A stretch of DNA of 55,478 bases, taken from Actinocatenispora comari (GTDB lineage Bacteria > Actinomycetota > Actinomycetes > Mycobacteriales > Micromonosporaceae). The notes under the pieces were generated by a model that saw only the letters and a program-made list of their open reading frames with translations, searched no databases and was not told where the DNA came from. Position numbers and translations under genes: made by a program. Below, in pieces: positions 1 through 55,478 of this stretch; positions within the stretch are counted from its first letter, which is position 1; each line of letters opens with the position of its first letter. The stretch is from positions 1-55,478 of the forward strand of contig NZ_BOPO01000143.1 of NCBI RefSeq assembly GCF_017312725.1, written 5' to 3'.

Positions 1-119
1 CCGGCGCCGGGGCGCAGCAGCCCCCGGCGGGCGACCGGCACCAGCCGGAGGACACCCCGACCGGCGGTCGGCGCCCCGCGGAGGCCCGGTTCGGCCCGGT
101 GGGCGACACGTCCCGCTAG
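1..119 (+). CDS. C-terminal end of an unidentified protein (partial)
   Basis: An open frame enters from the left edge (first full codon at base 3) and ends at TAG 117-119. The visible tail is rich in Gly, Pro, Arg and Asp and ends GPVGDTSR. No domain is recognisable in 38 residues. It converges on the qcrB gene, whose stop lies at 197. A true gene end is plausible from the orientation and codon use, but the fragment is too short to be sure. Confidence 0.3.
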   Translation, partial: GAGAQQPPAGDRHQPEDTPTGGRRPAEARFGPVGDTSR

Positions 120-196
120 GCGCCGCCGCCACACCCCGGACCCAGGCACGGTCACGGACCGGGGCCGGCGGCTCGCCCAGGATCGCGGCGCCCGGG

Positions 197-1765
197 TCAG
201 TGCCGGGAGCCGGTGAGTTCGGCGGGCGCCGGTTCGTCCGGCGTCGACTGCACGGGGACGAAGAACCCCTTCACCGGCGGGTCGAGCACGCCGAGCCGGT
301 TCGGCTTCTTCGGCACCGCCCACCCCCGGTACGGCACGGGCTCGTCGCCGTCCGCCAGCGGCTGGTGCACCTCGACGAACGCTCCGTTGGACAGCCGCTT
401 GACGATGCCGGTCTCGACGCCGTGCGCAAGAACCTCCCGGTCGTGTTGTTGCAGTCCGAGGCAGATCCGGTGCGCGAGCAGGTAGGCCAGCGGCGGCAGG
501 ATCAGCAGCGCGATCCGGCCGGCCCAGGTCATCGCGTTCAGGCTGACGTGGAACTTGTCGGCGATCACGTCGTTGCCCGCGGACAGCGTCAGGACCAGCC
601 AGAACGTCACCGCCATCGCGCCCAGGCCGGTGCGCGCCGGTACGTCGCGGGGCCGCTGCAGCAGGTTGTGGTGGGCCCGGTCGCGGGTGAACCGTTGCTC
701 CAGGAACGGGTAGAGCAGCCCGCCGAGCAGCATCCCGACCAGCGGTGGAACCCCGGCGAAGAACACCGCGGGCACCGTGTACCCGTGGCCGAGCAGGGAG
801 AACCGCAGCTCCCAGGCGGGGAACAGGCGCACCGACCCGTCCAGGAACATCACGTACCAGTCGGGCTGCGAGGCGGACGACACCACGGCCGCCTGGTACG
901 GCCCGAACAGCCAGATCGGGTTGATCTGGATCAGCCCGCCGAACAGCGCCAGCACGCCGAACACGATCATGAAGAAGCCGCCGCCCTTGGCCGCGAAGCC
1001 CGGGAACATGCGGTGCCCGACCACGTTGTGCTCGGTGCGCCCCGGGCCGGGCCACTGGGTGTGCTTCTGCTTGACCAGGAGCGCCAGGTGCAGCGCGATC
1101 AGCCCGAGAATGATGCCGGGTACGACGAAGACGTGCAGGATGTAGAACCGTTCCAGGATCACCGTGCCCGGGAACTCGCCGCCGAACAGCGAGAACGAGA
1201 TCCAGCTGCCGACGACCGGGATCGACATGATGATCGCGTCCACGATGCGCAGGCCGGTGCCGGACAGCGCGTCGTCGGGCAGCGAGTAGCCGAGCAGCCC
1301 CTCGGTGAAGCCGAGCCAGAACAGCAGGAACCCGACCATCCAGTTCAGCTCACGCGGGCGCCGGAACGCGCCGGTGAAGAACGTGCGCAGCAGGTGCACG
1401 ACGATCGCGGCCATGAACAGCAACGCGGACCAGTGGTGGATCTGCCGCAGGATCAGCCCGCCACGCACGTCGAACGACAGGTCGAGCGACGACGCGTACG
1501 CGGCGGACATCCGCACGCCGCGCAACGGCAGGTACGAGCCGTGGTAGACGACCTCCGCGGACGACGGGGTGAAGAAGAACGCGAGGAAGGTGCCGGACAG
1601 CAGCAGGACGACGAACGAGTAGAGCGCGATCTCGCCCAGCATGAACGACCAGTGGTCCGGGAAGACCTTGTTGAACAGCGTGCGCAGCGGACCGGCGCCG
1701 GCCAGCCGCCGGTCCGCCCAGTCGGCGACGGTGGGGATCGCCGGACGGTGCCGATCTTCTACCAT
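197..1765 (-). CDS. qcrB: Cytochrome bc1 complex cytochrome b subunit (QcrB), orphan copy
   Basis: A 522-residue polytopic membrane protein of the actinobacterial QcrB family, the quinol-oxidising, haem-b-bearing subunit of the bc1 complex. Two histidine pairs suited to bind the two b haems are visible, in HHWSALLFMAAIVVH and HVFVVPGIILGLIALH. The quinol-site motif is PDWY (QPDWYVMFLDG). It is a little shorter than the usual roughly 545 residues of main-operon QcrB. No qcrA, qcrC or ctaE is beside it: the left neighbour is an unrelated gene end and the right neighbour is cbs, divergently transcribed. It therefore looks like a second, separately regulated copy. ATG 1765 is preceded by TAACTT plus six bases, so the mRNA is probably leaderless. 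A palindrome covers this start. Confidence 0.9.
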   Translation of the reverse strand: MVEDRHRPAIPTVADWADRRLAGAGPLRTLFNKVFPDHWSFMLGEIALYSFVVLLLSGTFLAFFFTPSSAEVVYHGSYLPLRGVRMSAAYASSLDLSFDVRGGLILRQIHHWSALLFMAAIVVHLLRTFFTGAFRRPRELNWMVGFLLFWLGFTEGLLGYSLPDDALSGTGLRIVDAIIMSIPVVGSWISFSLFGGEFPGTVILERFYILHVFVVPGIILGLIALHLALLVKQKHTQWPGPGRTEHNVVGHRMFPGFAAKGGGFFMIVFGVLALFGGLIQINPIWLFGPYQAAVVSSASQPDWYVMFLDGSVRLFPAWELRFSLLGHGYTVPAVFFAGVPPLVGMLLGGLLYPFLEQRFTRDRAHHNLLQRPRDVPARTGLGAMAVTFWLVLTLSAGNDVIADKFHVSLNAMTWAGRIALLILPPLAYLLAHRICLGLQQHDREVLAHGVETGIVKRLSNGAFVEVHQPLADGDEPVPYRGWAVPKKPNRLGVLDPPVKGFFVPVQSTPDEPAPAELTGSRH

Positions 1766-1795
1766 GGGTAGAAGTTACTACGAAATGTAGAAGAT
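1754..1795 (-). promoter_or_regulatory. Palindromic operator and leaderless promoter of qcrB
   Basis: CTTCTACC-ATG-GGTAGAAG (1756-1774) is a perfect 8-bp inverted repeat whose spacer overlaps the start codon. A second copy of GTAGAAG lies at 1787-1793, so ATCTTCTAC at 1754-1762 also pairs with GTAGAAGAT at 1787-1795. Between them TACTACGAAATGTAG (CTAC-N5-GTAG) adds another dyad. On the minus strand the -10 box TAACTT is at 1772-1777, inside this cluster. A repressor bound here would cover the -10 box, transcription start and start codon. The CTAC/GTAG half-sites resemble BlaI/CopY-family operators, but that assignment is inference. Confidence 0.6.
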
Positions 1796-1898
1796 GGGAA
1801 CACCCGCCGGCAGCCGCCGGAATCGAGCCATCGTTAAGCTCGACAGACATCACCGGCGGTGGCCGGGTCTCCCGGCGCGAACGAAGGAGCACAACGGC

Positions 1899-3272
1899 GT
1901 GCGTTACCACGACTCTGTCGTCGACCTGATCGGCGACACTCCGCTGGTCCGGCTGCGCAACGTGATCGGCGAGCGCACCCGGGCCACCGTGCTCGCCAAG
2001 GTCGAGTACTTCAACCCCGGCGGCAGCGTCAAGGACCGCATCGCGGTCCGCATGATCGACGCCGCGGAGGCGTCCGGCGAGCTCAAGCCCGGCGGTACCA
2101 TCGTCGAGCCGACCAGCGGAAACACCGGGGTGGGGCTGGCCATCGTCGCGCAGCAGCGCGGGTACGACTGCGTGTTCGTCTGCCCCGACAAGGTCAGCGA
2201 GGACAAGATCAACGTCCTCCGGGCGTACGGGGCGCGGGTCGAGGTCTGCCCGACCGCGGTGGCGCCGGAGGACCCGCGGTCCTACTACAACGTCTCCGAC
2301 CGGCTGGTGCGCGAGATCCCCAACGCCTGGAAGCCCGACCAGTACTCCAACCCGAACAACCCGCGGTCGCACTACGAGACCACCGGGCCGGAGCTGTGGG
2401 ACCAGACCGAGGGCCGGATCACCCACTTCGTCGCCGGCATCGGCACCGGCGGCACCATCTCCGGTACCGGCCGGTACCTCAAGGAGATCTCGAACGGCGC
2501 GGTGCGCATCGTTGGCGCCGACCCGGAGGGCTCCGTCTACTCCGGCGGCACCGGCCGGCCGTACCTGGTCGAGGGGGTCGGCGAGGACTTCTGGCCGGAC
2601 GCGTACGACCGGAGCGTGTGCGACGAGATCGTGCCGGTCTCCGACTCCGACTCGTTCGAGATGACCCGCCGGCTGGCCCGCGAGGAGGGGTTGCTCGTCG
2701 GCGGCTCCTGCGGCATGGCCGCCGCCGCGGCGGTCCGGGTGGCCGAGACGGCCGGGCCGGACGACATCGTGGTGGTGCTGCTGCCCGACGGCGGCCGCGG
2801 CTACCTGTCGAAGATCTTCAACGACGGCTGGATGGCCCGCTACGGCTTCCTCGCCACCGGCGGTGAGACCGCCACCGTCGGCGACGCGCTCGCCGGCAAG
2901 CGCGGCTCCCTGCCCGAGCTGGTGCACGTGCACCCCACCGAGACGCTGCGCGACGCCATCGACATCCTCCGCGAGTACGGGGTGAGCCAGATGCCGGTGG
3001 TCAAGGCGGAACCGCCGGTCGTCACCGCCGAGGTCGTCGGCTCGGTCAAGGAACGCGACCTGCTCGACGCGGTCTTCACCGGCAAGGCACACCTGCACGA
3101 CCCGATCGAGGGGCACATGTCCGCGGCGCTGCCGATGATCGGTGCCGGCCAGCCGGTCGGCGAGGCGATCGCGCTGCTGGAGCACGAGGACGCCGCGCTG
3201 GTGCTCGTCGACGGCAAGCCCAAGGGCGTGCTCACCCGGCAGGACCTGCTCGCCTACCTGTCCACCGCCTGA
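1899..3272 (+). CDS. cbs: Cystathionine beta-synthase
   Basis: A 457-residue PLP enzyme that condenses serine and homocysteine to cystathionine, the first step of reverse transsulfuration. The catalytic domain occupies about residues 1-320: the PLP lysine is K45 in NPGGSVKDR, the substrate loop is TSGNTG, and the phosphate loop is GTGGTISG. A tandem CBS-domain pair follows at about 335-455. This length and order match actinobacterial Cbs. I chose GTG 1899 because AAGGAG at 1884-1889 lies nine bases upstream and the product then begins RYHDSVVDLIGDTPLVRL, as in the family; in-frame sequence further upstream is not family-like. The downstream kinase gene starts on the stop codon (TGATG). metB nearby supplies the partner enzyme. 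Confidence 0.93.
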   Translation: MRYHDSVVDLIGDTPLVRLRNVIGERTRATVLAKVEYFNPGGSVKDRIAVRMIDAAEASGELKPGGTIVEPTSGNTGVGLAIVAQQRGYDCVFVCPDKVSEDKINVLRAYGARVEVCPTAVAPEDPRSYYNVSDRLVREIPNAWKPDQYSNPNNPRSHYETTGPELWDQTEGRITHFVAGIGTGGTISGTGRYLKEISNGAVRIVGADPEGSVYSGGTGRPYLVEGVGEDFWPDAYDRSVCDEIVPVSDSDSFEMTRRLAREEGLLVGGSCGMAAAAAVRVAETAGPDDIVVVLLPDGGRGYLSKIFNDGWMARYGFLATGGETATVGDALAGKRGSLPELVHVHPTETLRDAIDILREYGVSQMPVVKAEPPVVTAEVVGSVKERDLLDAVFTGKAHLHDPIEGHMSAALPMIGAGQPVGEAIALLEHEDAALVLVDGKPKGVLTRQDLLAYLSTA

Positions 3273-4414
3273 TGCCGGCCGGCGCCTCCGGCGAGGCCGA
3301 CGCCACCGCGGCTGCCGGTACCGCCGGAGCCGCCGCGCCGCTTGCCGGCCAAGGTGAATCCACCGCGGCCGAGTCGCTCGGCGGCCAGGGCGGGTCCACC
3401 GCGGCCGAGCCGTTCGGCGGGGAGGGCGGGTCCACCGCGGCCGGGCCGCTCGGCGGCCGGTCCGGCCGCACCGTCGCCGAACCCTTCGTGGACCGGGTCG
3501 GCTTCGGCGCTGCCGAGCTGGCCGCCGTGGGCGACCGGCTCGGTGCGCCGATCGTCGCGGTGCGCCCGCTGACCGGCGGGTACCGCAACCGCAACGTGGC
3601 GGCGCGCACCGCATCCGGCCACCGGTACGTGCTGCGCCGGTACCTCGATCCGGCCGCCTGCGCGGTCGAGTCGGCGCTCGCCGTGCGGCTCGCCGACAGC
3701 GCGGTACCGGTGCCCCGGCCGGTGTTCGCCGACCCGGCCGGCGCGCTGCTCGGCGACCCGCTGCTGGTCTCCGCGTTCGCCGCCGGCACCCCCGGCGACC
3801 GCGTCATCGGGTACGGCACGGCGCAGGACGCGGCCGGCATCGGCGCGGCGATGGGCGAGACGCTCGCCGCGATCGGGTCGGTACGGTTCACCGCACCCGG
3901 CTTCCTCGGCCCGGACCTGACCGTCACCGGTGGGCCGGTGGCGACCGGCCTGGCCGAGTTCGTCGCCGGCCAGCTGCCGGACAGCAACGCCGCGGCCGCG
4001 TTCACCCCGGCCGAACTCGACGCGCTGCGGGCGCTGGCCGAACGGTCCGCGCCGCTGGTCGAGACGGTCCGCGCCGAGGCGCGGCTGGTGCACTGCGACT
4101 ACAACCCGAAGAACGTCCTGGCCGTGCGCGACGGCGGCGGCTGGCGGATCGGCGCGGTACTGGACTGGGAGTTCGCGCTGTCCGGTTCGCCGATGTTCGA
4201 CCTCGGCAACGCGCTGCGGTTCGCCGCCGACCGGCCCGCCGGCTACGCCGACCGGTTCGTCGCGGCGTTCCGGGACGCCGGCGGGCTGCTGCCGGCCGAC
4301 TGGCGGGCGGTGGCCGAAGCGGTCGACCTGTTCGCGCTGGTGCAGTTCCTCAGCCGGCCGACCGATCATCGCTACTTCGCGAAGTCGGTGGCGTTGCTGC
4401 GTCGACGGTTGTGA
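3272..4414 (+). CDS. APH/choline-kinase-like phosphotransferase
   Basis: A 380-residue protein of the aminoglycoside-phosphotransferase fold. The catalytic loop is HCDYNPKN (H274, D276, N281) and the metal-binding motif is LDWEF near residue 299. The substrate is unknown. Residues 1-73 are a low-complexity tail containing four 12-residue repeats, and the kinase fold starts near residue 75. ATG 3272 overlaps the cbs stop as TGATG, which suggests translational coupling. A GTG at 3488 could be an alternative start that would leave the repeat untranslated. The 3' end overlaps the convergent GNAT gene by 65 bases. Antibiotic resistance should not be assumed, because many APH-fold proteins act on small metabolites. 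Confidence 0.75.
   Translation: MPAGASGEADATAAAGTAGAAAPLAGQGESTAAESLGGQGGSTAAEPFGGEGGSTAAGPLGGRSGRTVAEPFVDRVGFGAAELAAVGDRLGAPIVAVRPLTGGYRNRNVAARTASGHRYVLRRYLDPAACAVESALAVRLADSAVPVPRPVFADPAGALLGDPLLVSAFAAGTPGDRVIGYGTAQDAAGIGAAMGETLAAIGSVRFTAPGFLGPDLTVTGGPVATGLAEFVAGQLPDSNAAAAFTPAELDALRALAERSAPLVETVRAEARLVHCDYNPKNVLAVRDGGGWRIGAVLDWEFALSGSPMFDLGNALRFAADRPAGYADRFVAAFRDAGGLLPADWRAVAEAVDLFALVQFLSRPTDHRYFAKSVALLRRRL
3347..3490 (+). repeat. Four tandem 36-bp repeats inside the kinase reading frame
   Basis: Four units encode GQGESTAAESLG, GQGGSTAAEPFG, GEGGSTAAGPLG and the diverged GRSGRTVAEPFV. The unit length is a multiple of three, so the frame is kept. The first three units are close to identical in DNA. 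Confidence 0.85.
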
Positions 4415-4919
4415 CCGGGTCCTCGTTGCCGGCGGCGACCGTGTCTTCCGCCAGCTCCAGCTGGTAGCCGATCTCGGTCGGGTACGGCGGGAAGCCCGCG
4501 GTGCCGGTGCGGCCGTCGATCCGCCACCCGTGCCGCTCGTACAGCGAGCGCGCGTTCCGGTTGTCCGCCAGCACCCACAGCCGGGCGGTCCGGTGCCCGT
4601 CCGCGCGGGCGCCGTCCACCGCGGCGGCGAGCAGGCGCGCGCCGTACCCGCGGCGCCAGTACGCGGGATCGACGTAGAGCCGGGAGATCAGGTCGGCCTG
4701 CCGGGTGACGAAGCCGACCGCGGTCGAGCCGTCCCCGACACCGACGAGCACCTGGCAGGCCGGGTCGGTCAGCATCGCCCACGACTCGGCCAGCACCTGC
4801 TGGTCGGGGAACGGGTACTGCTCGGCCGGGAAGATGTGGCCATAGGCGGCGAGCGAGGCCGCCCGCTGGATCGCCAGCAGCCGCTGAGTGTCCTCCGGTA
4901 CTCCCGCGCGCAACCACAT
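4350..4919 (-). CDS. GNAT-family N-acetyltransferase
   Basis: A 189-residue GNAT acetyltransferase. The acetyl-CoA-binding motif A is visible as LYVDPAYWRRGYGARLL, and the C-terminal motif is DNRNARSLYERHGW. The N-terminal MWLRAGVPEDTQRLLAIQRAA matches the first strand and helix of the fold. The substrate cannot be told. The last 22 codons overlap the end of the convergent kinase gene. ATG 4919 follows TACGCT (4926-4931 on the minus strand) by six bases with no Shine-Dalgarno sequence, so a leaderless transcript is likely. Confidence 0.82.
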   Translation of the reverse strand: MWLRAGVPEDTQRLLAIQRAASLAAYGHIFPAEQYPFPDQQVLAESWAMLTDPACQVLVGVGDGSTAVGFVTRQADLISRLYVDPAYWRRGYGARLLAAAVDGARADGHRTARLWVLADNRNARSLYERHGWRIDGRTGTAGFPPYPTEIGYQLELAEDTVAAGNEDPVTTVDAATPPTSRSSDDRSAG

Positions 4920-4974
4920 GCCGCGAGCGTACTGCCCGGGCCCGGCCCGGCCGCCGGGTGGACCGCGCGGACAG

Positions 4975-5017
4975 ACGACGGCGGGCCGACCCCGAATCCG
5001 GGTCGACCCGCCGTCGT
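4975..5017 (-). terminator. Hairpin terminator after the calcium-binding-repeat gene
   Basis: ACGACGGCGGGCCGACCCCG and CGGGTCGACCCGCCGTCGT form a long stem with minor mismatches around AATC, 11 bases beyond the stop at 5028. There is no T-run, as is common in high-G+C actinomycetes. Confidence 0.7.
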
Positions 5018-5027
5018 CGAGCGGTGC

Positions 5028-5384
5028 TCAGGTGTTCATGTACGGGTTGTTCGGGTCCGAGTAGTCGGCCTCGTGGTACTGCCCGTCCGAGCCCAGCGCG
5101 ACCGCCTGGTCGTAGCTGCCGTCGCCGTTGGTGTCCTCGGCGGCGTAGGTCAGGTTGCCGCTGCTGTCGTACGTGCCGGTCACGTCGGCGGTGCCGTCAC
5201 CGTTGGTGTCCGCCTCGACGGCGTCGATGCTGCCGTCGCTGCCCTCGTCGACGCCCTGGTAGTCGGCGGTGCCGTCACCGTTGGTGTCGATCAGGTACTC
5301 GGTGTCGCTGCCGTCGTGCTGCACGTCGATCGTGTCGTCGACGCCGTCGCCGTTGACGTCGGCCTCGTAGGTCTCGTCGCTCAT
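5028..5384 (-). CDS. Small acidic protein with repeated DxNGDG calcium-binding loops
   Basis: A 118-residue, strongly acidic protein built almost entirely of short repeats. Four loops fit the EF-hand/dockerin pattern DxNxDGxxD: DVNGDGVDD, DTNGDGTAD twice, and DTNGDGSYD. Between them lie DGSD- and Tyr-rich strands. The start at ATG 5384 (MSDETYEADV) has GAGGGAG just upstream on the minus strand; an in-frame extension upstream is Arg/Pro-rich and implausible. There is no signal peptide or membrane segment, so it is either cytosolic or exported by another route. The spaced loops suggest calcium binding, which is inferred from the motifs only. It appears monocistronic, with a hairpin after it. 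Confidence 0.75.
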   Translation of the reverse strand: MSDETYEADVNGDGVDDTIDVQHDGSDTEYLIDTNGDGTADYQGVDEGSDGSIDAVEADTNGDGTADVTGTYDSSGNLTYAAEDTNGDGSYDQAVALGSDGQYHEADYSDPNNPYMNT

Positions 5385-5545
5385 CGCGCTGCTCCCTCGT
5401 GTATCTACCTGCGTGTCCGGCGCGTTGCCCGCTCTCCGGTGCGTCGAACACGAAGGTACAGGTGGCTCGCGAACCGGCTCATCCCGTCTTCGTGCCACGC
5501 CGGCATCGGCCACCGGCGACCACGAACCGTTGCCCCTGCACGCAC

Positions 5546-5577
5546 CGACGGGAGCCGCCGGCAGGCGACTCCCGTCG
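5546..5577 (-). terminator. Hairpin terminator after msrA
   Basis: CGACGGGAG...CTCCCGTCG, with an inner CGCC-GGCA-GGCG, forms a 14-position stem with one mismatch. It lies 44 bases beyond the msrA stop. Confidence 0.65.
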
Positions 5578-5620
5578 TACTCGACCGCTGGCCCGGCTCA
5601 CCCGGGGCGGCCACGGTGGG

Positions 5621-6283
5621 TCAGGAACCGGTACGGGCCACCCCGATCGGGCAGCTCAGCCCGTTCGGGCCGTGATTGCAGTAGCCGTACGGGTTCTTCG
5701 CGTCGGACAGGTACTGCTGGTGGTAGTCCTCGGCGTAGTAGAAGTCGGTCAGCGGCGCGATCTCGGTGGTGATCGCGCCCAGCCCGGCCCCGGTCACCGC
5801 GGGCTGGAACGCCTGCTTGGTGCGCTCCGCCGCGGCCGCCTGCTCGGCGTCGGTGGTCAGCACGATCGACCGGTACTGGGTGCCGCGGTCGTTGCCCTGC
5901 CGCATGCCCTGCGTCGGGTCGTGGTTCTCCCAGAACGTCTTCAGCAGCTGCTCGTACGAGACCTTCGCCGGGTCGTACACCACCTGGACCACCTCGGCGT
6001 GTCCGGTGCCGCCCGAGCAGACCTCCTCGTACGTCGGGTTCGGGGTGCTGCCGCCGGCGTAGCCGGCCGCGGTCGAGTACACGCCGGGCAGCTGCCAGAA
6101 GATCCGCTCGGCGCCCCAGAAGCAACCCATCCCGAACACGGCGACCCGGTAGCCCTCGGGCCAGGGGCCGCGCAGCGGGGCGTCCAGCACGGTGTGCCGG
6201 TCGGCGACCGGCATCGCCTCCGGTCGGCCCGGCAGCAACTGGTCGGCGGTCGGCATCCTGGTCGAGTGGCCGAACAGGTTCAC
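5621..6283 (-). CDS. msrA: Peptide-methionine (S)-S-oxide reductase MsrA
   Basis: A 220-residue enzyme that reduces methionine-S-sulfoxide in proteins. The catalytic cysteine is C54 in [10 protein letters not shown], and the C-terminal [18 protein letters not shown] carries candidate resolving cysteines for thioredoxin recycling. The N-terminus [20 protein letters not shown] is typical of actinobacterial MsrA. GTG 6283 was chosen because GAGGAGGGA sits just upstream on the minus strand. Together with Cbs/MetB and Mca it belongs to the sulfur and thiol stress functions of the region, but it is transcribed separately. Confidence 0.93.
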
Positions 6284-6379
6284 GTCGTCCCTCCTCGCTG
6301 GTGACTCACCAGCCAACGTGCTGGTGATTCATCAGGGGAAACGGCATCGGCGGGCCCGCTGTTCCCGCGGGGACGGGCG

Positions 6380-6790
6380 CTACAGCGCGGCCCGGATCCG
6401 GGCGGCGAAGTCGGCCGCTTCGGCCTCGTCCGCGTACTTCGTCCGCGGCCAGAAGAACCCGCGCAGCCCGTCCTTGCGGTTGCGCGGCACCACGTGCACG
6501 TGCAGGTGCGGCACGCTCTGGCTGACCGTGTTGTTGAGCGCGACGAAGCTGCCGGCCGCCGCCAGCCCGGTCTGCACCGCGCCGGCGATCCGCTGTACCA
6601 CGCCGAAGAAGGCACCGAGGTCGTCGGCCGGCATATCGGTCAACGTCGCCCGGTGCACCCGCGGTACGACCAGGGTGTGGCCCTTGAACACCGGCCGCGC
6701 GTCCAGGAACGCCACCGCGGTCGGCTCGTCGAGCACCACCTGAGCCGGCACCTCGCCGGCCACGATCGCACAGAACAGACAGTCCGCCAC
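6380..6790 (-). CDS. HIT-family nucleotide-binding protein
   Basis: A 136-residue histidine-triad protein. The triad is HLHVHVVPR, and the N-terminal DCLFCAIVAGEVPA carries the CxxC pair often seen in zinc-binding HINT-type members. Such proteins hydrolyse nucleoside phosphoramidates or AMP-lysine; the exact substrate is unknown. GTG 6790 lies six bases after TACGCT (6797-6802, minus strand) and gives the usual family N-terminus. GTG 6796 is an alternative. It is divergent from metB and shares a short promoter region with it. Confidence 0.88.
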   Translation of the reverse strand: MADCLFCAIVAGEVPAQVVLDEPTAVAFLDARPVFKGHTLVVPRVHRATLTDMPADDLGAFFGVVQRIAGAVQTGLAAAGSFVALNNTVSQSVPHLHVHVVPRNRKDGLRGFFWPRTKYADEAEAADFAARIRAAL

Positions 6791-6845
6791 GGCCACAGCG
6801 TACGGGTCGGCCCGTGAACGCCACGCCAACCGTTAGGCTCGGCCA
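6791..6845. promoter_or_regulatory. Divergent leaderless promoters of the HIT gene and metB
   Basis: On the minus strand TACGCT (6797-6802) is six bases from GTG 6790. On the plus strand TAGGCT (6834-6839) is six bases from ATG 6846. Neither gene has a Shine-Dalgarno sequence. No convincing -35 box is visible. Confidence 0.6.
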
Positions 6846-7985
6846 ATGAACCAGAGCTTCGAGACTCTTGCCATCCATGCCGGGCAGGAGCCGGATCCCC
6901 GCACCGGCGCGGTGATCCCACCCATCTACGCCACGTCCACCTACGCGCAGGACGGGGTCGGCGGCACCCGGGAAGGCTACGAGTACTCCCGGACGAAGAA
7001 CCCGACCCGGGCCGCGCTGGAGGAGTGCCTCGCCGCGCTGGAGGGCGGCCGGCGCGGCTTCGCGTTCGCCTCCGGGATGGCCGCCGAGGACACCCTGCTG
7101 CGCACCCTGTGCCAACCGGGCGATCACGTGGTGATCCCGGACGACGCGTACGGCGGGACGTTCCGGCTGTTCAGCAAGGTCGCCGCGCGCTGGGGCCTGT
7201 CCTGGACCGCGGCCAGACTGTCCGATGTGGACAGCGTGCGGGCGGCGATGACCGACGCAACCAAGCTGGTCTGGTGCGAGACGCCGACCAACCCGCTGCT
7301 GTCGATCGCCGACATCACCGCGCTCGCCGGGCTGACCCACGAGCACGGCGCCAAGCTGGTGGTGGACAACACGTTCGCCTCGCCGTACCTGCAGCGGCCG
7401 CTGCTGCTCGGTGCCGACGTGGTGGTGCACTCCACCACCAAGTACCTCGGCGGGCACTCCGACGTGGTCGGCGGCGCGCTGGTCGTCGACGACGACGAGA
7501 CCGCCGAGCAGATCGCGTTCCACTCCAACTCGATGGGCGCGGTCGCCGGCCCGTTCGACGCCTGGCTGACCCTGCGCGGTGCCAAGACCCTCGCGGTACG
7601 GATGGACCGGCACTGCGACAACGCCGAGCGCATCGCCGCGTTCCTGGCCAACCACGACGCCGTCGCCTCGGTGCTGTACCCGGGGCTGGAGACGCACCCC
7701 GGGCACGAGACCGCGGCGAAGCAGATGCGCCGGTACGGCGGGATGGTCAGCTTCCGGCTCGCCGCCGGCGCCGACGCGGCGGTCCGGGTGTGCGACCGGG
7801 CGAGGCTGTTCACCCTGGCCGAGTCGCTCGGCGGGGTCGAGTCGCTGATCGAGCACCCCGGCCGGATGACGCACGCCAGCGCCGCCGGCTCGCCGCTGGA
7901 GGTGCCGAACGACCTGGTCCGGCTGTCCGTCGGGATCGAGAACGTCGACGACCTGCTCGCCGACCTGAGCCAGGCGCTCGCCTGA
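6846..7985 (+). CDS. metB: Cystathionine gamma-synthase/gamma-lyase (Cys/Met metabolism PLP enzyme)
   Basis: A 379-residue PLP enzyme of the Cys/Met family. The PLP lysine is K199 in VVHSTTKYLGGHSD, the cofactor aspartate lies in VVDNTFASPYLQ, and YSRTKNPTR and the C-terminal LAESLGGVESLIEHP are family signatures. It covers the whole family length. Sequence alone does not separate synthase (O-succinylhomoserine plus Cys) from lyase (cystathionine to Cys) activity. With cbs close by, a reverse-transsulfuration lyase role is reasonable. The mRNA is probably leaderless, with TAGGCT six bases before ATG. Two strong hairpins follow the stop. Confidence 0.92.
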   Translation: MNQSFETLAIHAGQEPDPRTGAVIPPIYATSTYAQDGVGGTREGYEYSRTKNPTRAALEECLAALEGGRRGFAFASGMAAEDTLLRTLCQPGDHVVIPDDAYGGTFRLFSKVAARWGLSWTAARLSDVDSVRAAMTDATKLVWCETPTNPLLSIADITALAGLTHEHGAKLVVDNTFASPYLQRPLLLGADVVVHSTTKYLGGHSDVVGGALVVDDDETAEQIAFHSNSMGAVAGPFDAWLTLRGAKTLAVRMDRHCDNAERIAAFLANHDAVASVLYPGLETHPGHETAAKQMRRYGGMVSFRLAAGADAAVRVCDRARLFTLAESLGGVESLIEHPGRMTHASAAGSPLEVPNDLVRLSVGIENVDDLLADLSQALA

Positions 7986-7998
7986 GGCTCCCGTCGCG

Positions 7999-8032
7999 GT
8001 GCGGACGGTCCGGCCCACCGGACCGTCCGCAC
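7999..8032 (+). terminator. metB terminator hairpin 1
   Basis: GTGCGGACGGTCCG and CGGACCGTCCGCAC form a perfect 14-bp stem with a six-base loop, starting 14 bases after the metB stop. Part of the 3' arm is repeated at 8052-8062. Confidence 0.8.
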
Positions 8033-8099
8033 TGCACCGGTTCGGCCCGCGGGACCGTCCGCGCCGCGCCGGTTCGGCCCGCGCGCCCGCCGACCCGTC

Positions 8100-8128
8100 C
8101 GGGTTCGCTTGTGCGCCAAGCGAACCCG
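8100..8128 (+). terminator. metB terminator hairpin 2
   Basis: CGGGTTCGCTTG and CAAGCGAACCCG form a perfect 12-bp stem with a five-base loop, upstream of the next gene's promoter. It probably backs up the first hairpin. Confidence 0.7.
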
Positions 8129-8192
8129 CGGTGCCGACCACGATCTGGAATCGGGGTCGGGGCCGCGCCGCCGGCGCCGGTAGGGTTCCACT

Positions 8193-8549
8193 GTGGACAT
8201 CGACGACGCGCAGCGGTTCGCCGCCCGCTGGGAAGCCAACTGGAACTCGCACGACCTGGACCGGGTCCTCGCCGACTACGCGGAGGACGTGGTGTTCCGG
8301 TCCCCGTTCGCGGCGACCGTCGTCGGCACCGACACCATCGTCGGCAAGCCGGCCCTTCGCGCGTACTGGACCGCCGGGCTCGCGCGGCTGCCCGACCTGC
8401 ACTTCACCGTCACCGGTGTCCAGCTCTGCCTGGACACCGTGGTGATCAACTACCGCAACGAGGCGGGTCGCGCGGTCAGCGAGGTGCTCCGCCTGCGCGA
8501 CGACCTGGTCGTCGACGGCTTCGGCGCCTACGGCCCCGCCCCGCACTGA
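8193..8549 (+). CDS. SnoaL/NTF2-like small protein
   Basis: A 118-residue protein of the SnoaL/NTF2-like cone-shaped alpha-beta fold. It opens with WEANWNSHDLDRVLADYAEDVVFRSP, the characteristic helix pair and first strand. It continues with GLARLPDLHFTVTGV and a strand-rich C-terminus. Members include small isomerases, hydrolases and binding proteins, so the function is open. GTG 8193 is six bases after TAGGGT (8181-8186), a leaderless arrangement, and no in-frame upstream start is better. It is bounded by the metB terminators and the amidase gene. Confidence 0.75.
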   Translation: MDIDDAQRFAARWEANWNSHDLDRVLADYAEDVVFRSPFAATVVGTDTIVGKPALRAYWTAGLARLPDLHFTVTGVQLCLDTVVINYRNEAGRAVSEVLRLRDDLVVDGFGAYGPAPH

Positions 8550-8670
8550 CCGCCCGATCGGCCGCGGTGTGACCGTGCGTGATCTTGTGTCACATGCTGT
8601 ACCTGGATGTCTGCATCGGGGCCGGAACTGGCACCATGGACGCGCTGCTGCCGAAAAGGGGGCGGGGTCC

Positions 8671-10035
8671 ATGGCTTGGGTCGGTGCCACGGCGAGCGAG
8701 ATCGCGCGGGCGGTGCGACGCGGCGACGCCACCGCGGGCGAGGTGGTCGACGAGCACCTGCGCGCGCTGCCCGCCGCGGACGAGCAGCTGCACGCGTTCC
8801 GCGAGGTACGCACGGTGCCCGCGCTCGGCGAGGCGAACGTCATCGACGACCTGCCCGACCTCGGCGGGCTCGCGCTCGCCGGCGTGCCGGTCGCGGTCAA
8901 GGAGAACGTGCCGATCGCCGGCGAGACCCTCTGGTACGGGTCGACCGCCGCGAGCCTGCCGCCGGCCGAGGCCGACCACGAGGTGGTCCACCGGCTGCGC
9001 GGTGCCGGTGCCGTCGTCGTCGGTACCACCCGGATGCCGGAGCTGGCGCTGTTCCCGGTCACCGACGACGAGACCGCGATCACCCGCAACCCGTGGCAGC
9101 TCGACCACACCCCGGGCGGTTCGTCCGGCGGGTCGGCCGCCGCCGTCGCCGCGGGCATGGTGCCGATCGCGCACGGCAACGACGGGCTCGGTTCGCTGCG
9201 CATCCCAGCCGCCTGCTGCGGCCTGGTGGCCCTCAAGCCGGGCCGCGGCGTGGTGCCGGCGGACATCGGCGAGACCGACTGGTTCGGCATGGCGGAGAAC
9301 GGCGTGCTCGCCACCACCGTCGCGGACGCCGCGCTCGGCCACGCGGTGCTGGCCGACGACGGTGGCCGGCTGGTCGGCCGCCGGCCCGCGGAACCACCCC
9401 GGCTCAACGTGGCCGTGTCGCTGCGCAGTCCGGTGGTCGGCGTGCTGCCCGACACCCCGGTACGCGACGCCGTCGGCCGGATCGCCCGGGTCCTGGTGGG
9501 GCTCGGGCACAGCGCCCGGCGGGCCGACCCGCGCTACCCGCCCCGGCTGGTCAAGGCGACCATGGCCCGCTGGTTCGCGTCCGCGTACGCCGACGCCGAG
9601 CGGTTCGGGCCGGAGACGCTGCAGCCGCGTACCCGGCGGCACGCCCGGATCGGCGCGTTCGCCTTCGGTCACGGCTTGGTCCGCGAGGCGGACGCGGAGC
9701 GCTGGCGGGACGACAGCCTGGCCTTCTTCGAGCGGCACGACCTGCTGCTCACCCCGGTACTGGCCGGCCCGCCACCGGCCGCCCGCCGCTGGTCGGCCCG
9801 CGGCTGGCTGCCGAACGTGCTGACCGCGGTGCGCTACGCCCCGTACGCGGCGCCGTGGAACGTCGCGGCGCTGCCGGCGCTGACCGTACCGGCGGGGACC
9901 CGGCCGGACGGGCTGCCGGTCGGCGTGCAGCTGGTCGGCCCGCCGGGCAGCGAGTGGCTGCTGCTCGGGGTGGCCGCCCAGCTGGAGGAGGCCGCCCCCT
10001 GGCCCCGGCACGCCCCGGGGTACCCGCAGCGCTGA
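8671..10035 (+). CDS. Amidase-signature family amidohydrolase
   Basis: A 454-residue member of the amidase signature family, which hydrolyses C-N bonds of carboxamides. The Ser-cisSer-Lys triad can be placed: K77 in VPVAVKENVP, S151 in GGSSGGSAAAVAAG and the nucleophile S175 in GSLRIPAACCG. The segment before the nucleophile is NDGLGS rather than the common TDTGGS, a mild deviation. ATG 8671 (MAWVGATASEIARAV) follows a purine-rich AAAAGGGGG and begins where the family begins; longer in-frame extension is not family-like. The substrate is unknown, and it is not a GatA in context because no gatB or gatC is near. Confidence 0.85.
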   Translation: MAWVGATASEIARAVRRGDATAGEVVDEHLRALPAADEQLHAFREVRTVPALGEANVIDDLPDLGGLALAGVPVAVKENVPIAGETLWYGSTAASLPPAEADHEVVHRLRGAGAVVVGTTRMPELALFPVTDDETAITRNPWQLDHTPGGSSGGSAAAVAAGMVPIAHGNDGLGSLRIPAACCGLVALKPGRGVVPADIGETDWFGMAENGVLATTVADAALGHAVLADDGGRLVGRRPAEPPRLNVAVSLRSPVVGVLPDTPVRDAVGRIARVLVGLGHSARRADPRYPPRLVKATMARWFASAYADAERFGPETLQPRTRRHARIGAFAFGHGLVREADAERWRDDSLAFFERHDLLLTPVLAGPPPAARRWSARGWLPNVLTAVRYAPYAAPWNVAALPALTVPAGTRPDGLPVGVQLVGPPGSEWLLLGVAAQLEEAAPWPRHAPGYPQR

Positions 10036-10069
10036 CCGCGCCGCCGATCGACGACCACGGGCGGCGTGC

Positions 10070-10513
10070 TCAGAAGGGGCGGGCGACCATCATCACGACG
10101 ATGAACACGAACAGCAGGCTGGCCACCCCGGCGAGCGCGCTGATCCGGCCGCGCAACGCGCCGACCCGGGCATCGTCCACCGGGTCGGCCTCGATCGCCC
10201 GGGCGGCCCGCCCCAGGTCGGGCACCACCAGGGCGAGCACCAGCACGATCGCCACGATGTACGCGATGACCGAGAGCAGCAGCCACAGGTCGGAGAAGCT
10301 GAACCAGTCCGGCTTGCTGCCCATCACGCCGAAGCCGAACAGGAAGACCAGGATCGAGCCGAACCCGAACACCGCGGTCTGCCGCGCGCCGCTGCGGACC
10401 GCGGCGGCGTCACGCTGCCGGATCGCCCGCAGCGCGGTCATCGGAATCACCGCCACCGGGCCGATCAGGAAGACGGCCAGCACCACGTGGATCGTCAACA
10501 ACACCGTGAACAT
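10070..10513 (-). CDS. Four-helix membrane protein (DUF2269-like)
   Basis: A 147-residue integral membrane protein with four predicted helices at about residues 2-25, 46-64, 75-98 and 122-145. The opening MFTVLLTIHVVLAVFLIGPVAVIP, with a histidine in the first helix, and the overall size fit the DUF2269 family, whose function is unknown. That assignment is from memory and moderate. ATG 10513 lies six bases after TAGGCT (10520-10525, minus strand), so it is likely leaderless. It converges on the amidase gene. Confidence 0.7.
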   Translation of the reverse strand: MFTVLLTIHVVLAVFLIGPVAVIPMTALRAIRQRDAAAVRSGARQTAVFGFGSILVFLFGFGVMGSKPDWFSFSDLWLLLSVIAYIVAIVLVLALVVPDLGRAARAIEADPVDDARVGALRGRISALAGVASLLFVFIVVMMVARPF

Positions 10514-10567
10514 GACCTGAGCCTACGACGCCGGACCCCGGCCCGGTGCCCGGCGTGCCGCCGCGGC

Positions 10568-10697
10568 CGGGTCGGCACCGTCGTCAGGTCGGCACTGCCG
10601 TCAGGTCGGCATTGCCGTCAGGTCGGCACCGCTGTCGGGTCGGCACCGGTTCAGGCGGCACCGCTGTCGGGTCGGCACCGCTGTCAGGTCGGCGCTG
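10568..10697. repeat. 17-bp tandem repeat array filling an intergenic gap
   Basis: The 302-base gap between the DUF2269-like start and the Nudix stop contains about seven units of the type GCCGTCAGGTCGGCACC (variants GCTGTCGGGTCGGCACC and one 15-bp unit). No gene, promoter or Shine-Dalgarno sequence is evident within the array. The remaining bases, 10698-10815, are G+C-rich and featureless to my reading. Confidence 0.85.
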
Positions 10698-10815
10698 CGG
10701 GTGGCGCGGTTCGGCCCATCGGACGGCCAGCTCCGTGCGCGGCACCCCGTTCCGCCCGCCGGCCGGCGCGCGGCACCCGGTCATCCACAGTAGACCGTCC
10801 GGTGTGGACGGCCGT

Positions 10816-11292
10816 TCAGCGGGAGTACGACCAGGAGGTCATCTCGCCGTGCTCGAACGGCATGCAGCCGTGGAACGGCGTGGGGTCGTCGTCGAACACC
10901 ATCGGCAGGAACAGCCGGTCGCTCGGCCACATCGGCAGCTCGGGCAGCCGCTCGAGCGGCACCCACTCCAGGGTGCCCTCGTGGTTGCCGGCGTGCGCGG
11001 TGCCCTGCCAGGCCGTGATCCGGAACAGGAAACCGAACCAGTCCGCGCCGTGGTGGCCGAAGCCGGGCCAGGAGATGGTGCCGCGCAGCGTCATCGCCTC
11101 GACCGCCAGGCCGGACTCCTCGGCGATCTCGCGGCGCATCCCGGCGGCGACGTCCTCGTCCGGTTCCAGCTTGCCGCCGAGCCCGTTGTAGTGCCCGTAG
11201 TGCAGGTCGTCGGGCCGCTTGTTGCGGTGGATCAGCAGGACGTCGTGGCCGTCGGTGACGTAGCCGAGGGTGGCGAGGATCGGGGTCAGCAC
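10816..11292 (-). CDS. Nudix hydrolase (MutT/8-oxo-dGTP-type)
   Basis: A 158-residue Nudix hydrolase. The Nudix box GX5EX7REUXEEXGU is complete, running from GGKLEPDEDVAAG through MRREIAEESGL (near residues 39-62). LHYGHYNGLGGKLE and the C-terminal tract rich in Trp, Phe and Pro resemble the MTH1/8-oxo-dGTPase branch. It hydrolyses a nucleoside diphosphate linked to some moiety; the exact substrate is unknown. GTG 11292 lies six bases after CAGAAT, suggesting a leaderless start. The MarR gene lies 23 bases upstream in the same direction. Confidence 0.88.
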   Translation of the reverse strand: MLTPILATLGYVTDGHDVLLIHRNKRPDDLHYGHYNGLGGKLEPDEDVAAGMRREIAEESGLAVEAMTLRGTISWPGFGHHGADWFGFLFRITAWQGTAHAGNHEGTLEWVPLERLPELPMWPSDRLFLPMVFDDDPTPFHGCMPFEHGEMTSWSYSR

Positions 11293-11315
11293 GGGCCGAT
11301 TCTGCCACGCCGCCG

Positions 11316-11795
11316 TCAGCTGTCCACAGTGGACTGTCCGGCCGTACCGTGGTCGCGCAGTTCGGTGGTGGCCCGGTGGTACGCGTCGGTGGCCCGGGTG
11401 AAGTAGTCGAACAGCGTGGTGAGCTGCTCCGGCGAGTACGACGCGAGCAGCTCACCGATCTCCCGGCGCGCCGGGTCGTGCACGCCGTCGAGGTTCGTCG
11501 CCGGCGCGGCCGGTTCGAGCATGATCCTGCGACGGTCCGTGGGGTCGGGCACCCGGCGCAGGTGGCCGGCCCGCTCCAGCCGGTCGATCAGCCGGGTGGT
11601 GGCTCCGGTGGTCAGCCCGGTACGGCGGGCCAGCTCGCCGGAGGTCATGGCGCCGCCGAGCGCGAGCAGGTTCATCGCGTACAGGTCGGAGGCGCCGAGG
11701 CCGATCGCGCTCGCGCTGGCCTGGCCGTGCAGTACCACGGCGCTCAGATAGCGCCGGTAGACCTCGTGCGCGTTCGCCGGCATCCCGCTTGACAT
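11316..11795 (-). CDS. MarR-family transcriptional regulator
   Basis: A 159-residue winged-helix regulator. The helix-turn-helix is MTSGELARRTGLTTGATTRLIDRLERAG (quoted in part: LARRTGLTTGATTRLIDRL), and the wing follows at RRVPDPTDRRRIMLEP, the MarR signature. Helices at both ends would form the dimer interface. The gene is divergent from the two-domain VOC protein, and the 87-base region between them carries small dyads, so control of that gene and of itself is likely. ATG 11795 was taken, with GGGAAGG upstream; the in-frame ATG at 11783 is an alternative. Confidence 0.88.
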   Translation of the reverse strand: MSSGMPANAHEVYRRYLSAVVLHGQASASAIGLGASDLYAMNLLALGGAMTSGELARRTGLTTGATTRLIDRLERAGHLRRVPDPTDRRRIMLEPAAPATNLDGVHDPARREIGELLASYSPEQLTTLFDYFTRATDAYHRATTELRDHGTAGQSTVDS

Positions 11796-11882
11796 CCCTG
11801 AATTACCTTCCCTAATCTAATAACTGCACTGATGCAGATGTCGCATCGGGGCAGACAACACGCTAACACTCGAAGGAGCATC
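11796..11882. promoter_or_regulatory. Divergent MarR/VOC promoter region with dyads
   Basis: This is a relatively A+T-rich stretch. It contains ATTACCTTCCCTAAT (11802-11816, 4-bp arms), CTGCA-CTGA-TGCAG (11824-11837), and AAGGAG at 11873-11878 serving the VOC gene. Either dyad could be the MarR operator. Confidence 0.45.
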
Positions 11883-12599
11883 ATGACCGCCACCGCAGGC
11901 CGCTTCGTCTGGCACGAGCTGCGCACCGTCGACATCGCCGCCGCCCCCGGCTTCTACCAGCAGCTCTTCGGCTGGACCACCGAGGAGTACCCGATGGGCC
12001 GGCTGATCCGCGCCGGCGACACCGTGATCGGCGGCATCAGCGAGGTCAAGCTCGGACTCGGCGGCCACTGGACTCCGTACGTGGGCGCCGACGACGTGGA
12101 CGCCGTCGCCACCGCGGCCGCGGCCGCCGGCGGCATCGTCACCACCGGCCGCCCCGCCGACGTGCCCGGCGCCGGGCGGATCGCGCCGATCCTCGACCCG
12201 GACAGGTCGATCTTCTGCTCGTTCGCACCGGAGCGCCCCGCCGGCACCGCGCCGACCGGGTTCGTCTGGGACCGGCTGCGCACCCCGGACGTCGCCGCGG
12301 CGGCCGGGTTCTACGCGGCGACCGTCGGCTGGCACGCCACGGTGGCACCCGGCCGCGACGCCGCGGTGTTCGACGCGCCGGACGGCACCCGGGTCGCCGA
12401 GGCGATCGCCGTCGACGCCGGCGCGCCGACCGGCTGGCTGCCGTTCGTCGGGGTCGCCGACCTCGACGCGGCGCGCGCCACCGCGACCCGGCTCGGCGGT
12501 ACCGCGGGGGAGGCGGCGGACATCGCCGGCGTCGGGTCGTACGCGATCGTCACCGACCCCGAGGGGGCCACCGTCGCCGCGTTCCAGCCGGTTGCCTGA
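11883..12599 (+). CDS. Two-domain VOC (glyoxalase/bleomycin-resistance fold) protein
   Basis: A 238-residue protein with two VOC modules, about residues 1-118 and 125-238. Each module opens with a typical strand and helix (FVWHELRTVDIAAAPGFYQQ; FVWDRLRTPDVAAAAGFYA). The layout matches actinobacterial proteins such as the M. tuberculosis Rv0577/Cfp30B type, whose role is debated. Metal-binding and substrate residues cannot be assigned with confidence. ATG 11883 is preceded by GAAGGAG. Its divergent MarR neighbour suggests induction by a small molecule. Confidence 0.82.
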   Translation: MTATAGRFVWHELRTVDIAAAPGFYQQLFGWTTEEYPMGRLIRAGDTVIGGISEVKLGLGGHWTPYVGADDVDAVATAAAAAGGIVTTGRPADVPGAGRIAPILDPDRSIFCSFAPERPAGTAPTGFVWDRLRTPDVAAAAGFYAATVGWHATVAPGRDAAVFDAPDGTRVAEAIAVDAGAPTGWLPFVGVADLDAARATATRLGGTAGEAADIAGVGSYAIVTDPEGATVAAFQPVA

Positions 12600-12648
12600 T
12601 CCGCTGGGCCACCACGGATCCCGCCCAGTCCACTGTGGAGGCTCGGGG

Positions 12649-13911
12649 TCACTGCTCCGGGCACGGTGCGGCGCCGACGTAGACGGCGCGCGGGCGGAAC
12701 CGGAACCGGTGGCGGTACTCCTCGATCGTGTGGCCGAGCAGCCCCGCGCACCGGCCGAGCACGAACACCGCTTCGGCGCTGCCCGGCGCGAGACCGTACG
12801 TCACGGCGAGCGCGCCGAGCGCCAGATCGAAGTTGGGGCGGGGGCCGCCGTGCCGGCCGACCGCCGCGACCAGCTCGTCGAGCCGGCCGGCCAGCGGGCC
12901 ACCCGGGTCCGGCCCGAGCAACCGCAGGACCGCCTCGGCGCGCGGATCGGTACCGGTGTAGACGGCATGCCCGAAGCCCGGCACCGGCGCACCCGCCGCG
13001 AGCCGGTCGGCCACCAGGTCGGCCACGGTACGGCCGGCCGCCAGCTCGGCGAGCATCCCCTCGGCGGCACCGACCGAACCGCCGTGCAGCCCACCGCCGA
13101 GCGCCGCCAGCCCCGCCAGCACCGCCAGGTACGGATCGGCCCGGGCCGAGGCGGCCACCCGCGCCGCGAGCGCGCTCACCGCGAGTTCGTGGTCGGCGCT
13201 GAGCACCAGCGCGGCGTCGAACGCGCGGAGCTGGGTCGGTGTCGGTGGCCGGTCGGCGCAGCCGGCCCACAGCCGGGCGGCGATCCCGTCGTCCACCGGC
13301 GTGCTGCGGCGCGGCAGCCCGTCGACGGCGGCGGCGATCAGGCCCCGGCCGGTCGCGGCCACCGCCGCCGGCCGCTGGTCGTACCGGAACGGGTCGCTCG
13401 TCGGCAGCGCGGCCACGGTGACCCGGAACCGGTCGGCCGGCGGGGTGCCCGCCGGCAGCGCGGCCTGCACCCGGTGCGCCACCGCGAGCATCGCCTCGTC
13501 CGCGACCCACGCGGCCTCGTGCGCCACCGCTTCGCCGCGCTCGCCCGCACCCGGCTCGTCGGTCGGGCCGCTGGAGTGCGTGCCCGCGTCGGTCCAGAGC
13601 AGCTCGGCGACCTGCTCGAACGGCCGTGCGGCGAGCGTGGTGGCGTCGCGGCCCCGGAAGTAGAGCCGGCCGGCCGGGTCGAGCAGCGTCAGCTCGGTGT
13701 CCAGCACCACGTCGAGCGCGCCGGCGCGACCGCCCCGGCGGGCCCGCGCGGCGAGCCGTTCCACCTCGGCCCGCTCGAACCGGGAGCTGCGCCGGTCGCC
13801 GCCGCGGTGCCGGGTGAGCTGGCCGCGGCTGACGTACGCGTACACGGTGGCGGCCTTGACGCCGAGTAGCTGCGCGGCCTGCTCGGTGGTCAACCATCGG
13901 GGATCGGACAT
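12649..13911 (-). CDS. Citrate synthase-family protein with N-terminal MerR-like DNA-binding domain
   Basis: A 420-residue fusion. Residues about 5-50 are a MerR/excisionase-type helix-turn-helix (TTEQAAQLLGVKAATVYAYV and a basic GGDRRSSRF). Residues about 65-420 are a citrate-synthase fold. All three catalytic residues are present: H276 in GGLHGGSVG, H315 in PGFGHAVY and D362 in PNFDLALG. It can therefore condense acetyl-CoA with an oxo-acid and may also bind DNA. ATG 13911 is six bases after TATCGT, a leaderless start, with a palindrome over the -35 region shared with the divergent DUF2332 gene. Fusions of this type are known in actinobacteria; the regulatory role is inference. Confidence 0.85.
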   Translation of the reverse strand: MSDPRWLTTEQAAQLLGVKAATVYAYVSRGQLTRHRGGDRRSSRFERAEVERLAARARRGGRAGALDVVLDTELTLLDPAGRLYFRGRDATTLAARPFEQVAELLWTDAGTHSSGPTDEPGAGERGEAVAHEAAWVADEAMLAVAHRVQAALPAGTPPADRFRVTVAALPTSDPFRYDQRPAAVAATGRGLIAAAVDGLPRRSTPVDDGIAARLWAGCADRPPTPTQLRAFDAALVLSADHELAVSALAARVAASARADPYLAVLAGLAALGGGLHGGSVGAAEGMLAELAAGRTVADLVADRLAAGAPVPGFGHAVYTGTDPRAEAVLRLLGPDPGGPLAGRLDELVAAVGRHGGPRPNFDLALGALAVTYGLAPGSAEAVFVLGRCAGLLGHTIEEYRHRFRFRPRAVYVGAAPCPEQ

Positions 13912-13977
13912 CCGCCCACGATATGTTGATGCAATCAATATTGACAACATGTCGCCGCGAGGCAGAGCCTGGCAGCC
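13912..13977. promoter_or_regulatory. Shared divergent promoter with nested palindromes
   Basis: ATGTTG (13923-13928) and CAACAT (13945-13950) form an outer inverted repeat. TTGATGCAATCAA (13926-13938) and the perfect TCAATATTGA (13935-13944) nest inside. On the minus strand TTGTCA (13942-13947), 18 bases, then TATCGT (13918-13923) precede the citrate synthase ATG by six bases. On the plus strand TTGACA (13941-13946), 18 bases, then GAGCCT (13965-13970) lie seven bases before ATG 13978. The dyad thus covers both -35 boxes. The segment is A+T-rich compared with its surroundings. Confidence 0.65.
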
Positions 13978-15042
13978 ATGACCGTCGACGACGTGCGCCG
14001 CCCCACCCGCCGCGACCTCGCCCGCCGCTTCTCGCACGGCGAGCGGGAGTTCCCCACCTCGCCGCTCTACCAGCGGCTGGCCGGCATCGTCGCCGCCGAC
14101 GACCGGCTGCTCGCCGTCGCCGAGCACTGCCGCGCCGGCCAGCAGCCCACCAACCTGCTGTTCGCCGCGGTGCACTTCCTGCTGCTGTCCGAAACCGGCA
14201 CACCGGCGCCGCTCGCCGGCTGGTACCGGTCGCTCGGCGGCACCCGTGATCCCGGCGATCCGGCGCTGACCAGGGAGTTCACCGATTTCTGCCGGGCCAC
14301 CGAGGCCGAACTGATCGCGCTCGTCACGACGCGGTTGGTGCAGACGAACGTGGTCAAGCGCTCCGCCGCGCTGCGGATCGGGTTGGCCGCGATCGACGAG
14401 CCCGGCCCGGTCACGCTGCTGGAGGTCGGCGCCAGCGGCGGCATCCACCTCGCCTTCGACGCGTACCGCTGCCGCATCGGCGACACCGAGGTCGGCCCGG
14501 CCGGCTCCCCGGTACGCATCGAGACCCGCTGGCGCTCGTCGCGGCCGGTGCCGACCCGCATCCCCGAGATCGGCGACCGGCTCGGTGTCGATCTCCACCC
14601 GATCGACCTGACCGATCCGACCGAACGCCGCTGGCTGCGCGCCCTGGTCTGGCCGGAGAACCTCCCGCAGTACGAGCTGCTGCGGGCCGCGACCGAGCTG
14701 GTCGCCGCCCGCCGTCCGCGGATCCTCGCCGGCGACGCCGTCACCGCGCTGCCGCGGCTGGACGCGGACCTGCCGACCGACCGCCCGCTCGTGGTCTGGC
14801 ACGCCGCCACCCGGGTGCACGTACCGGAGGAGCGCCGCGCCGCGTTCGACGCCGCGATCGGCGCGCTCGGTCGGCGCCGGCGGCTGTACACCGTGTCGTT
14901 GGAGACCCCGGACGACACCACCGAGTGGTACGAGCGGTACGGGATCAGCTATGCCTTGCAGGTGCGGGCCGGGGCGGGGCCGGCTCGCCGGCTCGCCGCC
15001 GCCGACGGCCACCTCACCTGGATCGAGCCGCTCCCCGCCTGA
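13978..15042 (+). CDS. DUF2332 family protein
   Basis: A 354-residue protein with the DUF2332 hallmarks: an N-terminal helical half and then LLEVGASGGIHLAFD around residues 143-157, which resembles a nucleotide-binding loop of a Rossmann-like fold. LVVWHAATRVHVP and the C-terminal DGHLTWIEPLP follow. The family's function is unknown, and a methyltransferase-like fold is only a guess. It is divergent from the DNA-binding citrate synthase and shares its promoter region. Its stop codon lies at the edge of a 22-bp tandem repeat. Confidence 0.8.
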   Translation: MTVDDVRRPTRRDLARRFSHGEREFPTSPLYQRLAGIVAADDRLLAVAEHCRAGQQPTNLLFAAVHFLLLSETGTPAPLAGWYRSLGGTRDPGDPALTREFTDFCRATEAELIALVTTRLVQTNVVKRSAALRIGLAAIDEPGPVTLLEVGASGGIHLAFDAYRCRIGDTEVGPAGSPVRIETRWRSSRPVPTRIPEIGDRLGVDLHPIDLTDPTERRWLRALVWPENLPQYELLRAATELVAARRPRILAGDAVTALPRLDADLPTDRPLVVWHAATRVHVPEERRAAFDAAIGALGRRRRLYTVSLETPDDTTEWYERYGISYALQVRAGAGPARRLAAADGHLTWIEPLPA

Positions 15043-15103
15043 GCGGTCGGGCCACCCGGCCCGAGCGGTCAGGCCACCCGGCCCGAGCGGTCAGGCCACG
15101 TGG
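15041..15103. repeat. 22-bp tandem repeat spanning two convergent gene ends
   Basis: Units start at 15041, 15063 and 15085 (GAGCGGTCAGGCCACCCGGCCC type; the last is partial). The DUF2332 stop touches the first unit and the PspC gene stop (15091-15093) lies in the third. Confidence 0.8.
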
Positions 15104-15291
15104 TAGCTGACCCGGTCCTCGTTCGGCATCAGCAGCCAGAGGATCGCGTACACCAGCACCTGGCTGCCGGGCAGGATCACGGAGAGCACGAACAACAGCC
15201 GGACCAGGCCCACCGACAGCCCGAACCGGTGCGCCAGCCCCGCGCACACCCCGGCGATCATGCGGCCCTCGCGCGGTCGATACAACGCCAT
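15091..15291 (-). CDS. PspC-domain small membrane protein
   Basis: A 66-residue protein consisting of a single PspC domain. RMIAGVCAGLAHRFGLSVGLVRLLF leads into a hydrophobic helix (LVRLLFVLSVILPGSQVLVY) and ILWLLMPNEDR, the standard end. Stand-alone PspC proteins associate with the membrane and with envelope-stress systems; nothing in the context refines this. ATG 15291 was chosen because GGTGAGGG lies just upstream and the protein then begins MALYRPREGR as in the family. The last codons fall within the 22-bp repeat. Confidence 0.85.
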   Translation of the reverse strand: MALYRPREGRMIAGVCAGLAHRFGLSVGLVRLLFVLSVILPGSQVLVYAILWLLMPNEDRVSYHVA

Positions 15292-15475
15292 GGCACCCTC
15301 ACCCCTTCGTCGTTCCGGACCTCGTCCGGACAAGATCAACGGTAGGCGCGGCGCCGGCCCGGGACATCGGCTCCGGGACGGATCTGTGCGGCCCCGGCCC
15401 CTACGGGCGGTACCGGGCGGGCCGCCGGGGCACACCCCGACGCCCGATCCGCGTGACCGGGTGCCGACACGGCGA

Positions 15476-15507
15476 AGGCGCCCGCCGCGAACCGCGGGCG
15501 GGCGCCT
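15476..15507 (-). terminator. greA terminator hairpin
   Basis: AGGCGCCCGCCGCG and CGCGGGCGGGCGCCT pair with a single-base bulge around AAC, 17 bases past the greA stop. Confidence 0.7.
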
Positions 15508-15523
15508 CCGGCGAGGTCGCGCG

Positions 15524-16024
15524 TCAGCCCTGGTAGGGCTCGAAATCGACGATCGTGACCGAGATGTCGGCGCCACTCGGCGCGGTGTAGCTCACCGTGT
15601 CGCCCGCGTTGTGGCCGAGGATCGCCTGCCCCAGCGCGGACTCCGGGCTGTACACGGTCAGGTCGGTGGTCGCCGCGATCTCGCGCGAACCGAGCAGGAA
15701 CTTCTCGGTGTCGTTCGGGTCGCCGTCGAACTGGATCGTCACCACCGTGCCGGGCGCGATCGAGTCGCTCTTCGGCGCCTCACCGACCCGCGCGCCGCGC
15801 AGCAGCTCCTGCAGGTAGCGGATCCGGCCCTCCATCTTGCTCTGTTCCTCGCGAGCGGCGTGGTATCCGCCGTTCTCGCGCAGGTCGCCCTCTTCACGCC
15901 GCTCGTTGATCTCCGCGGCGATCTCCGGCCGCTTGGCGATGAGCTCGTCAAGCTCGCTCTTGAGCCGGTCATGGGCGTCCTGGGACAGCCAGGTCACAGG
16001 TGCCTCGCGGTCGGTCGTCGACAC
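15524..16024 (-). CDS. greA: Transcription elongation factor GreA
   Basis: A 166-residue GreA, which binds the RNA polymerase secondary channel and stimulates cleavage of backtracked RNA. The N-terminal coiled coil includes the acidic tip [19 protein letters not shown], with the functional D and E. The C-terminal FKBP-like domain is seen in [17 protein letters not shown]. Length is normal. GTG 16024 was chosen because AAGGAG lies seven bases upstream and [21 protein letters not shown] is a typical start. The order greA, DUF4307, mca is conserved in actinobacteria. Confidence 0.93.
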
Positions 16025-16155
16025 TTGGTACTCCTTCACGTGCGATCCTCGCCGGCGCGCCGGCGCTGACTGCGAATTTCCAAAGCTAGCAGCGGAGCAC
16101 ACCAATGGGTGTACCCCGACTCACGGAATGCTGTCGGACGGCTGCGGTGTGTCGG

Positions 16156-16578
16156 CTAGTGCGCCGGGCCGCAGCCCACGACTTCGGCTGTGTACGCCTG
16201 GCGGGACGTGTGCAGCGAATAGGCCACGGTGTCGTGGCCCGCACCCGCCGGAACCGCCACGTCGGCCCTGCCCACCTCGGCGCCGTCGTAGGCGCGGGAC
16301 CGGACCGTACAGCTGGTCGCCTTGTCGTCGGGGCGCGTGATCCGCAGGGTCATCGTCACCGTGGACGAACTCACCACCGCCGAACGCACCACCTGGGCCT
16401 GGTATTCCGACTCTCCGTACTGCTGGTAGTAGCCGACGGAGACGACCAGGCCCGCCACGAGAACCCCGGCAATCAGCACCGGAAGCACCCATCGCGGCGT
16501 CGCGCGACGCTCCCGCCGGTGGCCGTAACGGCCCGGCGGGAATGTCGGCGTCGTCACGCCGCTCCGGATGCTGGTCAC
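16156..16578 (-). CDS. DUF4307 single-pass membrane protein
   Basis: A 140-residue protein with a basic N-terminus (PPGRYGHRRERRATPR), one transmembrane helix near residues 32-54 (VLPVLIAGVLVAGLVVSVGY) and an extracytoplasmic beta-rich domain. It matches DUF4307, the protein found between greA and mca in mycobacteria (Rv1081c as I recall). Two cysteines in the outer domain, CTVRSRAY and VVGCGPAH, could form a disulfide. Function is unknown. GTG 16578 has GAGGAC about nine bases upstream; it is divergent from mca. Confidence 0.8.
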   Translation of the reverse strand: MTSIRSGVTTPTFPPGRYGHRRERRATPRWVLPVLIAGVLVAGLVVSVGYYQQYGESEYQAQVVRSAVVSSSTVTMTLRITRPDDKATSCTVRSRAYDGAEVGRADVAVPAGAGHDTVAYSLHTSRQAYTAEVVGCGPAH

Positions 16579-16742
16579 GATCGATGTCCTCGCAGTGTTG
16601 TCAGATGCGTCGGCAAGAATGCTGTACCGACGCCCCAGGGACAGCGGTTCCATCATGCCAGCGAGACCTGGTAAAGCCAGCCGGCCGTGCGCCGGCCGGC
16701 TGGATATGGGCTAAGTCACACGATGAGTTTCGAGGAGCATAC

Positions 16743-17615
16743 GTGTCCGGTGATCTCCGCCTGATGGCGGTGCACGCACACCCCGACGACGAGTCCAGCA
16801 AGGGCGCCGCCATGATGGCGCGGTACGCGCGGGAGGGCGTCGAGGTCATGGTCGCCACCTGCACCGGCGGCGAGCGCGGCGACGTGCTCAACCCGAAGAT
16901 GGACCGCCCCGAGGTGTGGCGCGACCTGGCCGAGATCCGGTCGAAGGAGATGGCGGCGGCGCGCGAGATCCTCGGCGTGCAGCAGGCCTGGCTCGGCTTC
17001 GTCGACTCCGGCTACCTGGAGGGCTACACCCCCGCCCGGGTCGACGAGCTGCCCGAGGACTCGTTCGCCCGGGTGCCGGTGGAGGTCGCCGCGGCGCCGC
17101 TGGTGCGGCTGATCCGCGAGTTCCGGCCGCAGGTCGTCACCACCTACGACGAGCAGGGCGGCTACCCGCACGCCGACCACATCATGTGCCACACGGTGAC
17201 GATGGAGGCGTTCGAGGCCGCCGGCGACCCGGAGCGGTACCAGGAGTTCGGCGAGCCGTGGCAGCCGAGCAAGCTCTACTACGACATGGGGTTCAGCAAG
17301 GACCGCATCCTGGCCCAGCACGAGGCGATGCTCGCCGCCGGGCTGGAGTCGCCGTGGGCCGAGGCGATCGAGAAGTGGGACTGGAGCCGGGACAAGGGCG
17401 GCCGGGTGACCACCCGGGTGCCGTGCGGGGAGTACTTCTCGATCCGGGACGACGCGCTGCGGGCGCACGCCACCCAGGTCGACCCGGACGGGCAGTGGTT
17501 CCGGGTGCCGCTCGACATCCAGCAGAAGGTGTGGCCGACCGAGGACTTCGAGCTGGCGAAATCGCTGGTCGAGACGTCCCTGCCGGAGGACGACCTGTTC
17601 GCCGGGCTGCGCTGA
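16743..17615 (+). CDS. mca: Mycothiol S-conjugate amidase Mca
   Basis: A 290-residue zinc amidase that cleaves mycothiol S-conjugates to a mercapturic acid and GlcN-Ins, detoxifying electrophiles. Zinc ligands are recognisable in VHAHPDDESSKG (H13, D16) and YPHADHIMCH (H143 or H146). The C-terminal HATQVDPDGQWFRVP is typical of Mca rather than MshB. GTG 16743 is preceded by GAGGAG. Its presence implies that this organism makes mycothiol, a mark of Actinobacteria. The small membrane protein gene follows in the same direction. Confidence 0.95.
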   Translation: MSGDLRLMAVHAHPDDESSKGAAMMARYAREGVEVMVATCTGGERGDVLNPKMDRPEVWRDLAEIRSKEMAAAREILGVQQAWLGFVDSGYLEGYTPARVDELPEDSFARVPVEVAAAPLVRLIREFRPQVVTTYDEQGGYPHADHIMCHTVTMEAFEAAGDPERYQEFGEPWQPSKLYYDMGFSKDRILAQHEAMLAAGLESPWAEAIEKWDWSRDKGGRVTTRVPCGEYFSIRDDALRAHATQVDPDGQWFRVPLDIQQKVWPTEDFELAKSLVETSLPEDDLFAGLR

Positions 17616-17716
17616 TCCGGCACCTGTCCCAGGCGTACCGTTGACGCACCGGCCGGCGCAGCAGCGACGGCGCCGGCCGATGCGTGGAATGCGCCGAGGG
17701 TGTGGAGGTGCCGACG

Positions 17717-18100
17717 ATGTCCGTGCTCGCTGCCGGGTCGGCCGTGGTCGGCGCAGTGTCGTCGGTGCAGGCGGTGTCGCCGGTGCGGGCGCTGCCGCTG
17801 GCGAAGAACAACTTCGGCGACACCGAGGCCGGCGGCATGGCCGGGCCGCTGGGCCTGGTCGTGATCATCCTGCTGGCGATCGCCACCGTGCTGCTGATCC
17901 GCAACATGAACCGACGGTTGCGTCGCCTGCCCGCTCGGTTCGACGATGGTTCGACATCCGAGCAGCCCCTCCCGCTCGACGAGGTTTCGGGGCAGGATCA
18001 CACGGGCGAGGACCATTCCGGTGGCGACCATCCCGAGCAGAGCGAGGCGGCCGGTGATGCGGAGGCGAGCAGCCAGTCGGGTTCGACCGACCAGCGCTGA
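17717..18100 (+). CDS. Small single-pass membrane protein (mca-downstream family)
   Basis: A 127-residue protein with an N-terminal hydrophobic stretch, a second strong helix around residues 43-61 (GPLGLVVIILLAIATVLLIR) and the basic anchor NMNRRLRRLPARF. A Ser/Glu/Asp-rich hydrophilic tail follows (DHTGEDHSGGDHPEQSE). The helix plus RNMNRRLRRLP corresponds to the small protein encoded after mca in mycobacteria (Rv1083). Function is unknown. ATG 17717 has GGAGG eight bases upstream. It may be co-transcribed with mca, 101 bases away. Confidence 0.75.
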   Translation: MSVLAAGSAVVGAVSSVQAVSPVRALPLAKNNFGDTEAGGMAGPLGLVVIILLAIATVLLIRNMNRRLRRLPARFDDGSTSEQPLPLDEVSGQDHTGEDHSGGDHPEQSEAAGDAEASSQSGSTDQR

Positions 18101-18388
18101 CCGTGTGCCGTCGGTACGCCACGCGAAGTCGCCCCTGTTTCACTCTCTGAGTAGATTTACTCCGACCGTTTTGTCGGACTGCGCCCCTTCGGCCGCTTCG
18201 GTACCATCGATCGGGTCACATCGGCCGGTTTTCCAATTCCGATTGATACCGGACATCCCTACTCTCATGGCGGGGAGGTGCCGGACCCTTTCTGCCGTAC
18301 CGAGAAGGGGGGTGCACCGCTCATGCGTGAGGTCAGCTGGGGATGACGGCGCTGCCGACGCGGCGCGGGTGTGGGAGGAGGCAGGCGG
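18101..18388 (+). other. Gene-free upstream region of the GGDEF-EAL gene
   Basis: No gene was seen. It is less G+C-rich than its surroundings. TCCGAC-CGTTTT-GTCGGA (18161-18178) is a 6-bp hairpin, which could be a weak terminator or leader structure. GGAGGAG at 18373-18379 is the Shine-Dalgarno sequence of the next gene. No known riboswitch consensus was recognised. Confidence 0.4.
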
Positions 18389-20878
18389 ATGAAGTCCGTC
18401 CGGCCCTTCTCCGGCTCGGTGCCGGGCGGGTTGCGCGTCCTGGTGGCCGTGTCCTGCCTGGTGGCGCTGGCGATCGCCGGTGGTGCGATCGCCGGGGCCG
18501 AGCACCCACCCGGGCCCTACCGTTTCCTTGCCACGATCGGTCTGTTCGCTCTCGCCCGCAGTGTCGCGCTCTGGATCCGCGCAGGTAGTCAGCGGCTCGG
18601 CGTGCACTGGGGCGAGGCGGCGCTGCTCGTCGGCATGTGTCTGCTGCCGCCGCACTGGCTGGTCGCGGTCGTCCCGGTCGGAGTCCTGGCCGGCGGCCTG
18701 ATCAGCGGTGCGGCGCCGATCAAGGCGCTGTACAACACGGCCGCGGCCACCATCGGGGTGGCCGCGGCCTGCTCCGTCGCCGCCGCACTCGGTGGGGTCG
18801 GCGACGTGCCGCCGCTCACCGCGCGCACCGGGCTGGCGCTGGCCGCCGGCGGCGTGACATACTGGCTGGTCAGCTTCCCGTTCGCGGCGGCGGCGATCTG
18901 GCTGACGGCCGGTCGCACCCGGGCCCGCGACGCGGTGTTCAGCAACCTGAGCGCGAAGCTCGTCATGCTCGCCGGCAACATCACGCTCGGGCTGGTCGCG
19001 GTCGGGCTCGGCCTCGCCGACTTCCGCTACCTCGCCGCCGGGCCGCCGCTGATCTGGCTGCTGCACGAGGTGTACACGGCGCGGATGCGGGCCGGCGACG
19101 AGCGCCGGGCCTGGCAGGAACTGGCCGGCGCGGTGCACGCGATGAGCCGGCTGGACGTGTCCGGGGTGGTGTCCGCGGCCGCGGCCGGCGCGCACCGGCT
19201 GTTCTCGCCGGAGTCGGTCGAGGTCGCGGTGTGCCGCTCCGGCGCACCGACCCAGCGGTACCGCAGCGACACCGCCGGCGAGGTCCACCAGGTCACCGAA
19301 TCGCCGCTGGACGGCACCGGGGTGCTCGTGCACGAGCTGTCCGTCGGTGCGGAGACGGTCGGTGAGCTGCGGGTCCGGTTCCACGATCCGAGCACGGTCG
19401 GCGCCCGGGAACGGCTGGCGCTGTCCGCGTTCGCCGACGCGCTCGGCGCCGCGCTGCACAACGCGTCCTCGCACGCCCGGCTGCAGGAGATGGCCGACCG
19501 CAAGGCGTACGAGGCGGAGCACGACCTGCTCACCGGCCTGGTGAACCGGATCAAGCTGCTGGAGTACGGCGACGAGCAGCTGCGGGTGGAGCCGGACGAG
19601 GACCCGCGCGAGGTGGCGCTGCTGCTGCTCGACCTGGACCACTTCAAGGACGTCAACGACACCCTCGGGCACGCCGCCGGCGACCAGCTGCTGCGGGCGA
19701 TCGCCACCACGCTGTCCGCCCGGGTCGAGTCGGACGAGATGCTGGCCCGGCTCGGCGGGGACGAGTTCGCGCTGCTCATCCCGTCCCCGCCGGTGTGGCG
19801 GCAGGGCTCCGAGTACGCCGCAGAACGGGCCCGGCAGCTCGCCGCCGCGCTGGCCGCGCCGGTGGAGATCGCCGGGGTAGCGCTGTCGGTGGAGGCGGCG
19901 ATCGGGGTGGCCGCGGTGCCGGCCGGCGGCTGCGTCATGGCCGAGCTGCTCCGCCGCGCCGACGTGGCCATGTACCAGGCGAAACGCACCGGCCGGGCGA
20001 TCTGCCGGTACGACCCGGCGCGGGATGCGGCGAGCACCGACCGGCTGGCGCTGCTGGCCGAGCTGCGCGCCGCGCTGGCGGTCGACGACCAGCTGATCCT
20101 GCACGTCCAGCCGGCGATCGACCTCGCGTCGGGGGAGCCGACCGGGGCCGAGGCGCTGATCCGGTGGCAGCACCCGCGGCGCGGGCTGATCGGCCCGGGC
20201 GAGTTCGTCGGGGTGGTCGAGCAGAGCGAGCTGGTCGGCCCGTTCACCCGGTACGTGCTGGACGTCGCGCTCGGCGTGATGTCCCGCTGGGGCGCGGAGG
20301 GGCTCGACATCCCGGTCGCGGTGAACATGTCGGCGCGCAGCCTGCTGGACCGCAACCTGCCGGCCGACGTGGCCGAGCTGCTCGGCCGGCACCACGTGCC
20401 GCCGGAGCGGCTGGTCCTGGAGATCACCGAGACGGTGATGATGACCGAGCTGGACATCATCGACGACGTGCTGGCCGGGCTGCGGGCGCTCGGCGTGCGG
20501 CTGTCGGTGGACGACTTCGGCACCGGGTACTCGTCGCTGACGTTCCTGGCCCGGTTCGAGGTCGACGAGGTCAAGGTCGACCAGGAGTTCGTGGCCCGGA
20601 TGGGCGAGGCGCCGGAGGCCGAGGCGATCGTCCGGTCCACCGTGGAGCTCGGGCGCGCGCTGGGGCTGCGGGTGGTCGCCGAGGGCGTCGAGACCGCGGA
20701 GCAGAAGGCGGCGCTGTCCGCGATGGGCTGCGAGGCCGGCCAGGGCTACCACTTCTTCCCGCCGATGCCGGCGGACAAGACCGCGAAGGTGCTCTGGACG
20801 CTGCGCCAGGCGGCCACCTCGCGCGGCGCGCAGGTGATCCCGCTGTCCGGCCGGACCGCCCAGCCCGGCCAGGAGTAG
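18389..20878 (+). CDS. Membrane-bound GGDEF-EAL protein (cyclic di-GMP turnover)
   Basis: An 829-residue multidomain protein. Residues about 10-230 contain multiple membrane helices. A GAF-like segment (about 240-365) follows, then a GGDEF diguanylate cyclase domain with intact LARLGGDEF near residue 455 and an EAL phosphodiesterase domain with EALIRW near 587, NMSARSLLD, EITETVMM and DDFGTGYSSL near 707. Both signature motifs are intact, so either activity is possible. The usual inhibitory RxxD motif before GGDEF reads VESD, so a canonical I-site seems absent. The signal it senses is unknown. ATG 18389 follows GGAGGAG. Confidence 0.9.
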   Translation: MKSVRPFSGSVPGGLRVLVAVSCLVALAIAGGAIAGAEHPPGPYRFLATIGLFALARSVALWIRAGSQRLGVHWGEAALLVGMCLLPPHWLVAVVPVGVLAGGLISGAAPIKALYNTAAATIGVAAACSVAAALGGVGDVPPLTARTGLALAAGGVTYWLVSFPFAAAAIWLTAGRTRARDAVFSNLSAKLVMLAGNITLGLVAVGLGLADFRYLAAGPPLIWLLHEVYTARMRAGDERRAWQELAGAVHAMSRLDVSGVVSAAAAGAHRLFSPESVEVAVCRSGAPTQRYRSDTAGEVHQVTESPLDGTGVLVHELSVGAETVGELRVRFHDPSTVGARERLALSAFADALGAALHNASSHARLQEMADRKAYEAEHDLLTGLVNRIKLLEYGDEQLRVEPDEDPREVALLLLDLDHFKDVNDTLGHAAGDQLLRAIATTLSARVESDEMLARLGGDEFALLIPSPPVWRQGSEYAAERARQLAAALAAPVEIAGVALSVEAAIGVAAVPAGGCVMAELLRRADVAMYQAKRTGRAICRYDPARDAASTDRLALLAELRAALAVDDQLILHVQPAIDLASGEPTGAEALIRWQHPRRGLIGPGEFVGVVEQSELVGPFTRYVLDVALGVMSRWGAEGLDIPVAVNMSARSLLDRNLPADVAELLGRHHVPPERLVLEITETVMMTELDIIDDVLAGLRALGVRLSVDDFGTGYSSLTFLARFEVDEVKVDQEFVARMGEAPEAEAIVRSTVELGRALGLRVVAEGVETAEQKAALSAMGCEAGQGYHFFPPMPADKTAKVLWTLRQAATSRGAQVIPLSGRTAQPGQE

Positions 20879-20905
20879 CCCGGTGGCGTGCGTCCGGTCC
20901 GGCGA

Positions 20906-20985
20906 TTGACTGCCCGGTACGGCCTGGCTAGGTTGAGCCACCTGTGGTCGGGCGCGCCCCGCGGACGCCACAGGTGGAGGCGGAC
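20906..20985 (+). promoter_or_regulatory. GH43 promoter and 5' stem-loop covering the ribosome-binding site
   Basis: TTGACT (20906-20911), 17 bases, then TAGGTT (20929-20934) is a good vegetative promoter, placing transcription start near 20941. CCACCTGTGG (20938-20947) and CCACAGGTGG (20968-20977) are perfect 10-bp inverted complements with a 20-base spacer. The 3' arm includes the AGGTGG part of the Shine-Dalgarno region AGGTGGAGG. It may be an RNA hairpin, or a DNA operator for a sugar-responsive repressor. Confidence 0.6.
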
Positions 20986-22698
20986 ATGCGCAGGACGCGG
21001 ATCGCTGGCATCGCGGTGTTGCTGTTGGCGTTGCTCGCCGGGACGCCGATGACGGCGGCGGCGCACGGCCGGCCCGCACCGCCGCACCGCACCAACGCCA
21101 CCTACTTCAACTCGGCGAGCGTCGACGCCGCGGACCCGTTCGTGCTGTACGACAAGGCGAGCGGCAGCTACTACGCCTACTCCACCGACGGTGCGGACCG
21201 CGGCTGGCACTTCGCGATCTACCGGTCCGCGGACCTCGCCACGTGGCAGAAGGTGCCGGGTGGTGCGCTGCCGGCGAACGACGCGAACCAGTGGGGCAAC
21301 ACCTGGTTCTGGGCGCCGGAGGTCTACCACAACCCGAAGACCGGCCTGTACTTCCTGTTCTACGCGGCGCGGTCGGATGCGAACGCCGCGAAGTGGTTCG
21401 GCTACGCCGACTTCGAGGAGCCGTGCAAGGTCGGTGTGGCGGTGTCGCGCTCCCCGGCCGGCCCGTTCCACGACATCGCGAACCAGCCGATCGACTACTG
21501 GCCGTACGACCCGAACTACCACGACGTCAACCTGATCATGGGGCCGGACCAGAAGAAGCCGCCGGCCACCGAGGCCGAGGGGCAGACCGCGCCGCTCGGC
21601 ACGTACCTGCCGTTCATCGATCCGAACGTGTTCTTCGACCGGGACGGCCGGATCTACCTGTACTTCTCCCGCAACGCGTACCGGAACTGGGTGTGGGACG
21701 ACGACCTCGGCAAGTACGTCGAGGAGTCGAACATCTACGCGGTCGAGCTGACCGGCGACTGGTGGCGGGATCCGAGCGGGCAGACCATGCCGACGATCGC
21801 GCCGAACTACCGCGACGCGAACCGGCCGGCCGGAGACACCGGTGCGCGCAAGGACGGGTACGTGCGCGTCCTCGACTACGACCACGACAAGCAGTCGTGG
21901 GAGAACGCCGACGTGAACGACTACGCGAAGACCAACGGCCAGAACAAGGACCGCCGCTGGGAGGAGGGCTCGACGACCTGGGCCCGCACCGTGCACGGCC
22001 GGACGGTCTACTACCTCACCTACTCGGCGAACAACTGGCAGACCCCCGAGTACGGGGTGGGCTACGCGACCGCCGACAGCCCGCTCGGCCCGTGGCACAA
22101 GCACCCCGGCAACCCGGTGCTGAGCCAGAACGCGACGCTCGGCATGTACTCGACCGGGCACGGCAGCATCGTCGCCTCGCCGGACGGGAGCCAGCTGTAC
22201 TACGTGCACCACGGCCGGCCGACCGCGACGACGCCGGACCGCCGGCTCTACACCGAGCGGCTCGCGTTCGACCCGAGGCACCCGGACGCGGACGGCAACC
22301 CGACGCTGCGGATCGAGCAGTCCACCGGCGACGAGCCGATCCCGTCCGGCGTCGCACCGTACGCCATCGACGCCTCGGTGTCGGCGCTGACGCTGGCTGC
22401 GGGCGGTACGCAGCAGGTCACCGCCGACGTCCGGAACGCCGACGGTGGTGCGCTGGCACTGACCAACCCGCTGAACCGGGTCACCGCCACCATCGGCGAC
22501 CCGTCCGTGGCGACGCTGTCCGACGCGACCGGAGCCGGCGTGCAGGTACGGGCGCTGCGTGCCGGCCACACCTGGCTGCGCCTGACGTACCAGCGGCAAC
22601 GCGCCGACGGCAGCTACGCCACCGTGCTCGACCGCGGCCCCGGCAACCCGGGCCCGGTCACCGTCACCGTCCGCGTCACGGTCACCGCGACACCCTGA
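20986..22698 (+). CDS. Secreted GH43-family glycoside hydrolase with C-terminal Ig-like domain
   Basis: A 570-residue exported enzyme. The signal peptide spans about residues 1-26 (AVLLLALLAGTPMTAAA). The five-bladed propeller of family GH43 covers about 40-460. Candidate catalytic residues are D50 in DAADPFVLYD (base), D212 in FIDPNVFFD (pKa modulator) and E326/E327 in WEEGSTTW (acid). Residues about 470-570 form a bacterial Ig-like beta-sandwich. GH43 enzymes attack arabinan, xylan or related plant polysaccharides; specificity cannot be read. No other carbohydrate gene is adjacent. ATG 20986 follows GGTGGAGG, which is part of a stem-loop. Confidence 0.85.
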   Translation: MRRTRIAGIAVLLLALLAGTPMTAAAHGRPAPPHRTNATYFNSASVDAADPFVLYDKASGSYYAYSTDGADRGWHFAIYRSADLATWQKVPGGALPANDANQWGNTWFWAPEVYHNPKTGLYFLFYAARSDANAAKWFGYADFEEPCKVGVAVSRSPAGPFHDIANQPIDYWPYDPNYHDVNLIMGPDQKKPPATEAEGQTAPLGTYLPFIDPNVFFDRDGRIYLYFSRNAYRNWVWDDDLGKYVEESNIYAVELTGDWWRDPSGQTMPTIAPNYRDANRPAGDTGARKDGYVRVLDYDHDKQSWENADVNDYAKTNGQNKDRRWEEGSTTWARTVHGRTVYYLTYSANNWQTPEYGVGYATADSPLGPWHKHPGNPVLSQNATLGMYSTGHGSIVASPDGSQLYYVHHGRPTATTPDRRLYTERLAFDPRHPDADGNPTLRIEQSTGDEPIPSGVAPYAIDASVSALTLAAGGTQQVTADVRNADGGALALTNPLNRVTATIGDPSVATLSDATGAGVQVRALRAGHTWLRLTYQRQRADGSYATVLDRGPGNPGPVTVTVRVTVTATP

Positions 22699-22782
22699 CG
22701 GCAGCGCCGGGCAGCCGGGGCCGGCGGAGGCGGTCGGGCCGGCCCGCCGGCGGCGCCGCGGGTGGCGTGTGACGATGGGGTG

Positions 22783-24849
<2,067 letters not shown>

Positions 24850-24944
24850 CGGCACCGCGCGCCGGGCGTGCGGCAGGGGGTGGACCGAGCGGCCGCGACC
24901 GGCCCCGGCGGCTGGGCCCGAACGGCCCGGCCGCGAAACCCTCG

Positions 24945-25122
24945 GACCCGGAACGTTCGGGCCTGCAACGTTCGGGCCGGGAACGGCCGGGACTGGGAAC
25001 GGCCGGGGCCGGGAACGGCCGGGACTGGGAACGGCCGGGACTGGGAACGGCCGGGACTGGGAACGGCCGGGACTGGGAACGGCCGGGGCCTGGAACGGCC
25101 GGGGCCGGGAACGGTCAGGCCT
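24945..25122. repeat. 16-bp tandem repeat array between convergent genes
   Basis: Nine units of GGGAACGGCCGGGACT (variants end GGGGCC) run from 24979 to about 25122, preceded by degenerate copies (GGAACGTTCGGGCCT type) from about 24945. The array fills most of the gap after the YyaL-type gene and includes the stop codon (25115-25117) of the converging SnoaL/NTF2 gene. Confidence 0.9.
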
Positions 25123-25426
25123 GGCCGGTCTCGAAGCGGCTGATCCGGCCGTCCGCGACGACGAAGTGCCACCGGGTGTCCATCGCGCCCCAGGTGGAGT
25201 TGGTGTAACGGACGAGCAGGTCGAGGCCGTCGTCGGACTCCGACTCGACGGACATTTTCCCGTCACTGGTGAAGATCTCCCGCTCGGTCCAGTCGCGCAG
25301 ATCCCGGTCGGTGCCGTCGTCGGACATCGTCGCGTCGGGAGTGAGGGCCGCGGTCAGCGCCGCCCGGTCGCCGGCGTTGACCGCCGCGACGAACCGCCGC
25401 ACCTCCGGCCGCGATGGCTCGATCAT
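25115..25426 (-). CDS. Small SnoaL/NTF2-like protein
   Basis: A 103-residue NTF2-like protein. It has RPEVRRFVAAVNAGDRAALTAALTPDATMSDDG (quoted in part: FVAAVNAGDRAALTAAL) and the middle WTEREIFTSDGKMSVES. It ends in strands WHFVVADGRISRFETGQA. Function is unknown. ATG 25426 is preceded by GAGGAGGGA on the minus strand. It is divergent from the asparagine-synthase-like fusion gene with a palindrome between them. The last residues are encoded by the edge of the 16-bp repeat array, so the C-terminus may vary between strains. Confidence 0.75.
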   Translation of the reverse strand: MIEPSRPEVRRFVAAVNAGDRAALTAALTPDATMSDDGTDRDLRDWTEREIFTSDGKMSVESESDDGLDLLVRYTNSTWGAMDTRWHFVVADGRISRFETGQA

Positions 25427-25533
25427 GGGTCCCTCCTCGCACGAAGTACCGGGTTCCGACGGTAGACGGACGGCGCGGCTCACCGCCCGGATTCGGCGCA
25501 TCGTCCGTCGGTGACGCCGGAGAAGTCCGTCCG

Positions 25534-25553
25534 TGATCGCATATGTACGATCA
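25534..25553. promoter_or_regulatory. Palindrome between the SnoaL/NTF2 gene and the fusion gene
   Basis: TGATCG-CATATGTA-CGATCA is a perfect 6-bp inverted repeat with an A+T-rich 8-base spacer containing CATATG, 31 bases before ATG 25585. It is a possible operator in the divergent promoter region. Confidence 0.45.
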
Positions 25554-25584
25554 GTCATCGCCCGATCGATGGAGATGACGCCAG

Positions 25585-27882
25585 ATGGCAGGACTCGCCG
25601 CGTATTTCGGCATAAGGGCGCCCGGGGACCGGACACCCGCCGGGTCGACAGCAGCAGGCCCGGCGGCGGGCGACGGCGCATCGCGCGGCGCGGCAGCGGA
25701 CGGTCGCGCCGCGGGCGGCCGGGTGCTCGACGAGCTCGTCCGCGGGCTCGCACCGCGCGGTGACGAGGTCGCCGGCTGGCACGACGACGGCGGCCAGCTG
25801 GCCATGGCGGTACGGGCGGGGATCCCGCAGGTGCACCACGATCACCGCGGCGCGGCCGTCGTGGTGGACGGGGTCGCGGAGCCCTCCACCCTGCTCGCCC
25901 GGTACGCCGAGGGCGGCGCCGGCGCGGTCCTCGGCCGGGCGGGCACCGATCCGTACGCCGCGGTGCTCGCCGACCCGGCCCGCGGGGTGCTGGTGCTGTG
26001 CCGGCACGGCGACGGCCCACCGCTCTACTATGCCCGGCACGACGGGGCGGTCCTCGTCGCGTCGGAACCGGCCGCACTGCTCGCCGCCGGCGTACCGGCG
26101 CGGCCGGACCCGGACACCACCGCGCGGTTCCGCGTCGACGGCGAGTGCGACGTCGACACCCGTACCTTCCTCGCCGGGGTGCGCCGGCTGCTGCCCGGGC
26201 AGGTGCTGGAGGTCGGCGCGCACGGCGTCCGCCCGGTCACGCACGCCGCCGGCGCGCCGGCCACGCCGCCGCCAGCCAGTGCCGGACTGCGGCTGGGCGT
26301 ACGTCTGGACGGCGCGATGACCGGCGTCGCCCTGCTCGGCCTGGCGCACGCCGACCCGACGCCACCCGCCGACGCGGGCCCGTCCGCCGGCCCGACGTCC
26401 GGCGACGACCCGGAGCCGCTGCCGGTCTACCGGGCGCTGCTGCCCGGAGCGGCCACGCCGGCCGCGGTGACCGCCGCCGGCCTGCGGGACGCCCCGGTAC
26501 CGGTACGCATCGCCGACGTGGACGACCTGCTCGCCGGGCTGGGCGAGCCGGTACCGGATCCGGACGTGCTGGCCGCCTGGGTGGTCGCGCGGCGGGCCGC
26601 CGGTGAGGTGGACGCGATCCTGGACCCGCTCGGCGGTACCGCGCTGCTCGCCGACACCGCGGCGCCCGGCTACCTGACCCGGGTGGCGGACCGGGTCGCC
26701 ACCCGGTTCGGCGTGGCGCTGCAGATGCCGTACCGGCACGTCGCCGGTACCGGTGCGGCCCGCGAGCTGCTCGCCCGGTGCCGGCGCGGGTTGCCCGCCG
26801 AGGCGGTGCCGGCCGCGGACCCGGCGCCGGCCGATCCGACGCTGGCGGTGCTGCGGGCGCTGCGGGCCGACGTGTACGCCACGTTCCTGTCCGCGTCGTT
26901 CGCCCGCCGGCCGGGGCCCGACCCGCGGGAGGTCGTCGCCGGCTTCGGCGACCTGCTCGCCGGCCGGCGGACCGACGCCGGCCGGTTCTGGCGGGCCTTC
27001 CTGCTGGAACGGTGGCTGCGGCTGATCGAGTCCGGCGCGGCCGGACGGCCGGCCGAGGCGCCGCCGGAGCGGCCGTCCAGCACCACCGTGGACGGCGCGC
27101 GCTGGCTGCGGCTGCCGGTGGCGACCCGGACGCTGCGCGCGGGCGACGCGTACGCCGACTCGGTCGCCTGGTACGTCACCGAACGGGTGCGCGCGGCCTG
27201 CGCCGACGACCGGTACCGGCGCCGGTTCGGTCGCTGCTGGTACCTGGTGGTCGCGGCCCGGCCGCTGGCGGTGGCGCAGGGCCGGGTACGGCCGCTGTGG
27301 GAGCTGCGGCCGGGTTGGTGGGCGCGGCGGATGTCCGGGTTCGTGCGGGACCGGTCCTGGCAGGGCCTCGGCAACCCGTGGACGATGCAGACCGCGATCG
27401 ACGAGGCGGGGCTGCGCCGGATGCTGTTCGCCGCCGCGGCCGGCGCCGGTGGGCGGCTGCTGCACCGGCAGGGCCTGTTCGACCGGGTCGCCGGCGAGCC
27501 GGTGCGGCAGGTGCGCGGCCCGGTGGAGCGCGCCACCTTCCCGGCGAACGTCGCCGTCGCCGCCGCGCCGACCGACCCCGCGGCGGCCGCCGCCGACCTG
27601 CTCGCCGCGGTACGGGCGGGGCTGCGGGACGACGTGGCCACCGGCATCGCCGGCTGCGCCGTGGTCGGTACCGACCGGGTCGGCGGCGGCTGCCAGGTGC
27701 TCGCGTGCGTCGGTGACCGGCCGGCCGACTTCTACGCCGCCGCCTGCGCGGACGACCCGCTGGGCCGCCTCGCCGGTACGCCGGCCGCGGTGCTGCTGCT
27801 CGCGCCGCCGGACACCGGGACCGGCACGCCGCGGCCCCGCCGTACCGGGTCGCGTGGTGCGCGCCGGGCCGCTGCCCGCTGA
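25585..27882 (+). CDS. Asparagine-synthase-like/coenzyme F420-0:glutamate-ligase-like fusion protein
   Basis: A 765-residue protein with two distinct halves. Residues 1-about 225 follow the class II glutamine-amidotransferase half of AsnB (DGPPLYYARHDGAVLVASEP; FLAGVRRLLPGQVLEV), but position 2 is Ala in MAGLAAYFG where the catalytic Cys belongs. Residues about 230-480 follow the ATP-dependent synthetase half, yet the SGGLDS loop reads LDGAMTG (near 242) and the later SGxGGDE reads DPLGGTALL (near 347). Residues 507-about 755 resemble F420-0:gamma-glutamyl ligase (PF01996): WLRLPVATRTLRAGD, VAARPLAVAQGRV, GLGNPWTMQTAIDEAGL, and ADDPLGRLAGTP near the end. Both AsnB sites look dead. The ligase half may act, on an unknown acceptor. 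No other F420 gene is nearby. GGAG precedes ATG 25585. Confidence 0.75.
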   Translation: MAGLAAYFGIRAPGDRTPAGSTAAGPAAGDGASRGAAADGRAAGGRVLDELVRGLAPRGDEVAGWHDDGGQLAMAVRAGIPQVHHDHRGAAVVVDGVAEPSTLLARYAEGGAGAVLGRAGTDPYAAVLADPARGVLVLCRHGDGPPLYYARHDGAVLVASEPAALLAAGVPARPDPDTTARFRVDGECDVDTRTFLAGVRRLLPGQVLEVGAHGVRPVTHAAGAPATPPPASAGLRLGVRLDGAMTGVALLGLAHADPTPPADAGPSAGPTSGDDPEPLPVYRALLPGAATPAAVTAAGLRDAPVPVRIADVDDLLAGLGEPVPDPDVLAAWVVARRAAGEVDAILDPLGGTALLADTAAPGYLTRVADRVATRFGVALQMPYRHVAGTGAARELLARCRRGLPAEAVPAADPAPADPTLAVLRALRADVYATFLSASFARRPGPDPREVVAGFGDLLAGRRTDAGRFWRAFLLERWLRLIESGAAGRPAEAPPERPSSTTVDGARWLRLPVATRTLRAGDAYADSVAWYVTERVRAACADDRYRRRFGRCWYLVVAARPLAVAQGRVRPLWELRPGWWARRMSGFVRDRSWQGLGNPWTMQTAIDEAGLRRMLFAAAAGAGGRLLHRQGLFDRVAGEPVRQVRGPVERATFPANVAVAAAPTDPAAAAADLLAAVRAGLRDDVATGIAGCAVVGTDRVGGGCQVLACVGDRPADFYAAACADDPLGRLAGTPAAVLLLAPPDTGTGTPRPRRTGSRGARRAAAR

Positions 27883-27911
27883 CGCCCGACCTCTTCCCGT
27901 TGGCAATGCTG

Positions 27912-27925
27912 ATTGCACGTGTAAT
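27912..27925 (+). promoter_or_regulatory. CACGTG-centred palindrome upstream of the RHH-like gene
   Basis: ATTGCACGTGTAAT is a 14-bp palindrome with one mismatched pair, in an A+T-rich patch. AATGCTG occurs on both sides of it (27905-27911 and just downstream). It lies 36 bases before ATG 27961 and may be an operator. Confidence 0.5.
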
Positions 27926-27960
27926 GCTGTAATCATCATTTCGTTCAATGGGGAGGAACG

Positions 27961-28551
27961 ATGCGAGGAGAGGGAGCCTGGCCGCCGCACCGGGGCTGGG
28001 GAAGGGGTCGCGGCGGGGCACAGCCCGAGCCGCCGTCCGCCGCCGACGCGGCGGGCTGGATCCGCGGCCGGCTGCCCGACGAGTGGTTCGTCGAGCCGCC
28101 CACCATCACCGTCGACCGGGAGGAGATCCTGATCGTCGGCGCCATCCCGCCGCCCGAGGCGACCGGCGACGAGCCGGGGACCGAGGCGGAGCGCGCCGGC
28201 GCCGAGCAGGGCCGGATCGCCCGGTTCCGGGAGCAGACCCGGGACGAGCGGATCGGCATCGCCCAGCAGGTCGAGCACCGCTACCGGCGCCACGCCAGCT
28301 GGGGTGTCACCTGCGGCGAGACCCGCGAACTGTTCACCACCCAGTCGGTACCGGTGATGACCCGGTTGCGGCAGCCGCAGCGCGTCGTGCTGGACACGCT
28401 GGTCGACGCCGGCGTCGCCAGGTCCCGGTCGGAGGCGCTGGCCTGGTGCGTCCGGCTGGTCGGCGAGCACGCCGACGCGTGGCTCGGTGAGCTGCGCGGC
28501 GCCATGTCCACCGTCGAGGACCTCCGCCGCAAGGGCCCGGACCTCGGCTGA
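27961..28551 (+). CDS. Conserved actinobacterial protein with a ribbon-helix-helix-like C-terminus
   Basis: A 196-residue protein of a family I recall as widespread and unnamed in actinomycetes. The first half has DAAGWIRGRLPDEWF, TVDREEILIVGAIPPP and a charged helix RIARFREQTRDERIGIAQQ. The second half has HASWGVTCGETRELFTTQSVPVMTRL, then VLDTLVDAGVARSRSEALAWCVRLV, which fits the strand-helix-helix pattern of ribbon-helix-helix DNA-binding proteins. A regulatory role is inference. ATG 27961 follows GGGGAGG, with a palindrome further upstream that could be its own operator. It lies 78 bases after the fusion gene, but the promoter-like patch suggests separate transcription. Confidence 0.7.
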   Translation: MRGEGAWPPHRGWGRGRGGAQPEPPSAADAAGWIRGRLPDEWFVEPPTITVDREEILIVGAIPPPEATGDEPGTEAERAGAEQGRIARFREQTRDERIGIAQQVEHRYRRHASWGVTCGETRELFTTQSVPVMTRLRQPQRVVLDTLVDAGVARSRSEALAWCVRLVGEHADAWLGELRGAMSTVEDLRRKGPDLG

Positions 28552-28812
28552 CCCCGGTGCGGGTCACGCACCAAGCGCCGGCGGTGGCGCACGGACGTCG
28601 CCGCCGGCGCGGTGCCTGGGCGGCGGGCCCCGCCCGGGTCGTACCGAGGTGGCGGCCGCCCGCTCGGTGCTTCGGGGGTTCGTCCGGGTCTCGGCGGCGC
28701 CGGCCCGGACGTCACCGCGAGGCGCACCCGGCACGGTCGGGCGTGTTCGTCGCCACCGATCCGGGCCCGTGGCCGCTTGCGGTCGGTGCCGGTCGGCGTA
28801 CGCTGCCTAGCC

Positions 28813-29583
28813 GTGAGCCTGCGCACCCTCGTCTACGGCCTGTACGAGCGACGGCTTCGCGCGGGACTGTCCGGCAAGCCGCTGCCGCACCACGTCGCGG
28901 TCATCATCGACGGCAACCGCCGCTGGGCCAAGGAGAACGGCTTCGACGACCCGGCCCTCGGGCACCAGGCCGGCGGCCGCAAGATCGAGGAACTGTTGCA
29001 GTGGTGCGACGACCTCGGCATCGGGCACGTCACGATCTACATGCTGTCCACCGACAACCTGAACCGCCCGGTGGAGCAGTTGGAGCCGCTGCTGCGGGTC
29101 ATCGAGGACGTGGTGACCGGGCTGTCCGCCGACGAGCGGCCGTGGCGGGTGCACGTGGCGGGCGCGCTGGACATCCTGCCGGCCCGTACCGCCGAGGTGC
29201 TCAAGGCCGCCGAGGAACGCACCGCCGACCGTACCGGCGGGGCCCGCGTCAACGTGGCCGTCGGGTACGGCGGGCGGCGGGAGATCGCCGACGCGGTGCG
29301 CTCGCTGCTGCAGCAGCACGCCGCCGCCGGTACCACCATCGAGGAACTCGCCGAGGTGCTCGACGTCGACCACATCGCCGAGCACCTCTACACCCGCGGC
29401 CAGCCCGACCCGGACCTGATCATCCGGACCAGCGGCGAGCAGCGGCTGTCCGGCTTCCTGACCTGGCAGTCGGCGCACAGCGAGTTCTACTTCTGCGAGG
29501 CGCACTGGCCGGACTTCCGGCGTACCGACTTCCTGCGCGCGCTCCGCTCGTACGGGAACCGCCAGCGCCGCTACGGCCACTGA
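28813..29583 (+). CDS. uppS: Isoprenyl (cis-prenyl) diphosphate synthase
   Basis: A 256-residue cis-prenyltransferase that adds isopentenyl units to an allylic diphosphate. The diphosphate and Mg2+ site is HVAVIIDGNRRWAKENG. GHQAGGRKIEELLQWC, YMLSTDNLNRP, the C-terminal RTSGEQRLSGFLTWQSAHSE and FRRTDFLRALRSY complete the family pattern. By position it equals M. tuberculosis Rv1086, a short-chain Z-farnesyl diphosphate synthase, so it may not be the long-chain undecaprenyl enzyme. Product length cannot be decided here. GTG 28813 is eight bases after TACGCT, which suggests a leaderless mRNA. Confidence 0.9.
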   Translation: MSLRTLVYGLYERRLRAGLSGKPLPHHVAVIIDGNRRWAKENGFDDPALGHQAGGRKIEELLQWCDDLGIGHVTIYMLSTDNLNRPVEQLEPLLRVIEDVVTGLSADERPWRVHVAGALDILPARTAEVLKAAEERTADRTGGARVNVAVGYGGRREIADAVRSLLQQHAAAGTTIEELAEVLDVDHIAEHLYTRGQPDPDLIIRTSGEQRLSGFLTWQSAHSEFYFCEAHWPDFRRTDFLRALRSYGNRQRRYGH

Positions 29584-29666
29584 CCCGGCCGCACTGCGCC
29601 GATCCAGGACACGATCCCGGCGATGGGCCGCGATCGCTGTGCCGGGCCGCACGGGTCCAGGACCGG

Positions 29667-29708
29667 CCTGCCCGCCGGCACGGGTTCACGACCGGCGCGG
29701 CGGGCAGG
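29667..29708. terminator. Hairpin between the convergent uppS and LysE genes
   Basis: CCTGCCCGCCG and CGGCGGGCAGG are perfect 11-bp complements separated by 20 bases, nine bases from the LysE-family stop. It may serve both genes. Confidence 0.6.
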
Positions 29709-29716
29709 TTCGGTGG

Positions 29717-30343
29717 TCAGCCGAGGGCGAGCCGGATCGCGAGGGCGACGACCACGCCGGCAGCGGCGAGCGTGGTCACCAGCCGCCCGCGCGGCCCGGT
29801 GAGCAGCCGGCCGAGCAGCAGGCCGCCGGCGGCGAGCAGCAGTTGCCAGCTGGCCGAGGCGAGGAACGCGGCGACGACGAAGACGACGCCGGTGGCCGGC
29901 CCGCCCAGGGCGCCGGCCTGCCCACCGACCACGACCGCGCCGAAGTACACCAGCGTCGTCGGGTTCAGCAGCGTCATGCCGAGCAACACCGCGTACGCCC
30001 GTACCGGGGTCAGTGCGGTGTCGCGGCCCGCGGTCGCGGTGGCGTGCCGGCGGTACCGGCGGATCGCGCCGACGACCAGCCACCCGGCCACGACCAGCAC
30101 GACGAGCGCGGCGAGCCGGTGGGCGACCCCGGCGTACGGGGCGATCCGGCCGGACAGCGCGGTGCCGCCGAGCACCGCGACCGCCGCGTACAGGCCGTCG
30201 ACGGTGGCGACGCCGAGCGCGGCCGCGGCACCGACCCGCGGGCCGGCCGTGGCGGACAGGGTGACCAGGTAGGCGCCGACGGCGCCGATCGGTATCGCGA
30301 TGCCGTACCCGGCGAGCAGCCCCGCGACGAGCGCCCCGGTCAC
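29717..30343 (-). CDS. LysE/RhtB-family amino-acid exporter
   Basis: A 208-residue membrane protein with about six helices. The N-terminal GLLAGYGIAIPIGAVGAYLV fits the LysE pattern (G-x-x-x-x-P-G-P/IGAV region), and LLGMTLLNPTTLVYFGAVVV, with the conserved NP, is a strong family signature. It probably exports an amino acid or analogue. The usual divergent LysR regulator is missing; the upstream 300 bases show no gene. GTG 30343 is the best start in frame. No clear Shine-Dalgarno sequence is seen, only GGGAGG about 17 bases upstream. Confidence 0.82.
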   Translation of the reverse strand: MTGALVAGLLAGYGIAIPIGAVGAYLVTLSATAGPRVGAAAALGVATVDGLYAAVAVLGGTALSGRIAPYAGVAHRLAALVVLVVAGWLVVGAIRRYRRHATATAGRDTALTPVRAYAVLLGMTLLNPTTLVYFGAVVVGGQAGALGGPATGVVFVVAAFLASASWQLLLAAGGLLLGRLLTGPRGRLVTTLAAAGVVVALAIRLALG

Positions 30344-30650
30344 GGTCGGACGCCGGTACGCCTCCCGACCCGGACGTGCTGCTGCTGGCGCGTCGCGGTG
30401 GAACGCGGAGCGCGGGCGGGCAGCAGGTGGGTGAGAGTCGTACGCATGCCCAGACGGTGACAGGAGACCGGTGCGCCCGGCAACGCCATTTCGCCGCCGA
30501 TACCGTCGCCCGCGCGGCCCGACGACGCCGCCGGCGCGGTCGGGAGCCGGGCGGACGACCGATGACGGACGGGTGGCGACCGGATGACACGCGCAGTGAG
30601 TAAGGGCGGGCTACTGGCCGTATCCGGATTTGCTGGCTAACGTCTGGATC
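30344..30650. other. Gene-free region between lysE-like and phoH2 regions
   Basis: No convincing gene, hairpin or repeat was seen in these 307 bases. TAACGT at 30638-30643 may be the -10 box for the small frame that starts at 30651. Confidence 0.4.
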
Positions 30651-30953
30651 GTGGTACGGGGACGTCCCGGGCCACCCGGGAGGCCCGGATGCGGCGTACG
30701 TCGTCACGGTGGGCCGGCACCCGGCCCGCGTGCGGGCGAGTCCGGCCGAGCAGTCACCGGCGTGGGGATCACCGCGCCGGCCGGAGAGGGCCCGACGGCC
30801 GCGGCCGTCGCCAGGTCGCGTTTCGTCGACGTCGCGCGCCGGCTCGGCCGGCCGCCCGGCACGCGTCCCGGCACGCCGCACCGGCGGGACCTCTCACCGA
30901 CCCGGCGTGGAGGTGCGCGCCTCGCGGAGTGGCCCTGTGAGCACACGTCGTAG
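30651..30953 (+). CDS. Possible small PhoAT-like protein overlapping phoH2
   Basis: A 100-codon open frame starts at GTG 30651, seven bases after TAACGT (30638-30643), and ends at 30953, overlapping the phoH2 start by 17 bases. The product is basic and rich in Gly, Pro and Arg, with a more ordered stretch [20 protein letters not shown]. In mycobacteria a small gene, phoAT, precedes and overlaps phoH2 and acts as its antitoxin. I see position and overlap in common, not recognisable sequence. It could equally be an untranslated leader. Confidence is low. Confidence 0.3.
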
Positions 30954-32262
30954 CACCAAGGCCCCTGACTCACCCCGCCGCACCTACGTGCTGGACACCT
31001 CGGTGCTGCTGTCCGATCCGTCCGCGTTCCGGCGTTTCGCCGAGCACGCGGTCGTCCTGCCGCTCGTCGTCATCGGCGAGCTGGAAGGCAAGCGGCACCA
31101 CCCCGAGCTCGGCTGGTTCGCCCGCGAGGCGCTCCGGCTGCTCGACGACCTGCGGTACCAGCACGGGCGGCTGGACGAGCCGCTGCCGGTCAACGACGAC
31201 GGCGGCACCGTGCAGGTCGAGCTGAACCACTCCGATCCGGCGGTGTTGCCGGACGGGTTCCGCAACGGCAGCAACGACGCCCGGATCCTCGCCGTCGCGC
31301 TGGCCCTGGCCGCCGAGGGCCAGGACGTCACGCTGGTCACCAAGGACATGCCGCTGCGGGTCAAGGCCGCGTCGGTCGGCCTGCCCGCGGACGAGTACCG
31401 GCACGGCCAGGCCTCCGATCCCAGCTGGTCCGGGATGGCCGAGGCGGAGCTGACCGCCGACGAGATGGCGACGCTGTACGGCGGCGATCCGCTCGACCTG
31501 CCCGAGGCGCGCGACCTGCCCTGCCACACCGGCCTCGTGCTGTCCTCGCCGCGCGGCTCGGCGCTCGGCCGGGTCCGGCCGGACAAGCACGTCCAGCTGG
31601 TCCGCGGCGATCGCGAGGCGTTCGGCCTGCACGGCCGGTCCGCCGAGCAGCGGGTCGCGCTGGATCTGTTGCTGGACAACGAGATCGGCATCGTCTCGCT
31701 CGGTGGCCGGGCCGGTACCGGCAAGTCCGCGCTGGCGATCTGCGCCGGCCTGGAACTGGTGATGGAACGCCGCGCGCACAAGAAGGTCGTGGTGTTCCGC
31801 CCGGTGTACCCGGTGGGTGGTCAGGAGCTCGGCTACCTGCCCGGCAGCGAGGCCGAGAAGATGTCGCCGTGGGGTCAGGCGGTGTTCGACACGCTCGGCG
31901 CGCTCGCCTCCGAACACGTCGTCGAGGAGGTCGTGTCCCGAGGGCTGCTGGAGGTGCTGCCGCTGACCCACATCCGGGGCCGGTCGTTGCACGACGCGTT
32001 CGTGATCGTCGACGAGGCGCAGTCGCTGGAACGCGGCGTGCTGCTCACCGTGCTGTCCCGGATCGGTACGGGGTCACGCGTAGTGCTCACGCACGACGTG
32101 GCGCAGCGCGACAACCTGCGGGTCGGCCGGTTCGACGGGGTGACGGCGGTGATCGAGACGTTGAAGGGCCATCCGCTGTTCGCGCACGTCACACTCACCA
32201 GGTCGGAACGATCCCGGATCGCCGAAGTGGTCACGGATCTGCTGGAGGATTTGACCCCATAG
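30937..32262 (+). CDS. phoH2: PhoH2: PIN domain fused to PhoH ATPase
   Basis: A 441-residue fusion. The PIN ribonuclease domain (about 18-150) shows [34 protein letters not shown] and [11 protein letters not shown], with the acidic metal ligands. The PhoH helicase-like ATPase (about 240-440) has Walker [13 protein letters not shown], Walker [13 protein letters not shown] and [12 protein letters not shown]. Mycobacterial PhoH2 unwinds and cuts RNA. GTG 30937 ([20 protein letters not shown]) has GGAG seven bases upstream and matches known N-termini; an in-frame extension upstream to about 30709 is Arg/Pro-rich and not family-like. A perfect hairpin follows the stop. Confidence 0.92.
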
Positions 32263-32302
32263 CTCCCCACCTCCGGGTGACCCGACGAGTCACCTGAAGC
32301 CT

Positions 32303-32342
32303 CGATCGCCCGTTGGCCCTGGCATGGATCAACGGGCGATCG
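32303..32342 (+). terminator. phoH2 terminator hairpin
   Basis: CGATCGCCCGTTG and CAACGGGCGATCG are perfect 13-bp complements around a 14-base loop, 40 bases after the stop. Confidence 0.75.
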
Positions 32343-32346
32343 TCTG

Positions 32347-32364
32347 CGCTGAGCTGACTCAGCG
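32347..32364 (+). terminator. Second hairpin after phoH2
   Basis: CGCTGAG-CTGA-CTCAGCG is a perfect 7-bp stem with a tetraloop, directly after the first hairpin. It could be a backup terminator or an operator for the next gene. Confidence 0.45.
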
Positions 32365-32395
32365 TGATGCGGCGAGTCCGTACGGCTCACGGTGT

Positions 32396-32538
32396 TTGCG
32401 ACTGACGGTGACGGATGCCACTATCCGCGGGATCCGGCCTGGCGTGTCGCCTTCGGGTGCGTCAGGGTGGTACGCCGAACGGTCGCCGGCACGCGCGGTA
32501 GCCGTTCCACCCCCTGTCCCCGTCGAAGGGAACGACGC
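32396..32538 (+). promoter_or_regulatory. Promoter and structured leader of the transglycosylase gene
   Basis: TTGCGA (32396-32401), 17 bases, CACTAT (32419-32424) is a plausible promoter, giving a leader of about 108 bases. In the leader GGGTG...GAACGG can pair with CCGTTC-CACCC shortly before the Shine-Dalgarno GAAGGGA (32525-32531). It does not fit the c-di-AMP ydaO riboswitch consensus that often precedes actinobacterial wall hydrolases. Confidence 0.45.
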
Positions 32539-33234
32539 GTGAGCCGGATCGGCACGAAGTTGTCAGTTCGGATGTTCGCAGTCTTCGTCCTCGTCGGCGG
32601 TCTCGCCGGCGGCGCGTACCTGACGGTGCACCGCCCCGGTCAGCAACCGACCGAGGTGGCGCAGCAGCAGGTCGTCGGACAGCCGATCGACCCGATCGAG
32701 GAGCAGCAGGCGCAACGCCAGGCGACCGACGGGTACCGGCAGCAGAAGATGCGCGACGAGGCGAGTCGCAGTGCGGCCCGGGACGCCAAGCAGCACGCGG
32801 CGGCCGGTGGCGAGCACGCCGCGGCGGTCGCCGGCGACGCGGACGCCGCCAAGAAGGCCGCCGAGCAGAAGAAGGCCAGCTCGTCCGGCACCAGCGGTGG
32901 TTCGGCCGGCCCGGTCCCCAGCTCCTGCAAGGAGTACAGCGGGAACCGCGCCACCGGGTGCACCCTGTTGCTGCAGGCCGGGTTCGGCCTGGACCAGATG
33001 GCCTGCCTGGACAAGCTGTGGACCAGGGAGAGCGGCTGGAACGTGCACGCCGCGAACCCGTCCGGTGCGTACGGCATCCCGCAGGCGCTGCCCGGCGACT
33101 CGATGGCGTCGTACGGCGACGACTGGCAGGACAACCCGGTCACCCAGATCAAGTGGGGCCTCAACTACATCAAGAACCGCTACTCCACGCCGTGTGGTGC
33201 CTGGAACCACTCCGAGTCCACCGGCTGGTACTGA
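32539..33234 (+). CDS. Membrane-anchored or secreted lytic transglycosylase-like protein
   Basis: A 231-residue envelope protein. A hydrophobic segment at about residues 11-29 (MFAVFVLVGGLAGGAYLTV) acts as signal or anchor. Next comes an Ala/Gln/Lys-rich, coiled-coil-prone linker (about 35-120) and a Ser/Gly spacer. The C-terminal SLT-like domain (about 130-231) has ACLDKLWTRESGWNVHAANP, with the likely catalytic Glu in RESGWN, AYGIPQALPGDSMASYG and WGLNYIKNRYSTPCGAWNH. It would cleave peptidoglycan glycan strands during growth. GTG 32539 has GAAGGGA upstream. Confidence 0.85.
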   Translation: MSRIGTKLSVRMFAVFVLVGGLAGGAYLTVHRPGQQPTEVAQQQVVGQPIDPIEEQQAQRQATDGYRQQKMRDEASRSAARDAKQHAAAGGEHAAAVAGDADAAKKAAEQKKASSSGTSGGSAGPVPSSCKEYSGNRATGCTLLLQAGFGLDQMACLDKLWTRESGWNVHAANPSGAYGIPQALPGDSMASYGDDWQDNPVTQIKWGLNYIKNRYSTPCGAWNHSESTGWY

Positions 33235-33277
33235 CCATCCCGCCGCGCCGATCGTCGGCGCGACCCGAGCGCGAACC

Positions 33278-33313
33278 GCGGCGACACCCGGCCGTACGAC
33301 CGGGTGTCGCCGC
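33278..33313 (+). terminator. Terminator of the transglycosylase gene
   Basis: GCGGCGACACCCGG and CCGGGTGTCGCCGC form a perfect 14-bp stem with an eight-base loop, followed by ATTTGTGT, one of the few T-rich tails in the window. Confidence 0.85.
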
Positions 33314-33388
33314 ATTTGTGTCGGCCCGCGCCGCGAACCGGGGAAAACCCCGATGGGCGAGCTGGCGTGACGCTGGTACCAAGGAAGA

Positions 33389-34159
33389 ATGGCTACCGGC
33401 GGGCTGCGCACCGACACGGCGACAGGCGACGAACGGCTGCGGTTCGGCACCGAGCCGTTCTATGCCTCGATCGGGCGCGCGTTCCTCGCGATGTGCGCGT
33501 TCATTCCGGTGCTGTGGGGCATCGAGGGGCTGGACACGCTGTTCGGCGGCGCGCTCGACCGCGCCGGCGGCATCGCGCCACGCAGCCTGACCGGCCTCGA
33601 CGGCATCGTGTTCGCGCCGTTCCTGCACGCGAGCTTCACGCACGTGCTGGCCAACAGCGTGCCGCTGCTGCTGCTCGGCACGTTCGTGCTGGCCGGGCAG
33701 ACCAAACGGTTCTTCCTGATCACCGCGTTCATCGCGGTGGTGTCCGGGCTGACCGTGTGGGTGTTCGGCCCGAGCCACTCGATCACCGTCGGGGCCAGCG
33801 GCGTCATCTTCGGCTACCTCGGCTACCTGCTGCTGCGCGGCCTGGTGGAGCGGCGCTGGTGGAGTCTCGGCATCAGCCTGCTGATGGGGCTGCTGTTCGG
33901 CTGGCAGCTGAGCGGCATCCTGCCCGGCGAGGAGCAGGTCTCCTGGCAGGGCCACTTGGGCGGCTTCATCGCCGGCCTGGTGGCGGCGATCCTGTTCCGG
34001 CAGCCGCGGGTGCGCCGGCCCAAGCCGACCGACTCCGGCTCGCCGGCCAGTCTCGGCGGCTCGTCGCCGACGCTGACGCTGCCCGGGGTCGACGGTCTCG
34101 GCCTCGGCAAGACCGGCTCCGACCGCACCGTCGAGATGCCCGGCGGCAGCTCCACCTGA
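33389..34159 (+). CDS. Rhomboid-family intramembrane serine protease
   Basis: A 256-residue polytopic membrane protein. The catalytic dyad is visible: S137 in ITVGASGVIFGYLGYL and H189 in WQGHLGGFIAGLVAAI. HASFTHVLANSVPLLLLG carries the conserved His/Asn region of helix 2. Six helices are followed by a Ser/Gly/Pro-rich cytoplasmic tail of about 50 residues. It cleaves membrane-anchored substrates, unknown here. ATG 33389 has AAGGAAGA just upstream. It stands between a wall hydrolase and glpX, and converges on glpX across a repeat array. Confidence 0.9.
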   Translation: MATGGLRTDTATGDERLRFGTEPFYASIGRAFLAMCAFIPVLWGIEGLDTLFGGALDRAGGIAPRSLTGLDGIVFAPFLHASFTHVLANSVPLLLLGTFVLAGQTKRFFLITAFIAVVSGLTVWVFGPSHSITVGASGVIFGYLGYLLLRGLVERRWWSLGISLLMGLLFGWQLSGILPGEEQVSWQGHLGGFIAGLVAAILFRQPRVRRPKPTDSGSPASLGGSSPTLTLPGVDGLGLGKTGSDRTVEMPGGSST

Positions 34160-34192
34160 CACCCGGCCAGGCTGCCCGGCGACAGCTGCCGC

Positions 34193-34209
34193 CGGCGGTT
34201 CGACCGCCG
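34193..34209 (+). terminator. Hairpin after the rhomboid gene
   Basis: CGGCGGT-TCG-ACCGCCG, a perfect 7-bp stem, 33 bases after the stop. Confidence 0.5.
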
Positions 34210-34227
34210 CGACCGAGCCCTCGGACA

Positions 34228-34323
34228 GTTCGGGCCGACCCCCGACCGGCTCGTTCGGGCCGACCCCCGACCGGCTCGTTCGCCGACCCCCGACCGGCTC
34301 GTTCGCCGACCCCCGACCGGCTC
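34228..34323. repeat. 23/25-bp tandem repeats between convergent rhomboid and glpX genes
   Basis: Four units: two 25-bp units that read GTTCGGGCCGACCCCCGACC then GGCTC, followed by two 23-bp units lacking the GG. Copies are otherwise nearly identical. Confidence 0.85.
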
Positions 34324-34352
34324 GATCGGGCTGCTCGGCGGGCCCGGCTGAC

Positions 34353-34374
34353 GCCCCGGCGGTTCGACCGGGGC
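34353..34374 (-). terminator. glpX terminator hairpin
   Basis: GCCCCGG and CCGGGGC pair around CGGTTCGA, 15 bases beyond the glpX stop. Confidence 0.6.
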
Positions 34375-34389
34375 GCCGAGCGGTCCCGG

Positions 34390-35415
34390 TCAGTCGGCCT
34401 CGACCGGGTCGCCGCCGAAGTCGACCATCGAGTACTGGCGGAGCTTCTCCAACCGGTGCACCCCGTCGATCATGCGGATCGTGCCGCTCTTGGAACGCAT
34501 CACGATCGACTGCGTGGTCACCCCGCCGGACCGGTACCGGACGCCGCGCAGCAGGCTGCCGTCGGTGACGCCGGTGGCGGCGAAGAACGCGTTGTCGCCG
34601 GCGACCAGGTCGTCGGTGCGCAGTACCCGGGACAGGTCGTGGCCGGCGTCGATCGCCTTCTGCCGCTCCGCGTCGTCCTTCGGCCACAGCTTCGCCTGCA
34701 GCGCGCCGCCGAGGCACTTCATCGCGCAGGCGGCGATGATGCCCTCCGGGGTACCGCCGATGCCCATCAGCACGTCCACCCCGGACTGCTCGCGCGCGGC
34801 GCTGATCGCGCCGGCCACGTCGCCGTCCCGGATGAAGTGGATGCGCGCCCCGGTCTCCCGGATCTCCGCCACCAGCTGGTCGTGCCGGGGCCGGTCCAGG
34901 ACGCACACGGTGACGTCGGAGATGCTGGTGCGCTTCGCCTTCGCGACCCGGCGCAGGTTCTCCCGTACCGGCGCCTCGATGTCGACGACGTCGGCGCAGT
35001 CCGGTCCGACGGCGAGCTTGTCCATGTAGAAGACCGCGGACGGGTCGAACATCGCGCCACGCTCGGCCACCGCGAGCACCGCCAGCGCGTTCGGCATCCC
35101 GGCGGCCATCAGCGTGGTGCCGTCGACCGGGTCGACCGCCACGTCGACCTCCGGCCCGGTACCGTCGCCGACCCGCTCGCCGTTGTAGAGCATCGGCGCG
35201 TTGTCCTTCTCGCCCTCGCCGATGATCACCACCCCGCGCATCTGGATCGAGTTGATCAACTGGCGCATGGCGTCGACCGCGGCGCCGTCGCCGCCCTCCT
35301 TGTCGCCCCGGCCGACCCACCGGCCCGCGGCCATCGCCGCCGCCTCGGTGACCCGTACCAGCTCCAACGCCAGGTTTCGGTCCAGCACCTCGGTGTGTCG
35401 CGAAGTGTCTGCCAT
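34390..35415 (-). CDS. glpX: Class II fructose-1,6-bisphosphatase GlpX
   Basis: A 341-residue Mg2+/Li+-sensitive-type phosphatase that converts fructose 1,6-bisphosphate to fructose 6-phosphate in gluconeogenesis. The metal and substrate motifs are [31 protein letters not shown] and the later [20 protein letters not shown]. Length and order are normal. ATG 35415 ([20 protein letters not shown]) follows GGAGGGGAAG. It is the only class of FBPase in many actinobacteria. The fumarase gene that neighbours it in mycobacteria is not present here. Confidence 0.94.
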
Positions 35416-35502
35416 GGTCTTCCCCTCCGCCAGCTGAGCACTCCCTCGAATCCTGGCAGATCGGTACCCGGCGCGCGGGCGCGCCACGTGCCGCTGTGGC
35501 CC

Positions 35503-35565
35503 GGCGTGGCTGTCCTACCGTGGCCTCCTCGGCGTGGCCGTCCTGCCCTGGCCACCCCGGCGTGG
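35503..35565. repeat. 28-bp repeat upstream of glpX and the DUF4245 gene
   Basis: Two imperfect 28-bp copies beginning GGCGTGGCTGTCCTACC and GGCGTGGCCGTCCTGCC, plus a third partial GGCGTGG, lie between the divergent glpX and DUF4245 starts. Confidence 0.55.
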
Positions 35566-35597
35566 TCGCGGCGGCGAGGATCGGCGACGATGGGTAC

Positions 35598-36182
35598 GTG
35601 GCGCGCCGAGTACCGCTGTACACAGACGAGGGCACGCCCCCGGCTCCGACCGAGGGCGAGGCGGCGCCTCGACGTCGCCGGGGCGGTACCGGCCGGGACA
35701 TGATCATCTCGATGGCGGTGCTGCTGGTGCCGATCCTGATCGCGGTCGGCGTGTGGCAGTACCTCTCCTCCGACCGGCAGGTCACCGTGGTCGACGCGAA
35801 GCCGGCCATCACCCAGGCCCGGCAGGCCGACCGGTTCCCGGTCGCGGCGCCGCGACGGCTCGGCCCCGACTGGAAGGTCACCAGCGCCGAGACCACCGAC
35901 CAGCGCGGCACGGTGACGCTGCGGCTCGGGTACGTGACGCCGTCCGGCGGGTTCGCGCAGATCGTGGAGAGCAACGGCGACGCCGCGAAGCTGCTGTCCG
36001 ACGCGGTGCCGAAGCACGCCCGGCCGGCCGGCAGCCAGCACATCGGCGGCGCCGACTGGGCCCGCTACACCGGCGACAAGAACAACCAGGTGCTCGCGCT
36101 GCTGCAGCCCGACCGTACGATCCTGGTCGTCGGCCAGACCAACGACGACGAGATGCGCACCCTGGCCGGTTCGCTGCACTGA
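35598..36182 (+). CDS. DUF4245 membrane-anchored protein
   Basis: A 194-residue protein with a short basic cytoplasmic N-terminus (PRRRRGGTGRD), one transmembrane helix near residues 37-56 (MIISMAVLLVPILIAVGVWQY) and an outer domain of about 130 residues (RFPVAAPRRLGPDWKVTSA; GFAQIVESNGDAAKLL; DWARYTGDKNNQVLALL). This matches DUF4245, encoded next to glpX across actinobacteria (Rv1100 as I recall). Function is unknown. GTG 35598 lies six bases after GACGAT, suggesting a leaderless mRNA. It is divergent from glpX. Confidence 0.85.
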   Translation: MARRVPLYTDEGTPPAPTEGEAAPRRRRGGTGRDMIISMAVLLVPILIAVGVWQYLSSDRQVTVVDAKPAITQARQADRFPVAAPRRLGPDWKVTSAETTDQRGTVTLRLGYVTPSGGFAQIVESNGDAAKLLSDAVPKHARPAGSQHIGGADWARYTGDKNNQVLALLQPDRTILVVGQTNDDEMRTLAGSLH

Positions 36183-36213
36183 GCCGCCGGGCGGCACCGT
36201 CACCGACAGCACA

Positions 36214-36240
36214 CCGCCCACCGGCGGTGCCGGTGGGCGG
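36214..36240. terminator. Hairpin between convergent DUF4245 and xseB genes
   Basis: CCGCCCACCGGC-GGT-GCCGGTGGGCGG, a perfect 12-bp stem 31 bases after the DUF4245 stop. The rest of the 36183-36408 gap (A+T-richer near 36250-36360) shows nothing I can name. Confidence 0.75.
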
Positions 36241-36408
36241 AGGGCTGCGGTCCGACGATGCGTATACCCCCCGGAAATACACCTCGGCCGATCGCTCATT
36301 CCAGGGTCGGCCCTCGCGGGCGGGTTGCGACAGAGCCCGGCCGGCAATTTAACCCGACGTTGGGACAGCTCGTGCCGTCCGAACGGTGGGGCGACCCGCC
36401 AGCGACGG

Positions 36409-36624
36409 TCAGCCGGCCGTCTCGTCCCGGGCGGCGCGGGCCGCGTCCAGCCGCTCCTTCGCACCGTCCAACCAGCGCTGACAGACGTCCGCGAGGCGCT
36501 CGCCGCGTTCCCACAGCGCCAGCGACTCCTCCAGCGAGGTGCCGCCCGCCTCCAGCTTCTCCACCACCGCGGCGAGCTCCGCCCGCGCCTTCTCGTAGCT
36601 GACCGTCGTGTCCTCGTCCGTCAC
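36409..36624 (-). CDS. xseB: Exodeoxyribonuclease VII small subunit
   Basis: A 71-residue helical protein. SYEKARAELAAVVEKLEAGG followed by TSLEESLALWERGERLADVC is the XseB signature, and the size is normal. It binds XseA to form exonuclease VII, which degrades single-stranded DNA from either end. GTG 36624 has AAGGTGG about six bases upstream. It follows xseA by 35 bases in the same direction, so the two are surely one operon. Confidence 0.92.
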   Translation of the reverse strand: MTDEDTTVSYEKARAELAAVVEKLEAGGTSLEESLALWERGERLADVCQRWLDGAKERLDAARAARDETAG

Positions 36625-36659
36625 AGCAGCCACCTTACGGCTCGGACCGGTCCCGTCGG

Positions 36660-37910
36660 TCAGCGTGGCGACGGCTCGGGGGAGTCGGTGACGGTGGCGG
36701 CCAGTTCGCCGCCGGCCAGCCGTACCCGCAGCGCCGCACCGGGTGCCGCGTCGGCGGGGTCGCGCAGTACCGCGTCGTCGGCGGCGCGCTGCACCACCGC
36801 GTACCCGCGCTGCATCGTGGTCAGCGGCGACAGCGAGCGCAGCCGGGCCACCGTGTGGTGCAGGTCGCTGCCGGCCGCGTCGACGCGGTGCGCCAGGACC
36901 CGTCGGGCCCGGTCGCGCAGCCCGTCGACCTCGTCGCGCCGGCCGGACAGCAACAGCTCGGGGCGCGCCAGTACCGGTCGGGACCGGACCGCGGACAGCC
37001 ACCGGCGCTCGCCGTCGAGCAGGTGCGTCACCGCCCGGTCCAGCCGGTACCGGTGCTGCTCGATCACCCGCCGCTCCTCGGCCAGGTCCGGTACCACCCG
37101 CTTGCCGGCGTCGGTCGGCGTCGAGCAGCGCACGTCGGCGACGAAGTCGACCAGCGGGGTGTCGGTCTCGTGCCCGATCGCGGACAGCACCGGGGTGCGG
37201 CAGCCGAACACCGCACGGCACAGCGCCTCGTCGGAGAACGGCAGCAGGTCCTCGACGCTGCCGCCGCCGCGGGCCAGCACGATCACGTCCACCTCGGGAT
37301 CGGCGTCCAGCTCGGCCAGCGCGTCGAGGATCTGCGGCACCGCGGTCGGGCCCTGCACCGGCACGTTGCGGACCGCGAAACGCACCGCCGGCCAGCGGGC
37401 CGCCGCGTTCTCCTGCACGTCCCGCTCCGCCGCGCTGGCCCGGCCGGTGACGAGCCCGACGGTACGGGGCAGGAACGGTGGCCGCCGCTTCCGCTCCGGC
37501 GCGAACAGCCCCTCCGCGGCGAGGACCTTCTTCAGCCGTTCCAGCCGGGCCAGCAGCTCGCCGAGCCCCACGTGCCGCAGCTCGTCGGCGCGCAGCGACA
37601 GGCTGCCGCGGCCGGCGTAGAACTCCGGCTTCGCGTGCACCACCACCCGGGAACCCTCCCGCAGCGGCGGGTCGCAGGACTCGAACGTGTCCCGGTAGCA
37701 GGTCACCGACAGGCTCATCTCGGCCGACGGGTCGCGCAGCGTCAGGAACACCAGCCCCGCGCCGGGACGCCGGGAGACCTGGGCGACCTGCCCGTCCACC
37801 CAGACCCAGCCGAGCCGGGCGATCCAGGCGGAGATCTTCTGGCTCACCACCCGCACCGGCCACGGCTCGTCCGGGCTGGTACGGGGTGCCTCGGCGGCGG
37901 ATTCGGCCAT
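36660..37910 (-). CDS. xseA: Exodeoxyribonuclease VII large subunit
   Basis: A 416-residue subunit. The N-terminal OB-fold covers about residues 15-110 ([39 protein letters not shown]). The catalytic domain includes [15 protein letters not shown], the acidic [19 protein letters not shown] and [19 protein letters not shown]. The C-terminal helical region ends [15 protein letters not shown]. It is complete and typical. ATG 37910 lies six bases after TAAGCT (37917-37922, minus strand), suggesting a leaderless transcript. xseB follows. It is divergent from ispH, an arrangement conserved in actinobacteria. Confidence 0.94.
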
Positions 37911-38020
37911 CCGACGAGCTTAGGTCCTGTACCGGGTGCGCATGCCGGGCGCGCCCGCGCGGTTTGTGGAGGACCTCACCTCGGCCTGCGGTACCGGTAC
38001 GGCGGCCTACCATGGGGATC

Positions 38021-38974
38021 ATGACGAAGCGGGTGCTGCTGGCCAGGCCGCGCGGATACTGCGCCGGCGTCGACCGAGCCGTGGAGACCGTCGAGCGCGC
38101 GCTCGAACTCTACGGTGCACCCATCTACGTGCGGAAACAGATCGTGCACAACAAGCACGTGGTGCAGACGCTGGAGCGCAAGGGCGCGATCTTCGTCGAG
38201 GAGAACGACGAGGTGCCCGAGGGCGCCACGGTGATCTTCTCGGCGCACGGGGTCGCCCCGGAGGTGCACGAGCAGGCCCGGCAGCGCAACCTGCACGCCA
38301 TCGACGCGACCTGCCCGCTGGTCACCAAGGTGCACCAGGAGGCCCGGCGGTACGCGCGGGACGAGTACGACATCCTGCTCATCGGGCACGAGGGGCACGA
38401 GGAGGTCGTCGGCACCAGCGGCGAGGCGCCCGAGCACGTCACCCTGGTCGACGGCCCCGACGCGGTCGACCAGGTCGAGGTCCGGGACCCGAGCAAGGTG
38501 GTGTGGCTGTCCCAGACCACGCTGTCGGTCGACGAGACGCTGGAGACCGTCGACCGCCTGAAGGCGAAGTTCCCGGGGCTGCAGTCGCCGCCGTCCGACG
38601 ACATCTGCTACGCGACGCAGAACCGGCAGCAGGTCGTCAAGCAGATCGCACCCGACTGCGACGTGCTGCTGGTGATCGGGTCCCGCAACTCGTCCAACTC
38701 GGTGCGGCTGCGCGAGGTCGCGCTGGAGGCCGGCGCCCGCGCTTCCTACCTGATCGACTTCGCGTCGGAGATCGACGACGGCTGGCTCGCCGGCGCCTCG
38801 ACGGTCGGCCTCACCTCCGGCGCCTCCGTACCGGAGGACCTGATCGAGCAGGTTCTCGGCCACCTCGCCGCCCGCGGGTACGCCGACGTCGAGGAGATCA
38901 CCACCGTGCAGGAGCGGCAGACGTTCGCCCTGCCCCGCGAGATCAAACGCGACCTCGCCGCCCGCAACACCTGA
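38021..38974 (+). CDS. ispH: 4-Hydroxy-3-methylbut-2-enyl diphosphate reductase
   Basis: A 317-residue iron-sulfur enzyme, the last step of the MEP pathway to IPP and DMAPP. The three cluster cysteines are C14 ([10 protein letters not shown]), C98 ([12 protein letters not shown]) and C196 ([11 protein letters not shown]). [14 protein letters not shown] and [12 protein letters not shown] hold the substrate residues. Length is normal. ATG 38021 lies seven bases after TACCAT, so a leaderless start is likely; ATG 38012 in frame is an alternative. It would feed the cis-prenyltransferase encoded at 28813-29583. It is divergent from xseA, 110 bases away. Confidence 0.95.
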
Positions 38975-39026
38975 CCCCCGTACGGCCTGGCCGGAGCGGG
39001 AGCTGGGGTCGCCGCCGGCGTCGGTG

Positions 39027-39545
39027 TCATCGAGCGCCGGGCCGCCCCTCGTCGCGTCGCCGCCGGCCCTCCTGCACCGCGGCGGTTGCCAGGCAGAACC
39101 AGCCCACGATGCCGGCGAAGGCCCGGTCAGTGGCGGCCCGGGCACGCCAGTACTCGGTTTCGGAGATCTCGACGACCTGGCCGGAACGCTCGTCGCGCCA
39201 GTAGCGGCCGCCCTGGTGTGACAACCCGAACTGGCTGATCATCGGCATGCTCACCAGGATGGACGACAGCAACACCACACCCGCGACACCGGCCAGCACG
39301 CGGAGCCGTCGAGGTAAAGCGGCCGCCGCCCGGAAGTTGTCCGCCATGGCCAGCCACGACCTGTTCCAGCTGCGACGCTGGCGGTGGATGCTCCACTGCG
39401 CCAGCACGACACCGGCCACCGCGACCGGTACCGCCGGCAACGACAACCACCACGGCGGGGCCCACGGCCCGGGCAGCATCGTGGCCCCGACCAGAGCCAC
39501 GCAGTATGCCGTCGCGACGGTGGCGACGCGGATCAAGATCAGCAC
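39027..39545 (-). CDS. Hypothetical membrane protein
   Basis: A 172-residue protein, not recognised. Three or four hydrophobic segments are seen: LILIRVATVATAYCVALVGA, LSLPAVPVAVAGVVLAQW, VLAGVAGVVLLSSILVSMP and AFAGIVGWFCLATAAV. A hydrophilic loop (WSIHRQRRSWNRSWLAMADNF) and a basic tail flank them. GTG 39545 begins directly with the first helix and lies six bases after CACCAT. In-frame starts at 39581 (ATG) and 39608 (GTG) would add an Arg-rich leader. It converges on ispH. The function is unknown. Confidence 0.6.
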   Translation of the reverse strand: MLILIRVATVATAYCVALVGATMLPGPWAPPWWLSLPAVPVAVAGVVLAQWSIHRQRRSWNRSWLAMADNFRAAAALPRRLRVLAGVAGVVLLSSILVSMPMISQFGLSHQGGRYWRDERSGQVVEISETEYWRARAATDRAFAGIVGWFCLATAAVQEGRRRRDEGRPGAR

Positions 39546-39707
39546 GGGACGATGGTGGCAACGCGCCGGTGCGGCGGCCATCGGCCGTACGGTGCGGATC
39601 GCCCGCACCTGGCCGGGCCGGTGACGGTGAGGGGAGTCCGTCGTCGGTTGTCGGCCCGGCGCGGGCGATCCGCGGGCGGGAAATCCCGCCCGACAGTGCG
39701 GTCCGGG

Positions 39708-39740
39708 CGTGCCGCCGGGGGGCGAGGACCCGGCGGCACG
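39708..39740 (-). terminator. Terminator of the secreted jelly-roll protein gene
   Basis: CGTGCCGCCGGG and CCCGGCGGCACG are perfect 12-bp complements around nine bases, seven bases past the stop. A second hairpin, CGGGCGGG-AAAT-CCCGCCCG (39673-39692), follows. Confidence 0.8.
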
Positions 39741-39746
39741 ACGAGT

Positions 39747-41198
39747 TCAGGAGACGTCGAGGGCGGTGTCGTCGATGACGAACGACGTCTGCAGCTTGGA
39801 GCCCTCGGTGCCGGTGAAGCGGAGGGTGACGGTCTGCCCCGCGTACCCGGAGAGGTCGACGGACTTCTGCACGTAGCCGGAGGTCGCGTTGGTGTTGGAG
39901 TAACTGGCCAGCGTGGTCGTCCCGGCCGGGGTGACCGCGTCGAGCTTCAGCTTGTCGTACGCGGTGCTGCTCGTCTCGGCGGTGTCGATGTGCAGCCAGT
40001 ACGAGAAGGTCGCGGTGCCGCAGTCGGCGGGGACGGCGACCGACCTGGACAGCGTGTCGGTGTGCGTGGTGCCGTACCCGTCCAGCCACGCCTTGTACGA
40101 GCCGGTGTGCGCCGGCTCCTGCGAGCTGCTGGTGATCACGCCGGAGCTGGCGGACCAGCCGGTGCCGCCGCTCTCGAAGCCGGCGTTGCTGATCAACTGG
40201 CCGGCGGTGCAGGTACCGCCGCCGGTGCCGCCGCCACCGGTGGTCGAGCCGCCGCCGAGCCAGGCGGTCGCGTTCAGTGCCAGCGCCGCGTTGCTGTTGG
40301 TGTTCCACCCGTCGTACAGGGTGTTGCCGGACTGGCCGGTGCCGTCGTCGATGGTGGAGCTGTCACCCCAGACCGCGACCCGCCCGCTGCCGAAGCTGCT
40401 GGTGGCGAAGAACGACCCGGTGGTGCCGCCGGCGGTCGCCGACGACTGGTAGACGAGGCCCTTGACGTCGGCGTTGTCCGACGGCTTGAGCGTCTGAGTG
40501 GTGCCGTCGTTGATGCTGGACGAGGTCACGTCGCCGAAGCTGCCGTGCAGCACCGGGTTGCTGCTGTCCGAGATCGCCTTCGGGGTGTCGGCGTTGATGT
40601 CCTTGACGTCGATCGAGAAGCCGAACGGGTCGGACGAGTCGACGCTGTTGTTGGTCATCAGGTCGTTGAGCACGCCGACCGAGTCGATGCCGTCGTTGTT
40701 CCGGTCGCTGTTGTTGTGATCGCTGATCATGAACAACCCGCCGCCGGCCTGCACGAACTTCATCACCGCGGTCTTCTCCGCCGCGCTGAGCGCCACGTTC
40801 GGCTCGGGCAGCACGAACACGTCGAAGTTCGACAGGTCGAGCGCGCCGCCCCCGCCGTAGGTGATGGTGCCCGTCGACAGCGTGTCGAGGCTGTACCCGC
40901 CGGTCTTCTGCAGCGCCACGCCCCAGGACGACAGCGCGCCGGTCCAGTCGGTCTCGGACTGCGGGTTCGGGTTCTGCCCCAACGGATCCGGCTGCGAGGT
41001 ACTGATGATCCAGTCGGCGTTGCCGGCGGTCTCCGCCTTGGTGTTGTCGAACAGCACCCGGATCGGGGCGTCCGCGTTCGGGGTGACGGAGTGGTGCACC
41101 GGCGTGCCGGAGGCGCCGGTGGCGCCGGCGAGCAGGGCGCCGACAAGGGCAGCCCCACCAAGCAGTGCGATGGTGCGCGGTCGTGTCGTCAGGCGCAT
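39747..41198 (-). CDS. Secreted protein with GATase1-like domain and C-terminal jelly-roll module
   Basis: A 483-residue exported protein. The signal peptide is about residues 1-31 ([22 protein letters not shown]). Residues about 40-320 resemble a class I amidotransferase/ThuA-like fold: [50 protein letters not shown] and [11 protein letters not shown] Gly/Thr linker ([16 protein letters not shown]) leads to a roughly 150-residue beta-sandwich ([18 protein letters not shown] to [12 protein letters not shown]) of the type found at the C-termini of secreted actinobacterial hydrolases. Catalytic function is not established. ATG 41198 follows GGGAGGT. Confidence 0.72.
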
Positions 41199-41334
41199 GG
41201 GACCTCCCTGGCCGTGAGCAGAACAGGCCAGGATAGGTGACCTCAGACACCGGCAACAGTGGCAAAAACACCTATTCATCACACGGCTGGCATCTGCCTA
41301 CGCACCGTGGCGGAACGGGTGGCCTCTCCGCCGG

Positions 41335-42588
41335 TCAGGCCTCGCCGCTGCGCCGACCCGGCTCGGCCGCCGCGGGAGCCGGGTCGCGCGGCTGCCGGGG
41401 CAGGTCGTCGAACGCCACCAGCGCGGACTGCTCGCTCGCCACCAGCTCCGGCGCCTGCAGCTGCCGGGCCGCCGACTCGACCTGCGGCGGCGCGCCGAGC
41501 AGCTCGGCCGCCTCGGCCTCGCCGGCGACCCCGAGATCGGCGAACTTGCGCGCGGTCACCAGCACCCGGCTCTCCAGCGACCCGACCGTCTTGTTGTACG
41601 CGGTGACCGCGCCGGACAGTGCGCCGCCGAGCTTCGCCACGTGCCCGCCCATGGTCGCCAGCCGCCCGTACAGCTCTTTGCCGAGCCGGTGCACGTCGGC
41701 GGCGTTGGCGGCCAGCGCGTCCTGCCGCCACGCGTACGCCACCGTGCGCAGCAGGGCGATCAGCGTCGCCGGGGTGGCGATCACGACGTTGCGCTCGAAC
41801 CCGTGCTCCAGCAGCGTCGGGTCGCGCTGCAGCGCCGCGTCGAGGAACGTGTCCGCCGGCACGAACAGCACCACGAACTCCGGCGCCGTCTCGAACGCCG
41901 ACCAGTACGCCTTGGCGGCGAGCTGGTCGACGTGAGCCCGCAGGTGCCGGGCGTGCGCGTCGAGCCGGGCGTTGCGGGTCGGCTCGTCCCGCGCCTCCAT
42001 CGCGTCCAGGTAGCCGCTGAACGGGGCCTTCGCGTCGACCACCACCTGCTTGCCGCCGGACAGGTGCACCACCAGGTCGGGCCGGACCACCGCGTCGTCG
42101 GTGGTCACCGTCACCTGCTCGTCGAAGTCGCAGTGCGACACCAGCCCGGCCGCCTCGACGATGCGCCGCAGCTGGTGCTCGCCCCACCGACCGCGCACCT
42201 GCGGCGCCCGCAGCGCCGACACCAGCTGGCCGGTCTGGGTGCGCAGCTGCTCGGAGGTACCGGCGACCTCCCGCAGCTGCTCGCGCAGCTCGGCGTAGGC
42301 GCCGACCCGGGACCGCTCCAGCTCGGCCAGCTGCTGCTCGTACCGGGAGAGGCTGTCGCGCAGCGGGGCGACCAGGGTGCCCAGGCTCGCCGACTGCTCC
42401 CGGGCCGCGTCGTGGGTGAGCGCCCGCAGTGACTGCTCCAGCCGCTGCTCGCCGTCGCGCGCCGCGGCCAGCCGCTCCTCCAACCGGGCGGTGTCGGCGG
42501 CGGCCCGGGAGCGCGCGAACAGCACCCCGATCGCGACGCCGGCGGCGAGGCAGAGCACGGCGACGACGAGTACGACAGCGACGTCCAT
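41335..42588 (-). CDS. rmuC: RmuC-family DNA recombination protein
   Basis: A 417-residue RmuC homologue. One N-terminal membrane helix (VAVVLVVAVLCLAAGVAIGVLFA) and a coiled coil of about 110 residues precede the RmuC nuclease-like domain. That domain has RGRWGEHQLRRIVEAAGL, PDLVVHLSGGKQVVVDAKAP (the restriction-endonuclease-like D...DAK core) and NVVIATPATLIALLRTVAYAW. The family limits DNA rearrangements in E. coli. ATG 42588 starts at the membrane helix; ATG 42600 is possible. It is divergent from the DUF1542-like gene. Confidence 0.9.
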   Translation of the reverse strand: MDVAVVLVVAVLCLAAGVAIGVLFARSRAAADTARLEERLAAARDGEQRLEQSLRALTHDAAREQSASLGTLVAPLRDSLSRYEQQLAELERSRVGAYAELREQLREVAGTSEQLRTQTGQLVSALRAPQVRGRWGEHQLRRIVEAAGLVSHCDFDEQVTVTTDDAVVRPDLVVHLSGGKQVVVDAKAPFSGYLDAMEARDEPTRNARLDAHARHLRAHVDQLAAKAYWSAFETAPEFVVLFVPADTFLDAALQRDPTLLEHGFERNVVIATPATLIALLRTVAYAWRQDALAANAADVHRLGKELYGRLATMGGHVAKLGGALSGAVTAYNKTVGSLESRVLVTARKFADLGVAGEAEAAELLGAPPQVESAARQLQAPELVASEQSALVAFDDLPRQPRDPAPAAAEPGRRSGEA

Positions 42589-42717
42589 GGCCGCCAGCAT
42601 GCCTCGCGGGTACGACGATTTCACGCACCGCCACCCGGCAAAGATCGATGCGGACTTACCGGACGCCAGGGCCCGGCTCTCAGGTAAGCGCTGGGCAAAT
42701 GCGGGTACCGTCGATTC

Positions 42718-43491
42718 ATGAAGACGCTCGTGCTGATCATCGTTCTCGTGGTGCTCGTGGTTGCCGGCGCCGTGTGGTGGTCCCGGGCCAGCAAGCAGCG
42801 CAAGCAGCGCGCGCTGGCCGACGCCCGCGCCGACGCCCAGCGGTGGTACGAACGGCTCGGCGGCCAGGTGATGAACCTGGTGGCGAACGACGACGCCGCG
42901 GTCAAGCAGGCGCTGGTCGACGCCGGCGAGCGGTACAACGCGGCCGGCAGCCAGCTCGACCAGGCCACCAGCACCAAGCAGTTCGAGCTCGCCGGGCACA
43001 CCGCGCTGGAGGGGCTCTACTACGTGCGCGCCGCCCGGACCGCGATGGACCTCGACCCGGGCCCCGAACTGCCGCCGATGCCCGGCCAGCGCACCGCCGG
43101 CGCCCTCACCGCCGAGCGCGAGGTCACCCTGGAGGGCAAGGAATACCGGGCCGGCCCGCAGGCCAGCTCGGACACGCCGTACTACTACCCCGGCGGCATG
43201 GTGCGCGGCCGGCCCGTCCCGGCCGGGTGGTACTCGGAGCCGTGGTGGAAGACCGCGCTGGTCGCCGGCGCCGCCGGGGTCGGCACGATGCTGCTGTTCG
43301 ACGCGTTCTTCTCACCCGGGATGGGCATGGGCGGCTTCGACGGCGGGTACGACAACGGCTTCGCCGACGGCTTCGCCCAGGGCCAGGACGGCGGGGACGG
43401 TGGTGGCGGCGACGGCGGTGGCGACGGTGGCGGCATGTTCGACGGTGGCTTCGATTTCGGTGACTTCGGGGACTTCGGCGGCAGCGACTGA
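42718..43491 (+). CDS. Membrane-anchored protein with Gly/Asp-rich C-terminus (DUF1542-like)
   Basis: A 257-residue protein. An N-terminal helix (LVLIIVLVVLVVAGAVWW) leads to a charged helical domain (about 24-110: ALADARADAQRWYERLGGQ; STKQFELAGHTALEGLYYVR). A second hydrophobic segment lies near residue 183 (TALVAGAAGVGTMLLFDAFF), and the tail is of Gly, Asp and Phe (FDGGYDNGFADGF; GGDGGGGDGGGDGGG). I recall this as an actinobacterial family annotated DUF1542; function is unknown. The Gly/Asp tail could bind metal or be disordered. ATG 42718 is six bases after TACCGT, suggesting a leaderless mRNA. Confidence 0.7.
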   Translation: MKTLVLIIVLVVLVVAGAVWWSRASKQRKQRALADARADAQRWYERLGGQVMNLVANDDAAVKQALVDAGERYNAAGSQLDQATSTKQFELAGHTALEGLYYVRAARTAMDLDPGPELPPMPGQRTAGALTAEREVTLEGKEYRAGPQASSDTPYYYPGGMVRGRPVPAGWYSEPWWKTALVAGAAGVGTMLLFDAFFSPGMGMGGFDGGYDNGFADGFAQGQDGGDGGGGDGGGDGGGMFDGGFDFGDFGDFGGSD

Positions 43492-43513
43492 CATCCACCG
43501 GCGGCGACGGTTC

Positions 43514-43533
43514 CGGGCGCCGCGCGGCGCCCG
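43514..43533. terminator. Hairpin between convergent DUF1542-like and DUF1707 genes
   Basis: CGGGCGCCG-CG-CGGCGCCCG, a 20-base perfect palindrome, 22 bases after the DUF1542-like stop. The rest of the gap to 43677 shows nothing else. Confidence 0.6.
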
Positions 43534-43677
43534 ACGTCCGGGGTGGTGCGCGACCTCCGGCATCCGCCGCAGCGGCGATTCCGCGGGCGCGCCGGGCCGC
43601 GGCTGAGGCGCGGCCGCGCCGGGTGGCTGTCCCGCACCGCCCTGCGCCGGGTCGGTCGTCGGCGGCCGGTGCCGGGG

Positions 43678-44310
43678 TCAGTCGTCGGCGGGTCGGCGGC
43701 GACGCTTGCGCTTGACGTCGACGCCGCCCCAGAACGCGAAGCCGGTCACCCGCACCCGCGGGCCGGTGCCGTCGCCGGCACCGGCGGCGGTGTCGTCGAA
43801 CCCGCCCATCAGCCCGAAACCGTCGACCCGGACGTCGAGATCGTCCGGCACGATGATCTCGACGCCGCCCATCATCGCGTACGCCTGGATCGTCACCTCG
43901 TCGGTGCCGAACCGGGCCTCCCGCAGGTCGAGCGTCACGCCGCCCATCACCGCCACCGCGATCTGCGTCCGCGGCACCAGCCAACTGCCCCGCCGGGACG
44001 GGCCGGACAGGAAGCCGACGACGACGCGGGTGTCCTCCGGCTCCTCGGCGACCCGGCGCGGCGAGGAGACCAGCGGGGTACCGGTGTCGGGCAGGTCGGC
44101 GAGCACCGGCTCGAGCTGCCCGTAGGTGCGCGCGGCGTACACCGTGTCGAGCCGTTCCTGCAGCTCGTCGAGGGTCAGCCGGCCCTCGCTCGCCGCCTGG
44201 TGCAGCACCTGCGCGACGCGCTCCCGGTCGTCGTCGGATGCGCGCATGGCGGTCCGCTCGACCGCCGCCTCGGGTCGTACCGCCGGCCTGCGCTCCGGTT
44301 CGTCCGCCAC
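43678..44310 (-). CDS. DUF1707 protein with LiaF-like C-terminal domain
   Basis: A 210-residue soluble protein. The DUF1707 (SHOCT-like) domain at about residues 20-75 reads MRASDDDRERVAQVLHQAAS with EGRLTLDELQERLDTVYAAR. A right-handed beta-helix of the LiaF/DUF2154 type (about 110-200) has repeated MGGVTLDLREA, MGGVEIIVPDD and MGGFDD turns and ends in a Lys/Arg cluster. The pairing is common in actinobacteria and is linked to envelope-stress responses, without a defined mechanism. GTG 44310 lies seven bases after TAGGCT (44318-44323, minus strand), a leaderless start. It is downstream of valS in the same direction, with its own promoter. Confidence 0.85.
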   Translation of the reverse strand: MADEPERRPAVRPEAAVERTAMRASDDDRERVAQVLHQAASEGRLTLDELQERLDTVYAARTYGQLEPVLADLPDTGTPLVSSPRRVAEEPEDTRVVVGFLSGPSRRGSWLVPRTQIAVAVMGGVTLDLREARFGTDEVTIQAYAMMGGVEIIVPDDLDVRVDGFGLMGGFDDTAAGAGDGTGPRVRVTGFAFWGGVDVKRKRRRRPADD

Positions 44311-44367
44311 AGCCGAAAGCCTAGCCGGGCCCCTGCGCCGGGGCAGCCGCATGGCACGGTCCGATCG

Positions 44368-44395
44368 CCCGGCGGGGGAGCGCGCCCCCGCCGGG
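44368..44395 (-). terminator. valS terminator hairpin
   Basis: CCCGGCGGGGG and CCCCCGCCGGG form a perfect 11-bp stem with a six-base loop, six bases past the valS stop. Confidence 0.85.
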
Positions 44396-44400
44396 ACGAA

Positions 44401-46995
44401 TCAGAACGTGCAGGCCACGACGAGCTCGGTCGCGGCCTCCGGATGGAACTCGAGCTTGTCGAGGTGGCCGGCGGCGCGCAGATCGTCGCTCGCGAGCCGG
44501 ATCTCCTCCACCAACGCCGCTGGCGCGCTCACCTCCGCCAGCGACACGTCGGTACGCATCGAGACCTTCCGTTGCGACTTCGCCTTCCGGATCTGCCGCA
44601 GCGCCTCGCCGACCGTCGCCAACCGCAGCCCCGGCTCGTCGCCCACCAGCGGGGTCAGCTCGTGCGCGGTCGGCCAGGTGGCGCGGTGGATCGACCCGTA
44701 CCGCCACCACGACCAGACCTCGTCGGTCACGAACGGCACCACCGGCGCCAGCAACCGCAGCTGCGCCGACAACGCCCAGCCCAGCGCCGACCTGGCCGAG
44801 GCGGCCGCCGCGTCGCCACGCTCCCCGTACGCGCGGGACTTGACCAGTTCGAGATAGTCGTCGCAGAAGGCCCAGAAGAAGCGCTCGGCGGCCTCCAACG
44901 CGGCGGTGTGGTCGAACGCCTGGAACGCCGCCGTCGCCGCCGCGATCACGCCGCGCAACTCCGACAGCATCGCCCGGTCGAGCGGTTCGGTGACCGGGGC
45001 GTGCAAGGCGTCGGCCGAGCCGAGGCCCAACACGAACCGGCTGGCGTTGAGCACCTTCGTGGCGAGCCGGCGGCCGACCCGCATCAGGTTCTCGTCCAGG
45101 GTGAAGTCGGCTCCGGGGCGACCGCACGCCGCCCAGTACCGCACCGCGTCCGGCCCGTACCGGTCGAGCAACTCGTCCGGCCCGACCGCCCGGCCCTTCG
45201 ACTTGGACATCTTCTTGCGGTCCGGGTCCAGGATCCAGCCGGAGATCACCGCGGTACGCCACGGCAGGGTGTCGTGCTCCAGCTGGCTGCGCACCGTGGT
45301 GGAGAACAGCCAGGTACGGATGATCTCGTGCGCCTGCGGCCGCAGGTCCATCGGGAACACCCGGTCGAACAGGTCGTCGTCGCGCTCCCAGCCACCCGCG
45401 ATCTGCGGCGTCAACGAACTGGTCGCCCACGTATCGAACACGTCCGGGTCGGCGGCGAACCCGCCCGGCCGACCCCGCTGCTGTTCGGAGTAGCCGGACG
45501 GCGGCTGGCTCTGCGGATCCACCGGCAGCTCGGCCTCCGACGGCAGGATCAGCGCATCGTGGTCGAGAGTGCCGTCGTCCCGCACCTGGTACCAGACGGG
45601 GATCGGCACCCCGAAGAACCGTTGCCGGCTCACCAGCCAGTCGCCGGTCAGCCCGTTCACCCAGTGCTCGTACCGGTGGCGCATGAACTCCGGCACCCAG
45701 CGCAGCTCGCGTCCCCGCTCCAGCAGCCGCTCCCGCAGCGGCAGATCACGGCCGCCGTTGCGCAGGTACCACTGGCGGGCGGTGACGATCTCCAGCGGCG
45801 CTTCGCCGTACTCGTAGAACTTGACCGGATGCGTGATGGCCCGCGGCTCACCGACCAGCTCACCGGACTCCCGCAGCAGCTTCACGATCCGGCGACGGGC
45901 CGCGGCCACCGTCAACCCCGCGAGCTGCGCGTACCGGAAGCCTGCCTCGGCGGACTCCAGCCCGGCCGGTACGTCGTGCCGGATCCGGCCGTTGCGGCCG
46001 ATCACCGAGCGGATCGGCAGGTCCAGCTCCCGCCACCAGATCACGTCGGTCAGGTCGCCGAACGTGCAGATCATGGCGAGGCCGGTGCCCTTCTCCGGGT
46101 CGGCGAGCCGGTGCGGGCGGATCGGCACCTCGACGCCGAACAGCGGCGTGACCGCCGTCGTACCGGCGAGGTGCCGGTACCGATCGTCGTCCGGGTGAAA
46201 CACCAGCGCCACGCAGGCCGGGAGCAGCTCCGGCCGCGTCGTCTCCACGTACAACGGTTCGCCCGTGGGCTCGTCGTCGTCCGGGTCCACCGTTGCGGTC
46301 GCGGCCCGGAACAGCAGCCGGTGGTAGGCGCCGGGGCGCTCCCGGTCCTCCAGCTCTGCCTGCGCCACCGCGGTACCGAACGAGATGTCCCACAGCGACG
46401 GTGCCTCGGCCTGGTACGCCTCTCCTCTGCGGAGGTTCCGCAGGAAGGCACGCTGGCTCGCCACCTGCGCCGAGGTGCCGACCGTCGTGTAGCGCGCGGA
46501 CCAGTCCACCGACAGCCCCAGGCGTCGCCAGGTCTCCTCGTACACCAGCTCGTCGTCGGCGGTGAGCCGCTCGCAGAGTTCGATGAAGTTGCGCCGGGAC
46601 ACGGCCTGTTGCTCCTCCACCGGCTGCTGCGGCGGGCGGTAACCAGCGACGTAGGGCAGCGTCGGGTCACATCGCACCCCGAAGTAGTTCTGCACCCGGC
46701 GCTCGGTGGGCAGACCGTTGTCGTCCCAGCCCACCGGGTAGAAGACCTCCTTGCCCTGCATCCGCTGGAACCGGGCGACGATGTCGGTGTGCGTGTAGGA
46801 GAACGCATGTCCAATGTGGACGGACCCGGATACGGTGAGCGGAGGGGTGTCGATGGCGAATACCTCGGACCGGTTCTTCCGCCGGTCGAAGGTGTAGGTC
46901 CCCAGTTCAGCCCAACGCCGCGTCCACTTCTCGGCCAGCCCGTCGAGGGACGGTCGATCGGGGACGCGCGCGGCGGCGCGCTCCGTAGCGGTCAT
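44401..46995 (-). CDS. valS: Valyl-tRNA synthetase, form without C-terminal coiled coil
   Basis: An 864-residue class I synthetase that charges tRNA-Val. The HIGH motif is H60-IGH in TVSGSVHIGHAFSYTH and the KMSKS motif is at residues 595-599 in DRKKMSKSKG. The CP1 editing insertion spans roughly 180-400 (YVETTRPELLPACVAL; DPEKGTGLAMICTFGD). The anticodon-binding helical domain ends at residue 864, and the coiled-coil tail usual in bacterial ValS is missing. This fits a shorter type that some actinobacteria carry beside or instead of the common one. ATG 46995 is six bases after TAGCAT, so leaderless; no T-box leader fits in the 48-base gap upstream. Confidence 0.9.
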   Translation of the reverse strand: MTATERAAARVPDRPSLDGLAEKWTRRWAELGTYTFDRRKNRSEVFAIDTPPLTVSGSVHIGHAFSYTHTDIVARFQRMQGKEVFYPVGWDDNGLPTERRVQNYFGVRCDPTLPYVAGYRPPQQPVEEQQAVSRRNFIELCERLTADDELVYEETWRRLGLSVDWSARYTTVGTSAQVASQRAFLRNLRRGEAYQAEAPSLWDISFGTAVAQAELEDRERPGAYHRLLFRAATATVDPDDDEPTGEPLYVETTRPELLPACVALVFHPDDDRYRHLAGTTAVTPLFGVEVPIRPHRLADPEKGTGLAMICTFGDLTDVIWWRELDLPIRSVIGRNGRIRHDVPAGLESAEAGFRYAQLAGLTVAAARRRIVKLLRESGELVGEPRAITHPVKFYEYGEAPLEIVTARQWYLRNGGRDLPLRERLLERGRELRWVPEFMRHRYEHWVNGLTGDWLVSRQRFFGVPIPVWYQVRDDGTLDHDALILPSEAELPVDPQSQPPSGYSEQQRGRPGGFAADPDVFDTWATSSLTPQIAGGWERDDDLFDRVFPMDLRPQAHEIIRTWLFSTTVRSQLEHDTLPWRTAVISGWILDPDRKKMSKSKGRAVGPDELLDRYGPDAVRYWAACGRPGADFTLDENLMRVGRRLATKVLNASRFVLGLGSADALHAPVTEPLDRAMLSELRGVIAAATAAFQAFDHTAALEAAERFFWAFCDDYLELVKSRAYGERGDAAAASARSALGWALSAQLRLLAPVVPFVTDEVWSWWRYGSIHRATWPTAHELTPLVGDEPGLRLATVGEALRQIRKAKSQRKVSMRTDVSLAEVSAPAALVEEIRLASDDLRAAGHLDKLEFHPEAATELVVACTF

Positions 46996-47043
46996 GTGCC
47001 GATGCTACGGAGTGCAGGCTGTCCCGGCGACGCGTTTCCCGAG

Positions 47044-48360
47044 CTAGCTATCCCGTTCGGGGCCGGTTGGCTGTCTGCTGGTCGGTTGTCCCCGTGACAG
47101 CGCCGAACCCGTCGTGTACCGCCGGCCGGTGGGGCTCGTCCATCGGAAGCGCCCAGGGGCAGGCTGTTCCAGTTGCCACGCCGTCTCGTGTTTCAGGCGG
47201 TGGTGATGCCGACAGAGCGCGCCGAGGTTGGCCGCGCTGGTGCTTCCACCGTCTTGCCACGAGATCGTATGGTCCAGATCGCAGGAGTCGGCCGGGTACG
47301 TGCAGCCAGGAAAGACGCAGCACCGGTCGCGTGCCACCACGAGATCGGCGAGGGCGGCCGGCGGCCGGTACGTGCTGCGGCCGACATCGACGACCGCGCC
47401 CGTCTTGGCATCGGTGAGGATTCGGCGCCAGGTTGCGTCCGCAGCGAGTCGCCGTGCGGTGTCGGCGTCGATCGGCCCGTACCCGGCCAGCTCGGCGGGG
47501 CTGTTTCCACCGAGCGCCGTGTCGAGAGGCAGCGTGAGGTTCACCCGAACCTCACGCTGCGCCGGCGCGCCGAGCAGCAGGTCGACGAACACGTCGGCGC
47601 GGCGCTGGTCCGCGGTACGGGTGTCGTCGGTGCGGGTGTCGCGCGCGAGCGCGGTGAGCCGGTCGCGGATCGCGACAGCATCCTCGGCGGGCAGCAACGC
47701 CCACAGCCCGGCCATGCCGTCTTCCTGTGGGACCAGCGTGACCCGTCGTTGCTGGGCGGCGCGCAGGTGACGGTCGGCATGGTGCGGGTCGAGCTCGGCG
47801 ACCGCGCGCCGGGCCCGGGCCTTGATCTGGCCGCTGGTCAGCCCGGCGGGGTTCGGTCCGAGTGCCTTTCGCTCCACGGCGTCGACGGTGGTGGAGTCGG
47901 CCACCTGCGCGGTGACCCGGCACAGCCCCTCGGCGGTTGGCGGATCGATGGAGCCGTGGTCGAGCGCGGCCATCGTTGCCGGTAGTCGCGCGGTCAGCGC
48001 TTCGGCCTGAGCGAGTCGCTGTGCAGCCCGCCAGCGCGGCCAGCTCAGTGCAGCGGCGAGCTCGTCTGCGGTGAACTCGGAGGTCGGGCGCAGCGGGTGA
48101 TCGCGGCGCAGCGCGGCGAAGCGCGCGATGAGTCGGGCTTGTCGGGCGTACAGCATCGCGATCTGCTGCTCGGCCGCCGCGAGCGCGGTGAGACAGTCGT
48201 CCGCGTCGAGCCACTCCACCGGCAACACCGGCAGTTCGAACGCGGACGGGTCGACGGGCGGATCGAGGTCGGCGGGATCGAACGAGCATTCATCGAGGGG
48301 CCCGTCGACGATGCCGGGCACGACGGGGTCGGCGACGCACTCTGCCCCCGTTTCGAACAT
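47044..48360 (-). CDS. DUF222/HNH endonuclease-type protein (13E12 family)
   Basis: A 438-residue protein. The long helical DUF222 domain (about 45-310) includes ARLIARFAALRRDHP and AAAEQQIAMLYARQ. The HNH nuclease motif is at the C-terminus (about 345-400): CVFPGCTYPADSCDLDHTIS and then NLGALCRHHHRLKH, with the zinc Cys pairs and the catalytic His in DLDH. This is the large actinobacterial family that includes mycobacterial REP13E12 proteins. Many copies per genome are usual; function is uncertain. ATG 48360 lies six bases after TATCCT, so it is likely leaderless. No inverted repeats mark it as mobile here. Confidence 0.88.
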   Translation of the reverse strand: MFETGAECVADPVVPGIVDGPLDECSFDPADLDPPVDPSAFELPVLPVEWLDADDCLTALAAAEQQIAMLYARQARLIARFAALRRDHPLRPTSEFTADELAAALSWPRWRAAQRLAQAEALTARLPATMAALDHGSIDPPTAEGLCRVTAQVADSTTVDAVERKALGPNPAGLTSGQIKARARRAVAELDPHHADRHLRAAQQRRVTLVPQEDGMAGLWALLPAEDAVAIRDRLTALARDTRTDDTRTADQRRADVFVDLLLGAPAQREVRVNLTLPLDTALGGNSPAELAGYGPIDADTARRLAADATWRRILTDAKTGAVVDVGRSTYRPPAALADLVVARDRCCVFPGCTYPADSCDLDHTISWQDGGSTSAANLGALCRHHHRLKHETAWQLEQPAPGRFRWTSPTGRRYTTGSALSRGQPTSRQPTGPERDS

Positions 48361-48536
48361 GTGTCCAGGATAGGCACGCCCGTGCCGTCACGGCCACCGG
48401 CGCCCGTATCGGGGTGATGTTCCGGTCGTCGGCGCGCCAGCGAAGACCTCGGCGGCGTAACGGCGTGTCGTCCGGCCACGCGGCGGTGTTGCCGCTGCTC
48501 GACGGCAGGCAGCGGAACGACCTGCATCTCGGTGCG

Positions 48537-48575
48537 GCGGGCGTCCCGTGGCGGACGATGCCGCGGGACGCCCGC
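48537..48575 (-). terminator. Terminator of the secreted beta-sandwich protein gene
   Basis: GCGGGCGTCCCG and CGGGACGCCCGC are perfect 12-bp complements around 15 bases, seven bases past the stop at 48583. Confidence 0.8.
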
Positions 48576-48582
48576 CGGCGCG

Positions 48583-50442
48583 TCACTCCTCGGCGACCGT
48601 GAAGTAGTACGTGTACGAGCTCAGGTGCGTTCCGTCCGCGAGGATCGGGTACACCTCCAACGCATGCCCGCCGCTGGAGTCCGGCGTGTACGGGATCGTC
48701 GCGCCGCCGTCGGTGGCCGCGACGACGCTCTCGTCACCCCAGTCGAACGAGTACCCGAACGACACGACGCCGGGCAGTGACGAGCTCACCGCGAACGTCC
48801 CGGCGACACCGACCCCACCGCCGGTGTCGTACTCCGGCCAGGTGTCGGAGGTGACCGTCGGGCTGGTGTCGAACGTGACGCTCCAGGACTTGACGGGGGT
48901 GACCCAACCGTTGCTGCTGTGGCTGCGCACGTCCAGCTGGTTCAGGCCCGGGCTGTCGAACTCGACGGTGACCGTCGCGGACCCGTCGCTGCCCGCCGCG
49001 ACGGTCTGCTCCGCACCGCCGTTGACCGTGTAGGTGTAGTCGTCGACGTCGCTGACGTTCGGCCCGGGCGCGAGATGCACGGTCACCGGGCTGCCGTACT
49101 GCGGTGTCCCGTCGACGGTGACGACGGGAGACGTGTCGCGCACCTCGACGGTGTAGGTCGTCGAGTCGGACTGCTGGTACGCCCGGTCGTAGCTGGCGAC
49201 GGTCAGCGTGTTCGGGCCGGAGTTCGGCGGTACCAGGCTCACCGTCGCCGAGCCGCCGAGCGTGTCCGCGCGGACGAAACCCTTGCCGTCGAAGGGATCT
49301 CCGTTCCCGACGTCGATCGTGCCCAGGGGCGACTTCCACGAGTACTGATACGCGACGACGTCACTCACGCCGTTCGCGCTCAAGGTGACCTGCATCGGCG
49401 TGCCGCCCGCGTTCCAGCCGTCGGTGGTGTACGTGGAGGTGACCGCCGGCGGCTTGTCGGGCCGCTGCGTGTCGGCCACGAAGTAGCAGGTGGCCGACCA
49501 GTCTGAGGTGTCGACACCGTCCCTGGCCCGGGTGTGCCAGGCATACGTCACGCCGTCGGCCAGGGTACCGGCGGGCACGGTGACGTCAGTGGGTGTGCCC
49601 TGCTGGGCGTAGTCGTCGGGCAGCGTCGTGGTCTGGTCCGGATGGGCCACGGGCCAGAGCACGAACTCGGCCGAGAACGACGATTCCAGCCCGTCGGGGT
49701 CGCCGAACAGGGCCGACAGGGTGGGTTGGGACCCCAGCGGCGCCGATGACGGTGGCACGGCCACGTAGGCGTAGGGGGTGCTGGTGGTGCACGGCTGTTC
49801 GTCGTTGGTCAGCGTGGTCGGAGTGCTGGGGATCGCGTTCGACCCGACGTCCAGATCCATGCCGTACTGCGCGTTCAGCCGCCGGCCGTGCGCGGGCTGG
49901 TCCTCGACCGCGGTCGGTTCGCGCAGTTCGACCGACAGTTCGGTGCGGCCTGCGGCGAGCGCTGCCCGTACCGCGTCGGTCAGGTCGAGCCCCAGATCCG
50001 CCGGGCAGGTCTGGGTGGCGCCGATGACACCGAGCTGTTCGATCGCCTGTGGTGCCTTGCTCCAGGTCGGGCTGGGCGGTCCGTCGGCGGTGCGCCACAC
50101 CTCGATCTGGCGTTCGGCGCAGTCGGTTGCCGCCGACTCGCGTGCGTACAGGTGGGCGACGATGACGTGGCGGCCGGCGAGCCCGCTGATGTCGAAGCTC
50201 GCGTACACGCGGGACCGGTGGATGGTGCCGGCGTCGTCCTGCCAGGCACCGAGCGGCACGTCGTCGGTCGGGTCGACGTGGTTCGTGTCGGGTGCGGCGG
50301 AATCGGTGTACGACCAGGAAACGCGTGGCTGGTCGTGGTAGTGGGTGCCGGCCGTTGCCGGCGATGCCACCAGGACGGTGGCGGCGGCCGCGGCGGTGGC
50401 GCCCAGACAGGCGACGACGCGGCGCACGAGGGGTCTGCGCAC
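48583..50442 (-). CDS. Secreted multi-domain beta-sandwich protein of unknown function
   Basis: A 619-residue exported protein. The signal peptide spans about residues 1-31 (VVACLGATAAAAATVLVASPATA). Residues about 35-215 resemble a DNRLRE/carbohydrate-binding-like sandwich (SRVYASFDISGLAGRHVIVA; LTDAVRAALAAGRTELSVEL). Several Ig/fibronectin-III/PKD-like modules follow, with WSYT, YAWHTRARDG and the last YGYSFDWGDESVVA type turn. No catalytic motif is seen. GTG 50442 was chosen for GAGAGGAAC upstream and a proper signal sequence. It may be a cell-surface or matrix protein. It is flanked by its own terminator and that of the ABC operon. Confidence 0.7.
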   Translation of the reverse strand: MRRPLVRRVVACLGATAAAAATVLVASPATAGTHYHDQPRVSWSYTDSAAPDTNHVDPTDDVPLGAWQDDAGTIHRSRVYASFDISGLAGRHVIVAHLYARESAATDCAERQIEVWRTADGPPSPTWSKAPQAIEQLGVIGATQTCPADLGLDLTDAVRAALAAGRTELSVELREPTAVEDQPAHGRRLNAQYGMDLDVGSNAIPSTPTTLTNDEQPCTTSTPYAYVAVPPSSAPLGSQPTLSALFGDPDGLESSFSAEFVLWPVAHPDQTTTLPDDYAQQGTPTDVTVPAGTLADGVTYAWHTRARDGVDTSDWSATCYFVADTQRPDKPPAVTSTYTTDGWNAGGTPMQVTLSANGVSDVVAYQYSWKSPLGTIDVGNGDPFDGKGFVRADTLGGSATVSLVPPNSGPNTLTVASYDRAYQQSDSTTYTVEVRDTSPVVTVDGTPQYGSPVTVHLAPGPNVSDVDDYTYTVNGGAEQTVAAGSDGSATVTVEFDSPGLNQLDVRSHSSNGWVTPVKSWSVTFDTSPTVTSDTWPEYDTGGGVGVAGTFAVSSSLPGVVSFGYSFDWGDESVVAATDGGATIPYTPDSSGGHALEVYPILADGTHLSSYTYYFTVAEE

Positions 50443-50469
50443 TCCCGTGTTCCTCTCTGCGGAAGGAGG

Positions 50470-50489
50470 TGCGGCCCGGTGGGGCCGCA
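50470..50489 (-). terminator. Terminator of the ABC exporter operon
   Basis: TGCGGCCC-GGTG-GGGCCGCA, a perfect 8-bp stem with a tetraloop, 60 bases beyond the second ABC gene. Confidence 0.6.
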
Positions 50490-50549
50490 ACACAGTAGCG
50501 CTTGGCGCACTTCGGTGGTGCCCGGAATCCGGTCACCTGGCAGGCGTGG

Positions 50550-52412
50550 TCAGACCAGGGAGTCTTCCCATTGGCGGTGGAGGTCGGCGTAGCGGCCGTC
50601 GCCATCGATGAGCTGCGCCGGGGTGCCGTCCTCGACCACGATGCCGGCGTCGAGCACCAGTACCCGGTCCGCGATCTCCACTGTGGACAGTCGGTGCGCG
50701 ATCACGATCGCGGTACGGTCGGCGAGGATCGTGCGCAGGGCACGCTGCACCAGCCGTTCGGACGGGATGTCCAGCGAGCTGGTCGCCTCGTCGAGGATGA
50801 GCACGGCCGGGTCGGCGAGGAACGCGCGGGCGAACGCGACGAGCTGGCGCTGTCCGGCGGACAGCCGGCCGCCACCCTTCGCCACGTCGGTGCCGTACCT
50901 CTCGGGCAGCGCGGCGATGAAGTCGTGCGCGCCGATGGCCCGCGCGGCGCGTTCGATCTCGGCGTCGGTGGCGTCCGGCTTGCCGAACGCGATGTTCTCC
51001 CGCACCGTGCCGGAGAACAGGAAGTTCTCCTGGGTGACCATGACGACCGCGCGGCGCAGGTCGGTCTCGGCGAGATCGCGCAGGTCGACGCCGTCGAGGG
51101 TGACCCGGCCGGCGGTCGGGTCGTAGAACCGGGACACCAGTTTGGCGATGGTCGTCTTGCCGGCGCCGGTGGCGCCGACGACCGCGACGGTCTGGCCGGC
51201 CGGCAGCGTCAGGTTCAGCTCGGGCAGCACGAGCCGGTCGGCCCGGTAACCGAACTGCACCGACTCGAACCGCAGCTCGCCCCGCGACGCGGTCAGCTCG
51301 TGCGGCGAGGTCGGCTCGGCCACGTCGGGCTTCTCGTCCAGCACGCCGGCGAGCTTCTCCAGCGCGGCGGTGGCCGACTGCAGCGAGTTGTAGAACATCG
51401 ACAGGTCCTGCATCGGCTCGAAGAACTTCCGCAGGTACAGCACGAACGCGGCGAACACGCCGATCTCGGCCTGGCCGTGCAGCACCCGGTAGCCGCCGTA
51501 GGTGAGCACGACGGCGATCGTGACGTTGCCGATCAGCTTGATCCCGGGGGAGAAGATCGCGATGAGCTGGAACGCGCGCTGGTTGGCCCGCTTGTACTCG
51601 TGGTTGACGGCCTCGAAGATCTCCTGGTTGCGCGGCTCGCGCCGGTACGCGTGCACCGCGCGGATGCCGCCGAGCGACTCGACGAAGTGCACGATGACCA
51701 GCGACACCGTCTCCCGCGTCCGGCGGTACGCCCGGGCCGACTGGCTGCGGAACCACGCCGACAGCCACAGCAGGAACGGGAACGAGCACAGCGTCGCCAG
51801 TGCCAGCGGCCAGTCCAGGAACAGCAGGATGATCGCCACGCTGATCACGTTGAGCCCGGCGAGCACCAGGTCGTCGATGCCGTTGTCGACCATCTCGGAG
51901 ATGGAGTCCATGTCGGAGGTCAGCCGGGCGATCATCCGGCCCGAGGTGTACCGCTCGTGGAACGACAGGGACAGCTTCTGGAAGTGCTTGTACACCCGGC
52001 GGCGCAGGTCGAACAGGATCGCCTGGCCGATCCGGCCGGACAGCATCAGGAACGCGCGCTTGGTCAGGTAGCCGAGCCCGGACGCGGTCAGGAACGCGAC
52101 GCCGACGGAGAGCAGCACCGCGTAGCTGTGGTGGTCGCGCAGTGGCGGGATGCCCCGGTCGATGCCGACCTGGACCAGGAACGGCCCGGCCATCGCGGCC
52201 ACGTCCTGCACCAGCAGCAGCACCACGGCGAGCGCGAGGATGCGGCGGTGCGGCCGGACCAGCGAGCCGAGCAGTTGCATGCTGCGGGAGCGCAGCCGGG
52301 CCACCGAACGCTTGTCGGTCGCCTCCGCGGCGGTACGTTCGGAGTTCTCCTCACTGGCGATCCCGCGCCACGCCTCGATGTCCAGCGGCTGTTCGGAAGT
52401 GGGGGAGCTCAT
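50550..52412 (-). CDS. ABC exporter half-transporter, catalytic-site partner with deviant signature
   Basis: A 620-residue fused transmembrane/ATPase subunit. Six membrane helices lie at about residues 55-340 (LALAVVLLLVQDVAAMAG; SGRMIARLTSDMDSISEMV). The nucleotide-binding domain has Walker A GATGAGKTT, a Q-loop MVTQENFLFSG, Walker B AVLILDEATSSLD with the catalytic Glu, and H-loop IAHRLSTVE. The ABC signature reads LSAGQ instead of LSGGQ. It pairs with the upstream subunit (52474-54288), whose catalytic Glu is replaced, so the two should form an asymmetric heterodimer. Substrate is unknown; lipids or drugs are typical. GGGAGGAAC precedes ATG 52412. Confidence 0.9.
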   Translation of the reverse strand: MSSPTSEQPLDIEAWRGIASEENSERTAAEATDKRSVARLRSRSMQLLGSLVRPHRRILALAVVLLLVQDVAAMAGPFLVQVGIDRGIPPLRDHHSYAVLLSVGVAFLTASGLGYLTKRAFLMLSGRIGQAILFDLRRRVYKHFQKLSLSFHERYTSGRMIARLTSDMDSISEMVDNGIDDLVLAGLNVISVAIILLFLDWPLALATLCSFPFLLWLSAWFRSQSARAYRRTRETVSLVIVHFVESLGGIRAVHAYRREPRNQEIFEAVNHEYKRANQRAFQLIAIFSPGIKLIGNVTIAVVLTYGGYRVLHGQAEIGVFAAFVLYLRKFFEPMQDLSMFYNSLQSATAALEKLAGVLDEKPDVAEPTSPHELTASRGELRFESVQFGYRADRLVLPELNLTLPAGQTVAVVGATGAGKTTIAKLVSRFYDPTAGRVTLDGVDLRDLAETDLRRAVVMVTQENFLFSGTVRENIAFGKPDATDAEIERAARAIGAHDFIAALPERYGTDVAKGGGRLSAGQRQLVAFARAFLADPAVLILDEATSSLDIPSERLVQRALRTILADRTAIVIAHRLSTVEIADRVLVLDAGIVVEDGTPAQLIDGDGRYADLHRQWEDSLV

Positions 52413-52477
52413 CGGTGTTCCTCCCTCGCCGGAACGCCGCCGGGGCGCGACGCGTTCGCTCGCTCACGCTGGTTCAT
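52409..52477 (-). CDS. 22-codon ORF bridging the two ABC genes by ATGA overlaps
   Basis: ATG 52477-52475 overlaps the stop TGA of the upstream ABC gene (52476-52474) as ATGA. Its own TGA (52411-52409) overlaps the downstream ABC start (52412-52410), again as ATGA. The peptide, MNQRERANAS...AREEHR, is basic and Pro/Gly-containing. GGGAAAGGGGG lies about 11-20 bases upstream as a ribosome-binding site. It could couple translation of the two subunits. It may also be chance in a 61-base spacer, and no homologue is known to me. Confidence 0.4.
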   Translation of the reverse strand: MNQRERANASRPGGVPAREEHR

Positions 52478-54288
52478 CGGGCCGCGACCCCCTTTCCCTC
52501 GGGCAGCAGATCGGGCCGGTCGTCCGCCTCGGCGGACAGCACCGCGCGGTAGCTCGGCACCGTGGCGAGCAGCTCGGAGTGGGTACCGACGGCGGTGATC
52601 CGGCCGTCCTCCAGCAGCGCGACCCGGTCGGCGAGCGCGACGGTGCTGGGCCGGTGCACGACCAGCAGCGCGGTGGTACCGGCGAGGACCCGTTCCAGCG
52701 CCTCCTCGACCAGCGCCTCGGTGTTGACGTCGAGCGCGGACAGCGGGTCGTCGAGCACCAGCACCTTGGGCCGGGACACGACGGCGCGGGCCAGCGCGAG
52801 CCGCTGTCGCTGCCCGCCGGACAGCGACAGCCCCTGCTCGCCGACCCGGGTGTCCAGCCCCCAGGGCAGCTCGTACACGAAGTCGGCCTGGGCGACGCGC
52901 AGCGCCTCGGCCAGGTCGTCGTCGGTGGCGTCGGGGCGGCCGAGCGCCAGGTTCTCCCGGACGCTCATGGAGAACAGGATCGGCTCCTCGAACGCGGTGG
53001 CGACGTTGCGGCGCAGCGAGTCGAGGGTGCAGTCGCGCACGTCGTGGCCGTCGATGGTGATCCGGCCGCCGGTCACGTCGTACAGCCGGGGGACGAGCGA
53101 GACCGCGGTGGTCTTGCCGGAGCCGGTGACGCCGACCAGCGCCATCGTCTCGCCCGGTGCGATGTCGAGGTCGATGCCGGCCAGTACGGGCGTGTCGCTG
53201 CCCGGATAGCTGAACCGGACGTCGGAGAACCGCACCGCGCCGCGCAGCTCGTCGCGCCGCAGGTCGACGGCGCCGGGCCGGTCGACGACGGTGGGCTCGG
53301 TGTCGAACACGTCGTAGATGCGGTCGGCGGCGGTCATCGCCTCCTGGCCGCTGGCGAGGATCCAGCCGAGCGACTCGACCGGCCAGACCAGCCCCATCTG
53401 CAGGGTGGCGAACGCGACGAGCTGGCCGAGCGTCATGTGGCCCTGGACCACCGCGACGGCGCCGACGACGATGATGACGGCGAGCGACAGGTTCGGGATC
53501 AGCTCGTACAGCGGGGCGAACCGGGAGTCGAGCCGGGCCCGCTGCACCGCGAGCTGGTAGACCTTGTCGGCGTTCGCGGTGAACCGGGTGAACATGTGGT
53601 GCCGCCGGCCGAACGCCTTGACCACCCGGATGCCGTGCGCCGACTCCTCGACGTAGGTGGCGAGGTCGCCCTGGGCGTCCTGCACCTGCCGGGACACCCG
53701 CAGGAACCGCTTCGCGAACTGCCGGCTGATCAGGAACAGCGGCACCGCGGACAGCGCCACCAGGGCGCCGAGCGGCGGGTACAGCCGGATCAGCAGCACG
53801 ACGACCACGGCGTACTGGCAGATGTTGACGATCAGGTAGATCACGCCGAAGGACAGGAACCGGCGCAGCGAGCCGATGTCGGTGATCGCGCGCGACAGCA
53901 GCTGCCCGGACTGCCACCGGTCGTGGAAGGTCAGCGGCAGCTTCTGCATGTGCGCGTACAGGTCGTCGCGGACGTCGGCCTCCATCGACAGCGACGCGTA
54001 CGACTGGGTCCAGCGGCGGAGGAAGACCATGAACGCTTCCAGCGCGCCGAGAGCGAGCGCCGCCAGCCCGAACCAGATCAGTCCGTTCTGGTCGTGGTGC
54101 CGCACCGGCCCGTCGACCACGCGCTGCATCACCAGCGGGACGACGATGCTGGCGCCGACGGCGAGGCCGGCGGACACCAGCATGACGATCATGTGGCCCA
54201 GATAGGGACGCAGATAGTGCCGGATTCGCCACAGATTGTGTAGAGGGTTGTGCGCACTGCGGCTGGGTTCGGGAGGTTCCTTGGGCAC
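52474..54288 (-). CDS. ABC exporter half-transporter with degenerate Walker B
   Basis: A 604-residue fused subunit with six membrane helices (about 30-310: MIVMLVSAGLAVGASIVVPL; FHDRWQSGQLLSRAITDIGS) and an ATPase domain. Walker A is GVTGSGKTT, the signature LSLSGGQRQRLALARA is canonical, and the H-loop is VHRPST. Walker B reads VLVLDDPLSALD, with Asp in place of the catalytic Glu. This is the pattern of the degenerate-site subunit in heterodimeric exporters such as TM287/288. GTG 54288 is six bases after TAACGT, so it is leaderless and the first gene of the operon. The partner gene follows 61 bases downstream. Confidence 0.9.
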   Translation of the reverse strand: MPKEPPEPSRSAHNPLHNLWRIRHYLRPYLGHMIVMLVSAGLAVGASIVVPLVMQRVVDGPVRHHDQNGLIWFGLAALALGALEAFMVFLRRWTQSYASLSMEADVRDDLYAHMQKLPLTFHDRWQSGQLLSRAITDIGSLRRFLSFGVIYLIVNICQYAVVVVLLIRLYPPLGALVALSAVPLFLISRQFAKRFLRVSRQVQDAQGDLATYVEESAHGIRVVKAFGRRHHMFTRFTANADKVYQLAVQRARLDSRFAPLYELIPNLSLAVIIVVGAVAVVQGHMTLGQLVAFATLQMGLVWPVESLGWILASGQEAMTAADRIYDVFDTEPTVVDRPGAVDLRRDELRGAVRFSDVRFSYPGSDTPVLAGIDLDIAPGETMALVGVTGSGKTTAVSLVPRLYDVTGGRITIDGHDVRDCTLDSLRRNVATAFEEPILFSMSVRENLALGRPDATDDDLAEALRVAQADFVYELPWGLDTRVGEQGLSLSGGQRQRLALARAVVSRPKVLVLDDPLSALDVNTEALVEEALERVLAGTTALLVVHRPSTVALADRVALLEDGRITAVGTHSELLATVPSYRAVLSAEADDRPDLLPEGKGVAAR

Positions 54289-54422
54289 ACCCCGACGTTA
54301 TCGGTAAGGACCGACAGGCTTCGCGTCAATTTCGTCCGCTGGACAGCACATACAGGCTCCGGTGCCCGCGGCGGTGTGGCGGACCTCACCGGCACATCCT
54401 TGCTTCCCATGGCTATTAGTAT

Positions 54423-54436
54423 TAGCTTTCTAGCTA
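54423..54436 (+). promoter_or_regulatory. Palindrome over the promoter of the small membrane protein gene
   Basis: TAGCT-TTCT-AGCTA spans the -10 box TAGCTT (54423-54428) and the A of ATG 54436. The surrounding 54405-54440 is A+T-rich, with repeated TATTAG. Confidence 0.45.
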
Positions 54437-54861
54437 TGACAGTTCTCAAGGTACGGGTCGGGCGGCGCCCGGCGTTCACCGTCGGCCGGGTGCTCACCGC
54501 GGTGGCCGCCGCCGCGGCCCTGCTCTCGGCCGTGGCCGCGGTCGCCGACGTGGTCGGCGCCGGCGCCGACACCCGCATCGTGGAAACCTGGCGGATGGTC
54601 GGTCTCGCTGTCTTCGCGGGCCTGTTCGCCCTGCTCGCGGCGCGCCCGCACGCCCTGCCGTACCTCTGGGAACTGGTGCTGGCGAGCAAGCTCGCGCTGA
54701 CCCTCGCCGCGCTCGGCTACCAGCTCGCGGGCAGCGCCACCGGCACCGCGACGATCCTCGCCGCGGACGGTGGCCTGTTCGTCCTGCTGCTCGCCGCGTA
54801 CGTGTGCGTGCGCGGCTGGCGCGCGCTCAGTGCGCCTCGTGATCGAGCAGCCAGCGCTTGA
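54436..54861 (+). CDS. Hypothetical four-helix membrane protein
   Basis: A 141-residue integral membrane protein, not recognised. Helices are visible at about residues 15-35 (VLTAVAAAAALLSAVAAVAD), 53-70 (MVGLAVFAGLFALLAARP), 76-95 (LWELVLASKLALTLAALGY) and 105-125 (ILAADGGLFVLLLAAYVCV). ATG 54436 is seven bases after TAGCTT, a leaderless start; the in-frame ATG 54409 would extend it by nine residues. Its end overlaps the convergent ogt gene by 35 bases. It is divergent from the ABC exporter operon. Confidence 0.65.
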   Translation: MTVLKVRVGRRPAFTVGRVLTAVAAAAALLSAVAAVADVVGAGADTRIVETWRMVGLAVFAGLFALLAARPHALPYLWELVLASKLALTLAALGYQLAGSATGTATILAADGGLFVLLLAAYVCVRGWRALSAPRDRAASA

Positions 54862-55321
54862 CCGGCAGCCCCCACCGGAACCCGCCCAGCGAACCGTCGG
54901 TGCGCAGCACCCGGTGACACGGTACGAACAGCGCCGCGGCGTTGCGCGCGCACGCGTTGGCGGCGGCCCGGACCGCGGCCGGTCGACCGGCCAGCTCCGC
55001 GTACCGGGTGTAGGTCACCGGGTCGCCGGCCGGCACCGTGCGCAGCACGTCCCAGGAGTGCGCCAGGAACGGACCGCTGGCCTGCCGGACCTGGACCCGG
55101 TCGGTCGCGGTCAGGTCGCCGGCCAGGTACGCCTCGACCGCGGCGGCGATGTCGCCCCCGTCGCCGGCGGTGACCCGCTCCGGCCGCAGCGACGGGTGCA
55201 CCAGCACCCGCAGCGTCTCCGGGTCGTCGGTCCAACCGCTGGCCAGGACGGCGTGGTCGGCCGCGGCCAGCACCGTGAACGGCCCGACCGGGGTGCTCGT
55301 CGTGAACGTGTAGGCAGTCAT
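54827..55321 (-). CDS. ogt: Methylated-DNA-protein-cysteine S-methyltransferase
   Basis: A 164-residue suicide repair enzyme that removes alkyl groups from O6-alkylguanine. The acceptor is C135 in LFVPCHRVLR. The helix-turn-helix and Arg finger lie in ELAGRPAAVRAAANACARN, and GSLGGFRWGLPVKRWLLDHE closes the family pattern. ATG 55321 (MTAYTFTTSTPVGPFTVLAA) follows GGAGG; ATG 55333 is an alternative. Length is normal for stand-alone Ogt. Bases 55322-55478 to the window edge show no further gene. Confidence 0.93.
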   Translation of the reverse strand: MTAYTFTTSTPVGPFTVLAAADHAVLASGWTDDPETLRVLVHPSLRPERVTAGDGGDIAAAVEAYLAGDLTATDRVQVRQASGPFLAHSWDVLRTVPAGDPVTYTRYAELAGRPAAVRAAANACARNAAALFVPCHRVLRTDGSLGGFRWGLPVKRWLLDHEAH

Positions 55322-55478
55322 CTCTTCCTCCATCGTGCAGTCTTCGTGCCGGCACCGGACCCGTGCCGGCGCCGGCGGTCTCGACCCGGCCGGTCGAGCG
55401 GGTGCGGCTCGGCCGAGCGCGGTTCGACCAGCCACCGCGCGCATGCCCGGCGCCGGCGTGGTGCCGTGCGGCCGCCGG

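Follow-up and report, generated by a model that had tools for sequence, protein, structure and literature searches.

The stretch of DNA analysed here (the window, 55,478 nucleotides of Actinocatenispora comari) carries on its forward strand a gene (25585..27882) for a protein of 765 residues plus a stop codon, most likely a double pseudoenzyme in which an AsnB-like half is fused to a CofE-like half. The AsnB-like half comprises an Ntn glutaminase-like domain (residues 1–225; 25585..26259), in which Cys2 is replaced by Ala2, and an asparagine-synthetase-like domain without PP-loop or GxGADE residues (residues 226–490; 26260..27054). The CofE-like domain that follows has the PF01996 fold and an eroded active site (residues 500–742; 27082..27810). 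All features of the window described here lie on the forward strand.

Upstream lies a gene (22780..24849) which we take to be YyaL/DUF255-like and for which a search of NCBIfam returned no match above cut-off. It is found in the locus in all 13 genomes of the clade formed by the window protein and its closest relatives (the window clade), and directly adjoins relatives with a dead AsnB half in three loci (L042, L044, and L121); no such neighbour was seen at L043, L072, or L041, where a partial match lies about 9 kb off. Downstream are an abmR-like gene (ATP-binding transcription factor AbmR; 27961..28551; NF058631, 260 bits), present in 10 other loci, and a uppS-like polyprenyl diphosphate synthase gene (28813..29583; TIGR00055, 203 bits). 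Both abmR and uppS recur across loci.

Fold, lost residues, and selection

Structure prediction confidently yields both the two-domain fold of AsnB and the CofE fold, the latter matched by residues 505–741 in structural alignments to CofE and the N-terminal domain of FbiB (F420-0:gamma-L-glutamyl ligase, PF01996) at about 16–21% identity. The intact relatives described below share this fold. The earlier note had assigned residues 507–755 to PF01996, and the predicted fold bears this out, but the F420_ligase profile itself gives no match to the window protein at E<=1, and even the domain of an intact relative (L019) scores 26.2 bits against a cut-off of 25. For the AsnB half, PF13537 reaches 16.3 bits (cut-off 25) and TIGR01536 23.1 bits (cut-off 267.1), and PF00733 gives no match. 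A PDB search with profile A1 alone likewise found nothing, and the broader A3 profile was needed; a tblastn search of a plasmid collection with the window protein returned no match.

The earlier note's view that the AsnB half is dead is upheld, with the glutaminase nucleophile, the PP loop, and the GxGADE residues all replaced: DGAMTG (residues 242–247; 26308..26325) stands for SGGLDS, and DPLGGTA (347–353; 26623..26643) for DGQGADE. The protein differs in all three respects from the asparagine synthetase B family (AsnB, LtsA-type amidotransferases, beta-lactam synthetase, and TsnB9). Beta-lactam synthetase has lost the glutaminase side alone and still uses ATP. At residue 188 (26146..26148), within a GxCD stretch, at least 12 of the 13 window-clade proteins have Cys; His is found there in most intact relatives.

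For the CofE-like half, an alignment of 28 diverse CofE-like domains contains 15 strictly invariant positions, 12 of which are kept in the window protein (A, M, G, R, G, F, G, P, P, G, T, and P). The three that are lost, unlike in CofE, are R644 (27514..27516) for the Asp of AIDGPT, G695 (27667..27669) for the first Asp of DAND, and D724 (27754..27756) for the Asn of DNPLG. The DAND Asp aligns with the Asp of TDTNGR in CofE, in which D150 is presumably a metal ligand; the family differs from CofE in having the extra motifs GIGLGSPWTMQLAI and DNPLGQG. In addition, the Glu and Lys of the SEK motif are Ala and Arg in the window protein, and Ala replaces the Lys of SAK. Side chains of acidic or amide type are gone, and Gly, Pro, and hydrophobic positions are retained; judged from these residues, the fold has been kept and the chemistry probably removed. 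Q565-G566-R567 and conserved Trp residues are also retained and could still serve in ligand binding.

Selection was analysed by the Nei-Gojobori method, comparing the window gene with its counterparts in two congeners (G002 and G003, respectively). The dN/dS values are 0.20 and 0.22 for the whole gene, 0.16 and 0.19 for the Ntn-like part, 0.29 and 0.25 for the synthetase-like part, and 0.077 and 0.10 for the CofE-like part, compared to 0.11 and 0.06 for uppS and 0.19 and 0.22 for the upstream gene. Against the more distant G001, the values are 0.33 for the CofE-like part and 0.42 for the whole gene. The window gene is held under purifying selection, and within the protein constraint is strongest on the CofE-like half.

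A family of AsnB::CofE-like fusions

A search of 61 relatives gave matches in 25 genomes, some of them to ordinary AsnB alone. The doubly eroded form occurs in 13 genomes including that of the window (L001–L011, L016, and L017), with open frames of 614–779 residues. The fusion and the lost residues of both halves are common to this clade, and the presence of the fusion in 13 genomes led us to drop an assembly error as the origin of the junction. The fused architecture is confirmed by collinear homology over both halves in alignments and tree. It does not stand, however, as a peculiarity of one gene: in L018 and L019 the same C-terminal domain is joined to an AsnB that has SGGLDS and GQGADE, and the fusion is a family trait. 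The N-terminus of both is cut off in the sequence examined, and L054, apparently the same contig as L018 judging from its length of 4519 bases, reads MCGLAG. L020 is a CofE-like domain without AsnB.

A scan of bacterial genomes, in which 80 of 253 relatives were kept, extended the set. These 80 loci were located by a pattern search with [VT]V[IV]IDAND and F[AGV]DNPLGQ, which partly builds in the conservation of these two motifs among them; four proteins from the window's order with dead AsnB halves (L012–L015) came from the search of relatives and are free of this bias. After truncated or partial rows had been dropped (L052, L053, L062, L071, L076, and L129), 94 sequences were aligned, comprising 64 intact fusions, 15 proteins in which the AsnB motifs are lost (AsnB-dead), and 13 in which both sets are lost, with L124 (a duplicate of L014) and L020 left outside these groups. 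Among the intact fusions, Cys2 is present in 61 of 64 (the other three are gapped), the SGG of the PP loop in 64 and its Asp in 63, and the Asp and Glu of GxGADE in all 64. Of the CofE-like motifs, SEK Glu and Lys, QGR Gln and Arg, AID Asp, SAK Lys, and the Asp-Asn-Asp of DAND occur in 64/64, and the Gly of QGR in 63. The AsnB-dead group has Cys2 in 0/15 and the PP-loop Asp in 2/15, and all 15 retain the SEK Glu and Lys, QGR, AID Asp, SAK Lys, and the Asp-Asn-Asp of DAND. In the window clade, Cys2 and the PP-loop Asp are both absent from all 13 proteins, as are the AID Asp, DAND Asp, SAK Lys, and SEK Glu; the Gln of QGR persists in 13/13.

The small genomes of Saccharibacteria keep a fusion of 832–883 residues, and a fused glutaminase is missing from the AsnB-dead and stand-alone forms. 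The gene caller places a second family member beside the first in L054 (434 residues) and L087 (625 residues). In six loci from candidate phyla and Actinomycetaceae, a ClpB-like AAA protein is encoded close to the fusion (L082, L113, L123, L108, L115, and L117; Pfam was run on L082). Among the titles and abstract openings retrieved from open-licence PMC papers, none describes the fusion or a MurT replacement, and the family is apparently undescribed.

In a tree of the C-terminal domain (55 rows, including 11 of the 13 window-clade proteins), six AsnB-dead proteins from the same order fall together with the window clade in a single clade (17 rows, support 100/100), within which the six form a grade. 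Midpoint rooting was used to draw the tree, branches in the window clade are long, and the joining of L009 and L011 is unsure. An order of decay in which the AsnB motifs would have been lost before the CofE-like ones is supported by the tree. The label of dead or live AsnB changes at least eight times on the best tree, where several forks are open, and loss of the AsnB motifs therefore looks repeated. Profile A1 has its sole match in the eroded gene in 13 of 14 genomes examined with an AsnB-dead or window-clade form; the exception, a Microlunatus (G858), has a second, divergent match. The reverse order, with AsnB intact and a decayed CofE-like tail, was discarded after a weak test in which 10 matches were opened from a longer list: two were full fusions, and none of the other eight, long-frame AsnB matches, had such a tail.

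Genomic context and the distribution of MurT

True FbiB and CofD are encoded elsewhere in the window genome, which is one of seven among 21 carrier genomes examined with CofD above cut-off. The other 14 lack such a match, and F420 biosynthesis was dropped as the role of the family for most carriers examined.

For 24 CofE-like loci that lack a fusion to AsnB (17 and 7 from two sets), we viewed the neighbours. A murJ gene, confirmed with PF03023, is adjacent or within two genes in six of them (L157, L158, L161, L163, L167, and L190); the neighbours of the remaining 18 were assessed by eye. At L155, a protein of 725 residues that combines MurT_C, Mur_ligase_M, and GATase_3 domains (6871–9048 of that locus) is encoded directly upstream of a stand-alone CofE-like gene (9333–10028). 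In one genus, all seven genomes have separate asnB and cofE-like genes side by side, followed by divIVA (L152 and L178–L183, within the 24), and on long enough contigs also yggS, sepF, proC, yggT, and lspA, with ftsZ in four; SepF, DivIVA, and FtsZ were HMM-checked in L179, and the other block genes were named from the look of their sequences. The occurrence of the two halves as separate neighbours in one genus and as a fusion elsewhere suggests that they work together. Long N-terminal extensions, TPR-like by eye, precede the CofE-like domain in L157, L161, and L162.

The family and MurT rarely occur together. PF08353 (MurT_C) is present in 7 of 27 chosen genomes. In a phylum-wide sample of 396 genomes, it is present in 189, including 4 of 25 carriers of the family (the window genome G000, G099, G168, and G285); without the window genome, 3/24 carriers compare with 185/371 non-carriers (Fisher p 2.6e-4). 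A second sample from another class, for which the prediction was set beforehand, has MurT_C in 0/20 strong carriers and 110/129 non-carriers (p 2.2e-14), where the 20 carriers amount to three families and, as in the first sample, the Fisher test ignores relatedness. The samples overlap in 3 of these carriers and in 31 of the 110 genomes with MurT. Carrier status was assigned by match strength, with active-site motifs checked in part of the carriers; 65 genomes with weak matches (<=31.9 bits), which look like true CofE, were scored as non-carriers. Within families f41, f127, and f56, respectively 7, 11, and 2 carriers have no MurT_C, and 12, 4, and 16 other members have it.

Non-carriers with no MurT_C match are also frequent (186/371 and 19/129 in the two samples), and absence of MurT therefore does not need the AsnB::CofE-like family. 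Both are present in Stackebrandtia (L050), Salinispora (L055), G099, G168, and G285, and weak MurT_C matches of 25–29 bits occur in Terrabacter (L064) and Microlunatus (L074). Both window-clade genomes examined have MurT_C (G000 and G028); it was not found in the AsnB-dead relatives G040 and G048. Family f46 presents a third state, with eight listed genomes having neither a MurT_C nor a CofE-like match and two having MurT_C.

According to PMC6085368, murT-gatD occurs universally in Actinobacteria, at variance with the 189 of 396 genomes of the phylum found here to have MurT_C; the paper also calls this peptidoglycan amidotransferase essential in Streptococcus pneumoniae; fused murT-gatD open reading frames in Actinobacteria are noted in PMC3267633. 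For the type strain of Intrasporangium calvum, glycine on the alpha-carboxyl of D-Glu is reported (PMC3035309). I. calvum PheN6 (L077) carries the fusion with intact motifs and gave no MurT_C match. We know of no enzyme for attaching that glycine to D-Glu.

Function of the window protein and its ancestor

The window protein is most likely a catalytically dead double pseudoenzyme descended from a bifunctional AsnB::CofE-like enzyme, a reading based on its residues, predicted fold, and selection. Two rivals concern its present state. The earlier note saw in the CofE-like half a ligase that is still active, with rewired chemistry and the AsnB half as a binding scaffold. This idea fits the 15 AsnB-dead relatives, which keep the CofE-like motif residues, and the low dN/dS of the CofE-like half and the retained QGR and Trp residues agree with it; for the window protein itself it is improbable, with the invariant Asp, Asp, and Asn replaced, the SEK and SAK residues exchanged, and either Asp retained in none of the 13 clade members. 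That the gene is a slowly decaying relic with no function left we regard as very improbable. The clade does have long branches, the mean pairwise identity of its CofE-like half is 40% among nine representatives compared to 59% among 14 AsnB-dead relatives, and MurT is present in G000 and G028, but the frame remains open in 13 genomes beside the same neighbour, dN/dS is far below 1, and the fold is confidently predicted.

MurT/GatD, the lipid II isoglutaminyl synthase, acts on the alpha-carboxylate of D-Glu with ammonia from glutamine, in a reaction like that of CofE. The latter phosphorylates a carboxylate with GTP and then attaches an amine (PMC10861534). By analogy, the AsnB::CofE-like fusion could perform a MurT/GatD-like reaction with unrelated parts. 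Both systems would pair a carboxylate-activating ligase with a glutaminase, and MurT/GatD and the intact family occur nearly exclusively of each other; the former combines a Mur ligase with a class I glutaminase, whereas the family combines CofE with Ntn/AsnB. In the proposed scheme, the CofE-like half of the intact ancestor would use a nucleotide triphosphate to activate a carboxylate, and ammonia released from glutamine in the AsnB half, where that half is alive, would then be used. The carboxylate would most likely be the D-Glu alpha-carboxyl of lipid II, on which MurT/GatD acts. As a fused glutaminase is missing from the AsnB-dead and stand-alone forms, these could draw on free ammonia or an amino acid as the nucleophile. 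The intact family may instead act on another carboxylate, such as that at the epsilon position of meso-DAP, in the manner of LtsA/AsnB, or one in a different wall polymer or in a cofactor. According to PMC8554201, mDAP is amidated by AsnB-type proteins in Listeria and Corynebacterium, and the 186 of 371 non-carriers with neither system in the phylum-wide sample lend this some weight; the MurT pattern points to D-Glu, however, and the 14 of 21 carriers with no CofD over cut-off speak against F420, which makes this alternative unlikely. The earlier note's guess at a wall component as substrate gains indirect support from the family, through murJ, division-cluster, and MurT-GatD-like neighbourhoods and the rarity of MurT among carriers.

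Returning to the pseudoenzyme, the window lineage has MurT, which would have left the old enzyme free to lose its chemistry, and the protein now probably persists as a cell-envelope component that binds or regulates without catalysis. Taken jointly, a double pseudoenzyme, an ancestral D-Glu alpha-carboxyl ligase, and retention as a non-catalytic envelope protein form a combination that we consider moderately probable. The intact forms are a promising candidate replacement for MurT/GatD, given genomic co-occurrence and context. We put forward more tentatively, as falling somewhat short of probable, the joint proposal that the intact family is a second, unrelated modifier of the D-Glu alpha-carboxyl in lipid II, adding an amide or an amino acid such as the I. 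calvum glycine, that it replaces MurT/GatD in several actinobacterial lineages and candidate-phyla bacteria, and that in the window clade, where MurT is present, the dead enzyme is retained for a regulatory or scaffolding role.

If true, such a non-homologous replacement would alter the picture of MurT/GatD as universal in Actinobacteria, provide a candidate for the enzyme that places glycine on D-Glu in some actinobacteria with LL-DAP, and suggest a reason for the retention of so long a fusion in Saccharibacteria. The window clade, with the residues of both active sites erased and the fold preserved, offers a natural case of the stepwise birth of a pseudoenzyme.
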